This document shows, piece by piece, positions 1 to 64,000 of a DNA stretch of 64,000 nt. Numbering within the stretch: position 1 is the first letter of the stretch; each line of letters opens with the position of its first letter. Made by a program: the position numbers and the translations under genes. The DNA comes from Antedon mediterranea (taxonomy: Eukaryota > Echinodermata > Crinoidea > Comatulida > Antedonidae). The notes beneath the pieces were generated by a model. The model saw nothing but the letters and a program-made list of their open reading frames with translations, searched no databases and was not told the origin of the DNA. The stretch is taken from positions 23,914,288 through 23,978,287 of the forward strand of contig NC_092676.1 in assembly GCF_964355755.1 (NCBI RefSeq), in the 5' to 3' direction.

Positions 1-3000
1 GAACAATACGCCGTTTTCTCACAAATACAGTATCAAATTTCACTATATTTTAAAAATCGTAAATGAGTTACACTCAAATTTTAAAGATGAGGGCTGAGTA
101 AACGGGACCAGTGGTCCCACTCTAACTTATACTGGACGACTAAGGGTGTACCCTAGTATAATCCCACCAAGTGACTCTCAGGAACAATCCGCCGTTTTCT
201 CACAAATACAGTTTCAAATTTCACTATATTTTAAAAATCGTAAATGAGTTACACTCAAATTTTAAAGATGAGGGCTGAGTAAACGGGACCAGTAGTCCCA
301 CTCTAACTTATACTGGACAACTAAGAGGGTACCCTAGTATAATCCCACCAAGTGACTCCCAGGAACAATCCGCCATTTTCTCACAAATACAGTATCAAAT
401 TTCACTATATTTTAAAAATTTTATCGTAATTGAGTTACACTCAAATTTAAAAGATGAGGGCTGAGTAAACGGGACCAGTGGTCGCACTCTAACTTATACT
501 GGACGACTAAGGACGTACCTTAGTATAACCCCACCATGTGACTCCGAGGAACAATCCGCCGTTTTCTTACAAATACAGTATCAAATTTCACTATATTTTT
601 AAAATCGTAAATGAGTTACACTCAAATTTAAAAGATGAGGGCTTAGTAAACGGGACCAGTGGTCCCACTCTAACTTATACTGGACGACTAGGGAGGCACC
701 GTAGTATAATCCCACCAAGTGACTCTCAGGAACAATCCGCCGTTTTCTCACAAATACAGTATCAAATTTCACTATATTTTAAAATATTAATCGTAATTGA
801 GTTACACTCAAACGTTAAAGATGAGGGCTGAGTAAACCGGACCAGTGGTCCCACTCTAACTGATACTGGACGACTAAGGGGGTAACCTAGTATAATCCCA
901 CTAAGTGACTCCCAGGAACAATCCGCCATTTTCTCACAAATACAGTATCAAATTTCACTATATTTTAAAATATTAATCGTAATTGAGTTACACTCAAACG
1001 TTAAAGATGAGGGCTGAGTAAACGGGACCAGTGGTCCAACTCTAACTTATACTGGACAACTGAGGAGGTACCCTAGTATAATCCCACCAAGTGACTCCCA
1101 GGAACAATCCGCCATTTTCTCACAAATACAGTATCAATTTTCACTATATTTAAAAAATTTTATCGTAATTGAGTTACACGCAAATTAAAAGATGAGGGCT
1201 GAGTAAACGGGACCAGTGGTCGCACTCTAACTTATACTGGACGACTAAGGACGTACCTTAGTATAACCCCACCATGTGACTCCGAGGAACAATCCGCCGT
1301 TTTCTCACAAATACAGTATCAAATTTCACTATATTTTGAAATATTAATCGTAATTGAGTTACACTCAAACGTTAAAGATGAGGGCTGAGTAAACGGGACC
1401 AGTGGTCCCACTCTAACTTCTACTGGACAACTAAGGAGGTACCCTAGTATAATCCCACAAAGTGACTCCCAGGAACAATCCGCCATTTTCTCACAAATAC
1501 AGTATCAAATTTCACTATATTTTTTTAATCGTAAATGAGTTACACTCAAATTTGAAAGATGAGGGCTGAGTAAACAGTACCAGTGGTCCCACTCTAACTT
1601 ATACTGTACGACTAAGGAGGTACCCTAGTATAATCCCACCAAGTGACTCTCAGGAACAATCCGCCGTTTTCTCACAAATACAGTTTCAAATTTCACTATA
1701 TTTTAAAAATCGTAAATGAGTTACACTCAAATTTTAAAGATGAGGGCTGAGTAAACGGGACTAGTGGTCCCACTCTAACTTATACTGGACGACTAAGGGG
1801 GTACCCTAGTATAATCCCACCAAGTGACTCCCAGGAACAATCCGCCATTTTTTCACAAATACAGTATCAAATTTCACTATATTTTAAAAATCGTAAATGA
1901 GTTACACTCAAATTTTAAAGATGAGGGCTGAGTAAACCGGACCAGTGGTCCCACTCTAACTTATACTGGACGACTAAGGGGGTAACCTAGTATAATCCCA
2001 CCAAGTGACTCCCAGGAACAATCCGCCATTTTCTCACAAATACAGTATCAAATTTCACTATATTTTAAAATATTAATCGTAATTGAGTTACACTCAAATG
2101 TTAAAGATGAGGGCTGAGTAAACGGGACCAGTGGTCCCACTCTAACTTATACTGGACAACTAAGGAGGTACCCTAGTATAATCCCACCAAGTGACTCCCA
2201 GGAACAATCCGCCATTTTCTCACAAATACAGTATCAAATTTCCCTATATTTTAAAAATCGTAAATGAGTTACACTCAAATTTTAAAGATGAGGGCTGAGT
2301 AAACCGGACCAGTGGTCCCACTCTAACTTATACTGGACGACTAAGGGGGTAACCTAGTATAATCCCACCAAGTGACTCCCAGGAACAATCCGCCATTTTC
2401 TCACAAATACAGTATCAAATTTCACTATATTTTTTTAATCGTAAATGAGTTACACTCAAATTTAAAAGATGAGGGCTGAGTAAACAGTACCAGTGGTCCC
2501 ACTCTAACTTATACTGTACGACTAAGGAGGTACCCTAGTATAATCCCACCAAGTGACTCCCAGGAACAATCCACCATTTTCTCACAAATACAGTATCAAA
2601 TTTCACTATATTTTAAAAATCGTAAATGAGTTACACTCAAATTTTAAAGATGAGGGCTGAGTAAACCGGACCAGTGGTCCCACTCTAACTTATACTGGAC
2701 GACTAAGGACGTACCCTAGTATAATCCCACCAAGTGACTCTCAGGAACAATCCGCCGTTTTCTCACAAATACAGTTTCAAATTTCACTATATTTTAAAAA
2801 TTGTAAATGAGTTACACTCAAATTTTAAAGATGAGGGCTGAGTAAATGGGACCAGTGGTCCCACTCTAACTTATACTGGACGACTAAGGGGGTACCCTAG
2901 TATAATCCCACCAAGTGACTCCCAGGAACAATCCGCCATTTTTTCACAAATACAGTATCAAATTTCACTATATTTTAAAAATCGTAAATGAGTTACACTC

Positions 3001-5520
3001 AAATGTTAAAGATGAGGGCTGAGTAAACCGGACCAGTGGTCCCACTCTAACTTATACTGGACGACTAAAGGGGTAACCTAGTATAATCCCACCAAGTGAC
3101 TCCCAGGAACAATCCGCCATTTTCTCACAAATACAGTATCAAATTTCACTATATTTTAAAATATTAATCGTAATTGAGTTACACTCAAACGTTAAAGATG
3201 AGGGCTGAGTAAACGGGACCAGTGGTCCCACTCTAACTTATACTGGACAACTAAGGAGGTACCCTAGTATAATCCCACCAAGTGACTCCCAGGAACAATC
3301 CGCCATTTTCTCACAAATACAGTATCAAATTTCACTATATTTTAAAAATCGTAAATGAGTTACACTCAAATTTTAAAGATGAGGGCTGAGTAAACCGGAC
3401 CAGTGGTCCCACTCTAACTTATACTGGACGACTAAGGGGGTAACCTAGTATAATCCCACCAAGTGACTCCCAGGAACAATCCGCCATTTTCTCACAAATA
3501 CAGTATCAAATTTCACTATATTTTAAAATATTAATCGTAATTGAGTTACACTCAAACGTTAAAGATGAGGGCTGAGTAAACGGGACCAGTGGTCCCACTC
3601 TAACTTATACTGGACAACTAAGGAGGTACCCTAGTATAATCCCACCAAGTGACTCCCAGGAACAATCCGCCATTTTCTCACAAATACAGTATCAAATTTC
3701 ACTATATTTTAAAAATCGTAAATGAGTTACACTCAAATTTTAAAGATGAGGGCTGAGTAAACCGGACCAGTGGTCCCACTCTAACTTATACTGGACGACT
3801 AAGGGGGTAACCTAGTATAATCCCACCAAGTGACTCCCAGGAACAATCCGCCATTTCCTCACAAATACAGTATCAAATTTCACTATATTTTTTTAATCGT
3901 AAATGAGTTACACTCAAATTTAAAAGATGAGGGCTGAGTAAACAGTACCAGTGGTCCCACTCTAACTTATACTGTACGACTAAGGAGGTACCCTAGTATA
4001 ATCCCACCAAGTGACTCTCAGGAACAATCCGCCGTTTTCTCACAAATACAGTTTCAAATTTCACTATATTTTAAAAATTGTAAATGAGTTACACTCAAAT
4101 TTTAAAGATGAGGGCTGAGTAAATGGGACCAGTGGTCCCACTCTAACTTATACTGGACGACTAAGGGGGTACCCTAGTATAATCCCACCAAGTGACTCCC
4201 AGGATCAGGAACAATCCGCCATTTTTTCACAAATACAGTATCAAATTTCACTATATTTTAAAAATCGTAAATGAGTTACACTCAAATGTTAAAGATGAGT
4301 GCTGAGTAAACCGGACCAGTGGTCCCACTCTAACTTATACTGGACGACTAAGGGGGTAACCTAGTATAATCCCACCAAGTGACTCCCAGGAACAATCCGC
4401 CATTTTCTCACAAATACAGTATCAAATTTCACTATATTTTAAAATATTAATCGTAATTGAGTTACACTCAAACGTTAAAGATGAGGGCTGAGTAAACGGG
4501 ACCAGTGGTCCCACTCTAACTTATACTGGACAACTAAGGAGGTACCCTAGTATAATCCCACCAAGTGACTCCCAGGAACAATCCGCCATTTTCTCACAAA
4601 TACAGTATCAAATTTCACTATATTTTAAAAATCGTAAATGAGTTACACTCAAATTTTAAAGATGAGGGCTGAGTAAACCGGACCAGTGGTCCCACTCTAA
4701 CTTATACTGGACGACTAAGGGGGTAACCTAGTATAATCCCACCAAGTGACTCCCAGGAACAATCCGCCATTTTCTCACAAATACAGTATCAAATTTCACT
4801 ATATTTTAAAATATTAATCGTAATTGAGTTACACTCAAACGTTAAAGATGAGGGCTGAGTAAACGGGACCAGTGGTCCCACTCTAACTTATACTGGACAA
4901 CTAAGGAGGTACCCTAGTATAATCCCACCAAGTGACTCCAAGGAACAATCCGCCATTTTCTCACAAATACAGTATCAATTTTCACTCTATTTTAAAAATT
5001 TTATCGTAATTGAGTTACACTCAAATTTAAAAGATGAGGGCTGAGTAAACGGGACCAGTGGTCGCACTCTAACTTATACTGGACGACTAATGGGGTACCC
5101 TAATATAATCCCACCAAGTGAATCCCAGGAACAATCCGCCATTTTCTCACAAATACAATATCAATTTTCACTATATTTTAAAAATTTTATCGTAATTGAG
5201 TTACACTCAAATTTAAAAGATGAGGGCTGAGTAAACGGAACCAGTGGTCGCACTCTAACTTATACTGAACGACTAAGGGGGTACCCTAGTATAATCCCAC
5301 CAAGTGACTCCCAGGAACAATCCGCCATTTTCTCACAAATACAGTTTCAAATTTAACTATATTTTAAAAATCGTAATTGAGTTACACTCAAATTTTAAAG
5401 ATGAGGGCTGAGTAAACGGGACCAGTGGTCCCACTCTAACTTATACTGGACGACTAAGGGGGTACCCTAGTATAATCCCACCAAGTGAATCCCAGGAACA
5501 ATCCGCCGTTTTTCTCACAA
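1..5520. repeat. 181-187 bp tandem satellite array
   Basis: About 30 head-to-tail monomers fill this stretch and continue off the left edge. Monomers begin for example at 1, 182, 363, 549 and 730. Two length classes alternate: about 181 bp (TTTTAAAAATCGTAAATGAG) and about 186 bp (with an extra AAATATTAATCGTAATTGAG-type segment). Each monomer has a near-invariant 15-base perfect palindrome, GGGACCAGTGGTCCC, with some copies mutated. Marker variants such as ATTTTTTCAC recur at 1847, 2938 and 4221, which suggests a 6-7 monomer higher-order unit. Small open frames here (for example 538-831) are repeats read as codons, not genes. The array ends abruptly at about 5520. Confidence 0.97.
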
Positions 5521-5904
5521 ATATTTAATTCCTAATACCATAAAAGCCATAAGTAACAATGAAAATGTAAAGAATGCACAAACGGCGTTTCATAGTTATT
5601 GTTGGCTGGAAAAAATAAAAGTGGGCTGGCTTATGAGCTATATTGTGTAGTCGTTTTTTGATAACTGAGAACTATCAGTGTGTATCATCCTCGTACATAA
5701 CTGTTTCTTAGTTGTAATAAAGATCACATTATTATAACATCTAGCATGTTATTATAATATATAAATTTATAGGTACCAATACTAATATTTTTATTTTCAA
5801 AAAAATTCGATAAGTATTTTAATAATACTAAAACAACATTCTTAATATAACAAATGATATGTAGTACTACTAAATCAATGTCTAATGCATAAAGGACTAT
5901 GTAC
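5521..5904. other. Unique AT-rich spacer between two satellites
   Basis: Non-repetitive AT-rich DNA separates the 181 bp array from the 97 bp array. I see no coding exon, RNA gene or transposon end. An 88-codon minus-strand frame (5724-5990) is low-complexity, rich in Ile/Leu/Val, and runs into the next satellite, so I do not call it. Confidence 0.6.
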
Positions 5905-8900
5905 AGTATTATGATCAGTGTAGTTACAATTTGATAACTGAGCACGCATCTTTTAATATCTACCTCATCAATAATTAGCATTGATATCATATATCAGATT
6001 GTTGGATATGATCAGTGTAGTTACAATTTGATAACTGAGCACGCATCTTTTAATATCTACCTCATCAATAATTAGCATTGATATCATATATCAGATTGTT
6101 GGATATGATCAGTGTAGTCATAATTTGATAACTGAGCACGCATCTTTTAATATCTAGGCCTACCTCATCAATAATTATTATTAATAATCTATATCACATT
6201 GTTCGATATAATCAGTGTAGTCAAAATTTGATAACTGAGCACGCATCTTTTAATATCTACCTCATCAATAATTATTACTAATAATCTATATCACATTGTG
6301 CGATATGATCAGTGTAGTCAGAATTTGATAACTGAGCACGCATCTTTTAATATCTACCTCATCAATAATTATTATTAATAATCTATATCACATTGTTCGA
6401 TATAATCAGTGTAGTCAAAATTTGATAACTGAGCACGCATCTTTTAATATCTACCTCATCAATAATTATTACTAATATATCACATTGTGCGATATGATCA
6501 GTGTAGTCAGAATTTGATAACTGAGCACGCATCTTTTAATATCTACCTCATCAATAATTATTATTAATATCTTATATCACATTGTTGGATATGATCAGTG
6601 TAGTCATAATTTGATAACTGAGCACGCATCTTTAAATGTTTACCTCATCAATAATTATTATTAATAATCTATAGCACATTGTTTGATATGATCATTGTAG
6701 TCATAATTTGATAACTGAGCACGCACCTTTTAATATCTACCTCATCAATAATTAATGTTAATAATCTAAATCACATTGTTGGATATGATCAGTGTAGTCA
6801 TAATTTGATTACTGAGCACGCATCTTTTAATATCTACCTCATCAATAATTATTATTAATATCTTATATCACATTGTTGGATATGATCAGTGTAGTCATAA
6901 TTTGATAACTGAGCACGCATCTTTAAATATCTACATCATCAATAATTATTAATAATAATCTATATCACATTTTGGGATATGATCAGTGTAGTCATAATTT
7001 GATAACTGAGCACGCATCTTTTAATATCTACCTCATCAATAATTATTATTAATATCTTATATCACATTGTTGGATATGATCAGTGTAGTCAGAATTTGAT
7101 AACTGAGCACGCATCTTTAAATATCTTACCTCATCAATAATTATTATTAATAATCTATATCACATTGTTGGATATAATCAGTGTAGTCATAATTTGATAA
7201 CTGAGCACGCATCTTTTAATATCTACCTCATCAATAATTATTATTAATAATCTATAGCACATTGTTTGATATGATCAGTGTAGTCATAATTTGATAACTG
7301 AGCACGCATCTTTAAATATCTACATCATCAATAATTATTAATAATAATCTATATCACATTTTTGGATATGATCAGTGTAGTCATAATTTGATAACTGAGC
7401 ACGCATCTTTAAATATCCACCTAATCAATAATTATTAATAATATCATATATCACATTGTTCGATATGATCAGTGTAGTCAGAATTTGATAACTGAGCACG
7501 CATCTTTTAATATCTACCTCATCAATAATTATTATTAATATCTTATATCACATTGTTGGATATGATCAGTGTAGTCAGAATTTGATAACTGAGCACGCAT
7601 CTTTTAATATCTACCTCATCAATAATTATTATTAATAATCTATAGCACATTGTTTGATATGATCAGTGTAGTCATAATTTGATAACTGAGCACGCATCTT
7701 TAAATATCTACCTCATCAATAATTATTATTAATAATCTATAGCACATTGTTTGATATGATCAGTGTAGTCAGAATTTGATAACTGAGCACGCATCTTTAA
7801 ATATCTACATCATCAATAATTATTAATAATAATCTATATCACATTGTGGGATATGATCAGTGTAGTCATAATTTGATAACTGAGCACGCATCTTTTAATA
7901 TCTACCTCATCAATAATTATTATTAATATCTTATATCACATTGTTGGATATGATCAGTGTAGTCAGAATTTGATAACTGAGCACGCATCTTTCAATATCT
8001 ACCTCATCAATAATTGTTATTAATATCTTATATCACATTGTTGGATATGATCAGTGTAGTCAGAATTTGATAACTGAGCACGCATCTTTTAATATCTATT
8101 TCATCAATAATATTATTAATACTCTACATCACACTGTTGGATATAATCAGTGTAGTCATAATTTGATAACTGAGCACGCATCTTTAAATATCTACCTCAT
8201 CAATAATTATTATTAATAATCTATGTCACATTGTTGGATATGATCTGTATATTCATAATTTGTTATAACGCATCTTTTAATATCTACCTAATCAATAATA
8301 ATTATTAATATCTTATATCACATTGTTGGATATGATCAGTGTAGTCAGAATTTGATAACTGAGCACGCATCTTTTAATATCTACCTCATCAATAATTATT
8401 ATTAATAATCTATAGCACATTGTTTGATATGATCAGTGTAGTCATAATTTGATAACTGAGCACGCATCTTTAAATATCTACCTCATCAATAATTATTATT
8501 AATAATCTATAGCACATTGTTTGATATGATCAGTGTAGTCAGAATTTGATAACTGAGCACGCATCTTTTAATATCTACCTCATCAATAATTATTATTAAT
8601 AATCTATAGCACATTGTTTGATATGATCAGTGTAGTCATAATTTGATAACTGAGCACGCATCTTTTAATATCTACCTCATCAATGATTAATGTTAATAAT
8701 CTAAATCACATTGTTGGATATGATCAGTGTAGTCATAATTTGATAACTGAGCACGCATCTTTAAATATCTACCTCATCAATAATTATTATTAATAATCTA
8801 TATCACATTGTTGGATATAATCAGTGTAGTCATAATTTGATAACTGAGCACGCATCTTTAAATATCTACATCATCAATAATTATTAATAATAATCTATAT

Positions 8901-9780
8901 CACATTTTGGGATATGATTAGTGTAGTCATAATTTGATAACTGAGCACGCATCTTTCAATATCTACATCATCAATAATTATTATTAATATCTTATATCAC
9001 ATTGTTTGATATGATCAGTGTAGTCATAATTTGATAACTGAGCACGCATCTTTAAATATCTACATCATCAATAATTATTAATAATAATCTATATCACATT
9101 GTGGGATATGATCAGTGTAGTCATAATTTGATAACTGAGCACGCATCTTTAAATATCTACCTCATCAATAATTATTATTAAGATCTTATATCACAATGTT
9201 GGATACGATTAGTGTAGTCAGAATTTGATAACTGAGCACGCATCTTTAAATATCTACATCATCAATAATTATTAATAATAATCTATATCACATTGTGGGA
9301 TATGATCAGTGTAGTCATAATTTGATAACTGAGCACGCATCTTTTAATATCTACCTCATCAATAATTATTATTAATATCTTATATCACATTGTTGGATAT
9401 GATCAGTGTAGTCAGAATTTGATAACTGAGCACGCATCTTTCAATATCTACCTCATCAATAATTGTTATTAATATCTTATATCACATTGTTGGATATGAT
9501 CAGTGTAGTCAGAATTTGATAACTGAGCACGCATCTTTTAATATCTATTTCATCAATAATATTATTAATACTCTACATCACACTGTTGGATATAATCAGT
9601 GTAGTCATAATTTGATAACTGAGCACGCATCTTTAAATATCTACCTCATCAATAATTATTATTAATAATCTATGTCACATTGTTGGATATGATCTGTATA
9701 TTCATAATTTGTTATAACGCATCTTTTAATATCTACCTAATCAATAATAATTATTAATACTTAATGTTGGATATGATCAG
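5905..9780 (+). repeat. 97 bp tandem satellite array, forward orientation
   Basis: About 39 monomers of 96-103 bp run head to tail. The most constant segment is GATCAGTGTAGTCA, followed by TTTGATAACTGAGCACGCAT and an AT-rich tail with TTATTAATA variants. Starts are seen at 5913, 6010, 6107 and 6210. The first three copies have GTAGTTACAA or a close variant, and later copies GTAGTCATAA or GTAGTCAGAA. A block including an unusual monomer (GTTATAACGC) at about 7790-8306 recurs 1449 bp downstream at about 9239-9756, which marks a 15-monomer duplication. The same family in reverse orientation occupies 14400-15020 and 17910-19500. Confidence 0.97.
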
Positions 9781-10439
9781 TGTGATTTTGTTAGATTTAC
9801 TGTATACAAGAGATCGAGTCGATGGATTTTGAAAATGTGTTATTCTTTTGTTCCTAATTACCCTATTGATTTGTATCCGTTTGCTGTTTAAATTTATACT
9901 TTTAAGAACGCATCGTTTATGATGAACGTGTGCCGTTGTAAAAATAAAAATATTCCATATCTTTTTATGTTTGATATGTATTGTAGGGGCCATCATGAGA
10001 CATGCTTTGGCTTCTATTGAGGGTCCCAGTTCTTCTTAACAGAATAAATGTGCAGTGAATGAATAATTTGATAAATGAGGACGTGTGTTTTAACATCGAT
10101 CTATTCAGACCGTAATACTCTTCCAGAAATGATATGTTGCTATAATAGGCCTATGACAAATTTCCATTACATTAATAATTCAATTAAGATTTGAAATGTG
10201 TCAGAAATACTAAAGAAATCCAGTAATCTTATTGATTAATAATTATTTATACCATTTCTGATGAACGAACAGAAAACTAAACTTGCAGCCAATCAAAAAG
10301 CTGCTGTACTGTATAAGTAGGGAATTTTAAGTAGGAGTTGTTTTAAATGTCATTGGTCTCGGCTAATCAGTTATTGCCATTTGACTATGATAGGCATCTT
10401 TATTACCAAACAATATTAAAATGTAATGATTTCCTTCAC
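9781..10439. other. Spacer between 97 bp and 193 bp satellites
   Basis: Mostly unique AT-rich sequence with one TAGGCCTA. An 80-codon minus-strand frame (9754-9996) straddles the satellite edge and has no recognisable domain. Nothing else is supported here. Confidence 0.6.
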
Positions 10440-13400
10440 TTTTTACAACCTAGTTTGTGTTTTAAAATGTCAATTTTGGATAAATTTACAGATTTTACTA
10501 TTTAAACTGCGTAAACTTAATGCTAACTTTAAAAAAACACCCACAAACATCATCCAAACAACTTAATATTGATTATACCACTACAAGAACTATAAAAGAG
10601 GACAATTTATGAAATAATTTCATTGAAATAGCTCTAGGTTTGAATTTTTAGGGTAAAAGATGTCAATTTTGGATAAATTTACAGATTTTGCCATGTAAAC
10701 TGTGCAAACTTTAAAAAAACACCCCACAAACATCATCCAAACCACTTAATATTGAGTATACCACTACTAGAACTATAAAAAAGGACAATTTATGAAATAA
10801 TTTTATTGAAATAGCTCTAGGTTTGAATTTTTAGGGTAAAAAATGTCAATTTTGGATAAATTTACAGATTTTACCATGTAAACTGCGTAAACTTAATGCA
10901 AACTTTTAAAAAACACCCACAAACATCATCCAAACAACTTAATATTGATTATACCACTACTAGAACTATAAAAGAGGACAATTTATGAAATAATTTTATT
11001 GAAATAGCTCTGGTTTGAATTTTTAGGGTAAAAAATGTCAATTTTGGATAAATTTACAGATTTTGCCATGTAAACTGCGTAAACTTAATGCTAACTTAAC
11101 AAAAACACCCCACAAACATCATTCAAACAACTTAATATTGATTATATCACTACTAGAACTGTAAAAGAAGAGAATTTTTGAAATCAATTTATTGAAATAG
11201 CTCTAAGTTTGACTTTTTAGGGTGAAAAATGTCAATTTTGGATAAATTTACAGATTTTACCATGTAAACTGCGTAAACTTAATGCTAACTTAACAAAAAC
11301 ACCCCACAAACATCATCCAAACAACTTAATATTGATTATACCACTACTAGAACTATAAAAGAGGACAATTTATGAAATCAATTTATTGAAATAGCTCTAA
11401 GTTTGACTTTTTAGGGTGAAAAATGTCAATTTTGGATAAATTTACAGATTTTACCATTTAAACAGCGTAAACTTAATGCAAACTTTAAAAAAACACCCAC
11501 AAACATCATCCAAACCACTTAATATTGATTATACCACTACAAGAACTATAAAAGAGGACAATTTATGAAATAATTTTATTGAAATAGCTCTAGGTTTGAA
11601 TTTTTAGGGTAAAAGATGTCAATTTTGGATAAATTTACAGATTTTGCCATGTAAACTGTGCAAACTTTAAAAAAACACCCCACAAACATCATCCAAACCA
11701 CTTAATATTGAGTATACCACTACTAGAACTATAAAAGAGGACAATTTATGAAATAATTTTATTGAAATAGCTCTAGGTTTGAATTTTTAGGGTAAAAAAT
11801 GTCAATTTTGGATAAATTTACAGATTTTACCATGTAAACTGCGTAAACTTAATGCAAACTTTTAAAAAACACCCACAAACATCATCCAAACAACTTAATA
11901 TTGATTATACCACTACTAGAACTATAAAAGAGGACAATTTATGAAATAATTTTATTGAAATAGCTCTGGTTTGAATTTTTAGGGTAAAAAATGTCAATTT
12001 TGGATAAATTTACAGATTTTGCCATGTAAACTGCATAAACTTAATGCTAACTTAACAAAAACACCCCACAAACATCATTCAAACAACTTAATATTGATTA
12101 TATCACTACTAGAACTGTAAAAAAAGAGAATTTTTGAAATCAATTTATTGAAATAGCTCTAAGTTTGACTTTTTAGGGTGAAAAATGTCAATTTTGGATA
12201 AATTTACAGATTTTACCATGTAAACTGCGTAAACTTAATGCTAACTTAACAAAAACACCCCACAAACATCATCCAAACAACTTAATATTGATTATACCAC
12301 TACTAGAACTATAAAAGAAGACAATTTATGAAATCAATTTATTGAAATAGCTCTAAGTTTGACTTTTTAGGGTGAAAAATGTAAATTTTGGATAAATTTA
12401 CAGATTTTACCATTTAAACAGCGTAAACTTAATGCAAACTTTAAAAAAACACCCACAAACATCATCCAAACCACTTAATATTGATTATACCACTACAAGA
12501 ACTATAAAAGAGGACAATTTATGAAATAATTTTATTGAAATAGCTCTAGGTTTGAATTTTTAGGGTAAAAGATGTCAATTTTGGATAAATTTACAGATTT
12601 TGCCATGTAAACTGTGCAAACTTTAAAAAAACACCCCACAAACATCATCCAAACCACTTAATATTGAGTATACCACTACTAGAACTATAAAAGAGGACAA
12701 TTTATGAAATAATTTTATTGAAATAGCTCTAGGTTTGAATTTTTAGGGTAAAAAATGTCAATTTTGGATAAATTTACAGATTTTACCATGTAAACTGCGT
12801 AAACTTAATGCAAACTTTTAAAAAACACCCACAAACATCATCCAAACAACTTAATATTGATTATACCACTACTAGAACTATAAAAGAGGACAATTTATGA
12901 AATAATTTTATTGAAATAGCTCTGGTTTGAATTTTTAGGGTAAAAAATGTCAATTTTGGATAAATTTACAGATTTTGCCATGTAAACTGCGTAAACTTAA
13001 TGCTAACTTAACAAAAACACCCCACAAACATCATTCAAACAACTTAATATTGATTATATCACTACTAGAACTGTAAAAAAAGAGAATTTTTGAAATCAAT
13101 TTATTGAAATAGCTCTGAAGTTTGACTTTTTAGGGTGAAAAATGTCAATTTTGGATAAATTTACAGATTTTACCATTTAAACTGCGTAAACTTAATGCAA
13201 ACTTTAAAAAAACACCCACAAACATCATCCAAACAACTTAATATTGATTATACCACTACAAGAACTATAAAAGAGGACAATTTATGAAATAATTTCATTG
13301 AAATAGCTCTAGGTTTGATTTTTTAGGGTGAAAAATGTAAACTTTGGATAAATTGACAGATTTTACCATGTAAACTGTGCAAACTTTAAAAAAAACACCC

Positions 13401-14340
13401 CACAAACATCATCCAAACAACTTAATATTGATTATACCACTACTAGAACTATAAAAGAGGACAATTTATGAAATCATTTTATTAAAATAGTTCTAGGTAT
13501 AAATTGACACATTTTACCATGTAAACTGTGCAAACTTTTAAAAAACACCCCACAAACATCATCCAAACCACTTAATATTGATTATATCATTATTAGAACT
13601 ATAAAAGAGGACAATTTATGAAATAATTTTATTGAAATGGCTCTAAGATTTTTTTAGGAGTGAAAAATGTCAATTTTGGATAATTGACAGATTTTACCAT
13701 GTAAACTGCGTAAACTTAATTAAAAAATACCCCACAAACATTATTCAAACAATTGAATACTGATTATACCACTACTAGAACTATAAAAGAAGACAATTTA
13801 TGAAATCATTTTATTAAAATAGTTCTAGGTTTGACATTTTTGGGGTGATTATGAAATAATTTTATTGAAATAGCTCTAGGAATAAATTGACACATTTTAC
13901 CATGTAAACTGTGCAAACTTTTAAAAAACACCCCACAAACATCATCCAAACCACTTTGATTATATCATTATTAGAACCATAAAAAGAGGACAATTTATGA
14001 AATAATTTTATTGAAATGGCTCTAAGATTTTTTTAGGAGTGAAAAATGTCAATTTTGGATAATTGACAGATTTTACCATCTAAACTGCGTAAACTTAATT
14101 AAAAAATACCCCACAAACATCATTCAAACAATTGAATACTGATTATACCACTACTAGAAATATAAAAGAAGACAATTTATAAAATCATTTTATTATTAAA
14201 TAGCTCTAGGTTTGACATTTTTGGGGTAAAAAACCACTTAATATTGATTATCACTAAAACTATAAAAGAAGACAACTTATGAAATGATTTTATTGAAATA
14301 GGTCAAAGTTTGACCTTTTGGATAAATTGAACTTTACAAT
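10440..14340 (+). repeat. 193 bp tandem satellite with 956 bp higher-order unit
   Basis: About 20 monomers carry GTCAATTTTGGATAAATTT, then a CATGTAAACTGCGTAAAC segment, CACCCCACAAACATCATCC, and a run ending GACAATTTATGAAAT. Starts at 10469, 10662, 10845, 11037 and 11231 give spacings of 193, 183, 192 and 194. The 183 bp spacing reflects a 10 bp deletion variant. A rare AAACAGCG variant at about 11462 recurs at 12418, exactly 956 bp on, so five monomers form a higher-order unit. Copies after about 13300 are degenerate and truncated, as at the decaying edge of an array. Confidence 0.95.
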
Positions 14341-14399
14341 GCAAAAAAGGCCATCTGCAATCATCCTTCAAACCACTTATTATATTAAGACAATATTAA

Positions 14400-15020
14400 T
14401 ATTTGAAGCAGATATAAAATGATGCATGCTCAGTTATCAAATGACTAGGCCTACACTGATCATATTTGATGGTATATAGACAATTAATATTAATTATTGT
14501 TGAGGTAGTTCAAACTATGATTACACTGATCATATCCAAAATTGTGATATAGAATATTATTAATAGTTATGGAAAAGATAGATATTAAAAAACTAAACAG
14601 ATCATATCCAACAGTTTGATATAGATTATTAATATTAATTAATGATGATGCAGATATTAAAAGATTTTTGCTCAGTTATCAATTTATGACTACACTGATC
14701 ATATCCAACTATGTGATATAGATTATTAATAATAATTATTGATGAAATAGATATTGAAAGATGCATGCTCAGTTATCAAATTATGACTACACTAATCATA
14801 TCCAACATTGTGATATAGATTATTAATAATAATTATTGATGAGGTAGATATTAAAAGATGCATGCTCAGTTATCAAACTATGACTACACTGATCATATCC
14901 AACATTGTGATATAGGATATTATTAATAGTTATTGATAAGGTAGATATTAAAAAACCAAACAGATCATATCCAACAGTGTAATATAGATTATTAATATTA
15001 ATTATTAATGAGGTAGATAT
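14400..15020 (-). repeat. 97 bp satellite, inverted copy (part 1)
   Basis: Degenerate monomers read as the reverse complement of the 5905-9780 array: ATGCTCAGTTATCAAA, then TGACTACACTGATCATATCC, then a TTATTAATAATAATTATT-type tail. The segment ends where a LINE-like 3' end and the Helitron pair interrupt it. It continues at about 17910. Confidence 0.93.
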
Positions 15021-15208
15021 TCTTCTTCTTTATTGTATCAAACAAAAACAATTTCAATACAAAAGGTAGCCAAGGTATAGCCAAAGCTAATCAAGCTTGG
15101 TACCTTTTATCTTAAACTAACTTAAGCTACGAAATTAACAAATGAATAACAGAACTTAAAAGAAAATAAAAATTTGATAACGTCAAAAACCAAACAAAAA
15201 ATGTTGAA
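15021..15208 (-). mobile_element. Probable LINE 3' end split by Helitron insertion
   Basis: On the minus strand this ends in CAATAAAGAAGAAGAA, which resembles the short-repeat tail of a non-LTR retrotransposon. It interrupts the inverted 97 bp satellite. The same non-satellite sequence appears to resume after the Helitron pair (17758 to about 17905), so the Helitrons sit nested within it. No coding sequence is preserved. The class is inferred from tail form only. Confidence 0.4.
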
Positions 15209-16302
15209 TCTATATTATAAGTGAGAGAGTTTGTCTGTTTGTCTGTTTGTTCGTTATACAAAATTTTGTTACTGCACATAATCTTACATATGGGGTATCA
15301 AAATGACCGCAATTGTACCGGGAATGTTCTAAGCTATATTTCAACATCATCCGCCACCTAGGATCCAAGTTAGGGACCAAAATGTGGTCAAAACCCCCAC
15401 TTTCGATGTTTGTTCGTTATAAAAATTTCTGTGTCTGCACGTAACCATACGTATGGGGTATCAAAATGATGGCAATTGTACCCGGAAGGTTTTAAACTAC
15501 ATTTTAAAAAATTCCCCCGACTCCTGGGGTTTTTGTGGAATGGGTGGGGGGGGGGGGGGTGGTTGTGTGGTGGCTTGTGATGTCATTTTTGCTAGGGCTC
15601 GGGGTTGTAGGCTATCGAATTGTAAAATTATACTACAAAAGTTTTACAGTATTTGAATTATCCTCAGCAAGGCGTTTGGGGAAATATAGATATAGCTATA
15701 CATATTTCATTCATTAAACAATATGACACCTATTCAATTACACATTAACTGCCACTGAGGGATTATGGGTTGGGAGTGATAATAATATAAATTGTACTGG
15801 AACCGGCTTCAACAGATCACCCAGTGTATCTGGCGTGTGTTTTTTGTAGAGGGAGGAGGAGCGAAAATACTAGCGTAATGAAGTAGCCTATATGATTGGA
15901 TTGTACTAGGAAAAGTTACTAAATTTGAACTGTCCAGGGGAGGAGTTAAGGTTTGTTGATGGTGGCTGGGGTGGTGAAAGGAGAAAGAAGGCTGGGTGCC
16001 CGCAGTATCTAAATTACAAATTTTAATTATCAGCCAATATGACACCTATTCATTTACACAATTTACAACGTACTACAACCATTATTAGACCCATCGTAGT
16101 TATGAATACTCCTCTCAATTCGAAGCTTAGGTTGAATTGAATTTGTCCATCACTGGGAAGATTTTGTTTTTAAGAAAGAGTATGGGGTGTTGTTGAGGGG
16201 TCGATGTTGGTGAGTATAGACAGATACTGGCGTCGGGTGTTATGTACTGAGAAGGCTGTAAACTAATTTTGAAACCCGCCCTGGGGCGGGTATAATTGCT
16301 AG
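15209..16302 (+). mobile_element. Non-autonomous Helitron, copy 1
   Basis: The 5' end is TC (TCTATATTATAAGTGAGAGA) directly after an A. The 3' end is CTAG at 16299-16302, preceded by a GC-rich hairpin (ACCCGCCC / GGGCGGGT, 16274-16291) and a 7-base spacer. TC...hairpin...CTRR is the diagnostic Helitron architecture. No Rep/helicase coding region is present, so it is non-autonomous (1094 bp). Internal repeats of ATGGGGTATCAAAATGA occur. Relative to copy 2 it lacks about 355 bp after 15745. It includes a long poly-G run near 15545. Small open frames inside are not genes. Confidence 0.85.
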
Positions 16303-17757
16303 TCTATATTATAAGTGAGAGAGTTTGTCTGTTTGTTTGTTTGTCTGTTTGTTCGTTATACAAAATTTTGTTACTGCACATAATCTTACATATGGGGTAT
16401 CAAAATGACCGCAATTGTACCGGGAATGTTCTAAGCTATATTTCAACATCATCCGCCACCTAGGATCCAAGTTAGGGACCAAAATGTGGTCAAAACCCCC
16501 ACTTTCGATGTTTGTTCGTTATAAAAATTTCTGTGTCTGCACGTAACCATACGTATGGGGTATCAAAATGATGGCAATTGTACCCGGAAGGTTTTAAACT
16601 ACATTTAAAAAAATTCCCCCGACTCCTGGGGTTTTTGTGGAATGGGTGGGGGGGGGGGGGTGGTTGTGTGGTGGTTTGTGATGTCATTTTTGCTAGGGCT
16701 CGGGGTTGTAGGCTATCGAATTGTAAAATTATACTACAAAAGTTTTACAGTATTTGAATTATCCTCAGCAAGGCGTTTGGGGAAATATAGATATAGATAT
16801 ACATATTTTATTCATTAAACAATATGACACCTATTCAATTACACATTTAGCAAAGTACTTTAACCATATCCAGCTATTTATTGGTCTCTTGGATTGCCTC
16901 ATTACAGACATCCATACCTGTGTGAACATACACATGTTGTTTACTGTTACTGTGTTCAACTACATCACCAATCCTCCAAGGAAAAAAACGTACATTGTGG
17001 GAGAGTGGGGTTGGGAGATAGGGTTTGGGAGTTTGGTTTCAGGAGAGAGTGGGGATTTTGCTTACACCAGAATTGTGGTTGGAAACTTTTAAAGTATTTA
17101 ATCATCCCTGGGAAGCGGATGGGAGTTTGGGGTGGGGATGTACATGTAGGCCTATCACCATGACCGAAACTGTATTTGGAATGTTTTAAACTACATTTGA
17201 AAACTGCCACTGAGGGATTATGGGTTGGGAGTGATAATAATATAAATTGTACTGGAACCGGCTTCAACAGATCACCCAGTGTATCTGGGGTGTGTTTTTT
17301 GTAGGGGGAGGAGGAGCGAAAATACTAGCGTAATGAAGTAGCCTATATGATTGGATTGTACTAGGAAAAGTTACTAAATTTGAACTGTCCAGAGGAGGAG
17401 TTAAGGTTTGTTGATAGTGGCTGGGGTGGTGAAAGGAGAAAGAAGGCTGGGTGCCCGCAGTATCTAAATTACAAATTTTAATTATCAGCCAATATGACAC
17501 CTATTCATTTACACAATTTACAACGTACTACAACCATTATTAGACCCATCGTAGTTATGAATACTCCTCTCAATTCGAAGCTTAGGTTGAATTGAATTTG
17601 TCCATCACTGGGAAGATTTTGTTTTTAAGAAAGAGTATGGGGTGTTATTGAGGGGTGGATGTTGGTGAGTATAGACAGATACTGGCGTCGGGTGTTATGT
17701 ACTGAGAAGGCTGTAAACTAATTTTGAAACCCGCCCTGGGGCGGGTATAATTGCTAG
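16303..17757 (+). mobile_element. Non-autonomous Helitron, copy 2 (fuller length)
   Basis: It starts with TC at the base immediately after the CTAG of copy 1 and ends in the same hairpin plus CTAG at 17754-17757, followed by T. It is 1455 bp and nearly identical to copy 1 at both ends. It retains a segment (about 16847-17203) missing from copy 1; ACATT at both deletion edges suggests a microhomology deletion. The outer flanks are A on the left and T on the right, as expected for Helitron insertion into AT without target duplication. Frames such as 16754-17092 are not conserved between the copies and are not called. Confidence 0.85.
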
Positions 17758-17909
17758 TAATAAATAAATAACATAACATAAAGTGCTGTATGTACTATGC
17801 TGTAATAAACAAAACCATATCAGTTCAATAGATAATATCTGATGAATTCACAATATATAAAACATTGTAAATTATAGATTATTCTTTTATATACTTAAAT
17901 AAAAGTAAT

Positions 17910-19500
17910 TCTAAAGATGTATGCTCAGTTATCAAATTATGACTACAATGATCATATCCAACAATGTGATATAAATTATTAATAATAATTATTGATGAAA
18001 TAGATATTGAAAGATGCGTGCTCAGTTATCAAATTATGACTACACTGATCATATCCAACATTGTGATATAGGATATTATTAATAGTCATTGATAAGGTAG
18101 ATATTAAAAGATGCATGCTCAGTTATCATATTATGACTACACTGATCATATTGAACAATGCAATATAGATTATTAATATTAATTATTGATGAGGTAGATA
18201 TTAAAAGATGCATGCTCAGTTATCAAATTCTGACTACACTGATCATATCCAACAATGTGATATAGATTATTAATAATAATTATTGAAAGGTAGATATTAA
18301 AAGATGCGTGCTCAGTTATCAAATTATGACTACACTGATCATATCGAACAATGTGATATAGATTATTAATATTAATTATTGATGAGGTAGATATTAAAAG
18401 ATGCGTGCTCAGTTATCAAATTCTGACTACACTGATCATTATCGAACAATGTGATATAAGATATTAATAATAATTATTGATGAGGTAGATATTAAAAGAT
18501 GCGTGTTCAGTTATCAAATTCTGACTACACTGATCATATCCAACGTGATATAATATATTATTAATAGTTATTGATAAGGTATATATTAAAAAACTAAACA
18601 GATCATATCCAACAATGTGATATAGGTTATTAATATTAATTAATGATGATGTAGATATTAAAAGATTATTGCTCAGTTATCAGATTATGACTACACTGAT
18701 CATAACCAACAATGTGATATAGATTATTAATAATAATTATTGATGAAATAGATATTGAAAGATGGGTGCTCAGTTATAAAATTATGACTACACTGATCAT
18801 ATCCAACATTGTGATATAGGATATTATTAATAGTTATTGATAAGGTATATTAAAAGATGCGTGCTGTTATTAAATTATGACTACACTGATCATATCGAAC
18901 AATGTGATATAGATTATTAATATTAATTATTGATGAGGTAGATATTAAAAGATGCGTGCTCAGTTATCAAATTATGACTACAATGATCATATCCAACAAT
19001 GTGATATAAATTATTAATAATAATTATTGATGAAGGAAATAGATATTGAAAGATGTGTGCTCAGTTATCAAATTATGACTACACTAATCATATCCAACAT
19101 TGTGATATAGGATATTATTAATAGTCATTGATAAGGTATATATTAAAAGATGCGTGCTCAGTTATCAAATTCTGACTACACTGATCATATCGAACAATGT
19201 GATATATTATGATATTAATATTAATTATTGATGAGGTAGATATTAAAAGATGCGTGCTCAGTTATCAAATTATGACTAACACTGATCATATCCTACATTG
19301 TGATATAGGACATTATTAATAGTTATTGATAAGGTAGTTATTAAAAGATGTGTGCTCAGTTATCAAATTTTGACTACAAAGATCATATCCAACATTGTGA
19401 TGTAGATTTATATTAATATTAATTATTGATGATGTAGATATTATAAGATGCATGCTAAGTTATCAAATTGTTACTACACGGATCATATTTGATATTGTGA
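17910..19500 (-). repeat. 97 bp satellite, inverted copy (part 2)
   Basis: About 16 monomers are in the reverse-complement orientation of the 5905-9780 array. They show GATGCGTGCTCAGTTATCAA and ACTACACTGATCATATCC in each unit, with more point and length variation than the forward array. The array grades into unique sequence at about 19500. Confidence 0.95.
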
Positions 19501-19900
19501 TTGATGATATATTCATATAAAGAGTGTACAATACTCACAGTATTTTTTAATCCATCCACATGAAGAAGAGACACAAGAAGAGTTGTTTGAAATTGTGAAG
19601 CCTCACAACCTTACTAATTGTGATGACATTTAATATAATATTACAGCCATACACAAACAGTAAGGTAGTTAGGGTCACTACAATCTATTAAAATAATTAA
19701 CATTAATTTAACTGGAAACATTGTTAATTATCAGTTTGAGTTTGACTTTTGTCTCTTTTGTTGTAGAATTGAATCTCTGTTTATCCATTGCTTTCAACCT
19801 GAAAATAAACAGGCCTAATACCTTGGCATTAGCAATGAAATCAACTTACACACTGATGAATCTTAATACTCCTACCTACCTATCTAATATTTTATATAGA
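19501..19900. other. Unique sequence after the satellites
   Basis: AT-rich, with no recognisable exon or element. A 60-codon plus-strand frame at 19721-19903 is hydrophobic and composition-driven; I see no homology to support it. Confidence 0.5.
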
Positions 19901-20500
19901 TAGGCTGTCTATGACCCCCCAGCCTATCCCTAGCTAGGCCTATGCCTCTCTAGACCATTCTGCTGGCTAGCTAGCAAGGCCCTAGGCCTAGTCCTATAAT
20001 TAATAGCACAGGTCTCATATAGATAGGCCTAGCTAGAGTGTTTAGACTGAGCCTGGTTATATGCCTATTTATTTAACTAGGACTAGGCAGGCCTAATCAG
20101 CCTAAACTAAGGCCTAATAAACTAGTCTAGGCCCTAACTAGAATACATAGAGCTAGCTAGTTAGGCAGCCTAGGCCTAGCTACTTATTAGCTAGTAAGTA
20201 GGCCTAGCTAGCTAGCCTACCAGTTCCCTAGTAGGGCCTAACCAGGTGGGCCTACTAGCCTAGCCTACTACTCTAGCTAGGCTAGATCTTTCTATTTCTA
20301 GGCCTAGCTAGACAAGGCTAGCCAGTAGGCCTAGTAGTACTAGGCCTACCTAGTTTTTAGGCCTAAACTATTAGCTAGAGTAGAGAGATGCTAGCCTAAC
20401 TAGGCCTAGGCCCTAGCTAGCTAGCTAGGCCTAGACTAGGCTAGCCTATAGGCTATAGGCCTGCCCTCTACTAGCTAGGCCTAATCTGCCCTTTTTGGAG
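19900..20500. repeat. CTAG / AGGCCTAG low-complexity tract
   Basis: The tract is dominated by overlapping CTAG, GCTAGC and AGGCCT words (for example AGGCCTAGCTAGCTAGCCTA). It is not a clean tandem repeat: the short palindromic words recur in irregular order. A second, shorter tract lies at 21235-21440. Both contrast with the AT-rich surroundings, and isolated TAGGCCTA words occur throughout the window. Confidence 0.85.
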
Positions 20501-21234
20501 GCTAAAATATTGTCTGAAATAAGCTATGACCTACAAATATAGCTTAACTATCTGTTTAAGGGTGACACTGATGATGGGTAATCAATAAAATATGCTTCTA
20601 AATCTACCTTTTTGGCTTGCAATCATAATATCCAGTCTAGCCTAGGCCTAGGCCTGCACGGATCAGGTAGCGAAACGAACGAAGTGAGAGCAGAGAGCTG
20701 AGGAGGAGGAGGCCTCCTCCTCGGCCTAGGTTTCAGGCAGAAAAGAACATCTTGAGTTTGTGTAATTATATATCTATTTATAGTTATTTTAAAATATATC
20801 CCTAACATTTAAAAAATTATATATATTACTGACAATTAATTCTAAGAATGATACTCTATCTAATGATAAAATCAATTAAATGTATTTTCCGTACGAAATT
20901 AATTATATACGAGGATGGCATAAGTGATAGTTCTCTGTTATCAAAAAACAACTACATACTATACCTGGGCTTATTGTTGGCTGGCTTATTGTTGGCTAGC
21001 TTGACACAAGCCAGAGAACAGCATGTTGTACAAAAACACCACCACCACGTCTCTCTCACACTCACAGTACTGTGTTGGTTGTGATAGGCCTAAATAATTT
21101 TTTATTTTAAAGGTACTTTCAGCAATTTTATTCTGTAGCTAGCCCTACCATAATAATGGCCAGTATCTGAATGAATGGTCACAGTGGCAATTGATTTAGT
21201 GAGGCTAAGCCTTTTACAGTTGATTGAATAAAAA
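20501..21234. other. Non-coding DNA between CTAG tracts
   Basis: It includes a perfect 20-base palindrome of GAGGAGGAGG and its complement at 20703-20722 and a direct TTATTGTTGGCT repeat near 20970. The frames at 20623-20808 and 20848-21084 are not supported by any recognisable domain. Confidence 0.5.
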
Positions 21235-21440
21235 ACTAGGCCTAGGCCTAGGCCCTAGGCTAGCCTAGCTAGGGCCAGGCCTAGGCTAGGACCTATAGTA
21301 GTATAGTAGTAGGCCTAGTACTAGTAGTAGTATGTAGGCCGTGCCCAGCAGGGGAGGCTACTATTTAGTCTAGGCTCAGGCTGTACGTATGTTGGGATCC
21401 GTATGTAGTGGTGTAGTACGAGGCCTAGGACGATTGGTAG
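21235..21440. repeat. Second CTAG / AGGCCTA-rich tract
   Basis: Same word composition as 19900-20500, including CTAGGCCTAGGCCTAGGCCC and short TAGTAG runs. No coding potential. Confidence 0.8.
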
Positions 21441-22880
21441 GAGGAGGCCAAAACTAGATCGTAGGTCGTTGTGAAATAAGCCAAGTATTATTTTTTTGTA
21501 TCGACTTATACCATTATAAAAAGATGGGAAAATAGAGGTGTCCCATTTATTGATTGAGTTTGTTAATGTGTTAAAATACTGCTGCTTTTGTTTAGTGCAT
21601 TATGTTTCAGCAACAAAGGGAAAACAACTATGCCCTGCATGCTGTAGAATTAATTTCAGTTTTCAAGTTAATGCAGTATATTATGGCTCTTTATTTCTAT
21701 ATAATTTTTACAGATTTATAGATACAGAAAGTATATAAAGAAAGTTTTTATTCCAGTTACAAATAAAAAATATAATTTACCTAACGATAACACAGTAGTA
21801 CATTTAATAAAGATGACAGTAGTACATTTAATAAGATCTATCACATACTGATTATTAGGTAATCAGTAAAACAAATAAACATTATAATTTTGTCAATGAA
21901 TCTGTACCATTTTGTTCCCAGAAAACACAGTGTTTGACATTGCGTGTTTTTAGGTTTGGTTTTTCTAAAACGTTTTAAACACGTTTTTAAACTTTTCTGT
22001 GTAGAAATACATGTTCTAATTGAACAACGTTTGCATCAAAACGTTATAATAGCGAATGCAAAACGGAGCTGATAATGTCGCCATGAAGAGGATGATTGGT
22101 GTGAATACATCGGTAAGCCGTTCGCTGTAGAATGAGTCAAGCATTTGCATAGACAAACCAATTACTTTCCACGCTCTACCCAGCACCTTCGCACCCTTAC
22201 ATTCCCCTGATATTCCTAGCCCAATATACAATATGCCCAAATAGAACATTACTGATTAGTAAAACATAAACATTCTATAGTACAAATATCCTGCTTTACC
22301 CCAAAGAACCGAGTTTCCTCAAGCAGTACAGCCTTGTATTTAACTTCTTAACTTACGATCAACATGTCCACCCATTTAAGCTTAAGTCAAACACTACTGC
22401 CAGATACTTATAATTGTTAACAATCTCTACTTCCTTTACTTTAATTAATGTATACTGTCAGACCAATTATGTTTTCGAAAATCAATCCTTATTTCTTTCT
22501 TTTATTTATGTTTAGTGTTTAGTTCAAGAAACTAAAAAATATGATTTATCTACCAATAAGATTTGGCCGATTAGAATGCATTTGCCAATATTCTTTTACA
22601 TATTTCACAACATTATAGAGTTTAGGTAATTTAACCGATTGTAATGTAGTATTTAGGATATTTTAATATCGATTGTACTGTAGTATTTAGGATGTTTTAA
22701 ATCCGATTGTATTGTAGTATTTAACATTTTCTAATTTCGAATCGGATTGTACTAAATTTTAAAGTGTTTAAATCCAGATAGGAATAACATAGGCCTAGTA
22801 TTTAATATGCTTTAATTTTGATTATACTGTAGTGTTTAGTTTAGTTTTTATATATAATAAGTAAGTATACCTACTTATAT
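21441..22880. other. Intergenic DNA with small degenerate repeat
   Basis: There is no recognised gene. At about 22630-22860 a degenerate repeat of about 45 bp (CGATTGTACTGTAGTATTTA variants) occurs four to five times. A 77-codon minus-strand frame at 22016-22249 looks protein-like, but I cannot assign it to any family. Confidence 0.5.
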
Positions 22881-23865
22881 AGTTTTTATTTATTTATTTA
22901 TTTATTCATAGGAATCACCTTTATATCGGTGTCACACATTTATCTCAGTTAATGGTGCATCCAATTTACAGACAAAATTACAAATAACATAAGCCACAAA
23001 GTTCTAAATACTAATACATAACATCAAAACAAAATGTAAACTAATTAATTAATTAGATCTGTATGAAAATACATAATATGTAAATTGTACAATATATATA
23101 ACTACAAAAATAAAAACAGAACAACAAAAATACAGGATGGGCCTAATAAATAAATAAAACGTACAGATACATCCTCATAGAGATGTCTGTAGCTTGTTTA
23201 CTATATTAATCAATTAGTTGAGAGAGGTAATGCTGATAACATTGTAGATCTAGTAACCCATGCTTTCATTAAATATTTTTTACAATAAAAATCAAAGATT
23301 TTTCCTAATGTTTCATTTTCAGTGAATAAATTGTCTAGCATAAAGTGGTGTTTTAATTCCTGAGATCCACAATTAAAATTATCCCAGTACATACTTAATT
23401 ATTGTCTAACAGAGTTTAATGAGGGACATTTAAATAAAAAATGGTTTACTGTTTCTTTTTCGTTAGTACTACACACCTTACATAATCCTGTGTTATGATT
23501 TGACCAGGATTGTCTACGACCCTCAAGATCTAGAGAGTTTGATCTTGCTTTAAATTTTAAATTGATACTCATAAAATTAGTTTTATCTAACAAATATTGT
23601 TCAAGGTTTGGAGTTCCTTTATACATAGTATATTCCGTTAACGTTGTTTTGAATGGAATTTCGTTTTGCATTGGGCCTTTGAAAACCACTCGTTATGATC
23701 AACTTGTTTATTATTTTTCCTAAATGGCTTTATCCAGTTAGTAGATGGTTCTTCATTAAATTTGTCTATAAAATTTGTTTTATTTAAAATATCTTTAGTT
23801 AATATAGTATATTGTTACAAAATCTTGGCATTCCCTATAACACAGTACCTAATAATAACATGCCT
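22880..23865 (-). pseudogene. 5'-truncated, decayed non-LTR retrotransposon (LINE)
   Basis: On the minus strand this is the C-terminal end of a LINE polyprotein. Residues read from about 23840 (DKFNEEPSTNWIKPF), then 23689-23399 with a zinc-knuckle-like C-x2-C...HFLFKCP motif typical of LINE C-termini. After one in-frame TAA the same frame continues at 23392-23210. A frameshift at about 23690 separates the first two segments. The 3' untranslated part and a (TTTA)n tail lie at 22880-23160. It is inactive: truncated, frameshifted and with an internal stop. I cannot choose the exact clade by eye. It lies just upstream of AMD1 in the opposite orientation. Confidence 0.75.
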
Positions 23866-24222
23866 TATAAAAAGTACATGCATTGCTAGTTGTTGATGTT
23901 TTGTATTGTTCCTTGTAGTTTGTACTGTAGGTTACATAACAGAACAATTGTATTGTCTTCCCATTCAATAGACACCCTTCTCTACATAAAACATAATACA
24001 CAACACCCCTATCATAATAATGGTATAGTCCATATAAGTCGAGGTGGCCGAAAGCGGCACCTGATAATAAGTGGAGTTTGACAGCAGTTTTAACCTGGAC
24101 CTGGTGGAGCTACCCTTTGAAACCAGGTAGGTAGGTTTATACCTCCCTGCTTTATTTATAACATTATAAATAAGGCTAATGTTAACCTTATTTTGTGTTA
24201 CCTTTTCATATTTTTTTTTCAG
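23866..24222 (+). other. AMD1 upstream region, possible 5' UTR exon
   Basis: The AMD1 promoter or leader should lie here or further upstream. A candidate leader exon ends at the donor-like ACCAG|GTAGGT near 24125, and a polypyrimidine tract with CAG at 24220-24222 precedes the exon containing the start codon. No TATA box is evident. The exon call rests on splice motifs alone. Confidence 0.35.
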
Positions 24223-24231
24223 GATTTCTAC

Positions 24232-24240
24232 ATGAAGTAG
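24232..24240 (+). promoter_or_regulatory. Two-codon upstream ORF in AMD1 leader
   Basis: ATGAAGTAG (Met-Lys-stop) lies 45 bases before the AMD1 start, in the leader exon that begins at 24223. Mammalian AMD1 mRNA has a six-codon uORF that mediates polyamine-dependent translational control. This one is shorter and different in sequence, so the parallel is only positional. A second ATG at 24277 opens a 16-residue frame that overlaps the true start and ends at 24327. Confidence 0.4.
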
Positions 24241-24284
24241 TAAAGACAAAACCAGATTTAAATTGAGAACAGGGAAATGCCATC

Positions 24285-27200
24285 ATGGCAACCACTAATA
24301 ATGGAATGCCTGGTTCCAACCAGGTGACACACTACGAGGGCACAGAAAAACTCTTTGAAATTTGGTTCAAAGAGAGTGGAAATGGTGACTTGAGAACTGT
24401 ACCAAGGTATTTGGAATTAATGGGAGTTTCCTTGAATTCCTGATCTGCTACAGTATTTATTTATTTATACATTCTCATGTTTTTGCGTCACTACTATAGG
24501 CAAATAAATTGAAAAGAACGAAAGCATTAGGAAACAGTTTACCATATAGAAGCTTTTACAGTTTACTACAGCTGAAAAAATAGTTATTTCTAAACTCGGA
24601 CTGGGCATGCGCACACCACAAAGTACGTCGAAAAAAAGAGAGTGTATGAAAATAAACATTGAGATACATGTAGACATTTAGTTATCGTGAGATAAGCAGT
24701 ATTTTTTGTAAGAAATATTTCTTGTTTAAGTTGTTTTATTTATTTTTCCAGGTTTGTGTGGGAAGATATGCTGAAGCTTGTTAATGCTGAAATCATCAGT
24801 GAAATGCATGATGATTCCCAGTGTGCTTATATTCTCAGGTAATAATAGGCATACATTTATAATATATTATTATTATACCTTGATAGCATATAGCTTTTAT
24901 AATATAAAAGAATACTGAATTTTAATTGGATCGGCACTATGCTACAGTGGTTTATAAAAAAGAGCTTAATAATCCTATACTTATCCATTCAAGGTCAATG
25001 TATCTTGTTTATTTGAAATCTCTTTGATATGTATTTTAGTATAAATACTGTATTATATTATGGTGTTCAATTGCATACATTTAGATCAATTTACAGGTAC
25101 TTAGTATATACAGTAGGCATCTGTTTCCATTATTAATTGACCCTACTCATGAATTAATGATTTAAATATTTCACCTACTCCTTGTTAATTACTAATCAAT
25201 ATTTTTCAATGTTTCATTTATTCTTTTAATTGTCAAAAATTAATATTGAGTTGACAATGAATAAATAGAAAAAATGTTAAACAATTGAAAATAAAAATCC
25301 CCCCAAAAAATAATAGTAAAAAAAATAAAAATAATTGAAGTTGTACAAGCCTGTGAAAAAAGAAAGAATACTGTACAAGTTTATTTACTTCATATTTTTT
25401 TATTTAAATTATTCAGATTTATTGGTCCTTGTGGAAATTCATGACAGGCACAATCGCTCACATAAAAATACAATAACATACATAATATATATAAGTAAAA
25501 TAAATATTTTATTTTCTCTAGTGAAAGTAGCATGTTTGTAGCTAAACGACGCTTTATTCTGAAGACTTGTGGTACAACTACCCTTCTTAACTGCATTGAT
25601 ACCTTGCTAAGGATAGCCAAGAAACATTGCACTTTTACTGTAGTTGAGGTATATTCTCTTACTGTTACATGATACTTTATAATTGAAGATGATAATAGAA
25701 CTCACTCACGAACGATTTAAATTTTTTATCTAAAGTAGTTTTTATTCAGATTTTAACCAGCTCAATAGTGGCGATGATTCGCTGTTGTTCTGGAATGAAA
25801 TAAATAATTATATTCGTAAAAATAAAAAAGTTTCTTTAGTAAAGACATGAGAAAAAATAGCTCCATTAGATTTCTAAATCCTGTTTTCTATGGTAAAGAA
25901 TATATTGTAGAATAATAAATTTATGTTTTTTGCTTCTACAATTTTTACCCACAGGATGTGTTCTACTCTAGGAAAAACTTCATTCGACCTGAACTTCAGG
26001 CTTCAACCTACCAGAAGTTTGAAGATGAGGTCAAAATACTAGAAAGCCACTTTCCAGGTATTATCATATTAGAATAAAATATCCTTGTTATTCATTTTAG
26101 GAAGATTGGGATAGCAAATGTATTACTTTACTAATGGTTGGTAATTGTGCACAGGATAACATACAAATACAATGCATTCTACAATCTTTTGAAAGTGTTG
26201 TGTTTGTCAATGAATTTGAACCCAGGACATTGGGGTTGTTAGACCACAAATAATAATGCCAACTCTCATTATTTTTTTAGATGGTGCAGCATATGTTCTT
26301 GGTAGACTGAATGGCGACTGCTGGTATAAATATATTTTTGATTTTTTAAAACAGGATACATAAATAGAAATAAAAAAATGTAACCTTTCATCATTCACTG
26401 AATGAACTTATTTTTACCATTCCTCAAATATTCATTCATTCCGTATGTGAAAAGATTTTTTGTCTATAAAAATACTATTTAGCGATTGTTAATAGTTGCC
26501 ATATGACCCACAATCGTCCTATCAAGTGACAGGAATTCATTTAGGTGTTATATGATATATAATATTGTCTGTGTTTTACTAATTATAATGGTTCATTTAC
26601 ACAAGGCAATTTAACAACAGGATGCTTAGCTCTGGAGATCAAAGGGTGTATCTGTGGCTGAAACACGATCAGTTCCGTGACCCTTAACAGACACTGCACA
26701 CCACAGAGAAAATATACATAGTAAAATACTGTTGGTATTTGCCGCAGCCAGACATAAGATCAAAGGACTGTTACAAGTTCCTATCTTGGCAAGGCAAGCT
26801 CAGTGTCCTGTTGTTAGATTGCCTTGATTGATTTACATTACCCTCAACCCATTTTTTAGCCCAAACAATCACATAAACATTAATGTTGGCAAATTTATCT
26901 GGGTGGCATATAAACCACATTTTTTGTTTTAATCATAGGTACCTTTTTACTCTGCCTGTTGAAGACAACATGAAAGCAGATCAAACTCTAGAGATATCCT
27001 TTTTCGTACTTCAACTACTTCAAATAATTAATTCATACAATACCACATGTCACTGGGTAAACAATTGTAATACTGTATAAGTAAATGCAAGATTGTTACT
27101 TTTATTAAATTGATGGTATTTATATAAAATAATTTAAATGTATTTAATTATTATCGTTTTTTTCTTAACATTCCAATGTACGTCCTTATGACTGACCTTG

Positions 27201-27624
27201 ATGAGGATGTGATGGCGCTCTTTCACAAGACGAACAAGACCGCAACAGAGGTCACAAAGGTTAGTTTTATTGGAACTTTAAATGATCCTAAAATAGCATT
27301 CATCATACTTTAAATATGACCAGAATATTACCAGAATATGATTAGCCTTTGGGGCACAAAGTGATGTGAAATCTGGGCATTATAGTACATTTCGAACGTT
27401 TAACTTCTTTACAAAAATACTTATTTAATATCTAATCCTATAATTTTTTCAGGTATCCGGTATATCTGATCTGTTACCAGGTTGCAGTATTGATGCTACC
27501 TTGTTCGATCCGTGTGGCTACTCAATGAATGGTCTATTAAGAAATGTAAGAAACAAATTAAGGACTTTTTACCTAAAATATTATAGTTAGAGTTACCAAC
27601 TAATTCCATTAGCAAAACATATTA

Positions 27625-27661
<37 letters not shown>

Positions 27662-28583
27662 GTATGTTTTCTGCAATAATAAATACACAAAAATTGTAAA
27701 TATAATAATAAAAGTGCAATATTCTTTGATTAGGAGGAATATGCGACAATCCACATCACACCAGAGAAGGATTGGTCATATGTTAGTTTTGAGACTAATG
27801 TTGAAATGGTAAGTAATATATGTACAGAGCGTAGCTACTATCTATGCCGTGGGGTTGTTATATCTGTTCACTGAACTATGAAAACACTGCCACCTGGCAA
27901 ATTCCCCCTTTCATTTGACAAGGGAGAGCGGGGATGGAGTGGGAAATAAAGCAACTTAGTTTTTAATGGCAATTTGTGATTTCCATGAAAATTCATCATT
28001 TTGTTTTTACCAGCCATGTTACGATAATCTTGTGAGAAGCATTCTAGAAACGTTCAAGCCTGGAAAATTTGTGATGACGGTATTTGCTAACAAGGTATGC
28101 AACAGTAACACACTCGGGATCCTATAGGTTAAGATAGGACATGCAGCATATAGGTTAATGGTTTAAAGCTCTGTCTACACTATCAAACTTTATGATGTGC
28201 CCATATGGACATAATGATGTCATATCACTACCATATTTGGGCACATCACACTTCTTTAAACTAGTTTGATAGTGTAGATAGAGCTTAATTAATTACTTAA
28301 TTTCACAATATTTAGGCCCTGGGTCACTGGATCCTACTACAGTACTACTATGCCAGAAATGGGTGCTAAGCAACCAAGTTTTAATTTTAAAAAATTACAG
28401 TACATTTTTAAGAATATTCTATCTCTTTTCTAGGTAGCAAAGTGTGTCTCGTCATACCACGCACTGCGAGAATCATTCCACGATGGGTATATCCGTCAGG
28501 ATCGTCAATTTTCACAGTTTAAATCCTACGACTTGACCTTTGGAAATTATGTTAAAGAAAAATCATTTGGTGTTCAAAGATAG
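24285..28583 (+). CDS. AMD1: S-adenosylmethionine decarboxylase proenzyme
   Basis: This enzyme decarboxylates S-adenosylmethionine to supply aminopropyl groups for spermidine and spermine; it is cytosolic and pyruvoyl-dependent. Eleven coding exons give 337 residues (human about 334): 24285-24406, 24752-24838, 25522-25648, 25955-26057, 26281-26323, 26939-26993, 27182-27259, 27453-27545, 27734-27808, 28014-28094, 28434-28583. The processing site Glu71-Ser72 (ESSMFV) lies at the exon 2/3 junction. The catalytic residues Cys86 (KTCGTT), Ser229 (CGYSMNG) and His243 (IHITPE) are present, so the proenzyme should self-cleave and be active. The start was chosen for its ATGG context and the N-terminal [11 protein letters not shown] match to the family. 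Intron 6 is AT-AC; the other introns are GT-AG. Two MITEs sit in introns 5 and 10. The gene looks intact. Confidence 0.97.
26602..26826. mobile_element. 225 bp MITE (family B) in AMD1 intron 5
   Basis: Terminal inverted repeats of about 20 bp (CAAGGCAATTTAACAACAGG ... CCTGTTGTTAGATTGCCTTG) bound a non-coding interior. A second copy with the same interior (GTATTTGTCGCAGCCAGACA-like) is at 29284-29509. No transposase. Confidence 0.8.
26994..27181 (+). other. U12-type AT-AC intron of AMD1
   Basis: Intron 6 starts ATATCCTTT, the U12 5' splice-site consensus, directly after GAG. It ends TTTTCTTAACATTCCAATGTAC: TTTTCTTAAC is a near-perfect U12 branch site with the branch A 13 bases before the exon, and the terminal dinucleotide is AC. 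Splicing here joins ...QTLE to VLMTDLDED in frame, matching the conserved AMD1 sequence. No AG occurs where an ordinary acceptor would be needed. Confidence 0.9.
27624..27658. repeat. (AT)n microsatellite in AMD1 intron 8
   Basis: An uninterrupted run of about 15 AT dinucleotides lies between exons 8 and 9. Confidence 0.9.
28166..28286. mobile_element. MITE (family A) in AMD1 intron 10
   Basis: Terminal inverted repeats: AAGCTCTGTCTACACTATCA at the left and its complement at the right. The interior holds inverted GGACAT / GGGCACATCA motifs. This is one of seven related copies in the window. TA flanks some copies, so a TA target is possible but not certain. Confidence 0.85.
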
Positions 28584-30626
28584 AAGAAAGAAAGAAGCTT
28601 GACTAATTACAATCACAGACAATTATTGTTCATCATTTATTTTTTAAAGAAAACTATAAATTAATCATATTTAATATTTAGGGTATATTGTTTTATGTGA
28701 ATATAATAACCCTGCATATTTTATAGATCTTTTATTAGGAATCACATATTTACAAAAATCAGTGGGTGTTGTGTAGTTAACATTTTAATTATTAATTTTT
28801 AAGTACAATTGAGAAATGACATTTAATGGTAGTTAACTATTTTTGGTTGTAATTATGCAAATATTATATTGATTTGGTTTGCGGTATATTGTTTATTGGT
28901 TATATTTTAATTGAAGTTTACATTTTTTAGTTTAAATTTATGAAATGGTGCAAGGTAGACATTATTCCACACTACAGATGTGCCACAGTGAATTGTGTAT
29001 TATAATTTACTTTTTATCAGGGTTATTCTTCCCAGGGGAAATGTACTAACAACAGTAATTGTTTCTTCACATTTTTTAATTAATTGATATACAACTAATA
29101 TTTTATGTAAATTTAGCTTGCTCTTTATCACTGCCTGTATAAGAAAGCCACTTAATTATATCTTAATATTTATCACTGTACTTTGGTTTGAATTAAATCT
29201 TTAAAATCATTTCTTTTTAATATGTTATGTAAACAAATTTTAAAGAAGATCTATGAATTATAGAAAGTGACCGTGTGATATACCAAGACAATCTAACAAC
29301 CTGAGGCTGAGCTCCGGAGACCAAAGGGTTTATCTGTGGCTGTGAGACAATCAGTTCCACGCCCCCTAACAGACACCGCGCGCCGCGGAGAATATGTACA
29401 TAGTACAGCACTGTTGGTATTTGTCGCAGCCAGACATAAGATCAAAGGACTGTTACGAGTTCATATCTTTGCAATGCAAGCTCGGTGTCCTTTTATTAGA
29501 TTTCCTTGGATATACTACTCCTTATAAATCAACCAGAAAAGCCAAAACTAACAACATAAAACTACAATTCAGAAAAGACTATTTGTCGACTACACTGCGA
29601 AAGATCTTGCAACCATGAAAAACCTGGAGCACGATGTTAGGTCAGGAGATAAAGAATAAAACATGACCGTTTCTCGGCCAAAACGAGAGTTTTGGCAGGT
29701 AAGCCCGTAGAGTAGATAGTTTTGGCAGGTAAGCCCGTAGAGTAGATAGTTTGGTAGGACTAATGTGGAAACTAACAGTGTATGTAAAAGGGTCCTGTAA
29801 AAACAAAATTGTAAACTTTGTTATTGCAGGATCCTTGCCATCAATATTGTAATTGTAAAGTTAGAAACGATGAGTAAATAAATGCGAATGAATGACAATG
29901 AAAAGACTGGACGTTCCAATTGCTGTACTACAATACACTAATACTGCACCAGGAAGCGTGAATCATCTGAAAACTATTTAACAAAAATACAGCTAATAAC
30001 AACCTAGCTCCGAAGAGAAACAAAACACATATATAAACTTGGATACGTATGACAATTGCCTATTCAATGTTCTCACCAACGAGTTTTATGAATTAAAACG
30101 TTTTGTAAACATCGGGTTGCAAACAAAACTTAACCACTGTAAGCCAATCAGAAGACGAGGATTCACTCGTTGGCACTTTACTATCCAATCACAGACGTGT
30201 AAAAACGCCTACTTGGTTTGTTGATGTTAAGCCCTTTGAAAGCCATATCCTAATCTAAATTGTTTTGATCTTGCCGATAAATACGATTGACAAATTTATA
30301 GAAAGATAAGTTAGTAACAGGTAGTCGCTATAAAAACTCTACTTGTGATGAACTGAGATAATCGTGCTACTGACCACATGTGTACTGACCATTTGACCGG
30401 CGAACTACGGACAACTTGTTTTTTAACATATATGATAGAACCTTCAATTTGTGGACCTTGCACTAAACATATCTCTGCTAAGAAGTCAAACTAATTTATA
30501 TCTTCTACGATACATTTTTGCTGAATGCTAAATATCACATACAAGAAGTGCGAAATCTATTAAAATATTTACGACCGCATTAACTAAAGCGATAGATTTA
30601 AACAGACGACGAGGGATATAATCATA
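28584..30626. other. AMD1 3' flank and upstream region of T-box gene
   Basis: AT-rich sequence after the AMD1 stop probably holds the 3' UTR; I could not fix the poly(A) site. Apart from the MITE at 29284-29509 and a 30 bp direct repeat (TTTTGGCAGGTAAGCCCGTA, two copies) at about 29690-29752, I see nothing defined. The open frames at 29336-29618 overlap the MITE and are not genes. No TATA box is evident for the T-box gene. Confidence 0.5.
29284..29509. mobile_element. MITE (family B), second copy
   Basis: Same ends (CAAGACAATCTAACAACCTG at left) and same interior as 26602-26826, diverged by scattered substitutions. It lies 0.7 kb past the AMD1 stop. Confidence 0.8.
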
Positions 30627-33600
30627 ATGGAAAATAAAGTAAAAATTACTCTGGCTGAGTCTCATCTGTGGCGTAAGTTTAACAATGTTACCAACGAGAT
30701 GATAGTTACAAAAAGTGGAAGGTGAGTTTATATACTTTTTTTTATTTAACTTCAAAACAGTGTATTGTACAAATCGTACAGCTTTATATGAAAAAAACTT
30801 GCGGTAGTCTCAATCTAAAATGAATCGCATGACTATTTAGGTATCAACAGTATTCCATCTATATGAACACTTTCTTTCAAACTTTTGACTATCAGTCAAA
30901 AAATACACTGTACACTAAAAAATAATTTCCATTTTGTAGGTTAATAACAAAATAGTTGTTTTATTCTGTGTCTACCATTATATACGATACTTCTTTGTAC
31001 GACAAATAAAACTCAATCAACCAAGTGTTTTTTGTAAGAAAAATAAATGCAAATACATTGCTATTTTCACGTTTTCCGTTCTAATTAATATTAGAAAATT
31101 CATTAAAATTAAATGAAGTGAAACTTCTAAAACTATATAACTTTGTTTTCAATGTTTACACAATTTACAATTGAGAATGTCAATTACTGGTATAGTGGTA
31201 CAAATTACGTCGAGATGAAAAATGTAATCTATTTGTTTACAAAATAAAGTAGATTTGCTATTCGCTAGTTCAGATGATCAAAGTTAATAACCCTATTAAT
31301 CCGAATTAATTAAGTACCGTGTATTGTTATCAAATACATGAAACTCGTTATACCGAGTTGCAAGATAGGAAATCATCCATTGTCACTCAAGTATCCTCTA
31401 CTCCTCACTAATTAATTTTAATTTTTCGTATCGGAAATGAAACATAATCTATTGGGGGTTTTTTAAACCATCTTTAAAATTACAAGATACTAATATACTA
31501 TATATATATACTATACTAATATAAGTTTTCATAAAGATCAATAACATACTTTCACCACGGTAACATTTTAATATAAAACGTAATATCTATTTATATTTTT
31601 TAAGGTTCCCTGTCCTCTCAGTTTAACAAAATGTGTTTATATTTTAAATTTTTTTAGGAGAATGTTCCCAGTTCTTTCGGTTTAAAAAATATGTTTATAT
31701 TTTCTATTTTTAGAAGAATGTTTCCTGTTCTCTCGGTTTCATTACGCGAGTTAGACCCTAAAGCTATGTACTCTGTTATGGTGGATTTCGAACCAACTAG
31801 CGATACCCGCTGGAAGTACCTTAACGGGGAGTGGGTCCCGAGTGGCAAGCAGGAGTCTCTATCTACCAGTTCATCCTACGTACATCCCGACTCCCCTAAC
31901 TTTGGTGCGCATTGGATGAAAAATATGGTATCATTTACTAAAATAAAGCTGACGAATAAGGCAAGCAGTGACGGACAGGTATGTTAAAGTTCAATTAACT
32001 GTTACTGAAAATAGGCCTACAGTACCACTTGTTAGATATGTAGTTATGCTAATTTAAGAACTTCTTTTGTACTACGTGAAATGAATGAATGAACGCTGTA
32101 GTTTGTTGTTAGGCCTATCTCATCTTAAATTTTCTTTGATATCTTTAGCATTGTCAAGACAATAACAGGCCCTATAGTTTACCAAAAAAATTGGTTAATT
32201 GTAACAAAAATGATATATCTGATTAATTAATTTATATCTTGAATTGTTATTAGTAGTAATGATTTTGAGGTGTTACTTTTACGTTTGTATGTTAATTTAT
32301 TCTATGTTCAATGTAATACTTTCTAACGACAAAGATAAAATATCGTATTATTATCTTTTTGAAATTTAAAACAAATGTGGGTTTCTCTCACAAAAGAGAA
32401 ACAAAATATAGTTTAACCCCAATACCAATCGGTGACGTTGAAATAATTATAGAAAACGACAAATATCTTTTTAGTACCGTCAAATATGCAATAACTGTTC
32501 ACTCCAGAGACTGAAATTCTATTTAAACTTTCTTTCTATAGATAATGTTACAATCGCTTCATAAATACCGTCCACGTATCCACATTGTAAAGGTTGGAAG
32601 TTCGGAAAAGCAGAAACGCTTGGCAACTCAATCTTTCCCTGAAACGCAGTTTGTAGCCGTCACGGCTTACCAAAACGAAGAGGTAACAAATACTAAAACT
32701 CTATAAACTCTACTATATTCTAAAACTTCTCAAACCTACTATCTTACAAAAAAGTCATATTTCAATAATTACATCATATTTTCAGCACGCTTTTTACTTT
32801 AATGTAAGGTGCTTTTGATTTTTTGTTTTGTTTTATAAGGACGATGATAGGTTTGTTTATTTCCTTACTTTAATCTAATTTCGACACGTTATACACGACA
32901 TTATCCTCACTACTGATATTTCATATAGGCATTGGCCTACAGAATATAAAGTTTTACAATAGACTAAAACATAAACCAAATCGTTTCTCTATGACTGAAC
33001 ATTTGACTGCATTATACTAACCATACATGTATACAGATTCTAACGTTTTACCAGGAAAGAGTAAGATTTACTCTTCGTTTCCTGGTTTTACTAATTATTA
33101 TTTTATTTATTTAAAATAGATAACTCAGCTTAAAATCAAACACAATCCATTTGCAAAAGCCTTTCTTGACAACAAAGAAAGAGGTGAAGAAACCTATCAA
33201 GAAAACACAGTTTTGTCATTTCCACACAGTGAGTATTATTTTCCAAAATCTATACAGGTCACGTCTACCCCTATTAGGGAACACATTCGAGACATACAAA
33301 GTGGGCGTCCCGTGTGTGAATAGGGGTTAGTCGTAGTGTCAAAACAACTATTCGTTCGTTTCTCGAGACTTGTGAAAACCCAATTTCAAAGTTACATTTT
33401 TTTTTCTTTTCTTAACTTTTATTCATCTTTATATTCAGTGAATGGATGGTTCTACTCTGCACCGAACCCTATACGTACAGCAGGAACACCTTTCCAGCCA
33501 GCATTACGTCTTTCGCACCAGACCTGTGAGACATTCAGCGGGTTAAGGAATCACAGAACGACGCCATATTCACGACCAACATGCAGACAACATTCATCAA

Positions 33601-34143
33601 CAGGTAAATTGGCTTCTTCCACTAAACTGTTTTTCCTAACCTATTTTCATAAAACATTAGCCAAAATTTAAACCTATTAAAGATATTGAACAACACAAAA
33701 TAGCTCTAAGTTATTAACTACATTTACAAATACAATTCCTTATATAGACTTACAAAATCATCAATTTACTAAGAAATGTTATTTTTTTAGGACACAGTTA
33801 TTCGCCACCGCATTCGGTACCCAGTGAATGGTCTACCATTCAGCCTTCTGTATCGTCATCACACAGTACTCAATACCCATTATGGCAATCAGTAGGGAGT
33901 CGCTCGAGTATCGCCCCTATTGTGACAGCTAACATTGAACCGGTACCATCCGCTCTTCGCCGAACATCTCCGATAATTTCGTCAACGCCGACGACCTTTT
34001 CGTCGCCCATACTTCCGAGACCCACACCTGTACCTCATGCACCATGTCTAAATCATCAGGACAGTTTCAACGATGTGCATGGTTATCTACGCAGTCAGTT
34101 CTCATATCAACAAAGTATGCCTTCAGGTTTCCATTTGAATTAG
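30627..34143 (+). CDS. Brachyury-like T-box transcription factor
   Basis: Six exons encode 375 residues: 30627-30721, 31714-31978, 32542-32682, 33120-33228, 33439-33603, 33791-34143. The T-box spans residues about 8-186: [59 protein letters not shown] and [12 protein letters not shown] are Brachyury-type DNA-binding and dimer segments. The C-terminal [10 protein letters not shown] and [10 protein letters not shown] match motifs of deuterostome Brachyury tails. The family are nuclear activators of mesoderm, notochord and endoderm programmes. The start has an in-frame stop about 36 bases upstream, so the usual N-terminal arm of about 40 residues is absent unless it lies on an unseen upstream exon. 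Several substitutions (for example LHKYRPRIH) suggest a diverged orthologue or extra paralogue. Orthology is inferred. Confidence 0.88.
31601..31738 (+). repeat. Triplicated splice acceptor and exon 2 start of T-box gene
   Basis: The end of intron 1 plus the first bases of exon 2 are present three times in tandem, 56-59 bp apart. The genuine acceptor is TAG at 31711-31713. Two upstream copies have acceptor-like AG at 31656-31657 and 31603-31604. If used, each would encode R(RM)FPVLSV in the correct frame and then TAA (31683-31685 and 31624-31626), at the point where the true exon reads TCA. Confidence 0.85.
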
Positions 34144-36555
34144 TGAAATATAGGGCCAAATCATGTTTAATAACCGAACCGAACCATAATGTCTTTTATA
34201 CCGTGCTAGCACTTGGGCTTTGGTCCATCTCTTATTGTTTCACATGGACCTATAACACTTAATGTATAGATCCATGTTTCACCAATTACTGTTGTATTTC
34301 CGTATTCTGTATTATTTTTAAAAAGAACATTTATGTTTTTATTAAATAATTTATCATATACATTATAAATATATTTATATACCGTGTTTTATCAATGTCA
34401 TTGATGTTCAATGTAGAAACAAACTGACGTCGAGCATATCTCATTTGTTACTTAAAATTCATTTCATCACGACCATCTTATATGAATAGTATTTGTGTTA
34501 AGAAAAGTTTTATTCATTGCAACATGTGTGCTTATGTATTTTTACCATTATTTTAATATATTTATATAACGTTGAATACAAAATATACAAAAATACATGT
34601 CAGTTATAAATCTGTTTTACTTTTTTCTAAAATACTGTCCCTCGCCCTCCCTTTCCCACAAAGATAATGCATGAGAACACTGGTTCGGAACATATTTTGT
34701 TTATGATTGAGGGGTCGTATTTTGAGAAAAAATCGTCTGTCTTTACAAGGAAAAAACATAATTATTTGCTGGTCAATGCTTTTATCAACGCGCGTGGGAC
34801 GCTCATTGTTCAATTAGTCAAAATTGTAGCCTAAATTTAAAAAATAAAATAATTGGCTAATCCTAAACGAAAATAGACCCGATTGAAGAAGCTTCCTGCC
34901 TTTACCGTATGGAGTAAACATATTTATGTCGTTATTCTTGTTTCAAAGATATTTTATTAACCAAGTGATCACAAAACAATAACACAAAACAATGCACACA
35001 CTTGACCACTGTGTCGGCTTTTGCCATCAAAGGCAGCCGATATAGGTGTAAACGGGTATAGGACTGATCGTTAAGGTTTCACGAATCACAGTATTGTGTT
35101 TTTACTTTGTTGAGGAAATCATTCATTTGATTGCTGTGATTTTTGACAATAGGGCAGAGAAGTTATCGTTTCCGAATCAAGATGGGTTTTATTGTTTGTG
35201 AAATTCTTCAAAGATAATAAAAAATGAAAAACAAGTGGGATAATTGTGATCTGGTGCCAGGATTTAAACTAAGGAATTTCGTAAACAACTTAAACCTGAA
35301 TGGTCATTTTATAGAGTTCGCTGACACTTGTGACGTAATAGGAAGTCTATAATTAGTAATTGTTTCATGTTTGGCCCTTTCGAAATTCTGCAATACAAAT
35401 TGTATCTAATTAAAATTGACAATCATAAATATATAAAATAAAGTATCATTACAATTGAATAAACGTGTCTTCCTTTTTCCATACGTAAGAACAGTATTGG
35501 CTAAACTTATAAATAGGAATATAAATTAGTACTAGTAAACCTCTATAAAAAAAAAATGATTGAATAGTTGTAATATTCTTGTTGCTTGTGTTTGCAATCA
35601 TATGCTCCATATTAAATATATATATTTAAGCTTATAGTTTGTGAATTTTCTTTTTCTGTTTGTAGGCCTACGTTTGTTGATATGGATAAAATGTTCGAAA
35701 TAAAAGAAATTGAAATCGCTAAGAATGATTTGGTGATGTTGGTTTGGCGCGTTTAGACGCGTTGGTTTGGCGCGTTTAGACATAGCCATGTAGCCTAATA
35801 ATATTCAAAAAATAGGTACAATACTTTCTAGGAGCATTTTTTTAAATATTTTATTATACATAGGCCGTTGGCTCAAATACAGCAATATAAATAATAACAA
35901 TAATATAAAGTTATATGTGCGTTAAATAATGCTTTCTTTTTTATAAGCAAAGTAAATGAACTTAGCAAGGTTAAGATATATTTTTTCTTTTTTACTTGAC
36001 ATTAATAAAATAAATTTTTCAACAGTTAGGGAATTTGAAGTAAAAAAATGGAAGTAATTGTTTTCTTAAATTATTATATAAAGGACATTGTAATAAAAAA
36101 TGAAACTCGTTTTCTACTAAATCATTGTTACAACCTTAACACATTCTTTCATGTTTTTGATGTTCTTGTCCATCGCTGTTTTTCAATGTCGAGGTCAATA
36201 CATTATCTAGCACAAGATAATGAAATATATTGCGATCAAATCACCTGTATATTATTAAACGCTATATTGTTGAGGCAAAAGGCATTTTTTCAATAGAGTT
36301 TGGTTTAGTTTATGATGTTTATCGACAAACATTGTATGAAAGCAATTTTACTACGTTTGAACAGCTATCGACAAGTACCTGTAAATTGGAAGAACTTTAC
36401 ACGGTCCTGTTAGCAACAACATCTAAATAAAAACTATAGAAATATACTTTCACCACTTTTCTATCCCACCTCTTGTAGGCCTACCAATACAGTAGACCAC
36501 TCGGGACATTTAGTTATTTAGGAATACCCCTTAAAAGGGACCCTTTCGAGTGAAG
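34144..36555. other. Intergenic DNA downstream of T-box gene
   Basis: AT-rich, presumably starting with the T-box 3' UTR. A short direct repeat, GGTTTGGCGCGTTTAGAC, occurs twice near 35742-35778. Frames at 34604-34813, 35598-35789, 36048-36296 and 36230-36430 show no recognisable domain and are not called. Confidence 0.5.
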
Positions 36556-36563
36556 AGTACGAT

Positions 36564-38393
36564 CAGCGTTGCCAGCGATAAAATTTAAATTATGCCGTAT
36601 CCTGTCTCAAATAATGCCAGATTGGGAAAAATAATGCCAGATCCCCAAAATGTGGCCCTAAAGAGCGCCACCAACGGTTGTATGTCTAATAAACGTTTGT
36701 AAAACCCCAACTGACACAAAATAGGGCCTAAATTGTATCCCTATGTCGTTCAAAAATTGTATTTTACTAATAATTCTAAAAATATCTGGGGTGCGAAAAT
36801 GGTAATTGCAAATGACACAAACACCAACCCACGAACCCTTCTCCCCCCCCCCCCCACCCCCAAAAAAACCTGTTACAGCCATGGAAATTTAGAATTTTTG
36901 AGCTGAAATATGAGAGCTGCTCGATCTTTGCACTTAATTTCAAATATGAAAGGATCTTAGCCCACCATAATTAGAAAATGGCAATTATAATTTAAAATAG
37001 GAAATAAAAATATATATTAAGTGTCTCCAGGACCTCAGCCCCACAATGGTTGATAAGAAAATTTTGAAAAATGCTGATGGCCGGAAATGCCACTTAATTT
37101 AAAATATGAAATAAAAATATATTTATTAGTGTCTCCAGGATCTTAGCCCACCATAGTTAAAAAATGGCAATAATTATAATTGAAAATAGGAAATCAAAAT
37201 ATATATTAAGTGTCTCCAGGACCAGCCCCACCATGGTTGGGACTGAGGTACAAACATTTGGAAAATAGAGCTGCTCGATGGCCGGAAAGGGCACTTAATT
37301 TCAGATATGAAATAAAAATATATTTATTAGTACCTCCAGGATCTTAGCCCACCATAGTTCGAAAATGGCAATTATAATTTAAAATAGGAAATAAAAATAT
37401 ATATTAAGTGTCTCCAGGACCTCAGCTCGTGGCTGGTGCTGAGGTAAGAAAATTTGGAAAAATAGAGCTGCTCAATAGGCGGAAATGGCACTTAATTTCA
37501 AATATGAAATAAAAATATATTTATTAGTACCTCCAGGATCTTAGCCCATCATAGTTTTGAAAATGGCAATTATAATTTAAAATAGGAAATAAAAATATAT
37601 ATTAAGTGTCTCCATGACCTCAGCCCCACCATGGTTGGGGCTGAGGTACAAAAAAATGGAAAAATAGAGCTGCTCGATGGGCGGAAATGGCACTTAATTT
37701 TAAATAAAAATTACCTCGCCCACATGGTCACTACTGGGGCTGAGAGGTGAAGAACATTTGGAAAAATAGGGTTGCTACGACGATGCAAATGGAACATAAT
37801 TTGAAATATGGAAAACAAATTCTCCTAGAAGAAATTCTTTTTAAAATTAGAGCTTCTAATTAGTTACTGGAAATTGCCATTTCAAGGGTTGGGGTAGGGG
37901 TGCGGCCACTTATAATTATGAACTGAAACAACAAAACCCCTTTCATAATGTTTTCGTTCAATTGTCTCTATATCTGGGGATCCAATAACCTGCATGGTCT
38001 CTGAAATAGAGCAACATAATTGGCCAATAGCTAGCCTCTTCGGATTTGTTGTGCTGCCTATATCGCACACACGGTAGTTTTCGAGCAGCCTTCCTATCCG
38101 AAGAGTCTATTTAAGTCCGAAACAAAAGGATGGAAGAGCTATTGTACGGAAAATCCGAACAGATCTGTTTTGTACGATATGATATTGTGTAAGGTGATAT
38201 GTATTAAATTGCAAGATTAAACAAAATATTTTATTTTTGTTCTGTGGTATATTATTTTTTTGGTTGTTCAAAAAACACAAAATTATGCCAGATTATGCTA
38301 AAAACGGCTAAATAATGCCGCGGCATTATGCCAGATGCCGTGGGCCTCTAAATAATGCCAAAAAGCATAATAATGCCAGAAATGGCAACTATG
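36564..38393. mobile_element. Non-autonomous hAT-like DNA transposon with internal tandem repeats
   Basis: AGTACGAT is exactly duplicated at 36556-36563 and 38394-38401, the 8 bp target duplication of hAT elements. The element starts CAGCGTTGCCA and ends TGGCAACTATG, giving imperfect 11 bp terminal inverted repeats of hAT form. ATAATGCCAGA motifs cluster just inside both ends. The interior holds a dimeric tandem repeat. No transposase frame is present. A poly-C run lies at about 36842-36857. The length is 1830 bp. Confidence 0.8.
36930..37790. repeat. Dimeric ~195 bp tandem repeat inside hAT-like element
   Basis: About four copies of a 190-197 bp unit, marked by ATATTAAGTGTCTCCA at about 37016, 37205, 37402 and 37597. 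Each unit is itself two related halves with TCTCCAGGACCTCAGCCC and CTCCAGGATCTTAGCCC. The array lies wholly within the element. Confidence 0.85.
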
Positions 38394-38401
38394 AGTACGA
38401 T

Positions 38402-40409
38402 ATAGGCCTAAGCAATACGTTTTTAACACGTGAAACCCCGGCTAAAAGGAGGCATCTCTATGAAACGGACACTTCAATCAAGCGAACGATAGGCAATATA
38501 TATATATGGCGACTGTGTTTAAACTCAATGTACATTTTGTCCCCTTCATTTCACATCTGGTGTTTTGCTGTATTTTAAAACCTAGCTAAACTAACAAGTT
38601 TGTTGTATGCGAAGTCATGCGTTTAAAAAATATTTCTTGATATACATTTTTTTTATACATTAATATTCATGATCGTCTTTTTTTCTTCAGAATATTAACA
38701 GCATTCAGGTAATCCAGTGCATTTCGTACGTATAACTATGTAGGCCTATCTTTTGCAAATACAGTGTATAACAAAATCTTAATTTATAAAACATGAGGTT
38801 TTTATTTTTAATTTCGTCTAATTGGATCACTCAAACCCTCCTGTCTAATAAAAGAAACGTTTAACGTAATCATCACCTAAATAGACCACCAGAACGTAAT
38901 AATTGTTCTTTTAAACAGGTCGTTTGCCAAACATTGGCTAATCTGCACAAGCAATGCATCGGCATGCACAGAGTGTCTAAATTAAATGTTGATGGTAAAT
39001 GTTGACCAATAATAATACACAGTTCTTTTATGGCGTTGGTGTGCTCTCCAACACCTGAGCAAGCGCTAAGCCCATTCAGCAGGCGCGAAACGTTTACCTT
39101 ACAGTCTTCCTTCAAACATACCGTGTAATTAATGTTTGGACAGGCACAATGTTACGCTATTGACTGAGTAATTAGTAAACTAGTGCCAATATCAACCAAA
39201 CAGTAATTAAACTGATAGTTTTAACAAAGCAGTTTGAAGTACATTATGTAAATAACATTTTATTGTACAGCGTATTCATTTCGGTATCCATACAAAACAT
39301 TTGGATTTACTCGTTTAGTTAGATTACTTATTCAATTGGTCAAATCCCTCGCATCTTTTATTATCTTTGTAGAGAATCAACTGTAGGCCTATATACTTTA
39401 GCACACCTGGGATGACGCGGAACAAGTGGATTACACTTGAGTGTTATTGTAGTGCCTATTCTTGAATTAATTGGATTTTATAACGAGTGTAGCACGTCTT
39501 TTCAAGTTTGGTAAAGTTGCGATTATGAATAAAAGAAAGGAAACGATGGGATCAAAAAAACGTTTAGAAATGTACACATCACACGTGTTTGACTAAACTA
39601 ACCCAAAAATGCAAAACAAATCAAACTAAATAAATAATTCAATTTATTATCATGAATAATTGATAATAACTTATTGATTTATTTCAATTCAAAAGCAAGT
39701 AGTAACATTATAAATTATAATATAACTATAATGAAAAGTAAATGTCATCACAGACAAACAGGAATGTAGCCTATATATAATTATTTTATTCTAATATTTA
39801 AGATTTTATATAGGAAATACTAGTACACAAGCAAGAGAAATATCAAAATACGTAACTTTATGAAATTTACAAAGCCTACAATGCACAATATTATATTCCG
39901 GATTAATAATACAAAGATATTATAGTAAACCAATATCTCTATGGTAACACATAATAGTTTGTAGTAATTAGGTTATAGCCATTGAATGTACGCTGCTAAA
40001 AGTAGCCATTCAATAGAGGGCGATAAGCAGCTGTTTTGGTAATTTTTTTTAATGAATTAGCGAAGAAAAATCCCACAACAGTTATTACTTCGTATTTATA
40101 GAAACATTGAAAAACAGGTATGGAATTTTTTTTAATGTATCGATCATGTGTAAAAGAAGAGACGTTTGCGGAACAAATTAGAAACCCGTTAAAAGTAGTT
40201 AGTTTGCCATACCATTAAATATCAAAAAACGTTTACAGTATATATTGCTGCACGTTGTAAATGCAAAGTTAAATACAAAGTTTACAATGGTGAAAGTTGT
40301 ACAAAAATAGATAGAATGTCATATATTATGAATAATACATAGGGGTCCTAATGTTTAGAGACCGGAAAAAAGATATATTGGCCTTGGCATATTGAGCCTT
40401 GTCGATAGT
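38402..40409. other. Intergenic DNA between hAT element and P450 cluster
   Basis: No exon or element recognised. An 80-codon minus-strand frame at 38873-39115 has a balanced composition with several Cys but no domain I recognise and no convincing splice partners. Confidence 0.5.
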
Positions 40410-42684
40410 CTATTTCTTAGCTAATATATCAAACTTGTTTGGAACGATTACATCCATAATTATTGAACTATCGTCAAGGCTAGGAAGCTTGTTTCCTTCA
40501 ACGCCTGAGAGATGAAATCGCTTGAAAATCATTACCAGGAACATCCCAAGTGCTGTCATCGACATTTCCTCAGCTGGACATTTTCTCAAACCTGGCGATA
40601 ACAAAAACTTTTATTTATTATAACTTTGAGTATCCTAAATTCAAGAAAATAATGGGGGAAAAAATGGTAATATTATTTAACATGTATTTGTGATATGATC
40701 AACGAATAAAAGTGGTAGATTACTGAACAAAAGAGAAAATAAAACTGTAACCCATACTTGTAATGACACTTATATATAATAATTCAAAGTGCCGAAAATG
40801 GAGCAACGAATTTTCTATTGATACTGGGTCAGATCATACTAGAAAATCTCACAAAATGCGGTATAATCCACACATCTTACCTGATCCAAATGGCATAAAG
40901 CCAGGCGGATCGTTCTCCATGTCCAACCAACGTTCAGGTTTGAAAGCTAACGGCTCTGGCCAAGATTCTGCGTCATGATTTGGTCCCCAAAGGTTTGAGA
41001 AAATGATAATACCCTTCTTAAATGTGTATCCTTCAAATTGTGTGTCCTTACTTGAACGACGCGGCAATAATTGACCAAATGGGGTAGCCAGTCTCAAAGA
41101 TTCCTGTAGAAAAATAATTTAGTGTTTGATTATTTTTATCATTTTCTTGGAGGCCATCTTCCACTAACAATAGATAGTTTACGTAGAACATACATTATAC
41201 ACATAAACATAGCATTAGTAGGCCCACTACATAATTACAATGTATAATTGAGAGGTACTTATAGTGAAGATGATGCTCAAAATGTTAAGAATTATCAACC
41301 TTGATAACTGCATTCAGATACGGCATTTTCCTAATTACGCTTTCCGAAACATCATCGACATCCGATATAAAGCGGTCTATCTCCTCGCGTATCTGAAATA
41401 ATTACGGTATATGTGTTAATACGGAGGGGTGCGTAAAGTTACATGAAAATCAAATATTAACTAGTTAAATATTAACTTAAAGACATTTTTTATTTACTAT
41501 TTATAAGACTATAGACTTGAAACTGAAATTTACAATACCTTATCTTGAACATCACTGTGCTGTATTATGAACACAATAGTCCACTGAATTGCACTGCTCA
41601 GGCAATAGTAAAACGGAAAGAGATGCTTAACATTGTTAACAATCTCTTTCACATCCAATGTGGTTTCCCCAACACCTCCTAAGTAACCGTCTATCAGATC
41701 TTGGATGGTATCTTTCTTGAAGGTTTCGCGATGCGAGTCGATAAACGGCTGCAACGCGGTTTCCAGTCGGCCATGATCTTGGCGCATGGATGTGTACATT
41801 GGTGTTCTCCAAAACCATTGTACAATATTCGCTGGCGATCCCTTAAACCTGTGATTGATATTGCTCACGAGTGTCTCCTCTAATTTGTGAAATTTCTCAT
41901 CGTCATAGTCGAATCGTTCACCTCGGTTGATTGTGGATGCTAGTAGAATATTACAGACAGCCTGGTTCAGAAGATCACTGGCGTTGACAAGCTCGTTCTT
42001 GCCAAAGACAGTACTGACTGCTTTAGCCTCTTTCTTTATTAGACCCTCTATGTCCATACATTTTAATACCTCTTGTAAAAATGGTTTTCTTTCTTCTGCG
42101 CCTCCTAACCAGTCTTCCCACGAAATACTTCCTACAAATATTCAAATAAAAAGAAATCTCTTGCAAATATAATAAAAGTTACTTTTTGCCTACTGTACTC
42201 TTTTGTTAAATGCTATACCATTAATGCAAACTTATGGTGACTAAATTTTAAGAAATTCCATGAAGTCAAATAAACTAAGTGTGTAGGTGTTATAACCATA
42301 ACCTTATAATTAACATGAATTGATTGGTTGATTGCTCAGTCTTATCTTATCTACTATGCTTATCTACAACATACTTATTAGGCCTACATTACCTGCAAAT
42401 CCGATCTTCTCTAGTACCGCAGGCCTCCACCTATCTCTGCTGAAGTTATTGTCATTTTCTGATCCAGGTTCATAAGCCTTCTCAAGTACACTAGCACCGC
42501 TAAGTACGATAACATCTCCCACTGGGCCAAAATTTATCTTAAATACTGGTCCGTATTCCTTGCTCCATCTAGTATACGTCTTTGGAGGTTTACCTTCATA
42601 TTTAATTTGGGGTATATGTCCTAATATCAAAGATTTCGGCGGTCCTCGCAATTTCTTGCCCGATTCTTCGCTTTCTGTAGCCAT
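40410..42684 (-). CDS. Atypical cytochrome P450, gene 1 of 3
   Basis: Five exons (42684-42393, 42131-41539, 41392-41300, 41103-40881, 40591-40410) give 460 residues. P450 landmarks are the K-helix E-x-x-R (ESLR, start of exon 4), FKPERW, and the heme loop FGSG|LRKCPA spliced across exons 4/5, with Cys405 as the proximal ligand. Two features are odd. The N-terminus goes from MATESEESGKK straight into the proline hinge, with no membrane anchor. The I-helix site, where AGxDT(T) should be, reads about PFYYCL (270-275), so the usual acid and threonine are missing. Loss of that pair is known in P450s that rearrange peroxides (CYP74, thromboxane and prostacyclin synthases), so a non-monooxygenase role is possible but unproven. 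A CACGTG and a CACGC core lie about 115 bases upstream. Substrate unknown. Confidence 0.92.
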
Positions 42685-43755
42685 GTTATGTTGTTGATTT
42701 CAAAATGTCTAATGATCAGATCTTACTGTAGAAAATCTGAATAATCCGACAACTATTCAATTTAAATATTCGTCGGAAAGCCAGGATCAATGAGAGGAGC
42801 ACGTGACCACGCTATTTAACCTATGAAATCATGCATAGCGCTTTATAATTTAAAACGGAAAAACGTAATAGATAAGCGATGCCGAAATCACATTTTCTAT
42901 AGTTACCAGTCTCTCGCACTGAAAAAAACACCTCATACGCGGGGTTCCAACCCAAAAGCACACAGCGTAAAGTAGGCACAGAAGCTCCGATGGAAACGTT
43001 TTCATTTAGAAATTAATTGTACGTCGATAGATGAGAATTTCTCCATTGTTAAGTGTTCTTAGTTTTATTTTATTAACTATTTATATTAATTATTTAATTG
43101 CAAATGTGAAACGAAACATTTTTATTATCGTAACACGGAAACGATTATATAAAATAACAATCGGCATGTACGGTAAACAACAGTGCAGTATTTATACCAT
43201 TTATAGTAGGCCTACCATATTTATATCTAACGTAATAACCACAACCTCAACAGTCAATGAATATAAATACAGTAATATGAAATCCTAGAAAAATATAAAG
43301 CGATGTTATAGCCGAAAACATCTTATTCACGGGTGATAGCAATATACATAAATTAGTATATATTGATTCGAGAAATGAAACTCGTTCAAACATTACAACT
43401 ATAGGAGAATTCTAGCCTAAGTTACATTTTGTTTCGTCTCAAATGTTTGAAAGAAGTAGGATACTGCACCTTCAACCTCCCACCATCGGATACGAATAAT
43501 CCATCTTCGGTTAGGATTATCTCTCCCTTACCCTAACACCCCCCTCCCTCCCCTGCTAAAGGATCTTCTAATATCTCACCAATATCTTTGATCATCTCAT
43601 ACGAAGTTAAATAAGAAACATTTTTCCAGTACAATTGCTCAAATTAGCCTATTGATATAGGTCTCCGTATAAAATACATTATGTTCTCTGTTAAATCACA
43701 GAAAAAAATAGTTTCAATTAGTCTCATTTTAAATGTGATCAAAACAGATATTTGC
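42685..43755. other. Spacer between P450 genes 1 and 2
   Basis: Contains the putative promoter of gene 1 (CACGTGACCACGC near 42800) and the downstream flank of gene 2. The 85-codon plus-strand frame at 43031-43288 has no recognised domain. Confidence 0.5.
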
Positions 43756-45850
43756 TCAGTTAATCTCTGACAATAATCTGTTTGTAGCAAGTATATTAAA
43801 CTTGTTTGGAAGGATGGTGTCCGTCAGCATGAAGCTGTCGTCCAGGCTAGGAAGCTTTTCTCCATCGACGCCTGCCAGATGAAATCGCTTGAAAATCATT
43901 ACCAGGAACAGGCGTAGTGCCGTCATCGACATTCCCTGTGCTGGACATTTTCTCAAACCTGGTGATGAAAATTTCCAACATATTAGTATACAAACATTAA
44001 AAACAAAATCAATGTTTACATTAAAAGTCATGGGAAAAGAGCAAGCAAAGTTTCTAATATAAGATCACGCTATATTGGCAAATCTGAGAAACGTTCAAAT
44101 CAAAATCTTACCTGATCCAAATGGCATAAAGCCAGGCGGATCGTTTTCCATGTCCAACCAGCGTTCAGGTTTGAAAGCTAACGGCTCTGGCCAAGATTTT
44201 GCGTCATGATTTGGTCCCCAAAGGTTCGAGAAAATTGGCGTACCCTTCTTAAATGTGTATCCTTCAAATTGCGTGTCCTTAATTGGACAATGCGCCATTA
44301 ATTGACCAATTGGGGTGGCCAGTCTCAAAGATTCCTGTAAAAATAAATATAAGTAGGCCTATGTTATTTCGTGGTTGGTTCTCACATGGACGCAACACAA
44401 TGACGTATACGCGCAGTTTAGTGGGAACCAAGCTTACAGTTTCTTGTGTCGATAAAAAAAGTAAGATCGCGCGTATGTTGATAACAATGATTAATGATTA
44501 AAGACTATATTCACCTTGATAACTGCGTTTATATACGGCATTTTGCTAACTATTATATCTTCGGAGATATCCTCTAGGTCCATTATATATCGGTCAATCT
44601 CCTCATGCACCTTAAACAAAAGATTAGTCAATTTATACGACGAAGAGAGGTGATTTATCACAACAACGTATTAACATGATGTTATTGCATTTACCCCCGC
44701 ATTTACCGTAGGAATAATAATAATAATAGATTTTATACGTAATACCTTATCCTGAACATCACTATGCTGTATGATGAACAAAATAGTCCACTGTATTGCA
44801 CTGCTAAGAGAGTAGAAAAACAGAAAGAGATGCTTAACATTGTTGACAATCTCGTTCACATCTAAAGAGGTTTCCCCAACACCTCCTAGGTAACCGTCTA
44901 TCAGATCTTGGATGGTATCCTTCTTGAAGGTTTCCCGATGCGAGTCGATATACGGCTGCAACGCAGTCTCCAATCGGCCGTGATCGTATCGCATAGCGTT
45001 GAAGAGTGGTGTGCTCCAAAGCCATTGCAGAACATTCACTGGTGATCCTTTAAACTTGTGTTGACTGTTGCTCACAATTATCTCCTCTAGTTTGTGAAAT
45101 TGCTCATCTGTATATTCAAATCTTTCACTTCGGTTGATTGTGGATGCAAGTAGAATATTATTGTTTGCTTGGTTCAGAAGATCGCTGACGTTGACAAGTT
45201 CGTCACCATACAAAACGGTGCAGACTTCTTTGGCCTCTTTCTTTATTAGACCCTCTATGTCCATACGTTTAAATACCTCTTGTAAAAAATGCTTTCTGTC
45301 TTGTGCGCCCTCTAACCAGTTTTCCCACGAGATACTTCCTGCATATCAATATTAAACAAGATTAAAGCCGATTGGTTGATCATAAATACTGTAATCTGTG
45401 TTATTTTGATGTCAGATTAGAAAATTATGTAGGCTTGTGATTTAACTGTGGTTGTGAACTAATTTCAAATTTAAAATATATGTAGGCCTATATAATATAA
45501 ATATATTTGATTAGCTTACCTACAAATCCGATTTTCTCTAGTGCCGGAGGCCTCCACCTATCTCTGAAGTTATTGTCATTTTCAGAGTCAGATTCATAAG
45601 CCTTCTCAAGTACACTGGCACCGCTAAGTACGATACCGCTTCCCATTGGGCCTAGACCTACTTCAAAAACTGGTCCAAATTCATTGCTCCATCTTGTCCA
45701 TGTCCTTGGAGCTCTCCCCTCAGATCGAATTTGGGGTAAATTTCCTACTAAGTAATATTGTGCTGGTCCTGATAAATCCTTTGAAGCTCCCGAAACCGGA
45801 CATTTAGTAGGCTTTGTATTTGAGTCTTCGTTTTCGCTTTGTGTAGCCAT
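43756..45850 (-). CDS. Atypical cytochrome P450, gene 2 of 3
   Basis: Five exons (45850-45520, 45338-44746, 44610-44515, 44334-44112, 43958-43756) give 481 residues, closely similar to gene 1. Exon 2 (593 nt) and exon 4 (223 nt) have the same lengths as in genes 1 and 3. ESLR, FKPERW and FGSG|LRKCPA (Cys419) are present. The I-helix reads about LFFYSLSSAIQW (283-294): the acid is replaced by Tyr and the alcohol is Ser rather than Thr. There is no N-terminal hydrophobic anchor; the first 40 residues are polar, with a CPVSGASKD stretch not found in genes 1 and 3. The C-terminus is extended (NRLLSEIN) relative to gene 1. Intron 3 contains a fragment of MITE family C. It probably arose with gene 1 by recent tandem duplication. 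Substrate unknown. Confidence 0.92.
44385..44435. mobile_element. Fragment of MITE family C in P450 gene 2 intron 3
   Basis: TAGTGGGAACCAAGCTTACAG matches the right end of the full element at 52815-52997; only this end is recognisable here. Confidence 0.6.
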
Positions 45851-46882
45851 TGTTGATTTAATATACAGTATGCTTGATTTCCGGACTTGTTATGCCGGAT
45901 GAGTTCGACTGATCGTCATGGCATGGATTAATGCTTCGCTGTTTCATGGCCATCGTATAAATAATTCTTTAATTACAATATTTTTCAGATACTTACCGAC
46001 AGTGAGTTGTAAAACTCCTGGTACTGGTAGGCCGACATATTTTTGTTTGTATATAGGCCTATAAGCACGTTTTAGTAGATATGTTATAATGCATCATTTG
46101 CGCCGCTACATGAAATTGTACGTTTGACATTCAGGTTTTTTTCTTTAAGATCATATTTAATGTGAACTTGAAAGTGGTTTAAGGATAAACTGACTGAAAC
46201 ATTATCGTAATTTCGTAACATCACTGTATAACCACTGAACAGTCAACAAAACTAGCAATAGGCCTGCATAGACATATAGGGCAATATAACAATTCATCAT
46301 TGGAAATAAAATGAAATTTATGACGATGTTTTGTTTGTAAAAGACATTAAAACAACATAATAGAAAAAAAAACTTTATTATAAATTATCAATAAAATAAT
46401 TGTGAATAATAAGCAGTGGAGAAAGCTAAAAGAATTGAAAATATTAAAAATGTAGACATGGTTATTCACTTTGTTACTCTATCATTTTAAAATAATTGTG
46501 TTACTATGTTAGTATAAAATAGACTATGTGTAAACATCAATCAAATCATCTATCACATTAGCGTTCACTTTAATTTATCATAGGCCGTGTTTCTGCAGCC
46601 AAAAATTAACCGATAAACTGCCTGTGGAAACGGGGTTTAACCAGGGAGTTGTTATTAGAACAACTCCCTGGTTTAACCAATTTCATTTGAGAAAAATTAA
46701 CCGTTAATTATCTCATTCAAATCGGATAATTATCTGGAAAATGCGTAAATGTTTAACTTTTGATTGAAGGACAAATTATTGCGTTGTGATTGGGAAACAC
46801 TGCCATATTTATTTTTGGTCTGAATGTTAAATAAAATACACCTAGTATAAAATATTGATTTGGAATTCTCATTGTGGGAAGA
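45851..46882. other. Spacer between P450 genes 2 and 3 with strong hairpin
   Basis: No gene. A hairpin with 20-base arms (one mismatch) and a 5-base loop, around CCAGGGAGTTGTT, lies at 46634-46678, inside a longer region with AAATTAACC words on both sides. It may be a small palindromic element. Confidence 0.55.
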
Positions 46883-48298
46883 TTATTTCCTAAGTGTTGC
46901 AACAACGTTAAAGTTCTTTGGATGAGTTGTTCCGGCCTCCATGTAGACATCATCCAAAGTTGGTATTTTCTCTCCTTCGACACCTTTAAGATGAAATTTC
47001 TTGAAAATCGTCACTGTGAACATGCGCAGTGCTATCGGTGCAACCTTGTATCCGGCACATTTCCTCATACCTACAAAATATGACAAACATGTATGTGACA
47101 AACGTGACAAACATAATTATGACAGACAGTCCCACACAGTCATGCAAACCCATGTACAATACATTTACCGCGTAAAGGCTAATTTACACAGACGAGTGGT
47201 AACGGTAATAAAAAATATAGAATCTAATATTATTCCTTATGACCATTTACACACAACGCGGAGTAGACGGGCGGTTTCCGCTCAGGATTGATACAGATTC
47301 AACGCGGGACACGGTTTCCGCTTACCGTTACCGCTCGTCTGTGTACATTGGCCTTAACATGGAATGAACGCGAGTTGGTTGTTTATTTCGCGTAGGATTC
47401 GAGGTTTACATTCTCGAAAACACAGTTGGCAAATTTCGTAGATTACTTGATTGATTGCGCGTGTATCAAACGAATATCGCGCGAGATATTTAGTACCGTA
47501 CTGTATTTCAGCGTATCTTTTTTGGAGCACACTAAATTTACGTTGAACAAAAACAACTCACCCATAGTTAAATGTTACCATAAATGACTGGAGAGCCACT
47601 AGGCACTGTTTGTTTACACCTTTGGATCATGTCGGCCTTTTGTGGAAGTCGACATATTTATTCACAAGACTAATGTACAGCACAACTCAACTTTTTACAC
47701 AAGTTCGTAATATTACAAAATAAAAAAAACACCATATAAATACGAAAAGAAAACAATTTGAAAAGAATGTGACAGAATCCCTTCCATGTTCGATTACACG
47801 TGTCCGAAAACTATGAAGTATATTTACCTGAGCCAAATGGAATAAAACCATGTGGATATTCTTCCTTGCCTATCCAACGATCAGGTTTAAAAAGGAGTGG
47901 TTCAGGCCAGATTTCTGAATCGTGATGCGGTCCATAGATACTTGCGAAAACAGTAGTATCTTTCTTAACACGATAGCCCTCAAAGTTGACGTCACTGTGC
48001 GGACAGTGTGGCAGTATCTGGCCAACTGGTGACGCCAATCGTAAAGATTCCTAAAGTAATTTGAAAGAAATAGATTCTTCATAATTAAATGTAATCCGTT
48101 TAATAATTAAAGTCTAGGACTAATTAATAATATAACTGATGATTTAATGACAACAATAATGATGATAGATGATTAGAATATTTATAAATAGTGACGGAAG
48201 GAGATAATTGATGAAAATGTCGCCAAGGATTACCAATAGTAAATTAATCTCTGTGCTATCAGAAGTGGTAAAGGGCACACAGGCAAACTGTGTACACT

Positions 48299-48332
<34 letters not shown>

Positions 48333-50495
48333 TTGTTCCACCACCAAAACTAGGAGCGAGTCGTCATCTAACCCGTTATTGTTGGCTCTTTATAAATATT
48401 TCATTTGTTGATATATACGTGGTGTACCGCAAACTTTATATCAACATTTGATTTCGCCATGCAAACCTTTAAACAATAAATATGTTATTGCTAACAAACC
48501 TTGATAACTCTATTCACATATGGCATCTTGCTAGTTATGATGTCATCTGAAACATCACCGTCAACCAAAACCTCGTCTATCTCATCGTGCACCTGACAGA
48601 TACAGAAACATATACAATATAAACATATTTAATATATAATCGAAAAAAGGGAAAACGATGCGAGATAAGTCTTTGTTATCAACTAGCTTCATCAATATAA
48701 TGTTTACACTCAAATTACTAGAAACGCAACGCAGGCGAGTTGACCAATCACAAGCGACAGTTTGAATAATCTATCGCTTGTGATTGATGGTTAAATCACT
48801 TACGTTGCGCCACGTCCTAGTGTTGCGTTAAGACGCAACGCAAGGACGTTGACGCAACGCAGGCGACTTGATTAAATAATTCATCGCTTGTGATTGGTCA
48901 AATCACTTACGTTGCACTTACACGTCCTTGTGTGACGTGATGTGTCTCTAGCGGAAACCACGCATTACGTTAGGTTTACGTCACGACACGTTGTGTCATA
49001 GTGGAAACCGATCTTTAGTAGCTTGTGGTTAAATTGATAGTGATGCAACTCTCACCTTCTTTTGGACATCTTCGTGAGTCACTAACAAAAGAATAGTCCA
49101 TTCTATCGCACTTCTCAGAGAACATATTGACGGGTAGAGATGCGTTGTACCGTTGATTGCGTCATCTACATCAAACGACGTCTCACCAAGATGTCCTAGA
49201 TATCCGTCTATAAGATCCCGGATGTTGTCTTTATCGAAGTTTTCACGATGTGATTTAATGTACGGTTGCAACGCTTCCTTTACATCCTTGTCAGTTCTGC
49301 GAATTGCGCTGGCAGCAGGTGTGTACCAGAGCAGGCGCGAAAAGTTTACCGGATGACCGAAAAGACTATGGGTGTTATTACTAACAATAATCTCCGACAA
49401 TTTTTTGAATTCGTCGTCAGCGTACTCGAAGCGATTACTTCGGTTGATCGTGATCGAAAGGAGGATGTTGTTATTGGCTGTGTTAATGAGATCAACGATG
49501 TCGACAGTTTTATCTTTCTCAATGACGTCACAGACAGCATTCACTTCTCGTTTGAACACACCTTCCATGTCTATGCTTTTTAAAACTTCGAAAAATAGAT
49601 GTTTTCGTTCTTTAGCATGTGGTAGCCAGTTTTCCCATGTGATGCTTCCTGAAACAAAAATATACAGATACTTTATCACATGGGGTTCAGATTTATCAAA
49701 CATGCTTAACAAAAAATCATCTCAACTTTTTTTTTTTATTTCAAGTTTTTTAACATCCTAAGCAAATGTTTTTACAGTACATAATTTTTATTTTAAATGT
49801 GAGCTGACGAAGAACTATAGTTGGATGAAATCTAAGATTGTCTCAGGAAAATAAATAATGTGCACTTAACTCTTATCTCGACTTGAAAGAAAATTGATTT
49901 AAACAATATGAGTATGATGATACTCATCAACAAAAGAATACAAAATTCATCTTTCAACAAACCATACAAGAGTTTGTTCTTTACTTCAGATCAACATCCA
50001 TTGATATTAATCTGATACCCAAGCAACATAATAAATCTATCCATGTGTCTGGGATGAACGTCTTAAGCTCTGTCTACACTATCAAACTAGTTTAACAGAA
50101 AAGGTGTGATGTGTCTAAATATGGTAGTGGTACGTCCAAATATGGTAGTGATATGACATCATCATGTCCATAATATGGGCACTTGATAGTGTAGACAAGG
50201 CTTTACCTTCATATCCGATCTTTTTCAGTATATACGGCCTCCATCTATTGTTAAAGTTAGCGTCATTATCAGAACCCGGTTTGAAGGCTGCTTCAAATTC
50301 TTTGGCTCCATTGATCAACATAGCCTCTCCCATCGGCCCCATACTGAAGCCAACCACGCTACCGTACTCTTTAGCCCATTTTTCGTAAGTAACGTGGGCC
50401 TTCTCGTCCAATTGCAGCAGGTTTCCAAAATAGCATACTTCTCCCGGGCCTGTTAATTTTTTACCAGGCCCTTCCTCTTGAACGTTACTTGCCAT
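46883..50495 (-). CDS. Atypical cytochrome P450, gene 3 of 3
   Basis: Five exons (50495-50207, 49648-49056, 48592-48500, 48050-47828, 47070-46883) give 461 residues. It has the same exon pattern as genes 1 and 2, including the 593 nt and 223 nt exons, but is more diverged. The K-helix is ESLR and the meander FKPDRW. The heme loop FGSG|MRKCAG (Cys404) fits the FxxGxRxCxG signature fully, unlike genes 1 and 2 (CPA). The I-helix reads about PSICSLRSAIEW (269-280), again without the acid of AGxDT. There is no N-terminal anchor (MASNVQEEGPGKKLTGP), so the protein is predicted soluble or peripherally bound. Its introns carry MITEs of families A, C and D; one abuts the exon 1 donor. Substrate unknown. 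Confidence 0.92.
47175..47356. mobile_element. MITE (family D) in P450 gene 3 intron 4
   Basis: Terminal inverted repeats: AATTTACACAGACGAG...GGTAACGGTAA at left and the complementary TTACCGTTACCGCTCGTCTG at right. A shorter copy lies at about 53901-54005. Confidence 0.75.
48720..48965. mobile_element. MITE (family C-like) in P450 gene 3 intron 2
   Basis: Repeated and inverted blocks of ACGCAACGCA and CAATCACAAGCGA match the interior of the element at 52815-52997. Two partial, inverted units are arranged back to back. No coding sequence. Confidence 0.65.
50065..50203. mobile_element. MITE (family A) abutting P450 gene 3 exon 1 donor
   Basis: Its left end is AAGCTCTGTCTACACTATCA. On the gene's strand the element begins within the donor sequence itself: exon|GTAAAGCCTTGTCTACAC, so the bases just after the GT belong to the terminal repeat. 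Confidence 0.8.
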
Positions 50496-52814
50496 GTTGA
50501 TACTTGTTTAAAACTATTCGAAACTGTCCTAAGTTGAAAATACAGAAACACTAATTCATAATTAATAATTGGCAAAGAGTGGATACTCTATAATAATAAT
50601 AATGTTAATAATGTAGTACTGTATTGGTATTAGTAGTCTATTCTTTTACGTACCCAAGTATAACTGCAATAGCAATAAGCAATAATACCTAGGCTATGTT
50701 AAGTCAACAACAAAATGGAAAATGTCAAAGGACAATCTTGTAGGTAGGGACCAGCAAAACAACTTAAATTACAATTTTCGCTCGTTTTATAACCAGGGAA
50801 GAGTGATACACCATTGGTGGATATAAGGATTGGCAGTTCAAAGACCAAATTAAATCCTTTGTCAGGAAATCGGGTTAAGTTTGATCAAGATAAATTAATT
50901 GTAATAAAGGTGGTCGAAATTTATTCATTATTCTTTTGTTGCAATTCAATATGTCTGAACTTCTCTCAGTCCACCAATTGTAACTATATTAGTTAAGTCA
51001 GTTGTGTCGTCGTACTTACTATTACAATTATAGTTGTAGTGGTCAGTGAATTATTTATTTTCAGAACTTATAAATATATAATTATATAATAAATTAAATA
51101 TTAAAGTACATCTACCGGTATATAAATTATAATAGGTTATCGTATTTCACACAAGAAATAATATGAAGCTTTTGATTTCGACCTAGAAGAAACAGACCTA
51201 GAACATTCATTGTATGCGGAACACTGGGACGTGGTCCTCACTCGATTAGTAGTCCTACTTTTGATCATCTCTATAGTCTATACTAGAGGACGACCTTAAA
51301 GGCCAGTTGCGGGCAAAAAATTTCTATTGATCATACATTCCAATAATTATCGATCTATAGTTTCCCCTATGTTTCATAATTTTTGGGATTTTATTTGTGT
51401 TACACAAGCTTGTTGAAAATAAGCACTTTCTTATCAGTTCAAATTACACAGTAAAATCTCTATTCTTTTGTACACTAATTTTTTTTTATTAGAGAGGCAT
51501 TTTAAAAAGCTATGAAATATAAACAGTGTGGTAAAAAATGTTATCAGATGACTAAATATAGGTAATATAACTTGAATTTTACATTTCTGGTATTTTTATT
51601 CAACTTCAGATTTTTATTTTCATGCTATAGCAAAAATTATCCACCGTATATCCACCATCTTTTTTCACCTTCTAGGGAATCACCAGAAATGTTATTACAT
51701 TAGGTTAAACTACCTAACTAGGCCTACTGAAAAAAAGTCTTTCTGGTTTTTATGGCAGAATTTGGCAAAATTTTGTATTTGACCATATTAAGCAAAATTC
51801 ATGTTTTTTCGTCTTGATTTCTGTTACAAATATTTGATTTATGTACAATTAATCAGATATTATATTTAAAATTTATGCCTCTACCTGAGCTTTAAGGTCG
51901 TGCAGGACGGCTAGGTTGTCGAAAACTGACAAGTTCATTGTTAACCCGGATTTGTGTCTCGGCTAGTAAAAGCCGTAATCTCTTTGAAGTGCATTCAGCT
52001 ATTTTTCTACCGGTGGGGTCTACATAATAATATTCTATAATAAAACACTGATTTTGGCAACAATAAGAGGCCTACCTCTTTCGATAGTGCTTTACAAAAT
52101 GATGGTACGTGTCTACTTTCAACCGGTGTATAATTTCTTTTGATAATCCATAATGCGGTTCACTGCATTTTATAGTCGTGTTATTGTATAAAACCTCTGT
52201 GGTTTACACTACAATGATATACAATAATCTTGTGATAAAAAGTCAATAAACTGACTTATAAAATGGTAGAATACTCAACTGTGATTTCCAAATCGGAGCA
52301 CGCACTTGATCACAACACTGTGATTGTAATATCTAAATAGCCAACACGATTGTAATGAAACGTAACAGTAGGCCTAATTTATAAACATTATCAGCTATAT
52401 AATGTTACATATTAAACAGGGGCGTTAATTGGCTTTACACGTCAGCTTATTCTGTGTCAAAACACACAAAAAATAAAAATAAATAAAATACCTAGTCTAT
52501 CTGGAACCTATCGGAGTTAAAATTACACCGGCCGGAATAACACAGCATAAAAGTGACTTATCAGAGTAGCTAACTCAAGTGCGTGTGCCTATAACGCGAT
52601 AATTCTAGTCTTAATTCAACGATGATATTCTTAGCATTGTTGTGACGTCGTTTACTCTTTTTGTACGCAATGACGTATTTGCATATTTTCCACCTGTGAG
52701 TTGGTTTAAATAGACGAGGTATTTGTACAGTAGGGAGTTTCGGGCAGGATGTTGTGCACGATGGAAATAAAGTAAACGGTACCGAATAATTAAATGAGTT
52801 GCGTATATATTGCT

Positions 52815-52997
52815 TATGCTTGGTTCCCACTAGCGACGCAACGCAAGGACGTAACGCAACGCAAGTGAATTGACCAATCACAAGCGATGGCTTATTCGCT
52901 TGTGATTGCTAACTGTCTATAACTTTGCTTGTCATTGGTTAAAACGCTTGCGTTGCGTTTACGTCTTTGCGTTACGTGCTAGTGGGAACCAAGCTTA
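52815..52997. mobile_element. MITE (family C), full copy
   Basis: Long terminal inverted repeats: TATGCTTGGTTCCCACTAGC, then GACGCAACGCAAGGACGTAA at left, and the near-complement ending CTAGTGGGAACCAAGCTTA at right. Flanking TA suggests a TA target. Interior repeats of CAATCACAAGCGA pair with CGCTTGTGATTG. Confidence 0.85.
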
Positions 52998-53900
52998 CAG
53001 CGTAACAGTATTCACTTAATGTATAACAATCTAAATAGCTGCTGTCATGTGTGTCTACTTGAAACTCTATGGCATAGACTTAATGGTCGTCCTTAAACGC
53101 GCTCTTTTAACTTTTACTGGTTGTGTACTAAAGTGCTAAGTGATAAATATTAACATCAGTAATACATATCAATAACAACTTGTCAGACCGACGCGACACG
53201 TTAGGAAAAATGATATTTTGCGGAAAGCGCACCATATTGGTCAAAGTCTGGTCCAAAATATACAAATCAGTTAATCAAATTAATTGAACTAATTCAGATT
53301 GAAAGGTAATCGACAAAGAGTGACCTCCAAGAATTTTCAGTCTTTTGCTTAGCATATGTTGTGACTTTTTTTTCTTTCTCCGTGCTCGAACGGATCAGCG
53401 GAAATCCCTAGCTCAGAGTTTCGAAATAGTACTATCCGGCCAAACAAGCATATGCCATCCCTAATACTACATCACCATTAGTTAATGTTAATAATGAGGT
53501 GCTTGTATTTTAAAGCCACAACAGCATTAGTCAACTAGACTCAAGGGTTTTTTCATATTTTATCTAAAAGTATACTAGGCCTATATCATAATTACATATT
53601 AATAATTAACACGCTTCGTCGCTTGTATTATTCATTGATATCATATCTCATCAACGCTGTTGTAAATTTAATTTGTTGGTTGTTCTTCTGAATATTGCAA
53701 GATCGTGTGTGATACAAAACATAAATAGGTATCATACATCCTTAGATGTTTGCGAATCAAGTTCATAAAATGTTTGTTCCGATTGAAAATTGGTAAACGA
53801 AAACAAACATACATTTGAATATATTATACGTTTATTTAGAAGTGCAACCCGAAATATAATGACTAAATTATAAATTAATGATTATGCCTAAACCTCCTTA

Positions 53901-54005
53901 GGGCCAATTTACACAGACGAGCGGTAACAGTAATACAAAATATAGAATCTATGTAATCACACACGCGGAGCAGATGGGCGGTGTCGTGTGTAAATTGGAC
54001 TTTAC
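53901..54005. mobile_element. MITE (family D), short copy
   Basis: Left end GGCCAATTTACACAGACGAG; right end GTGTGTAAATTGGAC. It matches the copy at 47175-47356 with an internal deletion. Confidence 0.65.
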
Positions 54006-55159
54006 GAGTCCATATGTTGTAAGTGTGTGATTACTCAACATTGAAATATCATGCATCCTCTAAAAATTTTATAGTGCAATGAAGTGATAATATCATATCT
54101 GATGTAAAAACCGAATGCGTGGCCTCTCAGGTCTGTGGGCCTACGTCAATTAAATAGAGAATCTCCCTATTTACAGCCCAGCGCAATTTAGTGGTAAATT
54201 CACGCGCATTATAATGAACATGATTATATCTTCACCCTTCCCTGCTTATATCAACACAACTTACGTCAATCTATTGCCTATACAGATCAAACTAGCAGAA
54301 GACATCTTATCCACCTTTGGTGGTTTAACATCCAAATTTGCGCTGTTTGTGTTAACCACACTTATCTAATAGTAACACTAATCTTCGGCCCTTAATGGTC
54401 TTAATTGGAGCAAAACATGGTAACTTACAAGAAACTCTCTGTATAGATTTATACTCGATTTCGTACACATTCACAACAAAAATAGTATTATTTGTGGGTG
54501 CGTGCACACAGCTCCTTTGAAAACTATTGTTAATGCCACAATGATAGCTGCACCTTCACAATCCGGAAATAATTATATTAGATCCCTCGATAGTATGATA
54601 ATTAAGTCAGTTAAAATGGAGGGCGACATGATTTTAATTCACTTTCATTTCCAATTAAAATTAGTCTAATATTCTGATTCTTACCGTATCGACGTCCTCC
54701 GCGAAAGTAGTACGGTATTGACAATTTCTAACCGATTCTAGTTATTGGTATTATAGGCAAATGCCATGATACAGGATCACATAAAACATTTATTAGTGTT
54801 ACGGGCTAATACAAATAATACAATTTTACACCTGTATATATAACCTGAAAAATGTAAACATGGTAGATCGCTCGCTAAAAGAAGACATGTATTTCAAGTT
54901 AATATTAACCCCGTTTCTTAGAAATAAAAATGTATATTACACATGTCTGCCAACAATTGTTGAGTCGCGATAAAATATTGTTTTTAATTATTAATGTGTG
55001 TACTAGTATTCATTGTGAGGCTACGTTGGTGTTTCTCAAAATAACATGTATTCGGTCGACGAACGTAATATTTATACCTGTATGCGATTATAAAAAAAAC
55101 GACGTGTTTGACAGCGGCACTTATTTCCGACTGTATCAGTATAATACGTTATTTTCACA

Positions 55160-55915
55160 CTTTAACTTTAAAGTACTATAGCAGTTTCCGGTTGCCACTG
55201 TAGCAGCAGCAGTATACTATGTGTGTTCACACTATTATACTTATAAAATAGCAGGAGTTTCCGGTTGTCGCTGTAACAGCATCAGTATAATGTGTGTTCA
55301 CACTATTACTTTTAAAGCAGCATGAGTTTCCGACTGTTGCTGTAGCGCATCAGTATAATGTGTGTTCACACTATTACTTTTAAAGTAGCATGAGTTTCCG
55401 ACTGTTGCTGTATCGCGTCAGTACAACATGAATGTTCACAGTATTATTTTTAAAGTAGCAAAACTTCCGACTGTTGCTGTAGCAGCATCAGTATAATACT
55501 GTATGTGTTCACACTATTACTTTTAAAGTAGCATGAGTTTCCGACTGTTGCTGTAGCATTATCAGTACAACATGAATGTTCACACTATTACTTTTAAAGT
55601 AGCATGAGTTTCCGACTGTTGCTGTAGCATTATCAGTACAACATGAATGTTCACAGTATTATTTTTAAAGTAGCAAAACTTCCGACTGTTGCTGTAGCAG
55701 CATCAGTATAATACTGTATGTGTTCACACTATTACTTTTAAAGTAGCATGAGTTTCCGACTGTTGCTGTAGCAGCATCAGTACAACATGAATGTTCACAC
55801 TATTACTTTTAAAGTAGCATGAGTTTCCGACTGTTGCCGTAGCAGCATTAGTATATGTATGTTCACACTATAACTTTTAAAATAAAAGTTTAGAACTGTT
55901 GCTTTAGCAGCATCA
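55160..55915. repeat. ~70 bp tandem repeat, about 10 copies
   Basis: The unit contains AGTTTCCGACTGTTGCTGTA, then a CATCAGTA segment, TGTTCACACTATTAC and TTTTAAAGTAGCA. TTCCG is spaced at about 64-75 bp. The repeat lies just past the 3' end of UFL1. Confidence 0.92.
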
Positions 55916-56105
55916 ATAAAATATGCATGTTTTGTAGAAGCATTTTAATGATGGGTTCAATAAATTCATAGTAAATTTAATAAGACGAACAAATTAAAAA
56001 CCGTCCTGATTATATTATAGAAACCAGCCACACTGGTCTTAAATTAGAAATAATCATGATTTATATACTTTAAAACCATAGAAATAAAATAAACTATCTG
56101 GCCAT

Positions 56106-59100
56106 TTAGTCTTCAGGTTGAGCAGAAGAGCTTGAAGTCTTCTTTGCAAGAGCAATTTCTTTCACTTGAGGCAGCAGTTCTATCAGAGTGCTCGCCACAT
56201 CTTCACCAGACTTCTCTGCATCTGCCTTCTCACTTCCATCTTTAGTCTTTGCTTCAGTAGTATCTTTAATAGCACTGAGCTGCTTCTGAACCAAAGCCAT
56301 GTAGTCTGATAACACTTTGTAATGGTTTGGAGTAATGTGTGATTCTAGGAATACTAATAATTGAGGTATACATCTATAAAGAGAAAATGTTGAATACAGT
56401 TTAACTAATGTATTCATTCATTCATTTCTTTTATTTCGGGTAGTACATCCATATACAAAAAAAAAGAAAAACTAATTTCACCAGTAAATTAACAATAGCA
56501 TTTTTCACATAAACAACCTAAAATATTAATTTGCACAAATGCTGATACAGGTTGGATTGTGGAAGTACTACGGTTTTAATTAAACTATTAAAATACGAAA
56601 TTATAACAAAAGATTTGTTAGATAGTTCTTTTATTCTTTATATTTTTTAAGGCAAGCCAAGATATGAGCGCTGTAAATTCAATTATATTAGATAATAAAA
56701 GGAATCTGTATCATGATAGGGTGGATTTTGTTTGTTGGATTTTGTTTGACCAAAGGAAAATATATGTTTTAACACTATGGCCAAATCCCATTTAGGTTAC
56801 ACCACTATAAAGGGGACACCACTATAAAGGGGACACCACTATAAAGGGGACACCACTATAAAGAGGACACCACTAGGGGACACCCCTATTAAGGGGACAC
56901 CCCTATTAAGAGGACACCCCTATAAAGGGGACACCCCTATAAAGGGGACACCCCTATTAAGGGGACACCACTATAAAGGGGACACCACTATAAAGGGGAC
57001 ACCACTATAAAGGGGACACTTTTTCAGGGGGTTCTACCCACATTCTTACCTTCCAGGAGTATGTACACAACAGTTACACATATTCTGTATGAGAATGACA
57101 ACTGCTAAGTGCAGTGCCATTGCAGGATCTGACTCTTCTTTCAACTGTGCAATTAATGATTGTTTATGATTAAATAAAATGTTCCTAGAAAGATAAAATG
57201 AGTTAAATCAGACAAATGGTTTCGATAAATAATTTTATAACACACCTGATTGTATTCTTGCAATTTGATTGGTCAATTAGGCATCATGTGTCATTTAGAA
57301 TTAGCCCTATCTCATAAAAAAGTGATATTATCTAATGGTGATAATGAACGGCTCTAATGCACGTTCAGCTTTCTGTAAACATTTTGAGAATTTTTGCAAT
57401 TACCCAGAAATGTTCTAGTACTAAACACAACAAAGTTGTAACTAACTTACCTTTCTTTTTTCTTGTCTACTTTTTTCAAAAGAACATCGCACACATTAGC
57501 TGCTGATTCTAAACTCTTTAGAAAATCAGAAATGCTCTAAAAATAGTAAAATACATCGTTATTGTATAACTTCTGATAAAATATCTAAAAATACAATAAC
57601 GTCCTTACTAACAGGTGATATTATGAACGACTTAATAAGGAATCGACTAAAAGGTTACCTTTAAAAATGAATCACTATTATCATTGTTTAAAATTATTTG
57701 AAATCATCATTATTTATGTAAAATATTTGACTAATTAACATTATTTTTATGTTTTACCTTGGCATTCAGTGATGTATTTAGTTTTGTAAACTCAACTTTC
57801 ATTTCTTCAGGTATCTTGCTCAGAATTTTCAACCTCACCTGTAAAAATAATTATATTTTAATATAATAATTTATTCTAATACAATTAATATATTAGAATA
57901 AAAAAATATATATATTGTTATCACTACAACATATAGACAGGATATCTATCCATATCTGGGACTTCTTAACCTCTGTCTACACTCAAACATTATATGACAA
58001 AAAATGTGATGTTCCCATATATGGAAATGATGATGTCATATCACTACCATTATACTATACCATATTTGGGCACATTACACTTTTATTGTCAAAACTAGTT
58101 TGAGAGTATAGACAGACCTTTATAACACCAATACCTTTATTGATCTCTGATTACACAACTGGTGTCATTTGACTTTTGTAGTTTATAATAATATAATAAT
58201 TGAGAACAAGATTTAAACAATTATATTTACGTACTTCGTGTGTGACATCACTTGCTTCCACATTGACTAGATTATTCTCAGCAGCTAAATAACTGAATAG
58301 ATGATTAGTAATCTCAGTACATATAGTACGCAGTAGATACTTCACCAATTGACCTCGTAGGTCATCTGTGGGGGAAGATTAAACATTAGCATTATATTGA
58401 GTAAGAACCACAGCTAACAAAGCCTAGATGCAAGTTCAAACACAAGCACAGATAATATAAAATGTATCTCCAAAACGCACACCATGGTGACTGGATAAGA
58501 TCACACTTTTAACCTCATTGTCAAGAAAACTGTATGTTGTACCAATTGTAGACAATAGTACTAACCTTCAAAAATAGATATATTTTTCTCAAACATTTTG
58601 ACACTGGTAAGCAAGCCGTTGACTTTCTCTTGCACTTCTCCATGATTTTTACGCCTGGATGTGTGGTCTGTAGCACCGGATAGTGAGCCTATTGCTGCTT
58701 TTAATTGTACTTGGTATTCTGCAGTGAGTGGCCTATGGAGAAAGTTAAATTCAATAAAACAAAGGATGGTACATAAAAAATACAGTATAATTAAAAGACT
58801 TAAATGTCTATTTATGACACTTATACAAGAATACGGTTCACACGTTTGAAAACTTACCTATGCAAGTACTGCGCTAACTCTTCAATAAAACTCTCAGGGC
58901 ATTCTGATAAACGGTCTTGTTCTTCAAGAAAACTTTGTATCTCTTCAACTTTCATAAATGGTATTTCGGTTGCTTGTAACCCTAGAAAAATGAAATTATG
59001 CTTATGAACCAGACAACGTAAAACGAAATGGGAAGAAAATATATATTATATTAATGTATATTTCTAGGATGATGAAAATTATGATGGTAGAACAAAATAA

Positions 59101-62100
59101 TGCACCAAAACTTGTAACAGGCAGCATGCTTGAATGCTCTGTGACTAAAGCTCTGTCTACACTATCAAATTTTATGTGAAAAAAGAAATGTGATGTGCCC
59201 ATATATAAACATGTCATATCACTACCATATTTAGGCATATCACTACCATATATGGGCACATTAAACTAGTTTGATAGTGTAGACAGAGCTTTAGTAACAT
59301 TATTTCTTGCACTAGTTCTTATGTTAGAATTTGCTAACTACTGTACCTCCAGACATATCTTCCTCCTCTTCCTCCACCTCTTTTCCTCTATGATGTTTTT
59401 TCACCTTTCTTATTTTTACTTCTCTTCCTCCCATTCCTCCCTTTGAACCACCACCACCTCCTCCGCCACCACCCTTTCTTCTTTTTTCTTCCTTTTTATC
59501 TTTCTTTCCCTCGTGTTCCGTAGGTCCAAATGCTTTCTTATCCAATTGCAGAAATATGTTTGGAGAATTTTTTGCAGTCTGTAGATAAAATAGATTTTTT
59601 GATATTGTTTCATTAATAGTAAGTGAAAACCTAGCTACTTTTGTTAGTACAGGCTTTCGTTAGTACAGGCTATCTCATTGTGTTTAATAGAAAGTAAGAG
59701 GAAATTATAGTCAAATTGAGATAATAATATTAATATAATAGTGATATATATAGCGCTGGAAAAGCATGGAAATGAACTAAATAAAAGACTTAACCATTAC
59801 ATTGCACTGACTAAAGACTATATTTGTCTACACTATCAAACTAGTGTGATGTGCCCAAATATGATAGTGATATGCCCAAATATGGTAGTACAGTAATATG
59901 ACATTATCATGTCCATATATGGGCACATCACAATTTTTTTAATAGTGTAGACATATATTCAAATATTACAGCAACAAATTACCAGGAATATCCAGGATTA
60001 TTTCCATAACTTAATAATAAAAAACTATTAACAGTAGTAGTGAAATGTGAAATCCTAAGGAAAAAAAAGTTTAAACTGTACCTTGTCGGCTTTTGCAAGC
60101 ATTGGTTTCTCAAATAATGTCTTGCACTCAGTTATGAATTTATCACTAGCCACAATACTATTACTGAACACCTTAGCACCGCGCTTAGATTTTAGCACAT
60201 GATTAAGGCACTGGTTGGCATCCATTGTGCTAAAACATGATGGCAGTAATGGCTGCAAGTAAATTAATTCAATTAGATTCTCATTTTCTAAAAATAACCA
60301 TATGTTTCTGTATAGCCTAGATGCAAGTTCAAACCCAAAAAAATTAAAAATTCACTCAAAAATTTAAAATTATACGTTAAAGAAAAATCCTTGGCTAAGA
60401 TATCCTCAATAATTGAGTTAATGCTTACAAGTAGAACATCTCTTTGTGTATTATAATTAGGGCAGTAACGTAAGAAATGAAACGGATTATTCTCAACATT
60501 AAAGCCACAAGTACAATTTGGATTGGATTATTCCAGTTAAAACCTACCTCAACATCAATCCATGATCCCGTGTCCAATGCCTCTTCAATGCTGCCCTCAA
60601 CCTGGTCTAGGATTCCCGAACCTGCGCAACTTGATGACAGAAACAGAAGGTTTTGAGACTTGAACCTTGTTTTGATATAGCCTTTCGCATCAGTAAGACC
60701 TAATCTGGTTAAGGTATCATACTCTGAAAAAGATTGTTTAAATTGTTCTTAATATTAAAAAAAAAATTAATATGGGTACTACTACAAAGAACTGAAGGGA
60801 TGGCACTGCCGTATTAGGGATGATGATATTGATTTTAACACTTCACCACAGTTTTTTTCCTTAGTGTTTTATTTTTATGGCTTTAGGCATATGTGACCAA
60901 GGATTACCAATAATAAATTAATCACTGCCCTCTCAGATAGGTGGAAATCCCTTGAAACAGGGGCTTTGTGAACCAGTTCAACAAATGAAAAAAAATGTTA
61001 AAAATAAATATATTTTACCAAAGTAACCATTTTGTTTGTAGAAAGAATCGATCCAGTTGTTCTGTGTCTTTGAGTACATATCTGGAACATATGTTGCTTT
61101 GTCTTGTTTACCTCCAACAAACGAACCTCTAAGTCTGCCTTTTTTTATTAATTCATTCAAAACAGCTGGAAAAAGCAAAAATATTTTCTAAACTAGAGTG
61201 TCTATAGCAGAATCCATGGTTCAAATCTACACTCTATTGTACAATTTCCTCCATCCTTTAAGCTCTATCTACACTATCAAACTTTATGTAACAAAAAAAA
61301 TGTGCCCATATATGGAGACGATGACATCACATCACTACCATATATGGGCACATCACACTTTTTTTGTCACACTAGTTTGATAGTGTAGACAGAGCTTTAG
61401 TAATCATAGGAATGCAATAACACAATGCACATTTCGATATCTGTACTTACTGTAAAATAATTTCTCTTGAAAACCAAATTCTGTGAGTACATTATGAACT
61501 TGAACAGGTCTGAAAACAATACAGAACATGTTTGTAATGAATATTCATAATATGTAAATCACCTACTTTATAATCATTAACATTTCAGGCAACAATAGAC
61601 AATTAAAGCAAAAATATTTAAAGACTAGGTAAAGTCAGTTGACACACCATGTGTCTCGACTGTCAACTATACCTTATTTCCTTAGACATTTCCTTTGGAT
61701 CACATGGTGTACCACAAACCTGACTTTACTAGTGATTCACCATGCAAAATACAGATAAAACAACGGAAAGAGGTTAAGAATATAAAACTAGATATACTTT
61801 GTAACTGCACTAAATACTCCGCATATCTGAGCACTATGTCTGGCAACAAACGCAGCTGTGAAGACAACCCCACGGTCATAAGCATCCATCTGACCATCTA
61901 TACGGCGCCCTAATTCTCTCTCCACCAGCTGCGAAAGGAACAAAGCTAAATGAAATCTACCATATATCCAGTCCCTACAGTATTCACTATATGCTAATGT
62001 TTTTTCAAGTTGCTCATGTACATAGCGCCATGAGCGCCACTTGGGTAGAGGATACCGGCGCTATAGACATTTTCATTTATTATTATTTAGTTTTCACTGA

Positions 62101-63698
62101 CCTCAGTTAGGTAGTCACCAGGCAAATCGTAAGTAGTAGCTAGTTCTGCTATTGAGATCTGACCAGTCTCTTGTAACTGATCATTGATTTTCTCTGCTAA
62201 CCTCTCGAGATACTCTCTATGGGAAAACAATGACATAATTAACCAACCTCTGCATCATCAAGAACCGTCAGTACAGTACTATTTTGTCATCAAAACTAAG
62301 AGCCATGACATTTTGTTTTTAACAACTTACGTGTTAATGAGTTGTCCTAAAATCAGGTTTACATTTCGGTCGTTCTTCACAATTTCATTAGCCTTTACCT
62401 CCACATGAGTAAAGTCAACATTAATAATCTGGTAAAGAAAAACGTAAAAAAAAAAGTAAAAATTCTTTTATTAACTCTAAAGCTCTGTCTATACTATCAA
62501 ACTTGTTTGCCAAAAAAGCGTGATGTGCCCAAATATGGTAATTGTGTCCATATATGGGCACATCACAATTTTTTGTTATATAAAGTTAGGGTCTACATTT
62601 GACCTTTATAGTACAGTATCTTCATTAAAACTTTATTTTAAAACGCTTCTATATGTTTTTCGCACCTTTGAAGAAGTAATTTAGGCCATGAGGACATAGT
62701 AAATCCTATCTTGAAGTAATTGTATTTCTGCTCTTGCTCTGGTAACTGTCATGCAACATATGTATTTTTATTTATCATTATTATTAGTCTATTTAAATAA
62801 ATCATACCTGTTGTAGATCCACAAGGTTAATCCTTCCTGTAATCAAAGTAAATTTAATCAATCAATTAATTAATAAATATAAATATTTAAAAATTAAAAT
62901 AAAACAGTATTTATTTCCATATATTAAGCCTCAGTTCAACTTGTTATATTCTCTGAAAAGTAATATAAATATGATTTTGAAAGAATCAATTCAATTACCC
63001 CCATGAACAATTAATTCATCACTTATTTCCTTGGTTAGCTGGGATGGGGTTAGATATTCTTTGCCGTCGTTTGTATAGATAACATTTAGCACACTACTTT
63101 CAACAAGTTTGGTCACAATTTCGATACAATTTCTTTCAGACAATCTGTAAAAAAAAAAAATCAATTGATTAAAAAATGCCCCAAAATGAAATGGGATAGA
63201 GGGCGCTATGTACATAAAATCGTACATCAAAGAGCGCCGTGAAAAAAAATTAGACCGATTAAAAACGGTAAATACTGACATTTTAATTCTATAATTTAAA
63301 AAGGCAATTTTATGAGATCTAGCCTATGCCTAGGCTAGGCCTCGGTCTATTTAGGGGCTTAGGCCTACACTATTTAGGCCTATAATCATTTCAAATCGAT
63401 AAGGCCTAGCCTAGCTGTACCGTTATTAAATCGTTCAAGCCTGATTGATTGATGATGAGCCGCCGCCGTCTAACTGTGTGTGTGTAAATGATGTGAGTCG
63501 GTTGAAGGCCTAGCCTAGGCTAGCCTATAAATGGGGCATCCATATTAAAGGAACGACATTTTTAATTAACTTGCATTGTTAAGTTACAAATAAATGACAA
63601 ATGCACAAAACACCATACTTTGCTGCTGTGGTAGAAAGCTGTGCTCGTTGAAAATCTGCTGCAAGCCGTTTCACTTCTTCCCATTCGGAACTCGCCAT
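56106..63698 (-). CDS. UFL1: E3 UFM1-protein ligase 1
   Basis: UFL1 scaffolds transfer of UFM1 from UFC1 to targets at the ER, notably ribosomal uL24 during ER-phagy and ribosome quality control, together with DDRGK1 and CDK5RAP3. Eighteen exons give 791 residues (human 794): 63698-63619, 63144-62999, 62836-62808, 62428-62331, 62216-62102, 61928-61798, 61509-61451, 61165-61019, 60723-60548, 60252-60082, 59578-59347, 58981-58858, 58732-58566, 58365-58235, 57838-57758, 57536-57451, 57184-57050, 56373-56106. Family segments seen are [26 protein letters not shown], the winged-helix N-terminal repeats, [15 protein letters not shown], the [13 protein letters not shown] junction, and a Lys-rich linker with nine Gly (about 420-428). 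All introns are GT-AG. The gene is intact and loaded with intronic repeats. The start matches the family N-terminus. Confidence 0.97.
56417..56500. mobile_element. Possible LINE 3' tail in UFL1 last intron
   Basis: An (ATTC)n run followed by TTTCTTTTATTTCGGGTAGT and an A-rich stretch resembles the tail region of a minus-strand LINE. No coding part is visible, so this is a weak call. Confidence 0.3.
56798..57019. repeat. 17 bp minisatellite in UFL1 intron 17
   Basis: About 13 copies of GGGGACACCACTATAAA, with a CCCCTATTAAG variant block in the middle. It lies 31 bases past the exon 17 donor (57050 on the minus strand). Confidence 0.95.
57968..58120. mobile_element. MITE (family A) in UFL1 intron 14
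   Basis: Diverged copy with ends AACCTCTGTCTACACTCAAA and TTTGAGAGTATAGACAGACC; the interior GATGTCATATCACTACCAT is retained. Confidence 0.75.
59158..59292. mobile_element. MITE (family A) in UFL1 intron 11
   Basis: Well preserved: AAGCTCTGTCTACACTATCA and its exact complement at the right end, flanked by TA on both sides. Confidence 0.85.
59823..59955. mobile_element. MITE (family A) in UFL1 intron 10
   Basis: Diverged outer ends; TTGTCTACACTATCAAACTA at left and AATAGTGTAGACA at right remain, with the family interior between them. Confidence 0.7.
60310..60531 (-). pseudogene. LINE C-terminal fragment in UFL1 intron 9
   Basis: The minus strand reads an uninterrupted peptide of about 70 residues with a zinc-knuckle-like [19 protein letters not shown] motif followed by [15 protein letters not shown]. 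It is the C-terminal end of a non-LTR retrotransposon, of a different type from the one at 22880-23865. It shares the UFL1 strand but lies wholly in the intron between exons 9 and 10. A short piece with the same end (CCTAGATGCAAGTTCAAAC) recurs at about 58423. Confidence 0.7.
61260..61397. mobile_element. MITE (family A) in UFL1 intron 7
   Basis: Ends AAGCTCTATCTACACTATCA and TTTGATAGTGTAGACAGAGC; the interior has inverted ATATATGG...CCATATAT motifs. Confidence 0.85.
62480..62606. mobile_element. MITE (family A) in UFL1 intron 3
   Basis: The left end AAGCTCTGTCTATACTATCA is intact; the right end is diverged (GTCTACATTTGACCTT). Confidence 0.75.
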
Positions 63699-64000
63699 GT
63701 TGTTATTATCGTGTCGTCTGCTGTGTGGTTGTTGATGTCCAGCCGTTTAAAAAGCGGAAGGAAGAGAGTGATGAAGCCTACTCACGATTATTCATAGCTA
63801 AGCTGTATGAGGGCGGTTTTCTTGTTACCTGGTGTCGATAAACAAAATCATTTGTAAGAAAACACAGTTTCTTTATATAATTGATAGAATATTATAATAA
63901 GTGTCTGATAGTATCATAAATTCCTCATAAATCTATTTAATGGAATCATACGTATAACTTAACGCATAGGTATGCACAGGCCTATTAGAATTGTCTCTAC
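63699..64000. other. UFL1 upstream flank
   Basis: Holds the presumed UFL1 promoter. No TATA box or clear initiator is seen. Frames at 63594-63841 lie antisense to UFL1 exon 1 and are not called. Confidence 0.5.

Follow-up and report, generated by a model that had tools for sequence, protein, structure and literature searches.

It was concluded that the products of eight cytochrome P450 genes of a single clade, three of which stand in a row in the analysed DNA, probably function in another way than ordinary P450 oxygenases. Judged by sequence, the eight genes are members of the CYP2 clan, i.e., the drug-metabolism type. CYP2-clan P450s are the textbook membrane-bound monooxygenases, and a subfamily that was maintained and duplicated after losing its anchor together with the proton-relay acid and the reductase-docking surface would be a natural experiment in which a P450 ceased monooxygenation.

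Three intact P450 genes in the window

The window, which is the whole analysed stretch of 64,000 nucleotides, corresponded to C7:23914288-23978287 of a 354 Mb genome. Three intact P450 genes (g1, g2 and g3) were located in a row on its minus strand at positions 40410-50495, and these outer limits coincide exactly with the g1 stop and the g3 start. Exon-by-exon assembly, with no forced step, resulted in five exons for each gene, separated by GT-AG introns of the same phases 1-0-0-1 (Table 1). The proteins of 460, 481 and 461 aa, respectively, contained no internal stops and matched the Pfam p450 superfamily profile over near full length (5e-64 to 5e-68). The ExxR motif (ESLR), the PxRW motif (PERW or PDRW) and the Cys-ligand loop (FGSGxRKC) were kept in all three proteins, as the first-pass annotation had stated. 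Its reading of PFYYCL, LFFYSL and PSICSL at the AGxDT position was likewise confirmed in an alignment that used the I-helix Trp and the HxDVQxK block as fixed points.

Table 1. Coordinates of the P450 genes, their exons and I-helix motifs. Positions of g1, g2 and g3 are those of the window; the C6 and C5 loci are given in contig coordinates.
Feature	Position	Strand	Remarks
g1 exon 1	42393..42684	-	start codon 42684; polar N-terminus MATESEESGKKLRGP, anchor absent; in-frame TGA 6 codons upstream
g1 exon 2	41539..42131	-	spans C helix to I helix
g1 I-helix motif	41599..41616	-	PFYYCL replacing AGxDTT
g1 exon 3	41300..41392	-	
g1 exon 4	40881..41103	-	ESLR K helix, PERW
g1 exon 5	40410..40591	-	Cys-ligand loop FGSGLRKCPA through stop
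g2 exon 1	45520..45850	-	start codon 45850; polar N-terminus
g2 exon 2	44746..45338	-	
g2 I-helix motif	44806..44823	-	LFFYSL
g2 exon 3	44515..44610	-	
g2 exon 4	44112..44334	-	
g2 exon 5	43756..43958	-	
g3 exon 1	50207..50495	-	start codon 50495; polar N-terminus
g3 exon 2	49056..49648	-	
g3 I-helix motif	49116..49133	-	PSICSL
g3 exon 3	48500..48592	-	
g3 exon 4	47828..48050	-	
g3 exon 5	46883..47070	-	
C6 relative	18210563-18212948		I-helix motif PSSCSL
C5 tandem of four	28237025-28261593		I-helix motifs GASLSL, GASISL, GATITL, GATITL

Imperfect repeats (gcgttgcgt, acgcaac), perhaps belonging to a small transposable element, were observed in the g3 introns at about 48600-49030 and at 47250-47360. 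The nearest recognisable neighbour gene found was represented by a UFL1 exon (E3 UFM1-protein ligase 1, PF09743, 1.8e-21) at 62991-63323 on the minus strand. Elsewhere in the genome, a compact and apparently complete cluster of 12 Hox genes was noted at C2:7827797-8206132, with one posterior gene (11/13b) inverted. The genes, assigned by eye, were Hox1-8, 9/10, 11/13a, 11/13b and 11/13c, and the genome held one such cluster. Hox11/13a-c are an ambulacrarian signature, which makes an echinoderm or hemichordate the likely source of the DNA, whereas a COX1 search gave no hit. The same 12 Hox genes have been reported for a feather star (PMC7351957).

An eight-gene clade within the CYP2 clan

Genome searches with g2 and C5D as queries, followed by spliced alignment, revealed five further intact relatives, one on C6 and four on C5, giving eight genes at three loci. 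Identities were 49-75% within the group of the window and C6 genes, 53-86% within the C5 group and 31-35% across the two groups. In a tree of 28 sequences, all eight genes formed one clade with a support of 99/98 inside the CYP2 clan, the sequences of which were split from a two-gene outgroup at 100/100. This tree was rebuilt without CYP8A1 and CYP74A, because branches longer than 3 had unsettled the clade in an earlier tree that included both. Thus, the anchor-less, tandemly expanded clade with an I-helix change that had been suggested earlier was not only recovered but widened. In the motif, the C5 genes (GATIT, GASLS) had changed less than those of the window (PFYYC, PSICS), and intermediate steps could be visible in them.

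The dN/dS ratios ranged from 0.16 to 0.40, with 0.34 for g1-g2, 0.16-0.18 for g1-g3, g2-g3 and g2-C6, where dS was high, and 0.32-0.40 for the C5 pairs. Such values indicate that the proteins are maintained by purifying selection, which together with the eight intact reading frames makes decay very unlikely. A Gln in SRS5 (position 351 of g2) was shared by all clade members and by no other sequence of the alignment, and at a dozen other positions the clade had an invariant residue that was rare elsewhere.

The kinship with oxylipin P450s that had been suggested for the window genes was not supported by their placement. The best phmmer hits were CYP17, CYP2 and CYP1 enzymes (CYP17A1, CYP2C5, CYP2A13 and CYP2R1), and the clade profile scored 217 bits against CYP2C5 and 195 against CYP17A1, as opposed to 50 against CYP8A1 and 45 against CYP74A, the CYP reference sequences being taken from PDB alignments. 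The hallmarks of the CYP74 clan are an I-helix Asn, a PPV motif and a nine-residue insertion in the heme loop (PMC8124189). The Asn was absent from the motif in all eight genes, and so were the PPV motif and the insertion, since the clade reads LRLATPIGQL or LRIACPAAQV and its FxxGxRxC spacing is normal. It is therefore extremely improbable that the eight proteins are true members of the oxylipin families (CYP74 clan, CYP8A1, CYP5A1); the absence of the acid is what they have in common, and any such likeness is a functional analogy and not membership.

The I helix

The [AG]Gx[DE]T[TS] motif that is usual in helix I of the CYP2 clan was absent from the clade, and the acid was missing in all eight genes. 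The alcohol position (-7 from the Trp) was occupied by Ser in g2 and g3 and by Cys in g1, with Ser or Thr there in seven genes of the clade. Hence, the claimed loss of the acid/alcohol pair held for the acid but, apart from g1, not for the alcohol. Across the clade the two positions read YC, YS, CS, LS, IS and IT. No Asp or Glu was found from HLF/HLY/NFI to two residues before the I-helix Trp, so that the acid is missing whichever register is chosen. A normal AGxDT aligned elsewhere, which would have undermined the claim, was not seen in this stretch, the I helix being anchored gap-free by W..HxDVQxK.

Downstream of the motif, the clade aligned with other CYP2-clan P450s without any shift at 1.72 BLOSUM per residue. 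Upstream of it, the unshifted alignment scored -1.72 per residue and a shift by one was best (+0.19), which indicates that the clade lost one residue within A-G-x-D/E-T or adjacent to it, and this residue may have been the acid. We infer that this loss would remove the wide turn normally forming the oxygen groove. An AlphaFold2 model of the exon-2 peptides, i.e., of the contiguous part, reached a pLDDT of 36 and was discarded.

About 55 further P450 I helices were read in the genome as a sample of the best hits rather than the full CYPome, and the acid was missing in only two of them. One was a P450 outside the clade at C3:4250905-4251774, which carried His instead of the acid (AGTHT), and the other was an exon at C4:328183-328707, which read NGYSTS with Ser instead of the acid and which looks CYP26-like. 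A large tandem array of at least 10 P450 genes with normal AGTDTS-type motifs was observed at C9:19725000-19801000. CYP5A1 probably keeps its Glu (AGYEII) and would then not be a clean precedent for acid loss. In cnidarian CYPomes the motif is kept in most genes, with CYP20 as the stated exception (PMC8110760). Acid loss as a marker of oxylipin enzymes, as the first-pass annotation had used it, could not be upheld, since Spook (CYP307A1) of the CYP2 clan and CYP20 are also devoid of the motif (PMC3766648, PMC8110760).

The N-terminus

In all eight clade genes a short polar leader stood straight before PGP with no hydrophobic segment; in every sampled CYP2-clan paralogue with a recovered first exon, a strong hydrophobic segment preceded PGP (maximum 19-residue hydropathy of 1.9-2.9). 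An N-terminal ER anchor, which is usual in the CYP2 clan but is not the basis of membership, was thus absent throughout the clade, and the polar start without an anchor that had been claimed for g1-g3 proved correct. In g1, an in-frame TGA was found six codons ahead of the ATG and no AG lay in the interval, which leaves no site for splicing an upstream exon ahead of that ATG; an unseen anchor exon was thereby excluded for g1.

Initiation at the proposed ATG is a prediction, which leaves some room for an artefact in the form of an anchor exon missed upstream or of a normal AGxDT that was misaligned. We considered this very improbable, given the in-frame stop of g1, the like start of all eight genes before PGP and the Asp/Glu-free stretch before the I-helix Trp. 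The clade proteins are probably cytosolic. Against this, CYP2 enzymes whose anchor has been truncated are able to remain associated with membranes and with the reductase.

The reductase-docking face

P450 reductase binds through its FMN domain to positively charged residues (Lys/Arg) of the C helix and nearby loops in CYP2B4, CYP2D6 and CYP1A1 (PMC7794467). In a MAFFT alignment, the C-helix Trp was lost from the clade and replaced by A, H or F, and the basic C-D loop of the GMGKR type was deleted. The net charge from the C helix to the C-D loop was -4 to 0 in the clade versus +1 to +6 in 18 other P450s, with no overlap (U=0, p=6e-5, where p is indicative as the sequences are related). The loss of the docking patch is a separate line of evidence from the I helix and the anchor, and the three losses point one way. 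Independent support was therefore provided by the missing basic patch for a predicted loss of ordinary reductase-driven monooxygenation.

Proposed mode of action

We tentatively proposed, at somewhat less than an even chance, that the clade is a cytosolic CYP2-clan subfamily which would be independent of the ER reductase and of O2 activation and would have peroxides as substrates or function as an isomerase or lyase. A heme-thiolate enzyme working without reductase and acid was regarded as the best explanation because three losses, each disabling a part of reductase-driven O2 activation, coincide in one clade that kept its heme site. The common ancestor would have lost the I-helix acid with one turn residue, the C-helix Trp and the C-D loop together with its Lys/Arg patch, would have lacked or lost the ER anchor, and would have kept heme binding. 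Without NADPH-P450 reductase and acid-assisted O2 activation, the ferric heme-thiolate may act directly on a substrate bearing an O-O bond, such as a hydroperoxide, an endoperoxide or H2O2, which would be isomerised, dehydrated, cleaved or peroxygenated. Candidates for polar contacts are the SRS5 Gln shared by the whole clade and the I-helix Ser/Thr. Both reductase independence and peroxide chemistry are thus read from the pattern of losses; the clade lacks the I-helix Asn that is catalytic in CYP74 and CYP8A1, and the known type of peroxide chemistry would therefore have to proceed without a matching residue.

It is quite possible, though below the peroxide reading in our estimate, that these proteins are unusual monooxygenases that still receive electrons from the reductase, b5 or a soluble donor, and protons from the substrate, from water or from the Ser/Thr that is left. 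The parallels would be P450eryF and, presumably, Spook. The canonical ExxR motif and Cys loop and the hydroxyl kept at position -7 in seven of the eight genes are what a monooxygenase would have, and Spook is a CYP2-clan precedent that acts in a steroid pathway without the helix-I and helix-C motifs (PMC3766648). Against such a monooxygenase, the anchor and the basic docking patch were lost together in the clade, whereas the hydrophobic N-terminus is retained in Spook. An improbable alternative is that the genes encode non-catalytic heme proteins, in which the P450 fold serves as a ligand or hormone binder, a carrier or a sensor. The catalytic and electron-transfer features are gone while the fold and the heme ligand are under purifying selection, as would be expected of a binder, but metabolic diversification is suggested by the strict conservation of ExxR, Cys and SRS5 and by the fact that two of the loci hold tandem duplicates.

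Extending the peroxide proposal, a redox-partner-independent class might have arisen in the ambulacrarian CYP2 clan independently of CYP74, CYP5 and CYP8, by the loss of the anchor, the I-helix acid with the turn residue and the docking patch in one ancestor, and might produce, in the cytosol, oxylipin-type metabolites or others derived from peroxides. This broader scenario was considered possible but rather unlikely. If peroxides are used, the clade would represent a further independent origin of such chemistry in animals, besides the CYP74-clan, CYP5 and CYP8 enzymes.

Comparison with known systems

The clade shares the fold, the clan, ExxR, PxR and the Cys loop with CYP2, CYP1 and CYP17 enzymes (PDB 1dt6, 6b82) and differs from them by the absence of the anchor, the I-helix acid, one I-helix residue, the C-helix Trp and the basic C-D loop. 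In the insect ecdysteroid enzyme Spook (CYP307A1), the helix-I (GGHSA/V) and helix-C (H/YxxPR) motifs are lost, while helix K, PERF, the heme motif and a hydrophobic N-terminus are kept (PMC3766648). The clade deviates from CYP307 in both respects, as its I-helix letters differ from GGHSA/V and its N-terminus is not hydrophobic. In the open-licence literature on animal CYP2-clan P450s without the anchor or the acid, only Spook was found described, CYP20 being outside the clan.

The CYP152 peroxygenases resemble the clade in being soluble and in having the acid-alcohol pair replaced. They differ in that they are bacterial and carry, at the acid-alcohol position, an Arg-Pro to which the carboxylate of the fatty acid is bound (PMC5818669); the clade has no Arg-Pro there. 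The prostacyclin synthase CYP8A1, an endoperoxide isomerase, has an I helix without the acid, as in the clade, but has the I-helix Asn and sits with the CYP7/CYP8 enzymes. In the CYP74 clan of allene oxide and epoxyalcohol synthases, including CYP440A of Branchiostoma, the acid/Thr motif is absent and catalysis is free of O2 and reductase; by analogy, the same may apply to the present clade, which belongs to a different clan.
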